Source: Bacteroidota bacterium
Lineage (GTDB): Bacteria; Bacteroidota; Ignavibacteria; Kryptoniales; JAKASW01
Direction: 5' to 3'
DNA length: 39,103 nucleotides
NCBI GenBank assembly: GCA_021794075.1
Contig: JAJYRM010000029.1
Coordinates: 1-39,103 of the forward strand
The notes under the pieces were generated by a model. The model was not told the origin of the DNA. It made no database searches and was given only the letters and a program-made list of their open reading frames with translations. The translations under genes were made by a program, and so were the position numbers. Positions 1 to 39,103 of the stretch are shown in pieces; position 1 is the first letter of the stretch; the number at the start of each line of letters is the position of its first letter.

Positions 1-468
1 GGAAAGACCATCAACTTCAAGACAGACGGAAAGAATATCCTCGTCGATGGAAGGGAATTCCAATATGAACTGATTCGGGAAGAGAAGAACAGACTTCTTG
101 TTAAGCTGGGGGAGGGGGTCGAGGAGATAATTTACTCAGGTAATGGCGAGGGGATCGAAGTGATTACATCTAACGGAATCGTACGGATGGAAGTGTTGAG
201 CGACCGTGATCTTCTCCTGAGGAGCCTTGAGTCAACGGACTCGGCGCGACACAGTCACTCGGAGATCAAGGCGCCGATGCCGGGGCTCGTGGTGAAAGTC
301 CTTGTAGCTGAGGGGGAAAAAGTTAAGAAGGGGGCAAAACTCATTATTCTCGAAGCGATGAAGATGGAGAATGAGATACGGACAGCGGCAGACTCTGAAG
401 TTGCCGAATTGCTTGTGCACGAGGGGCAAATCGTCGAAAAAGATCAAACAATCCTAAGACTTAAGTAA
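1..468 (+). CDS. Biotin carboxyl carrier protein / acyl-CoA carboxylase biotin subunit (3' part)
   Basis: The reading frame is open from base 1, so the gene is cut at its 5' end; about 155 residues remain. The last 70 residues form a biotinyl domain: a KAPMPG stretch, then EAMKMEN, with the biotin-accepting lysine at bases 361-363. Such a domain carries CO2 as carboxybiotin between biotin carboxylase and carboxyltransferase. The roughly 80 residues before it resemble the N-terminal part of stand-alone biotin subunits that sit beside propionyl/acetyl-CoA carboxylase genes in Bacteroidota and Chlorobiota. Which acyl-CoA is used cannot be told, because the partner genes lie outside the window. 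It could also be the end of a longer fused carboxylase. The biotinyl domain is certain, the exact enzyme is not. Confidence 0.85.
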   Translation, partial: GKTINFKTDGKNILVDGREFQYELIREEKNRLLVKLGEGVEEIIYSGNGEGIEVITSNGIVRMEVLSDRDLLLRSLESTDSARHSHSEIKAPMPGLVVKVLVAEGEKVKKGAKLIILEAMKMENEIRTAADSEVAELLVHEGQIVEKDQTILRLK

Positions 469-496
469 AAAAACACCCGACATCCAGTTTCTGAGG
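463..496 (+). repeat. Post-stop motif, copy 1 (second copy at 14806-14836)
   Basis: The stop codon context AAGTAA, an A-rich stretch, CACCC, then GTTTCTGAGG occurs here and, with only a few changes and a 3-base gap, directly after the cytochrome c gene ending at 14811. In both places it begins inside the last lysine codon and runs into a hairpin. It may be a small dispersed 3'-end element or chance similarity of terminator regions. Confidence 0.35.
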
Positions 497-504
497 AACT
501 TTTT
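486..504 (+). terminator. Possible short intrinsic terminator after the biotin carrier gene
   Basis: AGTTTC (486-491) pairs with GGAACT (495-500), with one G-T pair and a three-base loop, and is followed by a short T run (500-504). The stem is only six pairs, so this is a modest candidate. Its position 18 bases after the stop codon supports it. Confidence 0.4.
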
Positions 505-1151
505 AGATTTTCCTGCATTGAAATGGATGACGTATGAAATTATATTAATGTCGAGGTTTCGAAGGAGACTACAGAGAGGTGGTTTCCCGCCGCGCTTAAT
601 TTACAACAAGCGGTTTCAGCAGTCTTGATCGGACGATTTCGAGACCCGGCATCGAGAACAATGGAAAAATTCAGGGACTGACTTGTTGTTGCAGTTCCAG
701 TGATAACTAAGTACAAGAAAAATTGTTGATTCTTTTGCTGACGATTAACGATTCATTTTGCATTGCAGTCTGTATCTCGACCGGGAAAAGAGTGAAGATG
801 GTATGCCGAGGTGCGTGTTAGTGCGTTGCCACGACTTGCATTCATGCCAGAATCATACTCCACTTGGTCGGCAATCTATTAACGAGTCCGACTGTACACG
901 CGACGTGTTCGTCTTTGCGGACGGCAGGTTGCAGGCGGCTCGAACCACCCAGGGCTGTATGCCATCCCGAGATCAGCGGGAGCGGCGATTTTCTATCAGC
1001 ATCTTGGTTGCCTGATGATCCTCAATTGCTCGATGTCGAATGCGACTGAAGAGCATTTCTATATAAAGTAAGTACAAGGCCGCGATCCACTGTTGATGAG
1101 AAGCGCGGCAGCGATTGAGCATATTGTATCTAAAAATCAGGTAAGCAGCTG
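505..1151. other. Gene-poor stretch between the biotin carrier and cytochrome genes
   Basis: About 650 bases without a convincing gene. The longest open frames here (758-1015 and 864-1049, plus strand) have no recognisable domain, no good ribosome site and a composition unlike the neighbouring proteins. An AT-rich TATATA at 1060-1065 could be a -10 element for the cytochrome gene at 1152, but no -35 element sits at the right distance. No tRNA-like fold or long repeat was seen. Confidence 0.5.
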
Positions 1152-1889
1152 ATGGAACCAAATCTACAAAGCGGAAAGCAGGAAGAGCACGCCCCTTATT
1201 TCTTGAAATGGAGATGGTGGCGTCCACTATACTATTTGTACTTCGCCGGAATTGTTGCGGCGATGGTTTTTCTCTATAATGCGAGACAGAAGAATCAGGT
1301 TTCGGCGATCCAACCTGCCGTCGCCGCTGGTAATCACCCCGTCGTAGCAGCCAATTCGAGTCAAGCTTCGGTTGGAACGAGCGAAATTTCGGAACCAACT
1401 CAGGGGACTCACCGAAAAAAGGTATCGGCACCAGCCAAGAATGTTGAAGAGGCGAAGGAAGACAAAGAAGCGCCAAAGACTACGGCCCTCCCAGCATCCG
1501 ATGCCCAATTCGCGAGCCTAATTTCCCCTCCTGCTTCGATGATCGCTAAAGGGAAAGGCCTCTTTATGAATGACTGCGTCGCCTGCCACGGCGCGAACGG
1601 TGAAGGGGATGGCCCAGCTGCCGCGGCTCTCAAGCCGAAGCCCCGCAACTTCCATTCCGCTAAAGGATGGATAAACGGACGCATGGCATCAGGGATGTTC
1701 AAAACGTTGACCGATGGAATCCCCGGAAGTCCGATGCCCCCTTTCAGCTCTATATCAATTAAAGATAGACTCGCCATCATAAGCTACATCAGGTCATTCA
1801 AAGGATTTCCCAAGGAAACAAAAGCCGATGTTGAGACGCTCGCTAAAATGGTCGCTCAGTCGGGCAATTCTGCGGCTGGAGATGACTAG
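1152..1889 (+). CDS. Membrane-anchored cytochrome c (monoheme)
   Basis: The 245-residue protein starts with about 20 mostly hydrophilic residues, then one membrane helix (about 22-43). A long low-complexity linker rich in Ala, Lys and Glu (about 50-120) follows, then a class I cytochrome c domain. The heme site is CVACH at 142-146, and M195 in PGSPMPP is the likely axial methionine. The helix would place the heme domain in the periplasm on a flexible tether, suited to passing electrons between the bc complex and the oxidase. It leads a plus-strand group with SCO and the oxidase subunits. No strong Shine-Dalgarno sequence precedes the ATG. The family is clear; the exact electron partners are inferred from the neighbours. 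Confidence 0.85.
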   Translation: MEPNLQSGKQEEHAPYFLKWRWWRPLYYLYFAGIVAAMVFLYNARQKNQVSAIQPAVAAGNHPVVAANSSQASVGTSEISEPTQGTHRKKVSAPAKNVEEAKEDKEAPKTTALPASDAQFASLISPPASMIAKGKGLFMNDCVACHGANGEGDGPAAAALKPKPRNFHSAKGWINGRMASGMFKTLTDGIPGSPMPPFSSISIKDRLAIISYIRSFKGFPKETKADVETLAKMVAQSGNSAAGDD

Positions 1890-2025
1890 GCTTCTCATCG
1901 GCACATCACGCGTTGTGGGGAAGAGCTGATTCTCGTATGGTGATGATTCTTTTGACGAAACGATGAGCGATGACATACATAGTAAGAAAAGTAAGAAAGT
2001 AGGAATCCTTTTTGAGAGGACGAAG

Positions 2026-2835
2026 ATGACAAAGATTCTAAAAACAGTTTTGATACTTGCGGCGATCGGTTTCATTGTAAATCCGGCGAAGAGCCTGTTT
2101 GCCGAAGATGTCGGGCATCCGAACGTCGGAATTGTCCAGCAGCTCGGGAAGACAATTGATATGAATCTCACTTTTAAGGACGAGCAGGGCAACCCGATAA
2201 CGCTTGCTCAAATTTCGGACGGGAAACCGTTGATTATCGATCTCGGATATTATACTTGTCCCGGCATATGCGACAGGGTGTTCGGCGGTATACAGCAGGT
2301 AGTCGAGAAAATGAAAGACATGCCCGGCAAAGATTACAGGATAGCTACGATAAGTTTTGACCCGAACGACACTCCCAAGCGTGCTCGCCAGAAAAAGGAA
2401 GAGTACGTTAGGATGGCGAGGCGGCCAATCCCTGCCGACGCATGGAGGTTCCTTACCGGGGACAGCGTGACAATCCATAAGTTGACAAATGAAGTAGGTT
2501 TTTATTTTATGAGGGATGACCGTGATATGTTCACGCATCCCACGGCGCTCATCTTCGTGAGCAAAGAAGGGAAGATCGCGAGGTACATTTACGGGACGAC
2601 GTTCACACCCATCGATGTGCAGATGGCGATAATGGAGGCGGCGAACAATTCATTCGCGCCGATAATCGGAAGTGTGTTGAAGGTTTGTTTCAGCTACGAC
2701 GCTGCGGGCTCCGGATATTCTTTCGATGCTCTTTCAGTCGTAGGGTGGGGAACCACTATATTCATGCTCGCATTCATCATATTCCTTATGACGACAAAGC
2801 GACTCAAGAAAGCAAAGGCCAAGGGAGGAAATTGA
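2026..2835 (+). CDS. SCO1/SenC-type copper chaperone for cytochrome oxidase
   Basis: SCO proteins are thioredoxin-fold chaperones that help load copper into the CuA centre of oxidase subunit II. The copper-binding CPGIC is at residues 78-82 (DLGYYTCPGICD) and the third ligand is probably H171 in MFTHPTALIF. The N-terminus is a signal sequence or anchor (residues 5-26). Unusually, a second hydrophobic helix near the C-terminus (about 236-258) is followed by a Lys-rich tail, so the protein may be tied to the membrane at its end. The frame opens at 1963, but the ATG at 2026 has GAGAGGA five bases upstream and begins directly with the signal sequence, so it is preferred (269 residues). The stop lies 3 bases before coxA. 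Confidence 0.88.
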   Translation: MTKILKTVLILAAIGFIVNPAKSLFAEDVGHPNVGIVQQLGKTIDMNLTFKDEQGNPITLAQISDGKPLIIDLGYYTCPGICDRVFGGIQQVVEKMKDMPGKDYRIATISFDPNDTPKRARQKKEEYVRMARRPIPADAWRFLTGDSVTIHKLTNEVGFYFMRDDRDMFTHPTALIFVSKEGKIARYIYGTTFTPIDVQMAIMEAANNSFAPIIGSVLKVCFSYDAAGSGYSFDALSVVGWGTTIFMLAFIIFLMTTKRLKKAKAKGGN

Positions 2836-2838
2836 GAA

Positions 2839-4476
2839 ATGGCTGATATTGCATTACCCCCGCAGGACATTCCTGTCGTAGAGGGGAGTTACCTGGAGAA
2901 TACAGGAAAGCACAAGGGGCTGGCCGCCTGGCTCCTTTCGACAGATCATAAGCGAATAGGCATTATGTACATGATAATGCTGTTCAGCTTCTTTTCCGTC
3001 GGTGTCGTGCTCGGCATTCTGCTCCGTCTGGAAATGATCTCGCCGGGCGGCAAGCTTTTCCCGCCGCAAGTTTATAACGCGCTCTTCACACTTCACGGCG
3101 TTATAATGATTTTCCTGTTCGTCATCCCGGGCATCCCCGTGACGCTCGGCAATTTCTTCCTACCGCTTCAGATCGGCGCGAGGGATGTTGCTTTTCCAAG
3201 ACTGAACCTCTTCTCCTTCTACTTGTACATAATAGGAGCTGCGGTGATTTTGACGGCTCTGTTCGTAAACGGCCTTCCGGACACCGGCTGGACCTTCTAT
3301 GTACCATACAGCCTTAGGACGACCACAGGTGTAACGATAGCAGTCTTCGGCGTTTTCATCGTAGGTTTCTCGTCGATTCTCACCGGTATCAACTTTCTTA
3401 CAACTATACACCGCTTGAGGGCGCCCGGCATGACGTGGTTCAAAATGCCGCTTTTTGTTTGGGCGCTGTACGCTACCTCCTGGGTCCAGATTATTGCGAC
3501 GCCAGTTCTTGCTATTACGCTTCTGCTCATCGTAATTTCACGCGTTTTCGGAGTCGGTATTTTTAACGCCGCTGCTGGTGGCGATCCGGTCTTGTACCAG
3601 CATCTGTTTTGGATATATTCGCATCCAGCGGTGTACATAATGATTCTTCCGCCGATGGGCATAGTCTCAGAAATCATCGCCACATTTACCCGGAGGACGA
3701 TCTTTGGATATAAAGCTATCGCAATGTCCAGTCTGGCGATAGCCTTCATTGGCTACCTCGTTTGGGGTCATCACATGTTTGTGGCGGGAATGTCGCAGCA
3801 GGCGGACATGATTTTCTCTTTCCTGACGTTCCTCGTGGCGATTCCAAGCGGCATTAAGGTCTTTAACTGGGTTGCCTCCATGTACAAAGGGTCCATTGAC
3901 CCGCAACCTCCCTTCCTTTTTGTGATGGCATTCATGGTGCTCTTCTCGATAGGCGGACTCAGCGGGCTTGTCCTGGGAAGTCTCGCTACGGACGTCCATC
4001 TGACTGCCACATATTTTGTTGTGGCGCATTTCCATTACATAATATTCGGCGGCGGCGTCTTCATATTCTTCGGCGCGTTGCACTACTGGCTCCCTAAGAT
4101 GTTTGGGAGGATGTATGATAAGAAAATTGCGAGCTGGGATTTGCTCGTAATGTTCATTGGCTTCAACCTCCTTTATTTCCCGATGTTCATCATGGGATAT
4201 GAAGGGATGCCGCGAAGGTATTTTACTTACCTACCGCAGTTCGAGACTATGCAGCACATTTCGATAGTGGGTTCGTGGATCCTGGTTGCGGGCCTGATAG
4301 TTATGTTTGTCAACCTCATCCACGGTTCCATTAAAGGTCCGCGTGTTGGACCGAACCCTTGGGGAGGGACGACGCTCGAATGGAAGACGGCCTCTCCGCC
4401 GACACATGAGAATTTCGAAGAAGAACCAGTTGTCATACACGAGCCATATTATCATGAGGAGGCGTTAACACGTTGA
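2839..4476 (+). CDS. coxA: Cytochrome c oxidase subunit I, A2-type heme-copper oxidase
   Basis: This is the catalytic subunit that reduces O2 at the heme-copper centre and pumps protons. Ligands are visible: H86 (low-spin heme), H262, H311 and H312 (CuB), Y266 (His-Tyr cross-link, HPAVY), H397 (high-spin heme) and H399 (low-spin heme). D116 in RDVAFPRLN fits the D channel entry and K340 in SGIKVFNW the K channel. The glutamate found before the CuB histidine region in A1 enzymes is missing; instead Y260-S261 precede H262 (YSHPAV). That is the signature of A2 oxidases such as the Rhodothermus and Thermus caa3 types. At 545 residues it has the usual length. GGAGG lies nine bases before the ATG. 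The end overlaps coxC by 4 bases. Confidence 0.97.
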   Translation: MADIALPPQDIPVVEGSYLENTGKHKGLAAWLLSTDHKRIGIMYMIMLFSFFSVGVVLGILLRLEMISPGGKLFPPQVYNALFTLHGVIMIFLFVIPGIPVTLGNFFLPLQIGARDVAFPRLNLFSFYLYIIGAAVILTALFVNGLPDTGWTFYVPYSLRTTTGVTIAVFGVFIVGFSSILTGINFLTTIHRLRAPGMTWFKMPLFVWALYATSWVQIIATPVLAITLLLIVISRVFGVGIFNAAAGGDPVLYQHLFWIYSHPAVYIMILPPMGIVSEIIATFTRRTIFGYKAIAMSSLAIAFIGYLVWGHHMFVAGMSQQADMIFSFLTFLVAIPSGIKVFNWVASMYKGSIDPQPPFLFVMAFMVLFSIGGLSGLVLGSLATDVHLTATYFVVAHFHYIIFGGGVFIFFGALHYWLPKMFGRMYDKKIASWDLLVMFIGFNLLYFPMFIMGYEGMPRRYFTYLPQFETMQHISIVGSWILVAGLIVMFVNLIHGSIKGPRVGPNPWGGTTLEWKTASPPTHENFEEEPVVIHEPYYHEEALTR

Positions 4477-5117
4477 GCGAAATCTCTTTGCCTGAATCCG
4501 CAAAACATACCGGACACGCCGAACACCCGAAGAAGGATGTCCACGGAATAAAAATGGGGATGTGGCTTTTCCTCATGACTGAGCTCCTACTTTTCAGCGG
4601 GATGTTCCTTCTTTACTCCGCTTACAGATACTTTTACACAAAGGAGTTCCACGAGGCCGCAATGTATACACATACATTGTTCGGCACTGTCAACACTATG
4701 GTGTTACTCACAAGCAGTCTTACCATGGCGCTGTCGATCACCGCCCTCGAGAGAGGCAAGAAATGGCTCTCGGTCACGTTCCTTTCATCCACCATAGCGC
4801 TCGGTCTCGGATTCCTGGTGATCAAGTACGCCGAATGGTCGACCGAAATCCACGAAGGGATCTACCCGGGATCTCCGATGTTGTTCAAGCACCCTCGCGG
4901 CTTCGAACTTTTCTTCGCGATGTATTATTTGATGACCGGCCTCCACGGATTGCACGTACTGGTTGGGTGCGGATTACTTACCGTAATGTTGATCTTTATT
5001 GTGAAAGGGAAGATAACACAGGAAGACACGGTGAGACTGGAAGCCGCGGGACTTTACTGGCATCTGATCGACATCATTTGGATATTCTTGTTCCCACTAT
5101 TTTACCTGGTTAACTGA
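4473..5117 (+). CDS. coxC: Cytochrome c oxidase subunit III
   Basis: The 214-residue integral membrane protein belongs to the subunit III family, which supports turnover and stability of subunit I. About five helices are visible, with the typical WLFLMTELLLFSG near the start and a conserved histidine-rich helix (LHGLHVLVGC) later. The start is a TTG at 4473 that overlaps the coxA stop (TTGA). GAGGAGG lies about ten bases upstream, which supports this unusual start and suggests translational coupling. It is shorter than mitochondrial subunit III, as is usual for the five-helix bacterial form. Confidence 0.93.
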   Translation: MSEISLPESAKHTGHAEHPKKDVHGIKMGMWLFLMTELLLFSGMFLLYSAYRYFYTKEFHEAAMYTHTLFGTVNTMVLLTSSLTMALSITALERGKKWLSVTFLSSTIALGLGFLVIKYAEWSTEIHEGIYPGSPMLFKHPRGFELFFAMYYLMTGLHGLHVLVGCGLLTVMLIFIVKGKITQEDTVRLEAAGLYWHLIDIIWIFLFPLFYLVN

Positions 5118-5125
5118 CGGAGAGA

Positions 5126-5431
5126 ATGATGGAACAGCAGACTTTAACCGAACACAAGGGCGCGCCGACCAGCTACGGGATTTATGTCCTCATTTGGCTG
5201 GCTCTTATGGCGCTTACCGCGATAACTGCGGTGGTCGCAGGAATCAACCTGGCGGCTTTCACACTGGTCATAGCGTTAATTATAGCGTTGGTGAAGTCGT
5301 CGTTGGTGGTGAATGTCTTCATGCATGTCAAGTATGAGGATAAAATTTTCAAAATCTTCGTCGCGATAGCGGGAGGAGTGCTCAGCGTGATCTTCCTCCT
5401 TACATTTGCAGACGTTTATTTCAGACGATGA
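5126..5431 (+). CDS. Cytochrome c oxidase subunit IV (bacterial small subunit)
   Basis: This 101-residue protein has three hydrophobic segments (about 18-37, 41-63 and 74-97), with the pattern seen in the bacterial COX4 family: a polar N-terminus, a conserved Lys-Ser stretch (IIALVKSSLVVNVFMHVKYE) and a final helix. It is an accessory subunit of the oxidase. It starts 9 bases after coxC. Two ATG codons stand in tandem (5126 and 5129), and either may be used; GGAGAG is just upstream. Its end comes just before the preferred coxB start. Confidence 0.85.
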   Translation: MMEQQTLTEHKGAPTSYGIYVLIWLALMALTAITAVVAGINLAAFTLVIALIIALVKSSLVVNVFMHVKYEDKIFKIFVAIAGGVLSVIFLLTFADVYFRR

Positions 5432-5441
5432 GGCGCATGAA

Positions 5442-6098
5442 ATGAGATTATTGCCGTACGCACTGAACCACGCACAGGCTGTTGATGATGTTATGAGATT
5501 CATAGTAATCTCGAGCATCATCCTCTTTCTGATAGTAATTGTCACTATGGTTGTATTTGTCTTCAAATACAACCATAAGAGAAATCCAAGAGCGACAAGC
5601 ATACCGGGAAACGTACCTCTCGAGATATTTTGGACAGTTGTACCTACGGTGCTCGTGCTAGCGATGTTCTACGTGGGTTGGGAAGCTTACCTGCAGATAC
5701 GGACCGTACCCAAGAATGCAATGCCCGTGAAGGTCTTTGCTCGCCAGTGGAGTTTCTCTTTCGAGTATATGAACGGAAAGCGTACCGATACCCTTTACGT
5801 TCCAAAGGGAAGACCGATAGATTGCCTGATCAAGTCGCTCGACGTAATTCATAGTTTTTATCTTCCCGCTTTCAGGGAAAAGCAGGACGCGCTCCCCGAC
5901 AGGGTCCGCCATATGGTGGTGATTCCCGAGCATCTTGGCATCTTTGACGTGGTCTGCACTCAGTATTGCGGACTTGACCACGCGCTAATGAAAACCAAGA
6001 TGATCGTTCTCCCTGATACCACATTCGACAGATGGATAAACTCCAGCAGCACAGCCGAACCCAAAGTGGCGCTAGGTGATTCGACGATATATTTCTGA
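5442..6098 (+). CDS. coxB: Cytochrome c oxidase subunit II (CuA subunit)
   Basis: Subunit II takes electrons from cytochrome c through CuA. Two N-terminal helices (about 18-43 and 62-84) are followed by a periplasmic cupredoxin domain. CuA ligands are H137 (DVIHSFYLP), C172, C176 (CTQYC), H180 and M183. The aromatic patch RQWSFSFEY (101-109) matches the electron entry region. No fused cytochrome c follows, so this is an aa3-type rather than caa3-type subunit; separate cytochromes must deliver electrons. The frame opens at 5406 inside coxD, but the ATG at 5442 has a GAGG eight bases upstream and starts at the usual distance from helix 1, giving 218 residues. The position after coxA, C and D, rather than before coxA, is uncommon. 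Confidence 0.95.
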   Translation: MRLLPYALNHAQAVDDVMRFIVISSIILFLIVIVTMVVFVFKYNHKRNPRATSIPGNVPLEIFWTVVPTVLVLAMFYVGWEAYLQIRTVPKNAMPVKVFARQWSFSFEYMNGKRTDTLYVPKGRPIDCLIKSLDVIHSFYLPAFREKQDALPDRVRHMVVIPEHLGIFDVVCTQYCGLDHALMKTKMIVLPDTTFDRWINSSSTAEPKVALGDSTIYF

Positions 6099-6166
6099 GT
6101 ACAGTCCCCAAAGCACATGCTTCTTAGGTTACTTGTCGAAGGATAAATCAACAAAGATGTGAAGTA

Positions 6167-7174
6167 ATGGAAAATAATAAAGTTAATGACAATCGGATGA
6201 CCGGAATTCGACATGACCTGTCCTCGGCGAGGGTAGGAAGAGAGGGCTCTGCAGCGCTTAGTTTTCCGGCAACGGGACGCCTCGACCACGTCAGGGAAAT
6301 CACGAACGCTGTCGCAGAACTTGTGAAGATCAAGATCACTTTCTTTGTCGGCATGTCAGCGCTCTTTGGTTTTGTTCTAGCGTCTGGCGCTATTTCCTTC
6401 AAGATGGTCGCGTCTTCTTTCGGGATCTTTCTGGTTGCCAGCGGTTCCGCTGTGCTTAATCACTACCAAGAGCGGGAGAGCGACGCGCTGATGCACCGCA
6501 CGCAGAGACGCCCGTTACCGTCGGGCACAATCGCCCCCGGATCGGCCCTCTTTCTTCTCATCGGCCTGGTTGTTTTGGGGTCTGTCGTGACTTTCGTATG
6601 GGGAAATCTCGAGGCTCTTGTGCTGTCATTGCTTGCGATGGTGTGGTACAACGCTATTTATACTCCGCTTAAGAAAAAGACGGCATACGCGGTTATTCCC
6701 GGCTCGTTTGTCGGTTCGCTTCCGGTGATGGCGGGTTGGGCAGCGGCAGGCGGGAGTCTCGCGGATCCCAAGCTACTCGTCGTTTCGATGTATTTTTTCG
6801 TCTGGCAGATCCCTCATTTCTGGTTGTTGATGGACATATACAGCAGTGACTATGAGAGGGCTGGTTTCCCGACGATGCGAAGACATTTGTCCGAAAAGAA
6901 GTTTGCCGTCGGCACGTATGTATGGATGCTTGCTCTTGTGGCGATTTCGCTGTTTTTCCCCGTGACGGGAGTCGTTGAAGGAATGGTGGGGGGAGCTCTT
7001 CTGATTGGTCTCGGAGCATGGCTAAGTATCGCGACGTGGTCGATAGTAAAACACTACGGCGACAAACGGGCATACAAATCTGCTTTCATGAAAATTAACA
7101 TTTACGTACTTGCCGTCACGGTCTTGGTTCTAGTTGATATACTTTTCAAAATGATCTCACCATGGAGGCTTTAG
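6167..7174 (+). CDS. ctaB: Protoheme IX farnesyltransferase (heme O synthase)
   Basis: CtaB adds a farnesyl chain to heme B to make heme O, the step before heme A. The protein belongs to the UbiA prenyltransferase superfamily and has about eight to nine helices. The first prenyl-diphosphate motif is at about 98-120 (NHYQERESDALM, then RTQRRPLPSG). Later features are WYNAIYTPLKKKT and PHFWLLMDIYSSDYERAGFP. The first 45 residues are polar and variable, so translation could start at a later codon such as 6197. No heme A synthase (CtaA) gene is seen in this window. It follows coxB by 68 bases in the same direction, which fits an oxidase biogenesis operon. Confidence 0.93.
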   Translation: MENNKVNDNRMTGIRHDLSSARVGREGSAALSFPATGRLDHVREITNAVAELVKIKITFFVGMSALFGFVLASGAISFKMVASSFGIFLVASGSAVLNHYQERESDALMHRTQRRPLPSGTIAPGSALFLLIGLVVLGSVVTFVWGNLEALVLSLLAMVWYNAIYTPLKKKTAYAVIPGSFVGSLPVMAGWAAAGGSLADPKLLVVSMYFFVWQIPHFWLLMDIYSSDYERAGFPTMRRHLSEKKFAVGTYVWMLALVAISLFFPVTGVVEGMVGGALLIGLGAWLSIATWSIVKHYGDKRAYKSAFMKINIYVLAVTVLVLVDILFKMISPWRL

Positions 7175-7178
7175 CCAG

Positions 7179-8567
7179 ATGCATTTCTTAAACAACCTTG
7201 TGAATCCCGAATCGGGTGAACGCCTTACACTCCTTTACTATTTGTTGTCTTTCGTGTCGACAATGTTCGTCACTTACATCGGAATAGCCGCGACGGGCTC
7301 CACGCTTTCGCTCTTCTTCAATCGTAAAGGGTTGAAGAAGGGGAATGACATCTACCGTCACTTTGCCAGAAATCTCATCGATGTGGCTTTGCCTGGCAAA
7401 GGTGTCGTCGCGGCTCTGGCCGGACTTCCGATCGTGACGATCATTCTTATCTACGCGGAGCTTCTGTATAACACGAACGCAGATGTCACGAATTTCATGA
7501 CAGCTTCAGCGATTCTCGTCATCAGTGGCTTCATGTTCCTTATCGCTTACAGGTACAGCTTCAGGCTTGAAGGATTTGTCGAATCGTATAAGAAGCTTAC
7601 ACCATCCCAGAAATCTGAAATCGGAGACGCGAGCCTTGTCGACTTGGACGCGATGGAGATATCGGCCCATCAGACAAGGCGCCGGGCAGGCCTGTTCGGT
7701 ACGGCGATGCTTTGGATCGGGATGTGGGTGTTTATGGGCGGTTCTAATCTTGCGCTTAACAGCCAGGCCTGGCCGCAGGATGCAGGCACGTTTGCAGTGC
7801 TTTTCTCGTGGACTACAATTTGGAGTTTTATCCACTTCATAACTGCAGCTGTAGTTATCGAAAGTGCCGCTATCCTGTTCTTTTTCTATATTTGGGATGG
7901 CGGAGTGGGCGCCGCGAACAATGAAGCCTACTCGTCGTTCGTGAAGCGGTTTGCGATGAATGCCGGCCTCCTTTTCGCGATTGTGCAGCCTCTGATCATC
8001 TTCATCGATCTAACACTGGTCCCTTCCGCCGCGAAAGACGGTGCTGTATTCGGTCTCGCAGGCCTCGGGTTGCTAATTGCTTTTGTACTCGTGCATTTCT
8101 TCTATCGGATGCTCAGGCTGCGTAAGGTTTACCTCGGCAGCTTTGCCTTCATAGGTGTGGTAGTGATGGTCGGAGTATGGATGACCGCGAAGGGCGTTTC
8201 GTTCAGCAAATCTAATCAGGCTCATTATCAGCTGATGGCTGATAATTATGACAAGATGCTTTCAGAGCTCCCCGAAGTGCAGACGGCCAAGATCAGCGGT
8301 GAGAAGATATTCACGCAGACCTGCAGCGCTTGTCATAGGTTCCATAACAGATTAGTCGGGCCCGCCTACAACATGGTGCTAGGCGGTTACGAAGGAAAGA
8401 TGAGCAAGCTGGAAGATTTCATTATGAATCCGCGGCAAGTCCTGCAAGGTTACCCGCCGATGCCTAAACAGGGGCTTAATCAGGCTCAGGTAAAAGCGGT
8501 TGCCGAATATATCATGAACGTCTACCAGACGGAAGAGAAGAACGGCACGGCCACCTACACGAAGTAA
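7179..8567 (+). CDS. Polytopic membrane protein with C-terminal cytochrome c domain
   Basis: The 462-residue protein has about eight membrane helices (roughly 18-45, 76-97, 106-126, 171-192, 205-238, 259-281, 289-309 and 318-336). A cytochrome c domain follows, with CSACH at 382-386 and a likely methionine ligand M428 in YPPMPKQ. The membrane part is not a family I can name with confidence. The helix around E228 (VIESAAILFFFYIWD) resembles the conserved glutamate helix of cytochrome bd subunit I, and H219 and H306 also lie in helices, so it might bind heme. It starts 4 bases after ctaB, with GGAGG ten bases before the ATG, so it is probably made with the oxidase. It is not CtaA: the typical histidine motifs are absent. 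Confidence 0.75.
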   Translation: MHFLNNLVNPESGERLTLLYYLLSFVSTMFVTYIGIAATGSTLSLFFNRKGLKKGNDIYRHFARNLIDVALPGKGVVAALAGLPIVTIILIYAELLYNTNADVTNFMTASAILVISGFMFLIAYRYSFRLEGFVESYKKLTPSQKSEIGDASLVDLDAMEISAHQTRRRAGLFGTAMLWIGMWVFMGGSNLALNSQAWPQDAGTFAVLFSWTTIWSFIHFITAAVVIESAAILFFFYIWDGGVGAANNEAYSSFVKRFAMNAGLLFAIVQPLIIFIDLTLVPSAAKDGAVFGLAGLGLLIAFVLVHFFYRMLRLRKVYLGSFAFIGVVVMVGVWMTAKGVSFSKSNQAHYQLMADNYDKMLSELPEVQTAKISGEKIFTQTCSACHRFHNRLVGPAYNMVLGGYEGKMSKLEDFIMNPRQVLQGYPPMPKQGLNQAQVKAVAEYIMNVYQTEEKNGTATYTK

Positions 8568-8594
8568 GGAAATTGTATTTGGGTTTAAAAGGAT

Positions 8595-8631
8595 AGCAGC
8601 GGCTGGAAGAATCTGGTCGCTGCTTTTTTTT
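8595..8631 (+). terminator. Intrinsic terminator of the oxidase operon
   Basis: AGCAGCG (8595-8601) pairs perfectly with CGCTGCT (8618-8624), with further pairs inside, and eight T follow (8624-8631). It lies 28 bases after the last gene of the plus-strand oxidase group. Confidence 0.85.
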
Positions 8632-9008
8632 GCGGGGTGCTGAACAGCCGTCTCACGGCTATTAGGTCCTGAGCTTCATTCTTACGTGATGTGATGGTTA
8701 GGCTCCATCTTTTCACTCGCAGTGATGCGGGATTCCCCCATGACATTGATCTTTTGAATGAGAATTGAAGCTTGGTCTCGCATGTCGGGGAGGCGTGCTC
8801 CAAACATTCCTATTTCTTGTCGTTGTCTTCGCGGTACCAAGATCGATATGTCAGGCACACCAGGCCCCAGTTGTAATTCAACGATAACGTGAAATGATGC
8901 CGTTAAAAGGGAAGTCCATATCTATAGAGCATTCCCGGATGCATGGCATGGGTGGGGTGTTGTTATCGATATCGTATAAAGGGAGGGAGAAATGTTTGGA
9001 ACATTCCT
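8632..9008. other. Intergenic stretch between convergent respiratory gene groups
   Basis: About 380 bases between the two convergent groups. The minus-strand open frame at 8585-8803 overlaps the terminator and has no known features. I see no gene, repeat or RNA fold other than the hairpins at either edge. Confidence 0.5.
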
Positions 9009-9059
9009 CCCCGCAATCACATGCCTGGGCTTTAACCAGGCATGTGATTCCGCGTGGGG
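9009..9059. terminator. Long stem-loop, probable terminator of the Rieske-cytochrome b operon
   Basis: AATCACATGCCTGG (9015-9028) and its exact complement (9036-9049) form a 14-pair stem with a seven-base loop. CCCC and GGGG at the outside (9009-9012 and 9056-9059) can extend it imperfectly. It sits 12 bases after the minus-strand cytochrome b stop codon. There is no T run, so it may act as an RNA-stabilising 3' end rather than a classic terminator. Confidence 0.6.
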
Positions 9060-9070
9060 AACAGTAATGT

Positions 9071-11101
9071 TTATTTCTTCTCAGCTTCGGATGATGCTGT
9101 AGTCTTTCCTTGCGTGGAGACCAACCTCATCGTTCCGAGAATTAGCCAGAGGAGTATGAATATTCCGAGTGCCAGGAAGAAGAAGGTCTTCGGGGCTATA
9201 CCCGGGTGCAGAATCTTGGCTCGGTTGACGCCGTTCAGACTCATGATGTAAGCTATGATATTGGAAATCTCCTGCTGAGTAAGAGACTGTGTCTTACCAT
9301 AGCCGACCATGCTCATGGGAGCCATTGCCTTCTGTGGGCTGGGTCCCGGAGGCGCCGCGCCGTTTTCGATGAAGCGGTCTAGATTGTCCGCAAATACTGC
9401 CGGATCCTTGCTGAACAATTCGGGCCGGACAGGGTCAAGCGCCGGAATTGTACCAAGGTAGGAACCGGGGTTTGCGACGCCGCCTTTGCCCGCCATTCCA
9501 TGACAGCTCGCGCAGTTGGCATCGAACAGCTTCTTACCATGTCCGACATTGCCTACCATACTCGCTGCGAGCCCCGGCTCGCCAACTTGAGAGGGAAGCT
9601 GGATAACCCTGACGTTTGGCGGCGGAGTCTGAGGAGTATGAGAAGCGACGGACGTGGAGGGAGCTGCGGCCGGAGCAGCCGTGCTCCGAAGGCTCGTCAA
9701 ATAATCAACAAGCTCGCCGACCTGTACGTTGCTCAACATCGTAAACGGAGGCATGACCGTTTTCGGATCATGTGATTTCGGATTGCGAATTTGGGTCGTC
9801 AGCCAGGCAGCGGAATGGGCTTTGAGTCCTTCTCCTGAAAGGTCCGGTCCAACATGTCCGCCCACGCCATTGACGGTGTGGCAGGCAGTGCATCCCATCG
9901 TCGCGAAGACTTGCGCTCCTTTTGTGGCTCCTGACTTCTGAGCAGGCGATAACGGAGGGAGTTCAGGTTGTTTGGCCGAGACGGTCTCGACAGTTGCGGC
10001 TTTTCCAGGTTTAGCCGATGCGGTGGCTACCGATCCGCCGTTTTGCTTCGCGCCAGGATGGCTATAATATCCGGTAATCGTCAGTGTCGTTATTCCACCG
10101 GCAATGATGAATCCAATCAGCATCGCGATGGGACGTTTACGAGGATTTCGTTCGGGGTTCTTATCAACGAAGGGGAGCAAAAAGAAGAAAGCGAAAAGAG
10201 CTGTCGGGATACCGATTGTGCCGACTGGTTCCCATGGGCCCTGAAAAGCTTTGATAGCCTGATACAGGAAGAGGAAATTCCATTCCGGCTTCGGTTGAAA
10301 AGTGGTGTCGATAGCATCGGCTGGGCCGGAGAATGGTGGCGCGAAGAACGCGGCGAGACCAATCAGGATAAGAAGTATTATAGTGAATACGAAAGCGTCT
10401 TTAAAGACCTGGTCAGGCCAGAACGCGCCGATACGTTTTCTCTTAGATTCGTTCCACGGACCGACGCTTCCTTTCTTTCGGAAAGCTACCAAGTGGAGAG
10501 CGATGAACGCAAGAAGAATCGCGGGGATGATGGCCACGTGAAGTATGAAAAAGCGCGACAGCGTCAGCTGTCCCATCTGCGCTCCGCCGCGAAGTAGGTC
10601 AACTGCTACATTACCGAGAAATGGGGTGGTTCCGGCAATACTGGTACCGACTTCGGAGGCCCAGTATCCTGTCTCATCCCATGGAAGTGCCGCTCCGGTG
10701 AAGCTCATTGCCATTGTGAAGAGGAGAAGGAGCACTCCCAAGAGCCACGTAAGCTCGCGAGGCTTCTTGTAACCTCCCCAGATGTATACTCGAGAAAGGT
10801 GAACGGCGACTAGGACAATCATTGCCGTCGCTCCCCAGAAATGAAGTCCGTGAATCAACCAACCGAAGGGAACGTTCAACCGCAGGTAAGACAGCGACTG
10901 GTAAGCGTGATCGGTCGTCGGAACATAGTAAAATATTTGCCAAATACCAGTGACAATTTGAAGTAGAAAAAGAAATAATGTGGCACTTCCAAAGACGTAC
11001 GCGTAACTGGCACCACCGGGTATTTCTTCCTCAGTGGCAGCCTTCCATACCTCTTTTACAGGCCATCGATCGTTAATCCATTCTTGTACATTTGAAAGCA
11101 T
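9071..11101 (-). CDS. Single-chain menaquinol:cytochrome c reductase cytochrome b with two fused cytochrome c domains
   Basis: This 676-residue protein joins parts that are separate chains in most bc complexes. Residues 1-210 are cytochrome b6-like, with heme ligands H87/H101 and H188/H203. The spacings are 13 and 14 residues; the 14-residue gap in the second pair is the b6 type. Residues 228-345 match subunit IV, with P272-E273-W274-N275 in place of PEWY at the quinol site. Two cytochrome c domains follow, CTACH at 404-408 and CASCH at 530-534, joined by an Ala/Pro linker, then a final helix (about 639-660). It would oxidise quinol and pass electrons through its own hemes. GGAGGAGA precedes the ATG. 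The Rieske gene is 14 bases upstream. Confidence 0.93.
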   Translation of the reverse strand: MLSNVQEWINDRWPVKEVWKAATEEEIPGGASYAYVFGSATLFLFLLQIVTGIWQIFYYVPTTDHAYQSLSYLRLNVPFGWLIHGLHFWGATAMIVLVAVHLSRVYIWGGYKKPRELTWLLGVLLLLFTMAMSFTGAALPWDETGYWASEVGTSIAGTTPFLGNVAVDLLRGGAQMGQLTLSRFFILHVAIIPAILLAFIALHLVAFRKKGSVGPWNESKRKRIGAFWPDQVFKDAFVFTIILLILIGLAAFFAPPFSGPADAIDTTFQPKPEWNFLFLYQAIKAFQGPWEPVGTIGIPTALFAFFFLLPFVDKNPERNPRKRPIAMLIGFIIAGGITTLTITGYYSHPGAKQNGGSVATASAKPGKAATVETVSAKQPELPPLSPAQKSGATKGAQVFATMGCTACHTVNGVGGHVGPDLSGEGLKAHSAAWLTTQIRNPKSHDPKTVMPPFTMLSNVQVGELVDYLTSLRSTAAPAAAPSTSVASHTPQTPPPNVRVIQLPSQVGEPGLAASMVGNVGHGKKLFDANCASCHGMAGKGGVANPGSYLGTIPALDPVRPELFSKDPAVFADNLDRFIENGAAPPGPSPQKAMAPMSMVGYGKTQSLTQQEISNIIAYIMSLNGVNRAKILHPGIAPKTFFFLALGIFILLWLILGTMRLVSTQGKTTASSEAEKK

Positions 11102-11115
11102 CTGCAGTTCTCCTC

Positions 11116-11652
11116 CTATACGACTATCTTCTTAGGAACGCCCAGTTTGAATCGTTCCCATTTAACGTACAATTCGCCGTCCTGTATTTTCGTTGGGAGA
11201 GTGTCCAGCGGGCGCGGGGCCGGACCGTGCAGAACTTTCCCGTCCTTGGCAAAGACACTGCCGTGACACGGACATATGAACTCCTCGCGCTCCGGGTGCC
11301 AGTTGTATCGGCAACCAAGGTGAGGGCAAATGGGTGAAAACACTGTCACTTCGTTATCACCGTTCTTGAGCGCCCATACATCGCGTCTTTCCACCTCTTC
11401 GATGTAAGCATCTCTGTCGCGCTCATCGAAAAACACTTTTTGTGGATTACCGCTTGAAATCGAGGAGACCGGACCTGCGTTAACAAACTTGCCGATCTTG
11501 ATTCTTAAAGATTGACTGACTAGAGCATCCAGAAAGGGAACCGCAAGTATGAGCGTTGCGAATCCCCCGATCACTCCCGTGCCGATTTTCAAGAAAGATC
11601 TTCGAGACGGGTCGTGCTGTTCCGGAATTTTGGGTTCTTCTGATTTTTCCAT
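11116..11652 (-). CDS. Rieske iron-sulfur protein of the bc complex
   Basis: The 178-residue protein holds the [2Fe-2S] cluster that takes the first electron from quinol. Box I is CPHLGC (C109, H111, C114) and box II is CPCHGS (C127, C129, H130). C109, H111, C127 and H130 would bind the cluster, and C114-C129 would form the disulfide. A twin-arginine motif (RRSFLK at 17-22) before a hydrophobic helix (about 24-45) indicates Tat export with a retained anchor. AAGGAAGG lies just upstream of the ATG. It is the first gene of a two-gene operon with the fused cytochrome b. No separate cytochrome c1 gene is present, consistent with the fusion. Confidence 0.95.
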   Translation of the reverse strand: MEKSEEPKIPEQHDPSRRSFLKIGTGVIGGFATLILAVPFLDALVSQSLRIKIGKFVNAGPVSSISSGNPQKVFFDERDRDAYIEEVERRDVWALKNGDNEVTVFSPICPHLGCRYNWHPEREEFICPCHGSVFAKDGKVLHGPAPRPLDTLPTKIQDGELYVKWERFKLGVPKKIVV

Positions 11653-12451
11653 AACCCTTCCTTAGGATTTGTTTCAGACTAGAATTAGAAACCGTTGGGC
11701 CTGTAGCGTTTGTTCTTCCACCGCAACGGTCGTCCGATGGTTCATTGTCTATTTTGACGATCCGAATTGTTCTCTATGCACGGAACTCCGATGAAGCGGA
11801 ACCCATTGGATAGAGGACTAGGTAGTGTCAACGTCAGTTCCTTTTGTGGTGCTTTCAGTTGCTTGTCAAATATTAAGGGAGACCTGACGTTTGCAGGCGC
11901 TTCCTTCGGATCTTTGATTGGGATCTGTGGCGACAGGAAGTTTACTCAACTAACCGTGTCGTCTGAAATGACATTGGAGACGAGGTTATTTTCTTGCCAA
12001 GTAGTAGTGATGATAAGCCGATATTGCCTTCTTCAAAGATTTCATAAAGGCGCCTATCTGTTTTTTTGCTTATCTCAGTTCTACCGGAGTCTCCTCTCCG
12101 ACAATATCACTCCTCACACCAATATTTAATCATTTAGAGCCAATTAAACAACACCCGACTGCGTCAAAATCAACCAAGGCGCTCGCAATCGGTCTAAGAT
12201 AGTGTAGGTTCTTTGAGACCGAAGACTTTTGGCAAAAGAATACTGCTGTGATGGCTGCCAACGATGGGATATGAGAGTTTGAATTTGCTTATTCGCTAAA
12301 TCGAATCAGCGAGCCGGTGGCTATCTTTCTTGGTGAATGATCGTAGAGAGTTAAGCTTGTTAAGCTAACGTGGACCTTCTCTGCTTCGTGTATTCCTGTT
12401 GCCAACCTATGCAGCTCTTCGGGGGCAAATAGTCGCGTCCGCCCCAAACTC
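11653..12451. other. Gene-poor stretch upstream of the Rieske and Cyc2-like genes
   Basis: About 800 bases between divergent transcription units. The plus-strand frame 11767-12129 (120 codons) has no recognisable domain, is rich in Ser, Cys and Phe, lacks a ribosome site and does not look like its neighbours. The area probably holds control sequences for both directions; I could not pick out a convincing minus-strand promoter for the Rieske gene. Confidence 0.45.
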
Positions 12452-12480
12452 TTGACTCTCCCGTAAGGATTTAGTAGAAT
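12452..12480 (+). promoter_or_regulatory. Sigma70-type promoter for the Cyc2-like gene
   Basis: TTGACT (12452-12457) and TAGAAT (12475-12480) are separated by exactly 17 bases. Transcription would begin near 12487 and leave a leader of about 180 bases before the ATG at 12666. Confidence 0.5.
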
Positions 12481-12509
12481 TATTGAGAAATTTCGTCGTT
12501 TTCTATGGC

Positions 12510-12641
12510 ATGGCTATTGATGATTATGGAGCGGCATCGGAGTGGGACGCGGATTTTGCCAGCCTTGCTTTGAGATTCCAGAAAAGCTGGCCCGCTTTTG
12601 ACTCCCTGATGCCTGCAAAAGTTGATGCTGATAATAACTAG
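12510..12641 (+). CDS. Possible 43-residue leader ORF
   Basis: An ATG-started frame of 43 codons lies within the predicted leader of the Cyc2-like gene and ends 24 bases before that gene. It is acidic (several Asp and Glu) and has no membrane segment. No Shine-Dalgarno sequence precedes it, and I know no family for it. It may be a small protein, a leader peptide or simply chance. Confidence 0.2.
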   Translation: MAIDDYGAASEWDADFASLALRFQKSWPAFDSLMPAKVDADNN

Positions 12642-12665
12642 ACAAACTAAGCAGGAGGAGTACGA

Positions 12666-14042
12666 ATGATAAGTGCTTCAACAAAAACAAGGACCAGTTC
12701 AATGTTTCAAACTTTTGGGAAAAGAATGGCCCTCATCATAGTGGGGGCTTTAACGTTCGTGGTGTTAAATGGAAATGCGTACGCCATTCCAAGTTATGCC
12801 CGCCAAACCGGGCTGGCTTGCAGTTCGTGTCACTATTCCTTTCCGGAATTGACGCCCTTCGGAAGGAACTTCAAGCTGAACGGATACACGATGGTGGGAC
12901 GCCAGACAATAGATGCGAAGGCGAAGGGAGATCAGGGTGCGCTGAAACTTCTCAGGAACTTCCTGATGTCCGCGATGGTGCAGGCCTCTTACAATAACGT
13001 GGCCAAGCCGGTTCCGGGGACTAAGACGGGCAATATGGAATTCCCTCAGCAGCTCAGCCTTTTCCTCGGCGGTGAGATTACTCCTCACATCGGAGCTTTC
13101 ACTCAGATCACTTACGACGACCAGGGCGCGTCCTTCGGTTGGGACAACACCGATATCCGTTATTCCAACCAGGGACTGATTGGTGATAACCCGATCACTT
13201 ACGGATTAACACTCAACAATAACCCGACGGTCGAGGATCTCTGGAACAGCACCCCGGCGTGGGGTTATCCGTATGCTTCTTCGAGCAGCGCGCCAACTCC
13301 AGGTGCCAGCACCCTGATTGATGGCGCCTTTGGAGGCAACGTTGCCGGCCTTGGAGCTTTCGCCATGTACGATAATCTGATTTACGCCAACCTGACCGGT
13401 TATAAGTCGGCTCCGCAGGGTGGATCATTTCCGCCGGATGCCAATGCCAACTTCACTATAAGCGGAGTGACCCCTTACTGGAGAGTCGCTCTTCAAAAGC
13501 AAATCTCCGATACTTATGTGGAGATCGGCACGTATGGCTTGTCGGCGAATATCTACCCGAGTGGAATAAGCGGAGCGACTGACAACTACACCGATGTCGC
13601 CTTCGATTTCCAGGTTGAGCATGCTCTCGGCAAGAATGAGATGATATTTCATTCGACCTGGATACACGAAAACCAGGACCTCAAGGCAACCTACGCTGCC
13701 GGAGGTTCGGCGAATTCCACGAATAGTCTGAGTACCTTCAGGATCGACGGATCGTATATGTTCTGCGACGGTCTTGATGTGATGGCCCAATACTTCAACA
13801 CGTACGGTTCCGCCGACGGCGGTCTGTACTCTCCCGCTTCAGTAACAGGAAGCCTGACGGGAAGTCCGAACAGCAGCGGCGTAATCGCGGAGTTTGATTT
13901 CAGCCCGTGGCAAAACACGAGACTCGGCCTTCAGTATGTGATGTACACCAAGTTCAATGGCGGCAGCACGAATTATGACGGCTCGGGCAGGGACGCGGCG
14001 AACAATAACACGCTTTACGTTTCGACGTGGATAGTGCTGTAA
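12666..14042 (+). CDS. Outer-membrane porin-cytochrome fusion (Cyc2-like)
   Basis: The 458-residue protein has a long signal peptide (basic start, hydrophobic 21-35, likely cut after A40). A short heme segment follows at once, PSYARQTGLACSSCH (CSSCH at 52-56), then FPELTPFGRNFKLNGY. The rest is rich in alternating aromatic, Gly, Ser and Asn residues typical of an outer-membrane beta barrel. One heme at the N-terminus of a barrel is the layout of Cyc2, the outer-membrane iron oxidase of several Fe(II)-oxidising bacteria including some Chlorobium. Related cytochrome-barrel proteins of unknown role exist, so iron oxidation is inference. AGGAGG lies seven bases before the ATG. The last residue is Leu rather than the usual Phe. 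A promoter and a roughly 180-base leader precede it. Confidence 0.7.
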   Translation: MISASTKTRTSSMFQTFGKRMALIIVGALTFVVLNGNAYAIPSYARQTGLACSSCHYSFPELTPFGRNFKLNGYTMVGRQTIDAKAKGDQGALKLLRNFLMSAMVQASYNNVAKPVPGTKTGNMEFPQQLSLFLGGEITPHIGAFTQITYDDQGASFGWDNTDIRYSNQGLIGDNPITYGLTLNNNPTVEDLWNSTPAWGYPYASSSSAPTPGASTLIDGAFGGNVAGLGAFAMYDNLIYANLTGYKSAPQGGSFPPDANANFTISGVTPYWRVALQKQISDTYVEIGTYGLSANIYPSGISGATDNYTDVAFDFQVEHALGKNEMIFHSTWIHENQDLKATYAAGGSANSTNSLSTFRIDGSYMFCDGLDVMAQYFNTYGSADGGLYSPASVTGSLTGSPNSSGVIAEFDFSPWQNTRLGLQYVMYTKFNGGSTNYDGSGRDAANNNTLYVSTWIVL

Positions 14043-14083
14043 TCAATACCCGTAAAGATAGAAATACCTTTTAGTTGCAGTGA

Positions 14084-14114
14084 CGGCCGGGATTTTTGAA
14101 AGAGATCCCGGCCG
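14084..14114 (+). terminator. Strong stem-loop after the porin-cytochrome gene
   Basis: CGGCCGGGAT (14084-14093) pairs perfectly with ATCCCGGCCG (14105-14114) around an 11-base loop, 42 bases after the stop codon. Only a weak T stretch follows, so it may terminate or protect the 3' end. Confidence 0.6.
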
Positions 14115-14305
14115 CTTTGATTCGGCCGGGGAGAAGGGGGCATTCCTTATCATGAATGGAATTTGATTAATGTTTATATTTGTAAAGGAATGTTGCCGGA
14201 AGCCGATCTAGATTCTGACTTCCCGGTTACACTCACAGTGGTTCATTTGATTTCCGGACTTCGATGGTCAACGATTCAGATATGTGTCAAGGGAGGAGGA
14301 GGTCA

Positions 14306-14350
14306 ATGGCGCTGCTTAAAGTACTATTAAATTGGAGAATAACCAGATGA
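14306..14350 (+). CDS. 14-residue leader ORF coupled to the cytochrome c gene
   Basis: An ATG at 14306 follows a very strong purine-rich ribosome site (GGGAGGAGGAGG, 14291-14302). It encodes MALLKVLLNWRITR, and its stop TGA (14348-14350) overlaps the next ATG (14347) as ATGA. Ribosomes loading here would end exactly at the cytochrome start, so the small frame could couple or boost its translation. The peptide itself resembles nothing known to me. The best ribosome site in the area serves this frame rather than the cytochrome, which argues that it is translated. Confidence 0.5.
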   Translation: MALLKVLLNWRITR

Positions 14351-14811
14351 AACGATTCGCGCTTCTTGCTTTTGTTCTGTCAATAGGAGTCGCTGTCTAC
14401 ACGAGTCCGGCAAGTCTTTCCGCTGCCCAAAAGTCCGCAAAAACCGCGGGAGACAAGAAGTCTGCTGTCGATACTAAACAGGACAAGGGGATAGGTCCGA
14501 TCAAATCAGTGACACTTGGTCCGATTAACGAGGAGCTTGTTGAAAAGGGGAAGTCGCAGTTCGAGGAAAAGTGCATGTCCTGTCATCAGCTCGATTCGAG
14601 ACTTGTGGGGCCACCTCTCGAATATTCAACTAAAGATTACTCGCCCGAATTCATAATGAATATGATACTGAACAGCACGGTGATGGAATCTAAAGACCCT
14701 GTCGCGAAGGCGCTGCTCGACAAGTATCATGTTCCAATGATAGTCCCCGGTGTTTCGAAAGAGCAGGCAAGGGAAATTCTCGAGTTCCTGCGCAGCAAGG
14801 CCCCCAAGTAA
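14347..14811 (+). CDS. Small periplasmic cytochrome c (monoheme)
   Basis: The 154-residue protein has a cleavable signal peptide (hydrophobic 4-18, likely cut after the SLSA stretch near residue 26). A Lys-rich spacer follows, then a class I cytochrome c domain. The heme site is CMSCH at 76-80 and M131 in HVPMIVPG is the probable axial ligand. A soluble carrier of this kind could link the porin-cytochrome or the bc complex to the CuA subunit. The frame can be extended to a TTG at 14332. However, the ATG at 14347 has GGAG nine bases upstream, starts with a proper signal peptide and overlaps the leader ORF stop as ATGA, so it is preferred. Confidence 0.88.
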   Translation: MKRFALLAFVLSIGVAVYTSPASLSAAQKSAKTAGDKKSAVDTKQDKGIGPIKSVTLGPINEELVEKGKSQFEEKCMSCHQLDSRLVGPPLEYSTKDYSPEFIMNMILNSTVMESKDPVAKALLDKYHVPMIVPGVSKEQAREILEFLRSKAPK

Positions 14812-14836
14812 AAAATCACCCATCATGTTTCTGAGG
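14806..14836 (+). repeat. Post-stop motif, copy 2
   Basis: AAGTAA with following A bases, CACCC and GTTTCTGAGG repeat the arrangement found after the biotin carrier gene at 463-496. The middle segment is 3 bases shorter here. It leads straight into the stem-loop at 14834. Confidence 0.35.
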
Positions 14837-14879
14837 CGGAAGGTCCGATAGTTAAAGAGATTAGCTTTCTCTTCCGCCT
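14834..14879. terminator. Stem-loop between convergent cytochrome c and PNP genes
   Basis: AGGCGGAAG (14834-14842) is the exact complement of CTTCCGCCT (14871-14879). An inner AAGAG/CTCTT pair (14854-14858 and 14869-14873) is an alternative that overlaps the right arm. It can serve the plus-strand cytochrome gene. On the minus strand an A/T tract follows about 17 bases later, so it may also serve the nucleoside operon. Confidence 0.55.
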
Positions 14880-15048
14880 TCTTCTAGCTTCCGTTTACAA
14901 GGCCTACCGAAGTATTTGCAGCCACTAGCTGAATCGCGGATGTTATTTGGCGCCACCTGCCTCTCAATCAATGTAGTGGTTGTTACCCGCGATTGATCGG
15001 TAAGAGCAGGCAGAGCCGGGATTTTGTGGCTATTTCTAGAGAGGCGAG

Positions 15049-15897
15049 TTAGAGAGCGCCAATGAATGACGTGAGAAGACCCGAGAATTTCTTGTCTACT
15101 CTGGCGCCGATTTCCGTAACTTCGGCGTGCGAGAGCTTCTCCGAAGTAATACCCGTGCTGTAGTTGGTCAGACAACTTATTCCAACGACTTCCATGTCGG
15201 TCGCACGAGCGTAAAGCGCCTCCTGTACGGTAGACATACCCACGGCGTCGCCTCCAAGTTTGCGGTACATCCTCACTTCGGCAGGAGTCTCATAAGAAGG
15301 TCCGGTAAGTCCGACATACGTTCCCCCCTTAAGGTTGACGCTGGCCCGTTCAGCGGCTTCATACATTCTTCCGGCCATTGCATCGCTGTAAATCGGCTGC
15401 AGGTTGCGGAGAGGGAAGCGCATATCCGCCAGAATGTTCCTGAACGTGAAATTTAGCTGATCTTTGATCAGCATAAGATCGCCCGGATAGAATGCCTCGT
15501 TTAATATTCCGGCCGCGTTAGTTAGTACGATGGTCTTGATACCGAGCGCGTGTGAAACAATTGCGGTGACTGCCGCGTTGAGAGTCGACGCCGACTCGTA
15601 GTAGTGAACTCTTCCGCTGAAGACGAGCACCTTTTTCCGTGCCACCTGGGCGCTCATGATTTGTCCGCTGTGTCCCACCACTGTCGAGCGGGGATAGCCC
15701 GGGATATCGCTGGTGGCGAGACTCTCTTTATCATCGAGGTGCGCGCTGAATCCGCCAAGCCCGCTCCCAAGTACAACTGCGATGTCGTGGGTTTTCCGCG
15801 TCAAATTCTCCCGAATGAATTCAATCGATTCCGAGAATGGCGCTTCAAGCGGCCTGTCGATTTCCATCTTCAGAGGTAAATCATTTTTCTTTTTCAT
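15049..15897 (-). CDS. Purine nucleoside phosphorylase (trimeric type)
   Basis: PNP splits purine nucleosides with phosphate into base and (deoxy)ribose-1-phosphate. In the 282-residue form, GSGLGGF (44-50) and GHSGQ (75-79) match phosphate-binding loops, and NAAG (127-130) and GPSYETPAE (199-207) match the base and sugar site. N245 in CLTNYSTG is the residue linked with preference for 6-oxopurines (inosine, guanosine). The frame continues upstream to 15948, but that would overlap the permease gene by 68 bases; the ATG at 15897 overlaps it by 17 and gives the normal family length. No clear ribosome site precedes either. It is the last gene of the nucleoside uptake and salvage operon. Confidence 0.93.
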   Translation of the reverse strand: MKKKNDLPLKMEIDRPLEAPFSESIEFIRENLTRKTHDIAVVLGSGLGGFSAHLDDKESLATSDIPGYPRSTVVGHSGQIMSAQVARKKVLVFSGRVHYYESASTLNAAVTAIVSHALGIKTIVLTNAAGILNEAFYPGDLMLIKDQLNFTFRNILADMRFPLRNLQPIYSDAMAGRMYEAAERASVNLKGGTYVGLTGPSYETPAEVRMYRKLGGDAVGMSTVQEALYARATDMEVVGISCLTNYSTGITSEKLSHAEVTEIGARVDKKFSGLLTSFIGAL

Positions 15898-16795
15898 AAG
15901 GAATACCGTCTGCACCGGGGGCCGCCGATTTACCGATGAATCCCGCAAGTACTATTATGGTGGCGAGGTAAGGGATCATCTGTATGAACTGCGTCGGTAG
16001 GCTGCCGCCCTGCAATTGTATCTGGAGACTTTCCGCGAATCCGAAGAGCAGGCAGGCCGCTGCGGCGCCGAGTGGATTCCACTTTCCGACAATCATGGCG
16101 GCCAAGGCTATATATCCGCGTCCTGCGGACATCCCGTCGGTGAAAGAATGCTGATCAAACGCCAGCCATGCTCCAGCGAGTCCCGCGAGCACACCGCTTA
16201 TCAGAACTCCGTAATAACGGTACAGGGTGACGCTGATGCCTACTGTATCAGCTGCCTCGGGATTCTCGCCAACGGATCGAAGTCTTAATCCGAACCTTGT
16301 CTTGAAGATTATGAAGTGGCTTGCGATGACTATCAGAACCGTCAGGAGAACGAGGGGGTTTCCAAGAAGATGCTCGACGTCGGGTTGGTCTTTTAAGAAT
16401 GCGAGTTTTATATACGGAAGCCCGGCGATCCTGGGAGAATTGCTGGAACTTTGGAAAAGTATTTGAAGAACAAATTTAGTGATGCCGACGGCGAAAAGGT
16501 TGAGAGCGATCCCTGAAATTATTTGGTCGGCCTTGACGTGAATTGATATCACGGCGTGGATTGCCGCAACCAGAAGCCCGCCTGCGATTCCGCACAGCAG
16601 TCCGAACCAAGGGCTGCCGGTATAATATGTTCCGACCGTGGCACAGAAAGCGCCGTTAAGAATGATGCCTTCGAGCGCTATGTTCACGACTCCACCGCGC
16701 TCACTGTACACGCCGCCGAGCGACGCGAGAGAATAGGGCACCGTTATCCTGATTGTTTGCGCGAGGAACGCGAGTGAAAATATCTGGCTAATCAT
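15881..16795 (-). CDS. Nucleoside ABC transporter permease (NupQ/YufQ-like)
   Basis: The 304-residue inner-membrane protein has about eight to ten helices and the branched-chain/simple-sugar permease pattern, including SLGGVYSERGGVVNIALEG near the start and DTVGISVTLYRYYGVLISG later. With the second permease it would form the channel of a purine or general nucleoside importer like NupNOPQ of Bacillus subtilis. It starts inside the end of the other permease gene (8-base overlap), and its stop overlaps the PNP start. Specificity cannot be read from the permease alone; the neighbouring PNP, cdd and tdk genes support nucleosides. Confidence 0.88.
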   Translation of the reverse strand: MISQIFSLAFLAQTIRITVPYSLASLGGVYSERGGVVNIALEGIILNGAFCATVGTYYTGSPWFGLLCGIAGGLLVAAIHAVISIHVKADQIISGIALNLFAVGITKFVLQILFQSSSNSPRIAGLPYIKLAFLKDQPDVEHLLGNPLVLLTVLIVIASHFIIFKTRFGLRLRSVGENPEAADTVGISVTLYRYYGVLISGVLAGLAGAWLAFDQHSFTDGMSAGRGYIALAAMIVGKWNPLGAAAACLLFGFAESLQIQLQGGSLPTQFIQMIPYLATIIVLAGFIGKSAAPGADGIPYEKEK

Positions 16796-17882
16796 TTACC
16801 CTCAGTGTCCTCTTCTTGATAAAGTTCACCAAGATCTTTCTGAAAATTTTGTTGGATGATATGACGAATATTATCACGATGGCCTGGAGAATGCTGACGA
16901 GCTCCTTCGGGACCATTGTGTTTATGACAAGCCCGCCGTATTCGAGCATGCCGAAGAGGAGCGCGGCAAGTATCACTCCAAACGGATTGTTGTTTCCGAG
17001 AAGCGCCACTGCAATTCCCATGAAGCCGGTCCCGGTAGAGAAACCTTCCTCGAAATAGTATTTGTAACCCATTACGTAGTTTGTACCGACGAGCCCTGCG
17101 ATAGCGCCGCCGATGGTCATGCTAAGAATGATATTCTTTGCCACGCTGATCCCACCGTACTCTGCGGCTTTGGAATTCAGTCCAACCACTCTGAGCTCAT
17201 ATCCATACCTTGTCTTATCAACGTAGTACCAGACGGCAACCGCGGCAAGAATAGCTATCAGAATGGAGAAGTTCACGGGGGAGCCGGAGAAACTTGAAAA
17301 GATTGTGTCGAAACGAGGTATCTTTCCTGTTGGGGCGATTTCAGGAGTGTGCACGGTTGCAGGCACGTTGAACAGGTTGGTAACGAAGAAGCTGACAAGC
17401 GCGGCGGCAATGAAGTTAAGCATGATCGTGTTGATGACTTCATGCGCGCCGGTTTTCGCTTTAAGATAACCCGGTATGAAACCCCAAATGCCTCCGCCAA
17501 TCATCCCCGCCAGGATCAGAAGTGGAATTTCAAGAAACGCAGGGACGCCCACCGTATACATTCCGACGAGCGCCGTCATGAACGCTCCGATCTGAAGTTG
17601 CCCCTCGGCTCCGATGTTGAACAGGCCTGCCTTGAAGCAGATCGCGACGGATAGACCAGCGAAAATGAGAGGGGTGGTTTTAAAGAGGAGCTGGCCGATG
17701 CCGTAGGAGGTACCGAGCGTCTGCGAAAAGAGCACCGAGTAAACCTGGAACGGGTTCTGTCCAACGATCAATATGAAAATCGCGCCTACCGCGAAAGAAA
17801 GCACGACCGCGAAAATGGGTATGAGAAAATTTTGGGTGGCGGGGTGTTCGAGCCAATGCCTTCTTTTTGTCTGATCAGCCAT
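16788..17882 (-). CDS. Nucleoside ABC transporter permease (NupP/YufP-like)
   Basis: This 364-residue protein has about nine to ten helices and is the longer of two permeases. It carries the family pattern KAGLFNIGAEGQLQIGAF at about 84-101, KTGAHEVINTIMLNF at about 143-157 and a C-terminal basic tail. In this transporter family the two different permeases pair with one two-domain ATPase. Its start overlaps the ATPase stop by 8 bases and its end overlaps the next permease start by 8 bases, a tightly coupled arrangement. Confidence 0.9.
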   Translation of the reverse strand: MADQTKRRHWLEHPATQNFLIPIFAVVLSFAVGAIFILIVGQNPFQVYSVLFSQTLGTSYGIGQLLFKTTPLIFAGLSVAICFKAGLFNIGAEGQLQIGAFMTALVGMYTVGVPAFLEIPLLILAGMIGGGIWGFIPGYLKAKTGAHEVINTIMLNFIAAALVSFFVTNLFNVPATVHTPEIAPTGKIPRFDTIFSSFSGSPVNFSILIAILAAVAVWYYVDKTRYGYELRVVGLNSKAAEYGGISVAKNIILSMTIGGAIAGLVGTNYVMGYKYYFEEGFSTGTGFMGIAVALLGNNNPFGVILAALLFGMLEYGGLVINTMVPKELVSILQAIVIIFVISSNKIFRKILVNFIKKRTLRVND

Positions 17883-19410
17883 CAGATGCCTTCTGCGAGG
17901 AACCCCGCTTTGAACCTGTCATATAGAGTCCCAGTTCACTTTCTTTCACTTTGTTATTCGGGAAAATCTTCACGATCTGTCCGCCGTACATGATCGCGAT
18001 GCGGTCGGAGAGACTGAGTATTTCGTTGAGATCTGCTGAAATCATGAGAATTGCTTTCCCCGCGTCCCTTGCCTCGACTAGTGTCCTGTGGATAAACTCG
18101 ATGCCGCCAATGTCCACACCGCGGGTCGGCTGGCTTGCGACGATGACCTGCGCGTTGCGTGAGAGCTCTCTCGCTATGATCACTTTTTGCTGATTGCCGC
18201 CGGAAAGGCCGCGGGCTAACGCATCAGGGTTCATCGGACGGATATCGTATTTCGTGATAAGGAACCTGGCGTTTTCCTCAATCGCCTTAAGGTTCATCGC
18301 CAGTCCCGTGCCAAACTCTTTCTGCATGTGGAGTCCGAGTATGAGGTTCTCGGCCACGTCCATTTCTACGACGAGTCCTCTTTTGATGCGATCTTCGGGG
18401 ACGTGTGCCAATCCCCGCGCGAAGACTTCCTTTGGAGTTAACCCGGCAATCTGTATTCCATCCACACTCATAGAGCCAGTAGTCGGCTTCAATAGTCCGG
18501 TGATGCACTCTACCAGCTGAGACTGGCCGTTACCCTCAACGCCCGCGATTCCAAGAATTTCGCCCGACGCCACTTCCAGGGAGACGTTGTTTAAAATGTT
18601 GACGCCGCGCTTGTCGATGTACGACAAATTGTTTATCGAAAGTACAGGATCGCCCGCTTTTCGGTCATTCTTCTCGACCCGCAGAAGGATGCGTCTGCCG
18701 ACCATCATCTCGGCAAGCTCTTCGGGGCTTGTTGAGGCAGTCTCAACCTCTCCAACTATCTTTCCTCGACGCATGACTGATACATGATCGCTGATTGCCA
18801 TCACTTCGCTGAGTTTATGCGTTATCAGGACGATCGTCTTTCCTTCGTCTTTCAACTCGGAGAGTATCCTGAATAGTTGCGTTGATTCTTGAGGAGTTAG
18901 AACTGCCGTCGGTTCATCGAGGACCAGGATATCGGCTTTCCTGTAAATAGCCTTAAGAATCTCGACGCGCTGTTGGATTCCGACGCCGACATTCTCCACT
19001 TTCTCGTTCAGGGGAACCGTGAGAGAGAACCTTCCGCCAAGTTCAGAAATTTCGGCGGTGGTCTTCTTGAGGTCGAGGAGGGAATAACGTGTTGTCTCGG
19101 CCCCGAGGACGATATTCTCCAGCACTGTCATCGGCCCGACCAGCATGAAATGCTGATGGACCATGCCTATCCCATTACGTATCGAATCGTGCGGAGATTT
19201 TATGGAGACTTCTTTTTCGTGAATCCTAATTATGCCTGCGTCGGGCTGGTACAGCCCGTACAAAGTCTCCATCAGGGTGGTTTTACCCGCGCCGTTCTCG
19301 CCCACGAGGGCGTGGATGGTCCCGGACTGCACCTTCAGCGTAACTTCATCGTTGGCGACCGTGCGAGCGAATCGCTTCGTGATGTTAAGAAGTTCTACCG
19401 CGTAAGGCAT
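17875..19410 (-). CDS. Nucleoside ABC transporter ATP-binding protein, two ABC domains (NupO/YufO-like)
   Basis: The 511-residue ATPase powers import. Domain 1 has Walker A GENGAGKT (37-44), the signature-like VGIQQRVEI (143-151) and Walker B ILVLDEPT (161-168). Domain 2 has a degenerate P-loop, VEGNGQSQ (291-298), lacking GKT. It also has a good signature LSGGNQQK (402-409) and Walker B VIVASQPT, where Q replaces the catalytic Glu. One active and one weak site is usual in this sugar/nucleoside subfamily, so this is not a defect. It lies 11 bases after the binding protein gene and overlaps the next permease by 8. Confidence 0.93.
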   Translation of the reverse strand: MPYAVELLNITKRFARTVANDEVTLKVQSGTIHALVGENGAGKTTLMETLYGLYQPDAGIIRIHEKEVSIKSPHDSIRNGIGMVHQHFMLVGPMTVLENIVLGAETTRYSLLDLKKTTAEISELGGRFSLTVPLNEKVENVGVGIQQRVEILKAIYRKADILVLDEPTAVLTPQESTQLFRILSELKDEGKTIVLITHKLSEVMAISDHVSVMRRGKIVGEVETASTSPEELAEMMVGRRILLRVEKNDRKAGDPVLSINNLSYIDKRGVNILNNVSLEVASGEILGIAGVEGNGQSQLVECITGLLKPTTGSMSVDGIQIAGLTPKEVFARGLAHVPEDRIKRGLVVEMDVAENLILGLHMQKEFGTGLAMNLKAIEENARFLITKYDIRPMNPDALARGLSGGNQQKVIIARELSRNAQVIVASQPTRGVDIGGIEFIHRTLVEARDAGKAILMISADLNEILSLSDRIAIMYGGQIVKIFPNNKVKESELGLYMTGSKRGSSQKASDG

Positions 19411-19421
19411 TGGGTCAGCGT

Positions 19422-20447
19422 TTACTCGTTCGGAACTTCAATCTTTCTTTCGATGATCTCTTGTCGTAGCTGTTGCACTTTCTTATAGACCTTTTCGGGA
19501 ATCAAGGGTTTGTTTTCTTTGTCGTAGACAAAGTCGACTCCATTGTCCTTCAATCCGAAGACCCTCGGTTTACCGCCGTTGAATTTTCCTTCCTTCCATT
19601 CCTTTATGATATCGTATACGGCGACGTCGCCCTTCTTGACCATGCTGGTAAGCACATAGCCCGGGGCTTCGTTCCACTGATCCATGTCGACCCCGATCGC
19701 GTACTTCTTCATTTCCCGCGCCGCATCAAAGACTCCGAGCCCGGTCACGCCGGCGGCGTGATATATTATGTCTGCGCCCCGTGAATATTGGGCCAGCGCG
19801 AGCTCTTTTCCTTTTGCCGGATTTTTGAACGCGTCTCCGGTAACGCCCGCGTACGCAACGAGGACTTTACATTTCGGGTTCACGTATTTCACCCCAGCCT
19901 GATATCCCACCTGGAATTTTCGGATGAGTGGCGACTCCATACCGCCAATGAAACCGACTATGTTCGTCTTTGTCATCATACCCGCGATTGCGCCGACGAG
20001 GAACGAGCCTTCATTCTCCCGGAATTCAATCGGGATCACATTCTTTGGAACTGCCTTGGTCGAGTCGTATGTGTAGTCTATGCACGCGAACTTCTTGTTC
20101 GGGAACGCCTTGGCTACCTGGTTGATATCGTCCGTGAAAATGAAGCCGACGCCGAATACGATGCCGATGCTCTTTTGGCTGGCGAGCTGTCGAAGCGCTG
20201 ATTCTCTGTCAGATCCTCCGCCCGGTTCGATGTATTGATACTTGATCCCAAGGCTGTCCTTTGCCATCACGAGTCCGCGATAAGCCTGGTCGTTAAACGA
20301 TTTGTCTCCCCGCCCACCAACGTCGAATACGAGTCCAACCTCGCTGTTCGGTGGCGCGCTTGGCTGGCTCTTTCCGCACGATTCAAAAAGCAAAGTCGAA
20401 CTTGTCAGGACGAGTACCGAGAGGACAGCGGATATGACTTTTTTCAT
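19422..20447 (-). CDS. BMP-family nucleoside-binding lipoprotein (PnrA-like)
   Basis: BMP/PnrA proteins capture purine nucleosides in the periplasm for the ABC importer. The 341-residue protein has a signal sequence ending in FESC at about 20-23, the likely lipid-modified cysteine in a loose Bacteroidota-style lipobox. The fold then shows VFDVGGRGDKSFND near the N-terminus, FGVGFIFTDDI, GSFLVGAIAGMMTK and GVDMDQ, the last holding the Asp expected to contact ribose. AGGAG lies six bases before the ATG. It comes 66 bases after tdk and heads the four transporter genes. Confidence 0.9.
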   Translation of the reverse strand: MKKVISAVLSVLVLTSSTLLFESCGKSQPSAPPNSEVGLVFDVGGRGDKSFNDQAYRGLVMAKDSLGIKYQYIEPGGGSDRESALRQLASQKSIGIVFGVGFIFTDDINQVAKAFPNKKFACIDYTYDSTKAVPKNVIPIEFRENEGSFLVGAIAGMMTKTNIVGFIGGMESPLIRKFQVGYQAGVKYVNPKCKVLVAYAGVTGDAFKNPAKGKELALAQYSRGADIIYHAAGVTGLGVFDAAREMKKYAIGVDMDQWNEAPGYVLTSMVKKGDVAVYDIIKEWKEGKFNGGKPRVFGLKDNGVDFVYDKENKPLIPEKVYKKVQQLRQEIIERKIEVPNE

Positions 20448-20513
20448 GCCTAACTCCTGTGATAAGAATAATATCGAATCTGTTGGTGCCGGACCTTGCT
20501 CTTCCGTGTGCTG

Positions 20514-21089
20514 TCAGTCAGAAGGGGGGACGAAACACTTCCGGCAGCGGGCTTCATAGATGTCCTTCGCTCCGACGAGTACTCGTTCACCCTGGTGAGT
20601 CTTGCGCTGTGTCCTGTCCGCCGGGTTGCCACAAACCATGCAAATAGCCAGCGTCTTGGTTATATATTCGGCGACAGCAAGGAGTTGAGGTATGGGTTCG
20701 AAGGGCTTTGCGCGGTAATCCTGATCGAGCCCTGCCACGATGACCCTTTTTCCTGCGGTCGCGAGAGACTCGCAAACGTCGACCAGCTCAGGTCCGAAGA
20801 ATTGACCTTCGTCTATTCCGACGACCTGCGCCTCTGCAGAGAGAGAAGTGATCTCAGCAGCCGAGTCGACCACGATTGATTTCAATCTCTCGTCGCTGTG
20901 TGAGACGATATGGTCGTCGCTGTACCTCTTGTCTATTCGAGGTTTGAAAATAGCGACGTTCTGCCTTGCGATTTCGGCGCGTCGCAGCCGCCTGATCAAC
21001 TCTTCCGTCTTTCCGCTGAACATACAACCGCAGATTACCTCTATCCATCCGGTCTCGCGCGGCGCGTAGTGTAAACTAATCTCTTCCAT
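20514..21089 (-). CDS. tdk: Thymidine kinase (type II, zinc-binding)
   Basis: Tdk phosphorylates thymidine and deoxyuridine with ATP. The 191-residue protein has the P-loop GCMFSGKT (21-28), the Walker B-like DEGQFF (94-98 region) and four zinc cysteines C150, C153, C182 and C185 in two CxxC pairs, as in the human TK1-like family. Its ATG overlaps the end of cdd by 14 bases. In this operon it would trap imported or deaminated pyrimidine deoxynucleosides inside the cell. Confidence 0.95.
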   Translation of the reverse strand: MEEISLHYAPRETGWIEVICGCMFSGKTEELIRRLRRAEIARQNVAIFKPRIDKRYSDDHIVSHSDERLKSIVVDSAAEITSLSAEAQVVGIDEGQFFGPELVDVCESLATAGKRVIVAGLDQDYRAKPFEPIPQLLAVAEYITKTLAICMVCGNPADRTQRKTHQGERVLVGAKDIYEARCRKCFVPPSD

Positions 21090-21498
21090 TAAGCAGTGTC
21101 TTTGATGTAAATGCTTCCGGGATGAGTGAGGAAAGCCTGTAGCTCCGCACTTCTCCCTTCTTGTTAGTCAAGAGAATTTCAATATCGCCGGCCAGCTCGT
21201 ACATAACTTGCCTGCAGGCTCCGCAAGGTGTACAGAAATCTTTTGCGTCCGAAACGATCGCGATGCGGGTGAATTTCGATTCGCCATCGTTGAGAGCGGA
21301 CCACAACGCGATTCGCTCGGCACACATCGACAACCCGTAACTGCTCGATTCGATGTTGAACGCTGAGTAGATCTTTCCGGATTCTGTCTGTATTGCCGCC
21401 CCGACCTTGAAATGCGAAAATCTCGCTTCCGATTTCCTTCTGGCTTCGTCAGCAGCTGAGAACAATTCTGTAAGGGAAGCAGTGGTTTTCTGTGACAT
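21076..21498 (-). CDS. cdd: Cytidine deaminase (homotetrameric type)
   Basis: Cdd converts cytidine and deoxycytidine to uridine and deoxyuridine. The 140-residue protein has FNIE at 47-50 (substrate contacts), CAE at 59-61 (zinc ligand and catalytic Glu) and PCGAC at 91-95 (two zinc cysteines). Its length fits the small tetrameric form. It is the first gene of the salvage operon, and the ATG is only 8 bases from a promoter -10 element, with no ribosome site between them. Confidence 0.95.
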   Translation of the reverse strand: MSQKTTASLTELFSAADEARRKSEARFSHFKVGAAIQTESGKIYSAFNIESSSYGLSMCAERIALWSALNDGESKFTRIAIVSDAKDFCTPCGACRQVMYELAGDIEILLTNKKGEVRSYRLSSLIPEAFTSKTLLNGRD

Positions 21499-21506
21499 TT
21501 ATGAAA

Positions 21507-21535
21507 AATATATTAGCAGAAACGAAGAAAATCAA
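21507..21535 (-). promoter_or_regulatory. Promoter of the nucleoside salvage operon, probably leaderless
   Basis: Read on the minus strand, TTGATT (21530-21535) and TATATT (21507-21512) are separated by 17 bases. Only 8 bases separate the -10 box from the cdd ATG, so transcription should start at or within a base or two of the start codon. Confidence 0.55.
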
Positions 21536-21666
21536 GGTTTCTGAGCTGTTTTGCGGGACATAATATGAGATACGATTGAATGAGCTTCTCACACCCGTTT
21601 CATTCCTGTGGCACGAAGCGACTTGGCGTGCCGTCCGTGAAATCATTTGAATTACATCTTGCCCAT

Positions 21667-23742
21667 TCAACGCGAAGGCGTGCCCGAGTCCCGGAGATAT
21701 TTGTAAACGGTAGGGTTTTCAATTCCCCTCCGATAATCAGATGACAAGTAGATTTCATTGTTTATGGAAGTCACGTCGTAAATGCTTGCATGAATAACGA
21801 AAAGAGATTGGGTAGACTTGTTCTCAACTAACCGCCAAAATGCGGTTGAGTCCGCAACGTCTTGCGTCGCGTAGACCGTGTCCCCAACGGCGCAGAAACA
21901 ATATGGTCTAAATGGGACAGCGTATGTCGAGACGTTCCGGTTGAACAAATTGTAAGCGGCTATCGCGTATGAGTCGTTGAGCGAGTCGACGATGAAGTCT
22001 ATTTCATTGTTCTTGTCCGCGTTGAATGAGCACGCGACAATTTTGTAAGGGAGCACAGATATCGAATCCAACCGAGCAATGTATCGCGGGTCAAGGTCGA
22101 GCAAGAATATTTTTCCTTGTCTTAGGTAAGCGCCGTAATCCTCGTCGGCGCTGATTCTCGGTTCGTAGCCCGAATAGAAAGCCGCGGCGGAATGAGTTCT
22201 AAAATATACAACCGCTTCTCCGTTTCTGGTCGTCTCCATCGCATAGTTATCTCCGATATCACCTGAACCGTAACTATAAATACTCGCGGATGGAGCTTGT
22301 CCAGGGTCGGCACCTTCAGGCTTAAAGGTTTCGGTAGCTGAATCTAAAGCTACGTAAGTCAATCGACCTGAGTGGAGGCCTGGACTGAACGCTGGCTCAT
22401 TAAGTACAGATGCAGGTAAAACGGGGGTCAGCGGCAAGTTAGCGGGACGATCGACAAATCTCTCTCCGATATAGAGTGTGGCAGTTGCGGCACAAACGAT
22501 AACAAAGGTCAGCACCAGCCTGAAATAGCGCAGGTGCTTTGGAACTATGCGACTCTGGAAAATAAGGTAAACTATATAAATAGCGACTAAGAGTAAGAAG
22601 CTTTCGTAATTCAGTATTATACTCAACACGCTTCCGTATTCGCCTTCGAACGTATAGAACGGAATGCAGGCAAGTGCGTATAGCACGAGGAAGGCGCCTG
22701 CCAATTTTGTTCGGCCCTCTTCCGTGGCGGCCTGGACGATGGCCACGATCGCTGGGGCGAGGAGTACCAGCTCGGCGGGTGTAAACGTCGGGAGAAAAAA
22801 CAAAGTTGGAAAAGTAGCAGCGACGAGAGCTTCGCGAGGCTTGTTCATTGATACGCCTTTGTAGAAGAAGTAGGCTGTCGGGACAACGATTGCGGCCTTG
22901 AAGAACGAACTAGCCAGGAGAAAAGCGGGTGTTGAATTCAGAAGGGGGGTGGGATTCAAAGTCTCATTGTATATGAATACTCTTCGGAGAAAAGACCAAG
23001 CGGTCTGAAAAGTGTCCGAAAACGGATTAAGCACTCTTCCATTGAGATAGGCGGTGACTATACGCTGGTAATAAAAAACGAACGTAGAATTTCCGACTAC
23101 CAGGTAGGTGATGACCAGCACCACAACCGTGGTCATCAAAAAATAAGTGAATGTTCTCCATCTGGTCGCCAGGAGAAAAAGAAGGACGGGCAAGCCTAAG
23201 ACCGGGTTGAAAGGGAATGCGAGTCCGATAAAAACCCCGCAGGCTGCTAACTTGCCAAGCGAGAAAGCATAGAACGCGAGCACGAACAGTAGAGTCAGAA
23301 TTATGAAAGGCTCGCTCGCCTGAAAGTTGTATGCTAGCGCGAAGGAAGTGCTTAAGAAAACAAGGTAGGTGGTCTTGTTTGAGGTCTCTGCGACCTTTGC
23401 GGTAGCGTGAACGAGCATGACGAGCGCAACAATATTTGCCGCAGTAAAAAGAATGCGGGCCATCATGACCGGCGGAAAAGCAAAGAACGCGTCCGCCGCG
23501 ATTGATGTTGGAGTTGCTCCCACGAGATACATGATTTTTTCGGATAGGCCGCTTGCGCCGATGAGCTTTTGAAAGAGTGGGAACCGATAAAGAAGGACTG
23601 GATTTATTCCTTCGAGGAGATTCTTTCCTGCCACGTAGCTCGCTATGAATGTACCTTCAATCTTAAAGAAGCCGGATAAAACTCCGTAGAGAACTATGAA
23701 TAGCGCGGAAACGAATACGAACAGCTTGGATATTAGGCGCAT
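21667..23742 (-). CDS. Large multi-spanning membrane protein, GT-C/GT87-like, with C-terminal beta-rich domain
   Basis: The 691-residue protein has about eleven to twelve helices in residues 1-435, then a soluble domain of about 250 residues, presumably periplasmic. The early stretch ASYVAGKNLLEGINPVLLY resembles the first loop of DUF2029/GT87 polyprenol-linked glycosyltransferases; an acidic residue nearby (E29) could take the place of the usual Asp. The C-terminal part has repeated short beta-like segments (GKIFLLDLDP, GDTVYATQDV, NNEIYLSSDY), suggestive of an incomplete propeller. I cannot name a substrate or confirm catalysis. It starts 14 bases after the phosphoesterase gene, so the two are probably cotranscribed. 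The cdd promoter lies 130 bases beyond its end. Confidence 0.55.
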   Translation of the reverse strand: MRLISKLFVFVSALFIVLYGVLSGFFKIEGTFIASYVAGKNLLEGINPVLLYRFPLFQKLIGASGLSEKIMYLVGATPTSIAADAFFAFPPVMMARILFTAANIVALVMLVHATAKVAETSNKTTYLVFLSTSFALAYNFQASEPFIILTLLFVLAFYAFSLGKLAACGVFIGLAFPFNPVLGLPVLLFLLATRWRTFTYFLMTTVVVLVITYLVVGNSTFVFYYQRIVTAYLNGRVLNPFSDTFQTAWSFLRRVFIYNETLNPTPLLNSTPAFLLASSFFKAAIVVPTAYFFYKGVSMNKPREALVAATFPTLFFLPTFTPAELVLLAPAIVAIVQAATEEGRTKLAGAFLVLYALACIPFYTFEGEYGSVLSIILNYESFLLLVAIYIVYLIFQSRIVPKHLRYFRLVLTFVIVCAATATLYIGERFVDRPANLPLTPVLPASVLNEPAFSPGLHSGRLTYVALDSATETFKPEGADPGQAPSASIYSYGSGDIGDNYAMETTRNGEAVVYFRTHSAAAFYSGYEPRISADEDYGAYLRQGKIFLLDLDPRYIARLDSISVLPYKIVACSFNADKNNEIDFIVDSLNDSYAIAAYNLFNRNVSTYAVPFRPYCFCAVGDTVYATQDVADSTAFWRLVENKSTQSLFVIHASIYDVTSINNEIYLSSDYRRGIENPTVYKYLRDSGTPSR

Positions 23743-23756
23743 TTAGCAGATGTTTT

Positions 23757-24971
23757 TCATCCAACTTTCGAAGTTGAGCGCAGAGTGAAGAGTGTAATTT
23801 CCGGCGGACAATTGACCCTGATCGGCAGTCCCACAGTTCCAATCCCGCGGCTCACATACATAAGTGTGTCGCCCATTTTATACCTCCCGGACACATAAGG
23901 CGAAACAAGCGCGGCGGGAGTAATCTTCTCACCGAAAAGATCGAGAAAGACGATTTGGCCGCCGTGCGTATGTCCACTAAGCATAAGGTCGAATCCTCCG
24001 GCGACGGCGTTCTCCAGATAGTAGGGTTTGTGGCAGAGAAGTATCCTTGTTGTGTCGAGCGAATCGGCTTCATGCGACACCTTGGGGAAGTTAGCGTGCC
24101 GTCCATCGTCGACTCCCGAAAGCATCAACTTTGTCCCGTCAATGTCGAGTTCGTCGGTTTCGTTCCTCAGCACTTTCATCCCATGTTCGCGAAGCTTCTC
24201 GGTTATGTAGGCGGGGTTCCCGAAGAAATCATGATTGCCAAGGCAAGCGTAAGTCCCGAATTTTGATTTCAATCCTGAGAACGCTTTGGCCAGCGGCAGT
24301 ACTTCGCTGTCCTTGCTCGTTATGAAGTCGCCTGGGATGAATATCATATCGGCTTTAAGATCGTTCACGGCCTGCGCATATTTGATCATGTCATCCTCAA
24401 GCATGTACATGCCGGAGTGAATATCGCTAATCATCGATATGGTAAGTCCGTCCAGTTGTGGCGGAAGATTTTTCAGCGTCAGTGTCACGTGGTCGATCTT
24501 GTATTCGTCTCTGTCATATATGCTGTGGAGAGAGCCTATGAACGCATAAGCCCCCAAACCGACTGCGCCTTTCCTTATGAAAGAACGGCGCGACTTCGAA
24601 GGCGGAATCGGAGATCTTTCGGCGGGTAGTTTTTTTGCAGATCGCTTCAGTCGTCGAAACAACATTCGGGCGATATAAACAACCATTGCCGTCAAGACAA
24701 CCCCGAGACTTACTGTCTGGTATGCGAAGAAAGGCATCATGATGAATGTTCTTACGAAACCGCGGTAGTAGAACAATCCAGGATCGGTGCGGGTGAGCAG
24801 GAGCGGCAGGTTTATTACGACGAATATGATTGGTAGATATATCTTTATGAATTTTCTCCCAACACTCTTGCCGGCCAAAAATCGTGACGCAAGAATGTAC
24901 ATCAAGACCTGTGCGCCGACTGTGAGCAGGAGGAAGAGTATGAAAAAGAAATGGAATGGGACGTGCGGCAT
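23757..24971 (-). CDS. Membrane-anchored metallophosphoesterase (YkuE/YaeI-like)
   Basis: Three to four N-terminal helices (about 6-30, 43-60, 73-101) precede a calcineurin-like domain. Metal and active-site motifs are complete: SDIHSG (D183, H185), GD (214-215), GNHD (245-248), H314 and GHTHGG (333-338). This subfamily includes UDP-2,3-diacylglucosamine-type and related phosphodiesterases acting at membranes; the true substrate is unknown. Between the helices and the catalytic domain lies RRSFIRKG (128-135) followed by a hydrophobic stretch, like an internal twin-arginine signal. That could export the catalytic domain across the inner membrane. The gene starts an apparent two-gene unit with the GT-C-like protein. 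Confidence 0.85.
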   Translation of the reverse strand: MPHVPFHFFFILFLLLTVGAQVLMYILASRFLAGKSVGRKFIKIYLPIIFVVINLPLLLTRTDPGLFYYRGFVRTFIMMPFFAYQTVSLGVVLTAMVVYIARMLFRRLKRSAKKLPAERSPIPPSKSRRSFIRKGAVGLGAYAFIGSLHSIYDRDEYKIDHVTLTLKNLPPQLDGLTISMISDIHSGMYMLEDDMIKYAQAVNDLKADMIFIPGDFITSKDSEVLPLAKAFSGLKSKFGTYACLGNHDFFGNPAYITEKLREHGMKVLRNETDELDIDGTKLMLSGVDDGRHANFPKVSHEADSLDTTRILLCHKPYYLENAVAGGFDLMLSGHTHGGQIVFLDLFGEKITPAALVSPYVSGRYKMGDTLMYVSRGIGTVGLPIRVNCPPEITLFTLRSTSKVG

Positions 24972-25130
24972 CTATGTAGAATAGCTCCTTTGTGAATTTC
25001 CGACAATTTAACAGGTAATCAGGTATTTTTACAGGGAGAAATGTCAAATTGGTTTGCCGGTTTATCAGCACATTCAATATGGCTTCTTTTACTGAAAATC
25101 ACGGGGCGACCGTTTTGTGTTATATTGGAC

Positions 25131-25136
25131 TATAAT
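25131..25136 (+). promoter_or_regulatory. Possible -10 element for the POT transporter gene
   Basis: A perfect TATAAT lies 73 bases before the ATG at 25210; no good -35 box is at the usual distance. If used, transcription would start near 25143, downstream of the alternative GTG at 25117. Confidence 0.3.
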
Positions 25137-25209
25137 TACTATCTTTCTCCTTCAATCCTATGGAACGGTCTCACATGACATTACGACAACTAATTCCAGG
25201 ATCGAGAAA

Positions 25210-26514
25210 ATGACCTCGCGCATCAAGCAGCTGTTTCGAAATTTCCATCGCTCTTTCTGGGTTGCCAACACGTTGGAGCTCTTTGAGCGCCTTGCATACT
25301 ACGCGCAACAGGTTGTGATGATTATTTTTCTCCGCAATCATCTCAAGTTCAGTGAGATTGATGCCGGCGCGCTATCGTCAATATTCGGTGGATTCGTTTA
25401 TCTCCTTCCAATCTTCGCGGGGACTTTTGCCGACAAGTATGGTTTTAGAAAGGCTTTTTCGTTTGCATTCCTTGTCATGATGATTGGGTATTTCCTGATC
25501 GGTTCCGTGGGGACACCGATGCTTTCCGGCGTTTCGAGTTTAATCCCACTCTTTTGGCTTCTCGCAATACTTCTCATTTTCACTGCAGTCGGCGAATCTT
25601 TTATCAAACCGTCTGTGCTCGGTACGATCGCTCTCTCGACGACTCCGGAGAATAAATCTCTCGGCTACGCGATCTATTATATGCTAGTGAATGTCGGCGG
25701 CGCGATCGGGCCTCTCATAGCTTACTTTTTCAGGGAACGTGTAGGGATTCAGTCGGTTTACATGGTCTCCGCCACCTCATGCGCCCTGATGTTTATCGGC
25801 ACTCTGATATTTTACAAGAATCCCGAAGCACAACTCGCGATGGAACAGCCGGGTCTCGGCAAAAAGCTCGGCGACATGGCGAAGGTTCTTGTCAACGGGA
25901 GGTTCATGGTGTTTCTCCTGATTTTCTCCCTCTATTGGATAATGTTCTGGCAGACCTTCGTAATAATACCGATGTACGTCACCGATTTCATTTCAAAGAG
26001 CGCTCCCTTCGAGCTGATTGAATCTGTAGATGCCTGGGCGATAATTGTATTGCAGGTGATCGTCAACAGGATGACTCGGAAGTTGCCGCCGGTGACAGCG
26101 ATCGTCGTCGGCTTTGCAGTTTCTACATTGACCTGGCTTGTCATTGCCATTCATCCTACGATTTGGATGATAGTCGCGGCGCTTGTGGTGTGGTCGATCG
26201 GCGAGATGACCCAGGCACCGAGATATTATGAGTACATTGCGGATCACGCTCCGAAAGGGCAGGAAGCGCTTTTCCAGGGGTACGCGTTCCTTCCGATCGC
26301 AATTGCGTGGTTTATCGGGGGAACATTTGGGGCGTGGCTCTACGCTACGACGACGAAGGGGCTGCTTGTCAAAGTCGCCGGTGGAGTCCATGTCCTTGGC
26401 CAGCCAACCGCCATATGGTTCGTCCTCACCGCCATCGGAGTGTTGGCGACGATCCTGATGCTCGGGTACAACTCTTACATTACGAGAAAAGATAAAGAGG
26501 CAATCGCGCAATAG
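25210..26514 (+). CDS. POT/PTR-family transporter (MFS)
   Basis: The 434-residue protein has about twelve helices. LELFERLAYY at 22-31 is the ExFERxxYY motif of proton-dependent oligopeptide transporters, where the acidic and basic residues take part in proton coupling. AGTFADKYGFRKAF matches the MFS loop 2-3 motif and YAIYYMLVNVGGAIGP the helix 4-5 region. Substrates in the family include di- and tripeptides, but also nitrate and other solutes, so the cargo is open. A GTG at 25117 would add 31 residues of atypical sequence; the ATG at 25210 gives the normal N-terminus and lies downstream of the possible promoter. It is divergent from the phosphoesterase gene. Confidence 0.8.
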   Translation: MTSRIKQLFRNFHRSFWVANTLELFERLAYYAQQVVMIIFLRNHLKFSEIDAGALSSIFGGFVYLLPIFAGTFADKYGFRKAFSFAFLVMMIGYFLIGSVGTPMLSGVSSLIPLFWLLAILLIFTAVGESFIKPSVLGTIALSTTPENKSLGYAIYYMLVNVGGAIGPLIAYFFRERVGIQSVYMVSATSCALMFIGTLIFYKNPEAQLAMEQPGLGKKLGDMAKVLVNGRFMVFLLIFSLYWIMFWQTFVIIPMYVTDFISKSAPFELIESVDAWAIIVLQVIVNRMTRKLPPVTAIVVGFAVSTLTWLVIAIHPTIWMIVAALVVWSIGEMTQAPRYYEYIADHAPKGQEALFQGYAFLPIAIAWFIGGTFGAWLYATTTKGLLVKVAGGVHVLGQPTAIWFVLTAIGVLATILMLGYNSYITRKDKEAIAQ

Positions 26515-26654
26515 GGTATTCTATAGATGGATCCAAAGTGATTCAGGACACACCCCGATTCTTAATAGGGAGAGCGTTTTGGAAAGTTGGCTGCCAATTT
26601 CCTAAATTGACACCAGTTCTGATTTGTTTTTGCGTCGGCTGGTAGGAGGGAAAA

Positions 26655-26679
26655 CCGGGTTGGTAATGGATGAACCCGG
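26655..26679 (+). promoter_or_regulatory. Stem-loop in the leader of the pilin-like gene
   Basis: CCGGGTT (26655-26661) pairs perfectly with AACCCGG (26673-26679) around 11 bases, 33 bases before the ATG. It could stabilise the message or shape translation; there is no T run. Confidence 0.35.
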
Positions 26680-26712
26680 AAATTGAGTCGACACTGAAAT
26701 ACGGAGATACCT

Positions 26713-27150
26713 ATGGGAACTCAGCAGTTGTTGCTGATAGTCCTTGGAGTCGTTATAGTCGGCGTCGCTATTGCCGTCGGTATAACGCTTTTCAAGAGTA
26801 ATGCGGAAGCTACTAACCGTGATCAGGTAATTAGCGATCTCGAAAATTTGGGATCCGTCGCGCAGAAGTACTACCGAAAACCTACCTCGTTCGGAGGAGG
26901 AGAAGGAGACTTCGCGAACTTCAGCCTTCCCCCGCTTGATACCGGAAACGGAAATGGAAGTTACTCGTTATCCGCGTCGCAGCCGAGCGGAACAGGATAC
27001 GTAGCGGGGAGCGTCGCGCCAATCAGCGGTTCCCAACAAGTCATATACATTGTCGGATGTGGAAATGAACTTGGTAATAATGGGACTGATCCGGTCAAAG
27101 CCATGTTGAGGGTAACAGCAGATTCGCTCGATATCAGCGTTATGAATTGA
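26713..27150 (+). CDS. Short pilin-like membrane-anchored protein
   Basis: The 145-residue protein begins with MGTQQ and an N-terminal hydrophobic helix (about 5-28), then an alpha-helical stretch with NRDQVISDLENLGSVAQKYY and a Gly/Ser/Asn-rich beta-like tail. This layout is like type IV pilins: a long hydrophobic first helix running into an amphipathic one, followed by a small globular head. However, it lacks the basic prepilin leader and the Glu after the cleavage site, so prepilin peptidase processing is unlikely. Proteins of this style, starting MGTQQLLLIVLGV, are familiar to me from FCB-group genomes without a known role. GGAG lies seven bases before the ATG. It stands alone with convergent and unrelated neighbours. 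Confidence 0.6.
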   Translation: MGTQQLLLIVLGVVIVGVAIAVGITLFKSNAEATNRDQVISDLENLGSVAQKYYRKPTSFGGGEGDFANFSLPPLDTGNGNGSYSLSASQPSGTGYVAGSVAPISGSQQVIYIVGCGNELGNNGTDPVKAMLRVTADSLDISVMN

Positions 27151-27208
27151 GCCAGCCCTGTCCTGATCCAGACTCAGCATTCGCCTGACATGATTGATGG
27201 ACGTTTGA

Positions 27209-27787
27209 TTATGCGGGCCTCAGCATGATCCCCAGTACGGAGGCCGTCAGAGCGGATACAAACAATAGCGACATTGCCCATGCCAGCCGTTTGTTTCCTG
27301 GGTGTGAGATCCAGTAACAAAGAATGGCGGATAGAAAAAGTGATTGCAGAAGGACTTCTGGAAGACCGAAGAGTTGAAGCTCAAGCGGTATTGAAGTGTA
27401 AATAATACCTTCGACTGAACCCGGCGATGGACCAAAAGTGGAAAGTATTCCCAGCCCGACAAGTAGTAGCCACATGACCGCCCATCCGTGCTTCTTGATA
27501 AAGAGGGTATCTCTAATAGGATAGAAAACCAACGCGAATATAAAGCCCCTGACGGGCTGAAGGAGGGGGCCCGCGGCGACGAGAGGATCACTTAACGGAC
27601 GCATGAATATAAGCATCTCGGGTCGCACGAATCGTTGAGCGTAGTCCAGAAATTGCATGGCGAGGAGTCCCATCACGAAGTAGGTCCCAGTGTGAACCAC
27701 CACGGTTTTGAGGGTTAATTCTCGGAACGATATGGTGCGGTGATCTTCAGCGAGTTGCATGCGATTAGCCTTCATCCAATTTGACAA
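27209..27787 (-). CDS. Small integral membrane protein, unknown function
   Basis: The 192-residue protein has about four to five hydrophobic helices (roughly 30-48, 78-92, 102-118, 140-160 and 168-188). It has polar ends and a PFxxPxRD-like loop (FYPIRDTLFIKKHGW). I do not recognise a family. The segment distribution and regular codon use suggest a real gene rather than a shadow frame. It points toward the pilin-like gene with 58 bases between the two stops. Translation could also start at the Met at residue 10. Confidence 0.55.
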   Translation of the reverse strand: MSNWMKANRMQLAEDHRTISFRELTLKTVVVHTGTYFVMGLLAMQFLDYAQRFVRPEMLIFMRPLSDPLVAAGPLLQPVRGFIFALVFYPIRDTLFIKKHGWAVMWLLLVGLGILSTFGPSPGSVEGIIYTSIPLELQLFGLPEVLLQSLFLSAILCYWISHPGNKRLAWAMSLLFVSALTASVLGIMLRPA

Positions 27788-28167
27788 TCAGGAATCAAGC
27801 AAGATTGGGGATGGTCCTTAGTCACAAATGGTGAGTCGTTGCCCTAATTCCCAAGTGCGGAGTAATACTATTCTATAAAGGGAAGAAATGCAAGGTGCGC
27901 GTCCTGACAGGGAGCATGACCGGAACCGTTCGAAGCTTTGCGAAGTTGCTCGGTGAATTTACAAAACCTCGTTACGGTTACAAGTTGAAACCAATTTGAT
28001 CGGAAATCGGATACTGATGTGATTATGAAACCGCAGAGTCCTTGCCTTGTCGAGCAGGAGAGCATGGCTGTCCGAAAGTTTGTCAATCGCCGCAATGCGC
28101 TGAAGTCTTTTGTAGACCTGGATTATTCCCGCAGCATGCGGGGGTGGACGACGTACCATAGTGTTCT
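27788..28167. other. Intergenic stretch before the FAD dehydrogenase gene
   Basis: About 380 bases between divergent genes. The minus-strand frames at 27868-28095 and 27959-28159 have no known features. I see nothing else, apart from the promoter candidate at its right edge. Confidence 0.45.
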
Positions 28168-28196
28168 TTGAAAATGGCAGACTCGTTCTTTAATTT
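28168..28196 (+). promoter_or_regulatory. Possible sigma70-type promoter for the FAD dehydrogenase operon
   Basis: TTGAAA (28168-28173) and TAATTT (28191-28196) are 17 bases apart. The start codon is 29 bases downstream, with GGAGG in between. Confidence 0.4.
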
Positions 28197-28225
28197 CATT
28201 CGCAGGTGATAGGAGGGAAGGACTC

Positions 28226-29842
28226 ATGCCGGCAAATTATCAATCGGACATAATAGTAGTCGGGGGCGGACTCGCTGGCCTTGCCGCGGCTTACGATCTT
28301 ATAGGGTACGACAAAAAGGTGCTGCTAATCGAAAGGGACACTCCGAAGAATATCGGCGGTCTTGCCAGGAAATCGTTTGGGGGGATCATGTTTGTCGGTT
28401 CTGCGGAACAGCGAAGGTCGAGGATCAAGGATTCGCCGGAACTGGCCTGGTCAGATTGGCAGAGCTATGCTGAGTTTGAAGAGAACGATTTTCTACCGCG
28501 CGAATGGGCAAAGTTTTACGTAGACAATTCCATCCCATTCATATACGAGTGGCTCAAGAGAAAGGGAGTGAGTTTTCTGCCGGTAGTGAACTGGACGGAA
28601 CGCGGCATGAATCGTCGCGGCAATTCTCTGCCTCGATGGCACATTACATGGGGTACAGGGTTCGCAATTGTAGAAAGTGTGCTGAGAAGCCTTAAAGCTC
28701 ATCCGTCATACAAGAACCTGACGGTCGTATTCTCTCACAGAGTTGAGGATCTGGATCGAAGCGAGGGGGTGATAGTGGGCGTCTCAGGGAGGCGAGAAGA
28801 TACCGGTGAGGAATTTTTGGCCCGAGGTGAAGCGGTGATCCTCGCCTCCGGCGGTATATGCGGTGGCGACCTTGCAAAAGTGAGACAATATTGGAACAAA
28901 GAAATCGGCAAGCCGCCCGAGATTCTTTTAAACGGTTCGCATCGATATGCCGATGGACTGGTTCAAGACGCGGTCGCGAAACTTGGCGGCAGGCTCACTC
29001 ATCTCGATCAGCACTGGCACTATGCGGCGGGGGTATACCACCCGGTGCCTCAACAGACGAACGAAGGGCTTAGCCTGGTTCCTCCGCGCTCGGCGTTATG
29101 GCTCGACGCGGACGGCAGGAGATTCAGAAAACCTCCGCTCGTCAGCTATACGGACACGAGGCATCTCGTGGAAAGCATCTGCAGGACGCCCGCACAATAT
29201 TCCTGGCAGGTACTCAACTGGAAAATCGCGGTGAAGGAGCTCGCGGTGTCAGGCTCAGATTATATGACTTCAATCAGAAACAAGCAGAGGTTGAAATTTT
29301 ACTCAGAGGTTCTTTTCGGCAACAAGAATTTAGTCAGGCGGCTTCTCCGGGAATCGCGCGATTTCTTGGCGGCGGATTCACTGTCTGAGCTCGCAGACAA
29401 GATGGATGCCGCGAGCTTGCCCGGGTACAGGATCAATCGCGAAGGATTCATGAAGGACATTAAAGAATATGACGCCGAGGTCGAAGCAGGAGAAGGCAAA
29501 TTCGCGGACGAACAACTGAAGCTGATTGTCAATTTCAGGAAATATAGGGGAGATAGGTTGAGGCTTTGCAAGTTCCAGAAAATTGATGACACAAAAGCAT
29601 ATCCGCTGATTGCGATTAGAGAATTTATATTGTCTCGAAAAAGCCTCGGTGGCATCCAGACTGACCTGAAGAGTCGCGTAGTCGACGAGAAAGGTGACCC
29701 AATACCAGGTTTGTATGCCGTCGGAGAGAGCGCCGGATTTGGCGGCGGCGGTATCCACGGGAAACGTTCGTTGGAAGGTACATTTCTTGGATCATGTATC
29801 TTAACCGGCAGAGTGGCCGCAAGAGCTATCGCGAAAAATTAA
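28226..29842 (+). CDS. FAD-binding dehydrogenase (KstD/fumarate reductase flavoprotein family)
   Basis: The 538-residue protein starts with a Rossmann FAD motif, VVGGGLAGLA (11-20), with E36 at the end of the second strand for ribose binding. The C-terminal GLYAVGESAGFGGGGIHGKR and SLEGTFLG match the FAD-binding dehydrogenase group related to 3-ketosteroid dehydrogenase and flavocytochrome fumarate reductase. Members remove or add hydrogen next to a carbonyl group, but the substrate here is unknown. No signal peptide is seen, so it is cytoplasmic. GGAGG precedes the ATG. The gene ends 10 bases before a ThDP enzyme, pointing to a joint pathway. Confidence 0.85.
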   Translation: MPANYQSDIIVVGGGLAGLAAAYDLIGYDKKVLLIERDTPKNIGGLARKSFGGIMFVGSAEQRRSRIKDSPELAWSDWQSYAEFEENDFLPREWAKFYVDNSIPFIYEWLKRKGVSFLPVVNWTERGMNRRGNSLPRWHITWGTGFAIVESVLRSLKAHPSYKNLTVVFSHRVEDLDRSEGVIVGVSGRREDTGEEFLARGEAVILASGGICGGDLAKVRQYWNKEIGKPPEILLNGSHRYADGLVQDAVAKLGGRLTHLDQHWHYAAGVYHPVPQQTNEGLSLVPPRSALWLDADGRRFRKPPLVSYTDTRHLVESICRTPAQYSWQVLNWKIAVKELAVSGSDYMTSIRNKQRLKFYSEVLFGNKNLVRRLLRESRDFLAADSLSELADKMDAASLPGYRINREGFMKDIKEYDAEVEAGEGKFADEQLKLIVNFRKYRGDRLRLCKFQKIDDTKAYPLIAIREFILSRKSLGGIQTDLKSRVVDEKGDPIPGLYAVGESAGFGGGGIHGKRSLEGTFLGSCILTGRVAARAIAKN

Positions 29843-29852
29843 GGAGGCGGTC

Positions 29853-31583
29853 ATGAAGATTACGGGCGCGGCACTTGCCGTTTACGCACTGGAACAACTC
29901 CCGATCAGATACACATTCGGTATTCCCGGCGTTCACAACACCGAATTATATGACGAGCTGGCGAGCTCAAGAAAGATCCGACCGATACTAGTCACACACG
30001 AAGCTGGAGCGTCGTTCATCGCCGACGGGATAAGCCGGACATCCGGAGACATCGGTACTCTTGTCATTGTGCCCGCCGCGGGAATGACAAACGCCCTCAG
30101 CGGGATAGGAGAAGCATTTCTCGATGGAGTGCCGATGCTGATCATTTCCGGAGGTGTTCGTACCGATACAGGAAAGAGTTTTCAGCTCCATGATATTGAC
30201 CAGCAGGCTGTCCTCGCGGCCATTACCAAGAAGACGTACCGGATCACTTCGCATGATGAGATCGTCCCCACGATTCTTGGAGCGTACCACATTGCAGTTT
30301 CGGGGAAACCCGGCCCGGTTTTCATTGAGATTCCTGCGGACATACAACTCTTTCCCGGCGATGGCGGGAGTTATAAGTCGCACCGTGTGCAGCCCTCCGC
30401 TCGATCCGGCTTTAGCGACGAGAAAATCAGTGAAGCCGTGCAGCTATTGAGAGCCGCGCGCCATCCGGGCATCTTCGCGGGCTGGGGGGCAAGGTATTCT
30501 ACCGATTTGTTGATCCGACTTGCCGAATCGCTCTCGGCGCCGGTGGCGACAACTCTTCAGGGGCTGTCTGTTTTTCCCGGGGATCATCAGTTGTTTGTCG
30601 GTATGGGGTTTAGCCGCGCTGCGGTACCTGCCGCTGAGAATGCCTTCAAGAATTGTGATTGCCTCCTCGCGGTGGGCGTGCGATTCGCGGAGATACCTAC
30701 CGGCAGTTTCGGCGCGAAAGTCCCGGAGAACCTGATTCACATCGATATTGATCCTGCCGTCCTCGGAAGGAACTATCCCGCGAGAGTCGCAATAGAAGGC
30801 GATGCTCGCGAAGTCCTTGAAAAAATTTCTCAAGAATTTGCGAAGTTGAAACCGATTACGTCAAGGAGGAATGTGGCCGGTCGAATCGAAAAGGACCGGA
30901 AGGCCTACTCCAAAGAGTGGGAAGAGCTCAAGACCACTCGAGTCAACCCAGCGAGGTTCTTCCATGAACTTCGTGCGCAGTTGACCAGCCCCGCGGTGAT
31001 CGCGGTCGACGACGGCAATCATACCTATCTCACCGCCGAACTGTTTACTTCCCTGAAGTCAGATATTGTCATCACGCCGACGGACTTCAATTGCATGGGG
31101 TATGCTGTTCCAGCCGCGATCGGAGCAAAACTCGCGAATCCAGACAAGCATGTCGTCGGGATAGTCGGCGACGGCTCATTCATGATGACGTGTATGGAAA
31201 TTGTCACGGCAGTCCGTGAGAAGCTCGGTATTGTGTACTTTGTCTTCAACGACGGGGAGCTCTCGCAGATTTCACAGAGTCAGAAGATCACGTATAACAG
31301 AAAGACTTGTACTGTTCTGGAAAAGCTCGATTGGGAAGGTCTCGCCAGCACTGTCGGCGCGGAGTACCTGGAGATTGCGACAGACAAAGACTTGAAGTCG
31401 GTAATTGAAAACGCGCTTGATTTGAGCGCCGGTGGAATGCCGGTGATCGTTGACGTAGAAGTGGACTATTCAAAACGCACGAGGTTCACGATGGGAGTAG
31501 TCAAAACCGTCGCCCGGAAATTTTCCACTTCGGCCAAGCTGCACTTCGCGAAGCGAATCGTGAAACGCAAAATTACGGGGTGA
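29853..31583 (+). CDS. Thiamine-diphosphate-dependent enzyme (acetolactate synthase-like)
   Basis: The 576-residue protein has the three domains of the ThDP decarboxylase/acetolactate synthase family. E50 in THEAGASF is the conserved cofactor-activating glutamate. GDGS (439-442) followed by ND (466-467) forms the Mg-ThDP site, with Asp in the usual second Asn position. The middle domain (about 190-330) has the Rossmann-like FAGWGARYS pattern. Members carry out decarboxylation, carboligation or C-C cleavage of 2-keto compounds. No small regulatory subunit (IlvN) follows, which argues against a biosynthetic acetolactate synthase. It shares an operon with the FAD dehydrogenase; AAGGAGG lies just before the ATG. 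The basic tail RIVKRKITG is unusual. Confidence 0.82.
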   Translation: MKITGAALAVYALEQLPIRYTFGIPGVHNTELYDELASSRKIRPILVTHEAGASFIADGISRTSGDIGTLVIVPAAGMTNALSGIGEAFLDGVPMLIISGGVRTDTGKSFQLHDIDQQAVLAAITKKTYRITSHDEIVPTILGAYHIAVSGKPGPVFIEIPADIQLFPGDGGSYKSHRVQPSARSGFSDEKISEAVQLLRAARHPGIFAGWGARYSTDLLIRLAESLSAPVATTLQGLSVFPGDHQLFVGMGFSRAAVPAAENAFKNCDCLLAVGVRFAEIPTGSFGAKVPENLIHIDIDPAVLGRNYPARVAIEGDAREVLEKISQEFAKLKPITSRRNVAGRIEKDRKAYSKEWEELKTTRVNPARFFHELRAQLTSPAVIAVDDGNHTYLTAELFTSLKSDIVITPTDFNCMGYAVPAAIGAKLANPDKHVVGIVGDGSFMMTCMEIVTAVREKLGIVYFVFNDGELSQISQSQKITYNRKTCTVLEKLDWEGLASTVGAEYLEIATDKDLKSVIENALDLSAGGMPVIVDVEVDYSKRTRFTMGVVKTVARKFSTSAKLHFAKRIVKRKITG

Positions 31584-31722
31584 ATGGTCCAACTCATTTT
31601 TGTAAGTTCATAGCGAAGTAATCATGAACATTATCCTGTGATATGCGCAGTACCTTTTTGAACACCAGAGGGGTAGCCGAACAAATCCCGTTCACACAAA
31701 AGACATTTAGCGAGATACTCCC

Positions 31723-33708
31723 ATGAAATTCATGACTCGTCTCATCCTAGTGGCATCGTTTGCATTGTTGTCTGTCCCGGTTGCCGCGCAACCTTTGCCT
31801 AGGCCTTTCCAGCTCAAAGACCTAAGGAAGATTGTAAACATCTCGAGCCCGGCAATTTCACCGAACGGGAAGGAGATCGCATTTATCACCTCGCGCGCCG
31901 ATTGGAAAAAGGATAAGCGAGTTCCGGAAATAATGCTAGTCAATGCCGTGACCGGTTCAATGCGGAGCCTGAGTTATGATCGTGAGGATATCTCGAATCT
32001 CCGCTGGTCTCCGGACGGAAAAAGTCTTGCCTTCATAGCGTGGGATACGCGCTCGAAGAAAGCCCAAATATTTGTCATGCCGATGGACGGGGGAGATCCT
32101 GTAAGGATTACGGACGCAAAAACCGGCGTGTCGGAATTCTCGTGGAGCCCAAATGGATCCGAGATCGCTTTCGTCGCTCAGGATACGATTCCTAATCCAG
32201 AAGCTATCAAACATCACGAGGACGCATTCAGAGTTACCGAAAACGATTACACTGTGAGAGCGGCCGTACAGCCGTGGCACATTTGGATAATATCTGCAAA
32301 CGGTGGGACGCCGAAGCGTCTTACCGAAGGGACTTGGAGTCTCAATACGAACAAAGGGATGATAACCCCGCTTGCATGGACTCCTGACGGCAGCGCGATT
32401 ACTTTCGCGCGTTTCCCGGATGTTTGGTACGGCGATGTCTGGGGATCCACGATTGCGCGTGTGAACGTAAGGAGTGGAAAGGTCACGACTATCGTTCCAG
32501 ATACCGCGTCCATTGAGCCGGTGTACGCGCCCGGAAGCGAGATACTCGCGTTCATGCGTCCGCGCGACGGTGACCTCAATGATGGCAACGCGGTTTATGT
32601 TGATGAGAACGGAAAAATATTCAATCCTACTCGAGAACTTAACCGGAACATCGATCAATTCGGATGGCTTCCGGGAGGGAAGGAGCTTCTTCTTACTGGC
32701 CAGAAGGGGACAAAGTCTGTCATGTGGCTCCAGCCGTTAAACGGTCCGGCGAAGGAGCTGAATCTCGGTGACGTAATGCCTGGCGGCAGCATTAGCATAT
32801 CGAGCAATGGCGCAATAGCGTTCGTAGGGAACACTCCGAATCATCCGGGCGAACTTTATTTTATGAACTCCTTGGAGTCTATGCCTGTTAAGCTTACACA
32901 TTTCAACTCGTTTGTCGACTCACTGTCGCTCGGCAAGGTGGAGAGCGTTAGCTGGATCGGTCCGGAAGGGTTCAAAGAAGACGGCGTCCTGAACTATCCC
33001 GTCGATTTCAAGGAGGGAAAGAAATACCCGATGGTGCTTGTGATTCACGGCGGACCCGAAGGTGCTTCGACGATAAGCTTTTCGTCACTCGTACAGCTTC
33101 TCGCCGCGCGCGGATTTTTTGTGTTCCAACCGAACTATCGCGGAAGTACGAACCTCGGCAATGCCTATCAGCACGCGCTCTACAGAGACACGGGCAAGGG
33201 GCCGGGTGAGGATGTGATGGCGGGGCTCGCGAAGATCGAAGCGACCGGGATGATAAACACTAACCTGATCGGAATTTCCGGCTGGTCTTACGGCGGGTAC
33301 ATGACTTCCTGGCTAAACGGTTATTATCCGGACAAGTGGAAGGCCGCGGTCGAAGGAGCGGCCCTGAACGACTGGGTCATGGATTACGCCATCTCTTTCT
33401 ACCAGGCCGGTGATACTTATTTCTTCGGCGGCTCTCCATGGGTAAGAAAGTATTGGAAAATCTGGCGCGATCAATCCCCGATTATTTTCGCGCCGCGAGT
33501 GAAAGCTCCGACCCTTATCATGGGCGATGCCGGAGACTCGAATGTTCCGATCGTAAACAGCTATGAAATGTTCCACGCGCTTAAGGATAATGGTGTGCAA
33601 ACGGAGTTCTATGTCTATCCAGCCAACTCGCATTTCCCGGGCGACATTGTGCATACAACAGATGTTTACAGAAGGTGGGTCGACTGGATGGTGAAGTACC
33701 TTAAGTGA
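31723..33708 (+). CDS. Secreted S9-family peptidase (prolyl oligopeptidase / acylaminoacyl peptidase type)
   Basis: The 661-residue protein has a signal peptide (hydrophobic 7-20, likely cut after VAAQ near 23). A seven-bladed WD40-like propeller of short repeats follows (ISPNGKEIAF, WSPDGKSLAF, WSPNGSEIAF, WTPDGSAITF), then an alpha/beta hydrolase domain from about 420. The triad is S522 (GWSYGGYM), D605 (GDAGDSNVP) and H637 (NSHFPGD), with HGGPEG forming the oxyanion region. Such enzymes cut short peptides, often after proline or from acylated ends, in the periplasm or outside the cell. Peptides released could feed the POT transporter upstream, though the two are not in one operon. Confidence 0.93.
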   Translation: MKFMTRLILVASFALLSVPVAAQPLPRPFQLKDLRKIVNISSPAISPNGKEIAFITSRADWKKDKRVPEIMLVNAVTGSMRSLSYDREDISNLRWSPDGKSLAFIAWDTRSKKAQIFVMPMDGGDPVRITDAKTGVSEFSWSPNGSEIAFVAQDTIPNPEAIKHHEDAFRVTENDYTVRAAVQPWHIWIISANGGTPKRLTEGTWSLNTNKGMITPLAWTPDGSAITFARFPDVWYGDVWGSTIARVNVRSGKVTTIVPDTASIEPVYAPGSEILAFMRPRDGDLNDGNAVYVDENGKIFNPTRELNRNIDQFGWLPGGKELLLTGQKGTKSVMWLQPLNGPAKELNLGDVMPGGSISISSNGAIAFVGNTPNHPGELYFMNSLESMPVKLTHFNSFVDSLSLGKVESVSWIGPEGFKEDGVLNYPVDFKEGKKYPMVLVIHGGPEGASTISFSSLVQLLAARGFFVFQPNYRGSTNLGNAYQHALYRDTGKGPGEDVMAGLAKIEATGMINTNLIGISGWSYGGYMTSWLNGYYPDKWKAAVEGAALNDWVMDYAISFYQAGDTYFFGGSPWVRKYWKIWRDQSPIIFAPRVKAPTLIMGDAGDSNVPIVNSYEMFHALKDNGVQTEFYVYPANSHFPGDIVHTTDVYRRWVDWMVKYLK

Positions 33709-33766
33709 AGTTCATGAATCGACTACTACTAGAGAAAAGTACAAAAGAAAGAGACACAACAATTTG

Positions 33767-34546
33767 ATGTTGACGTTAGAAATGAAAGATGTCTCATGGA
33801 AGCGGGACGGTAAGTATATACTTCGAAATATTAACTGGAGGATTGAACCTGGCGAGCATTGGGCGGTCATCGGATTGAACGGGTCTGGCAAGACTTCGCT
33901 TCTGGGAATAATCAGCGGTTACATTTTCCCTTCGGAAGGCGAAGTGTCTCTCCTCGGAAGGAAGTTCGGAAGCTGCGACCTGAGGGAGCTTCGTAAGTCG
34001 ATCGGATGGGTGAGCTCTTCACTTCAGGAAAATCTTCTGGTGGAAGAGAAAGTCGAGGACATAGTTCTCAGCGGACGGTTCGCCAGCATCGGTTTGTACG
34101 ACACGCCTTCGAAACGGGATCGGAAAAGGGCTTCGGAACTGATTGCGCAATTCGGATGCTCCGAATTCAAGGACAGGACGTACTCTACTCTGTCGCAGGG
34201 AGAAAAGCAGCGGGTCATTCTCGCGAGATCGCTGATGAACAATCCAAAGGTCCTTATCCTGGACGAGCCATGTACGGGGCTGGACATCTTTGCAAGGGAG
34301 CATTTCCTGGCTGGCATAGACGCCATTTCCCGATCGGGAAACTCTCCCGTTATGCTCTACGTCTCCCATCACGTAGAGGAAATCCTTCCGGTCTTCAATC
34401 GCACGCTGCTCCTGCGGAAGGGAAGAGTGCATTCTTCGGGAGAGACGAGACATGTCCTGAGCGGATCAAACCTGACGGATTTCTTCGAGAATCCCCTGGA
34501 AATTGCGTGGAGAAACGGAAGACTGAGGATTCACCTCCAACTTTGA
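33767..34546 (+). CDS. Lone ABC ATPase (YlmA/ModF-like)
   Basis: The 259-residue protein holds one complete ABC domain: Walker A GLNGSGKT (36-43), signature LSQGEKQR (142-149), Walker B VLILDEP (162-168) and the switch histidine H201. No membrane segment or permease gene is nearby. Orphan ATPases of this kind (YlmA, half of ModF) have unclear roles; some may act in transport with distant permeases, others in the cytoplasm. A TTG at 33764 lies one codon before the ATG, so the start is uncertain by a single residue. It lies 58 bases after the S9 peptidase and faces lptG. Confidence 0.85.
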   Translation: MLTLEMKDVSWKRDGKYILRNINWRIEPGEHWAVIGLNGSGKTSLLGIISGYIFPSEGEVSLLGRKFGSCDLRELRKSIGWVSSSLQENLLVEEKVEDIVLSGRFASIGLYDTPSKRDRKRASELIAQFGCSEFKDRTYSTLSQGEKQRVILARSLMNNPKVLILDEPCTGLDIFAREHFLAGIDAISRSGNSPVMLYVSHHVEEILPVFNRTLLLRKGRVHSSGETRHVLSGSNLTDFFENPLEIAWRNGRLRIHLQL

Positions 34547-34656
34547 TGGTGTGTTTTAAGTGATCAAGTCTTCACGAGGAGGTTTGCGCTTAATCCTTGA
34601 TATTTAAGAGGTTGTAATGGCAGAACGGGTGCTGATTCTTTATCGCTTTGCCGACG

Positions 34657-35742
34657 TCAGCGAGCTACACGGATGGTGTTATACATCCCGGCCGCGAGGA
34701 AGGCGATGTTGGCCAGCCACGCTGTCAGTAGGGGGCTGACAAAACCATCATAACCAAGCACCTGACTGACTTTTATCACCAGCAGGTAAATAAATGAGAC
34801 TAGTATGCTGATACCGAATTCAAGCGCCAGTCCACTCCTCTTCTTTCTCGCGGCTAGCGGCACGCCGAAGAACACAACTATTATGGCTGCAAAAGGAAAT
34901 GAGACCTTCGAATAATAGTCCACTTCATAACGCGCGACGTCATTGCCGCTTTTCTTTTGAAGCTCAATGAACCTCTTGAGTTGACTGAAGTTCATGTCCT
35001 TCGGGTTAAGCTCTTTCTCTTTCAAGTCGCTTGGCTTGAAGCTGATCTCCTTGAGCGGCAGTCGGGAGAATGTCTGAAAGGTCTGCTTGTCTCCGTTGAA
35101 TGTGCGTTCGATTACGCCGTGTAGTATCCACTCGTGTCTTGTGCTGTCATATCTCATGTTCGACGCATCGAATCGCCGAACGAGGTAGGTCAGATTTGTG
35201 TCCGCGAATTCCTGCACAGACACCCTCTCGGCTGTGTTCGTGTAATCATTGTAGTAGCCGATTGAGACTATCCTATCCCTGCTGTCGAGCATGAAAATGT
35301 TATACTTCCACCATCCCTCACGGTGTTCCTGGAGGTATATCTTTTCGATCCGATACTTCTCGTGATTAGCCATCGGGACGATCCATTCATTGAAGTAAAT
35401 CATAATCACGCAAATGACGCTTGTAACTAGTAGGTATGGCAAGAGTATTCGGTAAATATTTATGCCGGAGCTTTTTATGATTACGATTTCGTTTTGGTTC
35501 GACATCCTCCCTGTCGTGAAGAGGCATGCGAGGAGGACGGCTACGGGAGTAATCAGCGTGAGTATCTCTGGGGTAAAGACGAGGTAGTATCTTGCGATGA
35601 GAAGGAGGCCAACTCCGTGATCGAGGAAATTCTCGAGGTGGTCCATGATGTCGACGAGAATAAAGATAGCGGCGAAGGCGAGAAGCGAAAAGAGAATGAC
35701 GCTGATGAATTGCTTGATAATATAGATGTCGAGTTTCTTCAC
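34657..35742 (-). CDS. LPS export permease LptG/LptF family (second gene)
   Basis: The 361-residue YjgP/YjgQ-family protein has three N-terminal helices (about 8-35, 45-75, 97-118), a periplasmic beta-jellyroll (about 130-265) and three C-terminal helices. LptF and LptG form the channel part of the Lpt bridge that extracts LPS from the inner membrane. It starts with GTG directly after the stop of the upstream family member (no gap), with GGAG six bases before it. Of the two genes this is the shorter, so it probably fills the LptG place; the assignment between LptF and LptG is tentative. Confidence 0.85.
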   Translation of the reverse strand: MKKLDIYIIKQFISVILFSLLAFAAIFILVDIMDHLENFLDHGVGLLLIARYYLVFTPEILTLITPVAVLLACLFTTGRMSNQNEIVIIKSSGINIYRILLPYLLVTSVICVIMIYFNEWIVPMANHEKYRIEKIYLQEHREGWWKYNIFMLDSRDRIVSIGYYNDYTNTAERVSVQEFADTNLTYLVRRFDASNMRYDSTRHEWILHGVIERTFNGDKQTFQTFSRLPLKEISFKPSDLKEKELNPKDMNFSQLKRFIELQKKSGNDVARYEVDYYSKVSFPFAAIIVVFFGVPLAARKKRSGLALEFGISILVSFIYLLVIKVSQVLGYDGFVSPLLTAWLANIAFLAAGMYNTIRVAR

Positions 35743-37134
35743 CTAACGCTCCAACCTTGATATCTGGGTCAGCGTCTCGTCGGAGACCCACTTCTTTGGG
35801 ATGAACCGCACGAACCGATCCCAGTTTATGATCATAGACTCTTTGGACACCATATAGGTCAATCCGAGCCCCATTCCGCCGAGGACGATGTTGGCAAGCC
35901 ACATGGCCATAAAGGGGCTAAGCATTTCCCTGTCGGCGAGTTTTTCGCCTGCAATCAGGAAGGCCCAATAGACCAGGAAGAAGAGGAGGCTCAAGCCGGC
36001 TGAGACGCCGAAGTTGCCTCTGCGTGACATCATCCCAAGTGGCGCGCCGAGAAAGACAAACACAATAGCGGCGAATGGTATGGAGTACTTCTTTTGTATC
36101 TCCACCTGGTACGCATAGATCTGGGCCTGCGTCGTGTTGACGCTTGAATAGAGGCTGCGCGCGATGTTGCCGGCCGACTTGATCCTCGATTCCGCGAGAT
36201 CGAAGATGCCCGAGGGAGAGGTCGGTCTCGCGGTGTGAAATCCTTCGGGGGAAGGGGACATGAGGCTGCGGAAATTGCTCTGTACATAATTGTTGACTTG
36301 CCCAGTCAAGATATTGCGCTGCTTGACCATTCCCGCGACAATGGACTCCATTGAATCTGCGCTGAGCTCTCGGTCTCCCCGCTGGAAGGCGTTTTCCGAT
36401 GACTGCTCGTATGCAAAACCCTGCGCCCTGAGAACTATCTGCTGGTGTTTGAATCTCACCCTTTGATAAACCCCAACCTGGTTATTGTTGTACTCGTCGA
36501 CCTCACCGTTGTAAAGAACCATTATCAAGTGTTTCAGGTCGGGAGAAAAGCCGACTTTGCCGCGCTCAGCGGTGATGGTCGTGAATTTTTGCGGATCGGA
36601 GAAATCAAAAATGGTGACTCCGTATAGTTCTGTCGAGTTTGGCACCGTCTTCCGAACAAGAATCGCGTGCCCGTCAATCTCTTGCGAGAATTGTCCCGGC
36701 TCTAAAGTGAAGGTCGGTTTCTTTCTCCGGATGTCGATCATGATAGTCTTCGCTTCATGATTCGCGTCCGGGAGTACATCGTTGTCGAACAGCACGAGGA
36801 GATAAAATACGCCGACAGAAGCGATCAGAACGGGGAGCATCATTCTCATGAGACTGATGCCAGAGCCCTTGATAGCAGTGACTTCGTTGCTTGCCGAAAG
36901 TCCGCCGAATGCCATGAGAACTGCGACGAGGACGGACATCGGAACGGCCAGGACGACTATCCACGCCAGGTTGAAGACTATCAGCTGCGTGATGACGGAC
37001 AGGCTGAGTCCTTTTCCCACAATCTGATCCATCGACTGCATGAGGAACTGGAGAAGAAAGATAAAGGTAATGACGATATTCGAGAATACGAACGGCCCAA
37101 TGTGGCGCTTCAGTATGTACCAGGCGAGCTTCAC
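35743..37134 (-). CDS. LPS export permease LptF/LptG family (first gene, longer)
   Basis: The 463-residue protein shares the family layout: helices at about 15-35, 55-85 and 101-120, a periplasmic region (about 130-360) and three helices before a cytoplasmic tail. EVTAIKGSGISLMRMM (helix 2-3 loop) matches the family's coupling region with the LptB ATPase. The periplasmic part is about 100 residues longer than in its partner; the insert (about 245-335) is polar, with Gln, Asn and Ser, and may be a species-specific addition. It is first in the unit and has a consensus-like promoter 112 bases upstream. LptB is not in the window. Confidence 0.85.
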   Translation of the reverse strand: MKLAWYILKRHIGPFVFSNIVITFIFLLQFLMQSMDQIVGKGLSLSVITQLIVFNLAWIVVLAVPMSVLVAVLMAFGGLSASNEVTAIKGSGISLMRMMLPVLIASVGVFYLLVLFDNDVLPDANHEAKTIMIDIRRKKPTFTLEPGQFSQEIDGHAILVRKTVPNSTELYGVTIFDFSDPQKFTTITAERGKVGFSPDLKHLIMVLYNGEVDEYNNNQVGVYQRVRFKHQQIVLRAQGFAYEQSSENAFQRGDRELSADSMESIVAGMVKQRNILTGQVNNYVQSNFRSLMSPSPEGFHTARPTSPSGIFDLAESRIKSAGNIARSLYSSVNTTQAQIYAYQVEIQKKYSIPFAAIVFVFLGAPLGMMSRRGNFGVSAGLSLLFFLVYWAFLIAGEKLADREMLSPFMAMWLANIVLGGMGLGLTYMVSKESMIINWDRFVRFIPKKWVSDETLTQISRLER

Positions 37135-37245
37135 TGAATCAATATAGCACGAAGCGGCGGCGGACTCAATGATGGTTGTCCCTAATCGCCGGAGTTACGC
37201 GTGATAGAACATCACTTCCTCAAGTTTGAAGCTTTTGCGATGCGT

Positions 37246-37276
37246 ATTATATTTACACCTGATACGTAACTGTCAA
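37246..37276 (-). promoter_or_regulatory. Sigma70-type promoter of the lptF-lptG operon
   Basis: On the minus strand, a perfect TTGACA (37271-37276) and a perfect TATAAT (37246-37251) are 19 bases apart, longer than the ideal 17. A short inverted repeat, CGTAT/ATACG (about 37243-37266), overlaps it and might bind a regulator. Transcription would start about 105 bases before lptF. Confidence 0.5.
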
Positions 37277-37390
37277 GGGCACAAGATCTTTCGATGAGTG
37301 ATCGATTAACGCGGTTCATTGAATTACGTGGCACAGGAATCCAGCCGATTGAAATAGAGTCTTCCAAATCATCAACTCAGTGGAGGTGAA

Positions 37391-39016
37391 GTGAAACCGG
37401 TAATCTCATTGAACTTTGTGGATTACATGATCCTGAGCGCCTACGTGCTCATCACGATAATCGTGGGGTACTCCCTCAAGAAGTACATGAAAACCAGCGA
37501 AGATTTCTTCTTGTCCGGGCGCTCGCTCCCCAGCTGGATAACAAGTCTCGCTTTCCTGTCGGCGAACCTCGGCGCGCTCGAGGTCATCGGAATGGTCGCG
37601 AATTCCGCGAAGTACGGAATACTCACCGTCCATTTCTACTGGATCGGAGCGATACCCGCAATGATTTTTCTCGGCCTCTTCATGATGCCTTTCTACTACA
37701 GCACCAGAGTCAGAAGTGTGCCTGAGTACCTCAAGTACAGATACAACGAAGCGACGCGCGGGCTCAACGCGCTTTCGTTCGCTATCATGACGCTCCTTAT
37801 GAGCGGAATCAGCATGTACGCTATGGCGCTCCTATTCGAACTCATGCTCGGATGGTCGCTGACATCCAGCATACTCCTGTCGGCTTTGGTCGTTCTTATA
37901 TATGTCTTCTTCGGAGGGCTTTCGTCGTCGATCTACAACGAAGTGATACAATTCTTCCTGATATGGCTGGGGCTTCTGCCTGTCGTCTACATAGGGCTGC
38001 ATGCCGCCGGTGGTTTTGAAGGGCTCGTGTCGAAGATTCCGCCCGACTTCCTGCACGCCTGGAGACAAATGGGATCCGCTTCCCAAAACCCGATGGGGGT
38101 TGATTGGTTAGGAATGGTGCTGGGCCTCGGCTTCGTCCTCTCTTTCGGGTATTGGACAACGGATTTCCTCGTTGTACAGAGAGCGATGGCATCTGAGGAC
38201 CTTTCCGCCGCGCGTCGAACGCCTCTTATCGCGTCCTTCCCGAAAATGCTGGTTCCGATAATCGTGGTTATCCCGGGGTTGCTCGCAGTGGCGCTTCTGC
38301 CCCAGTTTAAGGTTGTGCCCGGAGGACCGACTCCGGATTACAACTCGGCGCTGATCCTGATGTTCGCGCACTACCTGCCAAACGGAATTCTCGGCCTTGC
38401 CATCACCGGTTTGTTGGCCAGCTTCATGTCCGGCATGGCGGGCAACGTGACTGCTTTCAATACCGTCTGGACCTATGACATATACGGAAGCTACATCAAA
38501 AAGAATATGCCTGACGAACATTACCTGAAGATGGGAAAGTACGCGACGGTTTTCGGCGTGCTGTTCAGCATCGGGACCGCTTACATTGTCAGGTCGTTTC
38601 CGAATCTCATGGATTACATGCAGCTGATATTTACTTTCTTCAACGCCCCGCTCTTCGCCACGTTTCTCCTTGGAATGTTTTGGAAGAAGACCACGCCGTG
38701 GGCGGGTTTCTGGGGACTCCTCCTGGGAATTCTCGCGGCGGCTACTCATTACCTGTTGTATCAGTTTCATGTCCTCCATTATTCAAGCGAGATGGCCGCG
38801 AACTTCTATCAGGCATGGTGGGCCTGGTGCGTTGACTTCGTCATGACGATCATGATCTCTTTGTTTACAGCCAGGAAGGACGAAAAAGAACTGGTCGGGC
38901 TTGTTTACGGACTAACACCGAAAGTTCACTCGGACGAGCGGTTCTTCAAGAAGCCCGCGTTCTGGGGCGGACTGTCGATTGCGGTGATGGTCATACTTAA
39001 CATTATCTTCTGGTAA
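37391..39016 (+). CDS. Sodium:solute symporter (SSS/SLC5 family)
   Basis: The 541-residue protein has about thirteen to fourteen helices in the LeuT-like SSS pattern. Features are the early SEDFFLSGRSLPSW loop, FLSANLGALEVIGM in helix 2 (unwound sodium-site region), RVRSVPEYLKYRY and a Gly-rich FFGGLSSSIYNEV helix. It uses the sodium gradient to import a solute; sugars and other organic solutes are possible, and the sequence does not decide. The start is GTG at 37391 with GGAGGTGA just upstream. A small gene begins 19 bases after its end, so the two may be cotranscribed. Confidence 0.9.
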   Translation: MKPVISLNFVDYMILSAYVLITIIVGYSLKKYMKTSEDFFLSGRSLPSWITSLAFLSANLGALEVIGMVANSAKYGILTVHFYWIGAIPAMIFLGLFMMPFYYSTRVRSVPEYLKYRYNEATRGLNALSFAIMTLLMSGISMYAMALLFELMLGWSLTSSILLSALVVLIYVFFGGLSSSIYNEVIQFFLIWLGLLPVVYIGLHAAGGFEGLVSKIPPDFLHAWRQMGSASQNPMGVDWLGMVLGLGFVLSFGYWTTDFLVVQRAMASEDLSAARRTPLIASFPKMLVPIIVVIPGLLAVALLPQFKVVPGGPTPDYNSALILMFAHYLPNGILGLAITGLLASFMSGMAGNVTAFNTVWTYDIYGSYIKKNMPDEHYLKMGKYATVFGVLFSIGTAYIVRSFPNLMDYMQLIFTFFNAPLFATFLLGMFWKKTTPWAGFWGLLLGILAAATHYLLYQFHVLHYSSEMAANFYQAWWAWCVDFVMTIMISLFTARKDEKELVGLVYGLTPKVHSDERFFKKPAFWGGLSIAVMVILNIIFW

Positions 39017-39035
39017 AAAGTATCGGAGAATACCC

Positions 39036-39103
39036 AATGGAGAATACCGAACAGCGCCGCCACTTCTTCGACCTGAAAATCCCGCTTGGGAGCCTTCTAG
39101 GTT
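39036..39103 (+). CDS. 5' end of a gene cut by the window end
   Basis: An ATG at 39036 with GGAG seven bases upstream opens a frame of 22 codons to the edge (MENTEQRRHFFDLKIPLGSL and so on). It follows the symporter by 19 bases. I have some memory of small membrane proteins with this start placed next to SSS transporters in Bacteroidota-like genomes, but with so little sequence the function stays open. Confidence 0.6.

Follow-up and report, generated by a model that had tools for sequence, protein, structure and literature searches.

A predicted Cyc2-type cytochrome-porin of the acidophile branch beside a second bc complex in a Bacteroidota genome

Cyc2 is a marker gene for bacterial iron oxidation, and most of its homologues are found in organisms without known iron metabolism. 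What is at stake at a locus of this kind is whether an organism with Cyc2 oxidises iron, reduces it or does both, and with it the right reading of the marker in metagenome surveys. The window, by which we mean the whole stretch of 39,103 nucleotides analysed, contains a gene whose product, P0001, had been described in a preliminary description as Cyc2-like, with a signal peptide, a single CSSCH about 12 residues into the mature protein and a barrel-like remainder. Is P0001 a Cyc2, to which kind does it belong, and in which direction would electrons pass through it? The gene and its product have the following features.

12653 to 12658, forward strand: ribosome-binding site AGGAGG, 7 nt 5' of the ATG (sequence)
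12666 to 14042, forward strand: Cyc2-type fused cytochrome-porin, 458 aa (open reading frame, 68-sequence alignment, AlphaFold2 fold, tree)
12666 to 12785, forward strand: signal peptide region, residues 1-40, ending in AYA, with cleavage at AYA/IPS (by eye)
12783 to 12809, forward strand: Cyc2 consensus AXPXFAR[QK][TY], present as AIPSYARQT with Y for F (motif of PMC8406198)
12819 to 12833, forward strand: CSSCH, the sole CXXCH and heme c attachment site, residues 52-56 (sequence)
12843 to 12851, forward strand: PXL motif as PEL, residues 60-62 (sequence, alignment)
12966 to 14036, forward strand: predicted 16-strand beta-barrel, residues 101-457 (AlphaFold2, Foldseek porin matches)
14084 to 14114, forward strand: 14-pair hairpin 3' of the Cyc2-type gene, terminator-like or marking an mRNA end

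The signal peptide, judged by eye and predicted to contain a helix at residues 11-35 in the AlphaFold2 model, and the position of the heme motif were both confirmed: C52 is about the twelfth residue past the cleavage site, in a mature N-terminal stretch that reads IPSYARQTGLACSSCHYSFPELTPFGRNFKLNGYT. In the published Cyc2 consensus, AXPXFAR[QK][TY] precedes CXXCH and PXL follows it (PMC8406198). Across 68 aligned homologues R46, Q47, T48, C52, C55, H56, P60 and L62 occur without exception, so the heme motif of P0001 is not due to chance. The Tyr in place of Phe recurs in 22 of these sequences, with RQT invariant throughout, and some Cluster 1 proteins have it as well. The published strict filter PXFAR would miss P0001, and through this F-to-Y change a part of the Cyc2 family is lost under a strict motif filter.

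The barrel was likewise supported by structure prediction. The AlphaFold2 model (pLDDT 87.2, pTM 0.83) has 16 long strands, with pLDDT mostly above 90 in the barrel and about 66-90 in the N-terminal heme region. Foldseek searches with this model gave general porins (OmpT, OmpU, OmpF) as the top matches, with E values down to 5e-10, and sequence searches against Pfam, NCBIfam and PDB assigned P0001 to no family. Its 458 residues and 16 strands agree with the size expected of Cyc2, at least 365 residues and a 16-strand barrel. The heme would be covalently attached and the protein would reside in the outer membrane. Could P0001 instead be an ordinary porin, in which the heme segment has decayed or is structural and has no respiratory role? 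The barrel sequence is highly divergent among the homologues and no second axial His or Met is conserved in them beyond the CXXCH, as such a porin would allow. However, all 68 homologues, which come from several phyla, keep the heme motif, and genes for a c-type cytochrome, a bc complex or an oxidase (cox) are recurrent neighbours, which makes this explanation very improbable.

The rus operon is an established Fe(II) oxidation pathway. References for its branch were the Cyc2 proteins of three rus operons (L197, L215 and L217), gathered by a search for rusticyanin and then with a profile built from P0001 relatives; A. ferrooxidans Cyc2 itself was outside this set. The gene order in L215 is cyc2, diheme c, cup, coxB, coxA, coxC, ctaB and rusticyanin, and that of L217 is alike; the L197 labels Cup, CoxB, CoxC, CoxD and CtaA were given from order and appearance according to PMC10654088, without HMM matches of their own. 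P0001 aligned with the three rus-operon proteins from end to end (E 1e-69 to 3e-88; 34% identity), whereas only 110-140 N-terminal residues could be aligned with the Chlorobiaceae-like and Burkholderiales Cluster 1 proteins. The same pattern of likeness is described between the Cyc2 proteins of A. ferrooxidans and Mariprofundus (PMC5566968). The tree placed P0001 in one clade with the Cyc2s of the rus operons (99/100) and set the Cluster 1 clade (100/100) and a FARKY-type group (100/98) apart from it. We infer that the reference group f31 is Chlorobiaceae and that its sequences represent Cluster 1. A topology joining the Bacteroidota/Ignavibacteriota set with Cluster 1 was rejected (p-AU 0.037), and Chlorobium-type membership of P0001 is ruled out by tree and alignment together. 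Given full-length homology to the rus-operon proteins and N-terminal likeness only to Cluster 1, P0001 is predicted from sequence and model to be a Cyc2-family fused cytochrome-porin of the rus-operon acidophile branch (A. ferrooxidans, Cluster 2), not of the Chlorobium kind. The Cyc2-like identity first proposed is thus backed by motif, fold, full-length homology and tree; a position outside all Cyc2 clusters and a fold without a barrel were looked for, and neither was seen. The analogy with Chlorobium that came with it has to be dropped, as the Chlorobium type belongs to the separate Cluster 1 and the genome is not that of a Chlorobium.

P0001 shares with the rus-operon Cyc2 the single N-terminal heme, the 16-strand barrel and the closeness of cytochrome c and oxidase genes. 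The rus operon, in contrast, has rusticyanin and Cup genes, neither of which was found among the window reading frames searched with Pfam, and its oxidase is of another subfamily, the window CoxI being about 31-35% identical to rus-operon CoxI. The P0001 locus differs further in its adjoining paralogous bc complex and its Bacteroidota/Ignavibacteriota host. Cluster 1 proteins (Mariprofundus, Gallionellaceae, Chlorobium) are also fused monoheme cytochrome-porins with a like motif around the CXXCH. The FARKY-type Cyc2-like proteins of the same phylum have an N-terminal AxPxFARKY..CxxCH and a remainder of barrel length, but are shorter than P0001 (about 390 aa). MtoAB, PioAB and MtrAB are electron conduits through the outer membrane as well, built from a multiheme cytochrome in a separate, larger barrel, whereas P0001 has one heme in one chain.

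Which partners would such a protein have? The genes around it include the following.

1152 to 1889, forward strand: membrane-anchored monoheme cytochrome c (Pfam 5e-16)
1963 to 2835, forward strand: SCO1/SenC-like oxidase assembly protein (Pfam 5e-10)
2839 to 6098, forward strand: heme-copper oxidase subunits I, III, IV and II (Pfam COX1, COX3, COX4_pro, COX2; TIGR02891 1e-198)
6167 to 7174, forward strand: heme O synthase (CtaB) homologue of the UbiA type (TIGR01473 1e-53, below the curated cut-off)
7179 to 8567, forward strand: membrane protein with a C-terminal cytochrome c domain, adjoining the oxidase genes (Pfam; conserved in L056-L058)
9071 to 11101, reverse strand: cytochrome b fused to a cytochrome c region with two CXXCH (Pfam)
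11116 to 11652, reverse strand: Rieske iron-sulfur protein of the bc complex (Pfam 1e-11, linkage conserved)
14332 to 14811, forward strand: periplasmic monoheme cytochrome c, the probable electron partner (Pfam Cytochrom_C 4e-8)

The small cytochrome c and the bc complex had been named as neighbours from the start, and Pfam bears out both. For the cytochrome c the ATG at 14347 is the likelier start. Its homologues adjoin the Cyc2-type gene throughout the genus, and a small c-type cytochrome reading frame lies within 1.5 kb of the Cyc2-type gene in 18 of 22 Bacteroidota/Ignavibacteriota/Chlorobiota loci. A c-type cytochrome is also found directly 3' of plasmid homologues in Caballeronia, A. 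ferrooxidans, Acidiphilium, Polymorphobacter, Methylocystis and Ideonella; these plasmid-borne partners are not close relatives of the window cytochrome. The reading frame at 11767-12129 was discarded as spurious, with no homologue in the sister species.

The CuA residues of subunit II, read by eye, mark the oxidase as a cytochrome c oxidase. G000, the host genome (4.5 Mb, 99.8% complete), G006, G009 and G012 each have a single A-type oxidase, encoded at a distance of 8.1-8.4 kb from the Cyc2-type gene. No match to heme A synthase (COX15/CtaA) was obtained in G000 with searches that matched in control genomes, so that of the aa3 oxidase originally proposed the COX1/2/3/4 and CuA assignment stands and the heme type is putative; the conserved linkage to bc complex and oxidase is real. 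The lack of COX15/CtaA beside CtaB and a CuA oxidase would mean that the enzyme is divergent or that the oxidase works without heme A. The protein at 7179-8567 has many helices and a cytochrome c domain related to the small cytochrome at 14332; modelled as a candidate for the missing heme A synthase, it reached a pLDDT of 41 in AlphaFold2.

The Cyc2-type gene, the cytochrome c and the linked oxidase provide the parts of a path from an extracellular donor through cytochrome c to O2. In the mechanism that we put forward, the heme-bearing N-terminal segment and the 16-strand barrel would pass single electrons between a small dissolved extracellular partner and the periplasm. Fe(II) would donate to the Cyc2-type barrel, which would reduce the monoheme cytochrome c (14332-14811), and this in turn would feed the CuA-type oxidase (2839-6098) and O2. 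The second bc complex would connect this cytochrome pool with the quinones by electron exchange, and act either as an uphill branch or as one shared in respiration. The contacts between the partners, Fe(II) as the donor and the inward direction are all presumptive, and we give the explanation as a whole, a Cluster 2 Cyc2 conduit from Fe(II) to the oxidase with bc exchange with quinones, an even chance. Inward flow is favoured since the Cyc2 proteins tested so far oxidise Fe(II) (PMC8406198) and the oxidase lies within the conserved cluster. RuBisCO was found in no member of the genus, which makes the need for an uphill bc branch less evident; of the complete donor-to-O2 path originally envisaged, the parts and their conserved linkage are nevertheless present. 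Iron oxidation by the host is plausible, and the host, an uncultured bacterium, appears from sequence and model to be a good candidate for electron exchange with dissolved iron.

The bc genes bear directly on the direction of flow. They lie upstream of the Cyc2-type gene and are divergent from it. A further cytochrome b is encoded on contig C231 of the host genome, and this, with the cytochrome b tree, makes the window complex a paralogous second one. In that tree, in which the program flagged long branches, the window copy fell into a group (100/99) with the Cyc2-adjoining copies of an Ignavibacteriales MAG and of G006, G009, G012 and G002. With weaker support (94/88), this group was joined by copies directly behind a Cyc2-type gene in Acidobacteriota, including Acidipila rosea; the remaining cytochrome b paralogs of the genus were placed elsewhere. 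G002 has a plain operon of Cyc2, c, Rieske and cytochrome b-c. At a second G002 copy and at L060 and L061, the Cyc2-c pair is followed instead by a QrcB-like protein of the molybdopterin family; on contigs that extend far enough, genes for a 4Fe-4S and an NrfD protein come next. Similar Qrc-like arrangements stand behind the Cyc2-type gene in the Acidobacteriota loci L091, L092 and L102, and at L226 (1310-7146) a Qrc/NrfD-like complex of molybdopterin-family, 4Fe-4S, NrfD and multi-CXXCH cytochrome proteins is behind a Cyc2-type pair. Among non-redundant loci, 15 of 48 had a bc or NrfD complex in the 3.5 kb downstream of the Cyc2-type gene, against 3 of 39 on the upstream side (p 0.006, without correction for relatedness). 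Besides the rus-operon Cyc2, the branch of P0001 includes copies from numerous acid-soil and mine bacteria, some of these copies being tied to a second bc or Qrc-like complex.

In searches of the open-licence literature we found no Cyc2 operon with a bc or Qrc complex described for the phylum of P0001 and related phyla. Cyc2 homologues have been reported in Ignavibacteriales, by FeGenie (PMC8478452), and in Ignavibacteriaceae (PMC6344600), so their mere presence in this phylum is not new. What appears to be new is the adjoining paralogous bc complex with a cytochrome b of a Cyc2-linked clade, and the recurrence of bc/Qrc linkage in Acidobacteriota and Ignavibacteriota. We propose tentatively, at somewhat less than an even chance, that a Cyc2-type barrel, a cytochrome c and a dedicated quinone:cytochrome c oxidoreductase (bc or Qrc-like NrfD) form an inherited module of Ignavibacteriota/Bacteroidota and Acidobacteriota, through which heterotrophs would pass electrons between dissolved extracellular iron and their quinones, either reversibly or chiefly in the outward direction. 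If this is true, an inherited iron-quinone module is carried by heterotrophs outside the recognised iron bacteria.

A quinone-coupled module suits outward flow at least as well as inward flow. Electrons would then pass from quinol through the linked bc complex (in relatives, the Qrc-like one) and cytochrome c to the barrel, with Fe(III) or some other solute as the final acceptor, and a heterotroph would gain an outlet under anaerobic or microaerobic conditions. This is a strong rival, because it is hard to see what an Fe(II) oxidiser without RuBisCO would gain from a quinone-coupled complex. Outward flow is in line with the linkage of Cyc2-type genes to such complexes in several phyla, with the Fe(III) reducers among the Acidobacteriaceae and Acidiphilium that carry such genes, and with the proposal of Cyc2 as terminal ferric reductase in A. 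ferrooxidans (PMC8790237). The oxidase inside the same conserved cluster and the Fe(II) oxidation measured to date for Cyc2 argue against it, as do two other multiheme clusters of the host genome that could serve extracellular electron transfer, and we consider a mainly outward flow the less likely of the two. Both directions could also occur in one organism. The two clusters encode large multiheme cytochromes, with 20 and 24 CXXCH at L224 (11590-16727, contig C148) and with 14 and 18 at L223 (7660-14859, contig C169); their long reading frames without heme motifs may encode barrels, making them candidate porin-cytochrome systems.

Where the relatives of P0001 live bears on whether iron is the partner in the conduit to which we give preference. 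The nearest named relatives (74-89% identity in P0001) are the Bacteroidetes MAGs SKS5.bin54, MAS4.bin38 and FK_Sedi_B_Bin.45. MAS and FK are site codes for the Maanshan and Fankou mine-drainage sediments (PMC7779479), so acid mine drainage is a likely habitat. Within its clade P0001 is placed among proteins of Bacteroidota and Ignavibacteriota, those of Gemmatimonadota, Acidobacteriota and Proteobacteria being close by, and the majority of its subclade comes from Acidobacteriota, Gemmatimonadota, Bacteroidota and others without known iron oxidation. Reduced humics, Mn(II) or a partner cell could be the donor or acceptor of the same conduit. A close homologue occurs in Melioribacter MnB_16, which we take to come from a Mn(II)-oxidising enrichment. 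Cyc2 is also among the candidates for Mn(II) lithotrophy (PMC9040806), and homologues of P0001 are found in soil, lichen and marine taxa. The mine-drainage origin of the closest relatives and the rus-operon homology point to iron, however, and a small barrel with one heme is suited to ions in solution, so that a partner other than iron seems improbable.

Of the 13 genomes of the genus, 11 have the full-length Cyc2-type gene. G005 and G007 are without the P0001-type Cyc2 and also without the long fused cytochrome b. The stem of the hairpin at 14084-14114 is kept in three sister species (L056, L057 and L058), and the hairpin, which stands between the transcript of the Cyc2-type gene and the cytochrome c gene, may separate the two. 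Neither a sigma-54 promoter search nor a promoter scan gave results above chance. At the loci L202 (1015-5550), L226 (9540-14047), L060 and L061 of relatives, a sensor kinase (Cache/HAMP/PAS), a sigma-54 response regulator and a single receiver precede the Cyc2-type gene, which suggests regulated expression at these loci; the window has no such regulators. A Cyc2-type gene and a cytochrome c are also carried on plasmids of A. ferrooxidans YQ-N3 and Acidiphilium cryptum JF-5 (L051, L052), with matching coordinates and neighbours and an adjoining transposase, a sign of recent transfer between acidophile classes. Many genomes of family f31 have between one and three Cyc2-like loci, which is more than would be expected from the small number of Chlorobium known to oxidise iron. 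Elsewhere in the host genome, L225 (2553-3638, contig C113) encodes a short, distant Cyc2-like protein of 362 aa, LPRFAMMTGMECANCH, next to a protein with two CXXCH.
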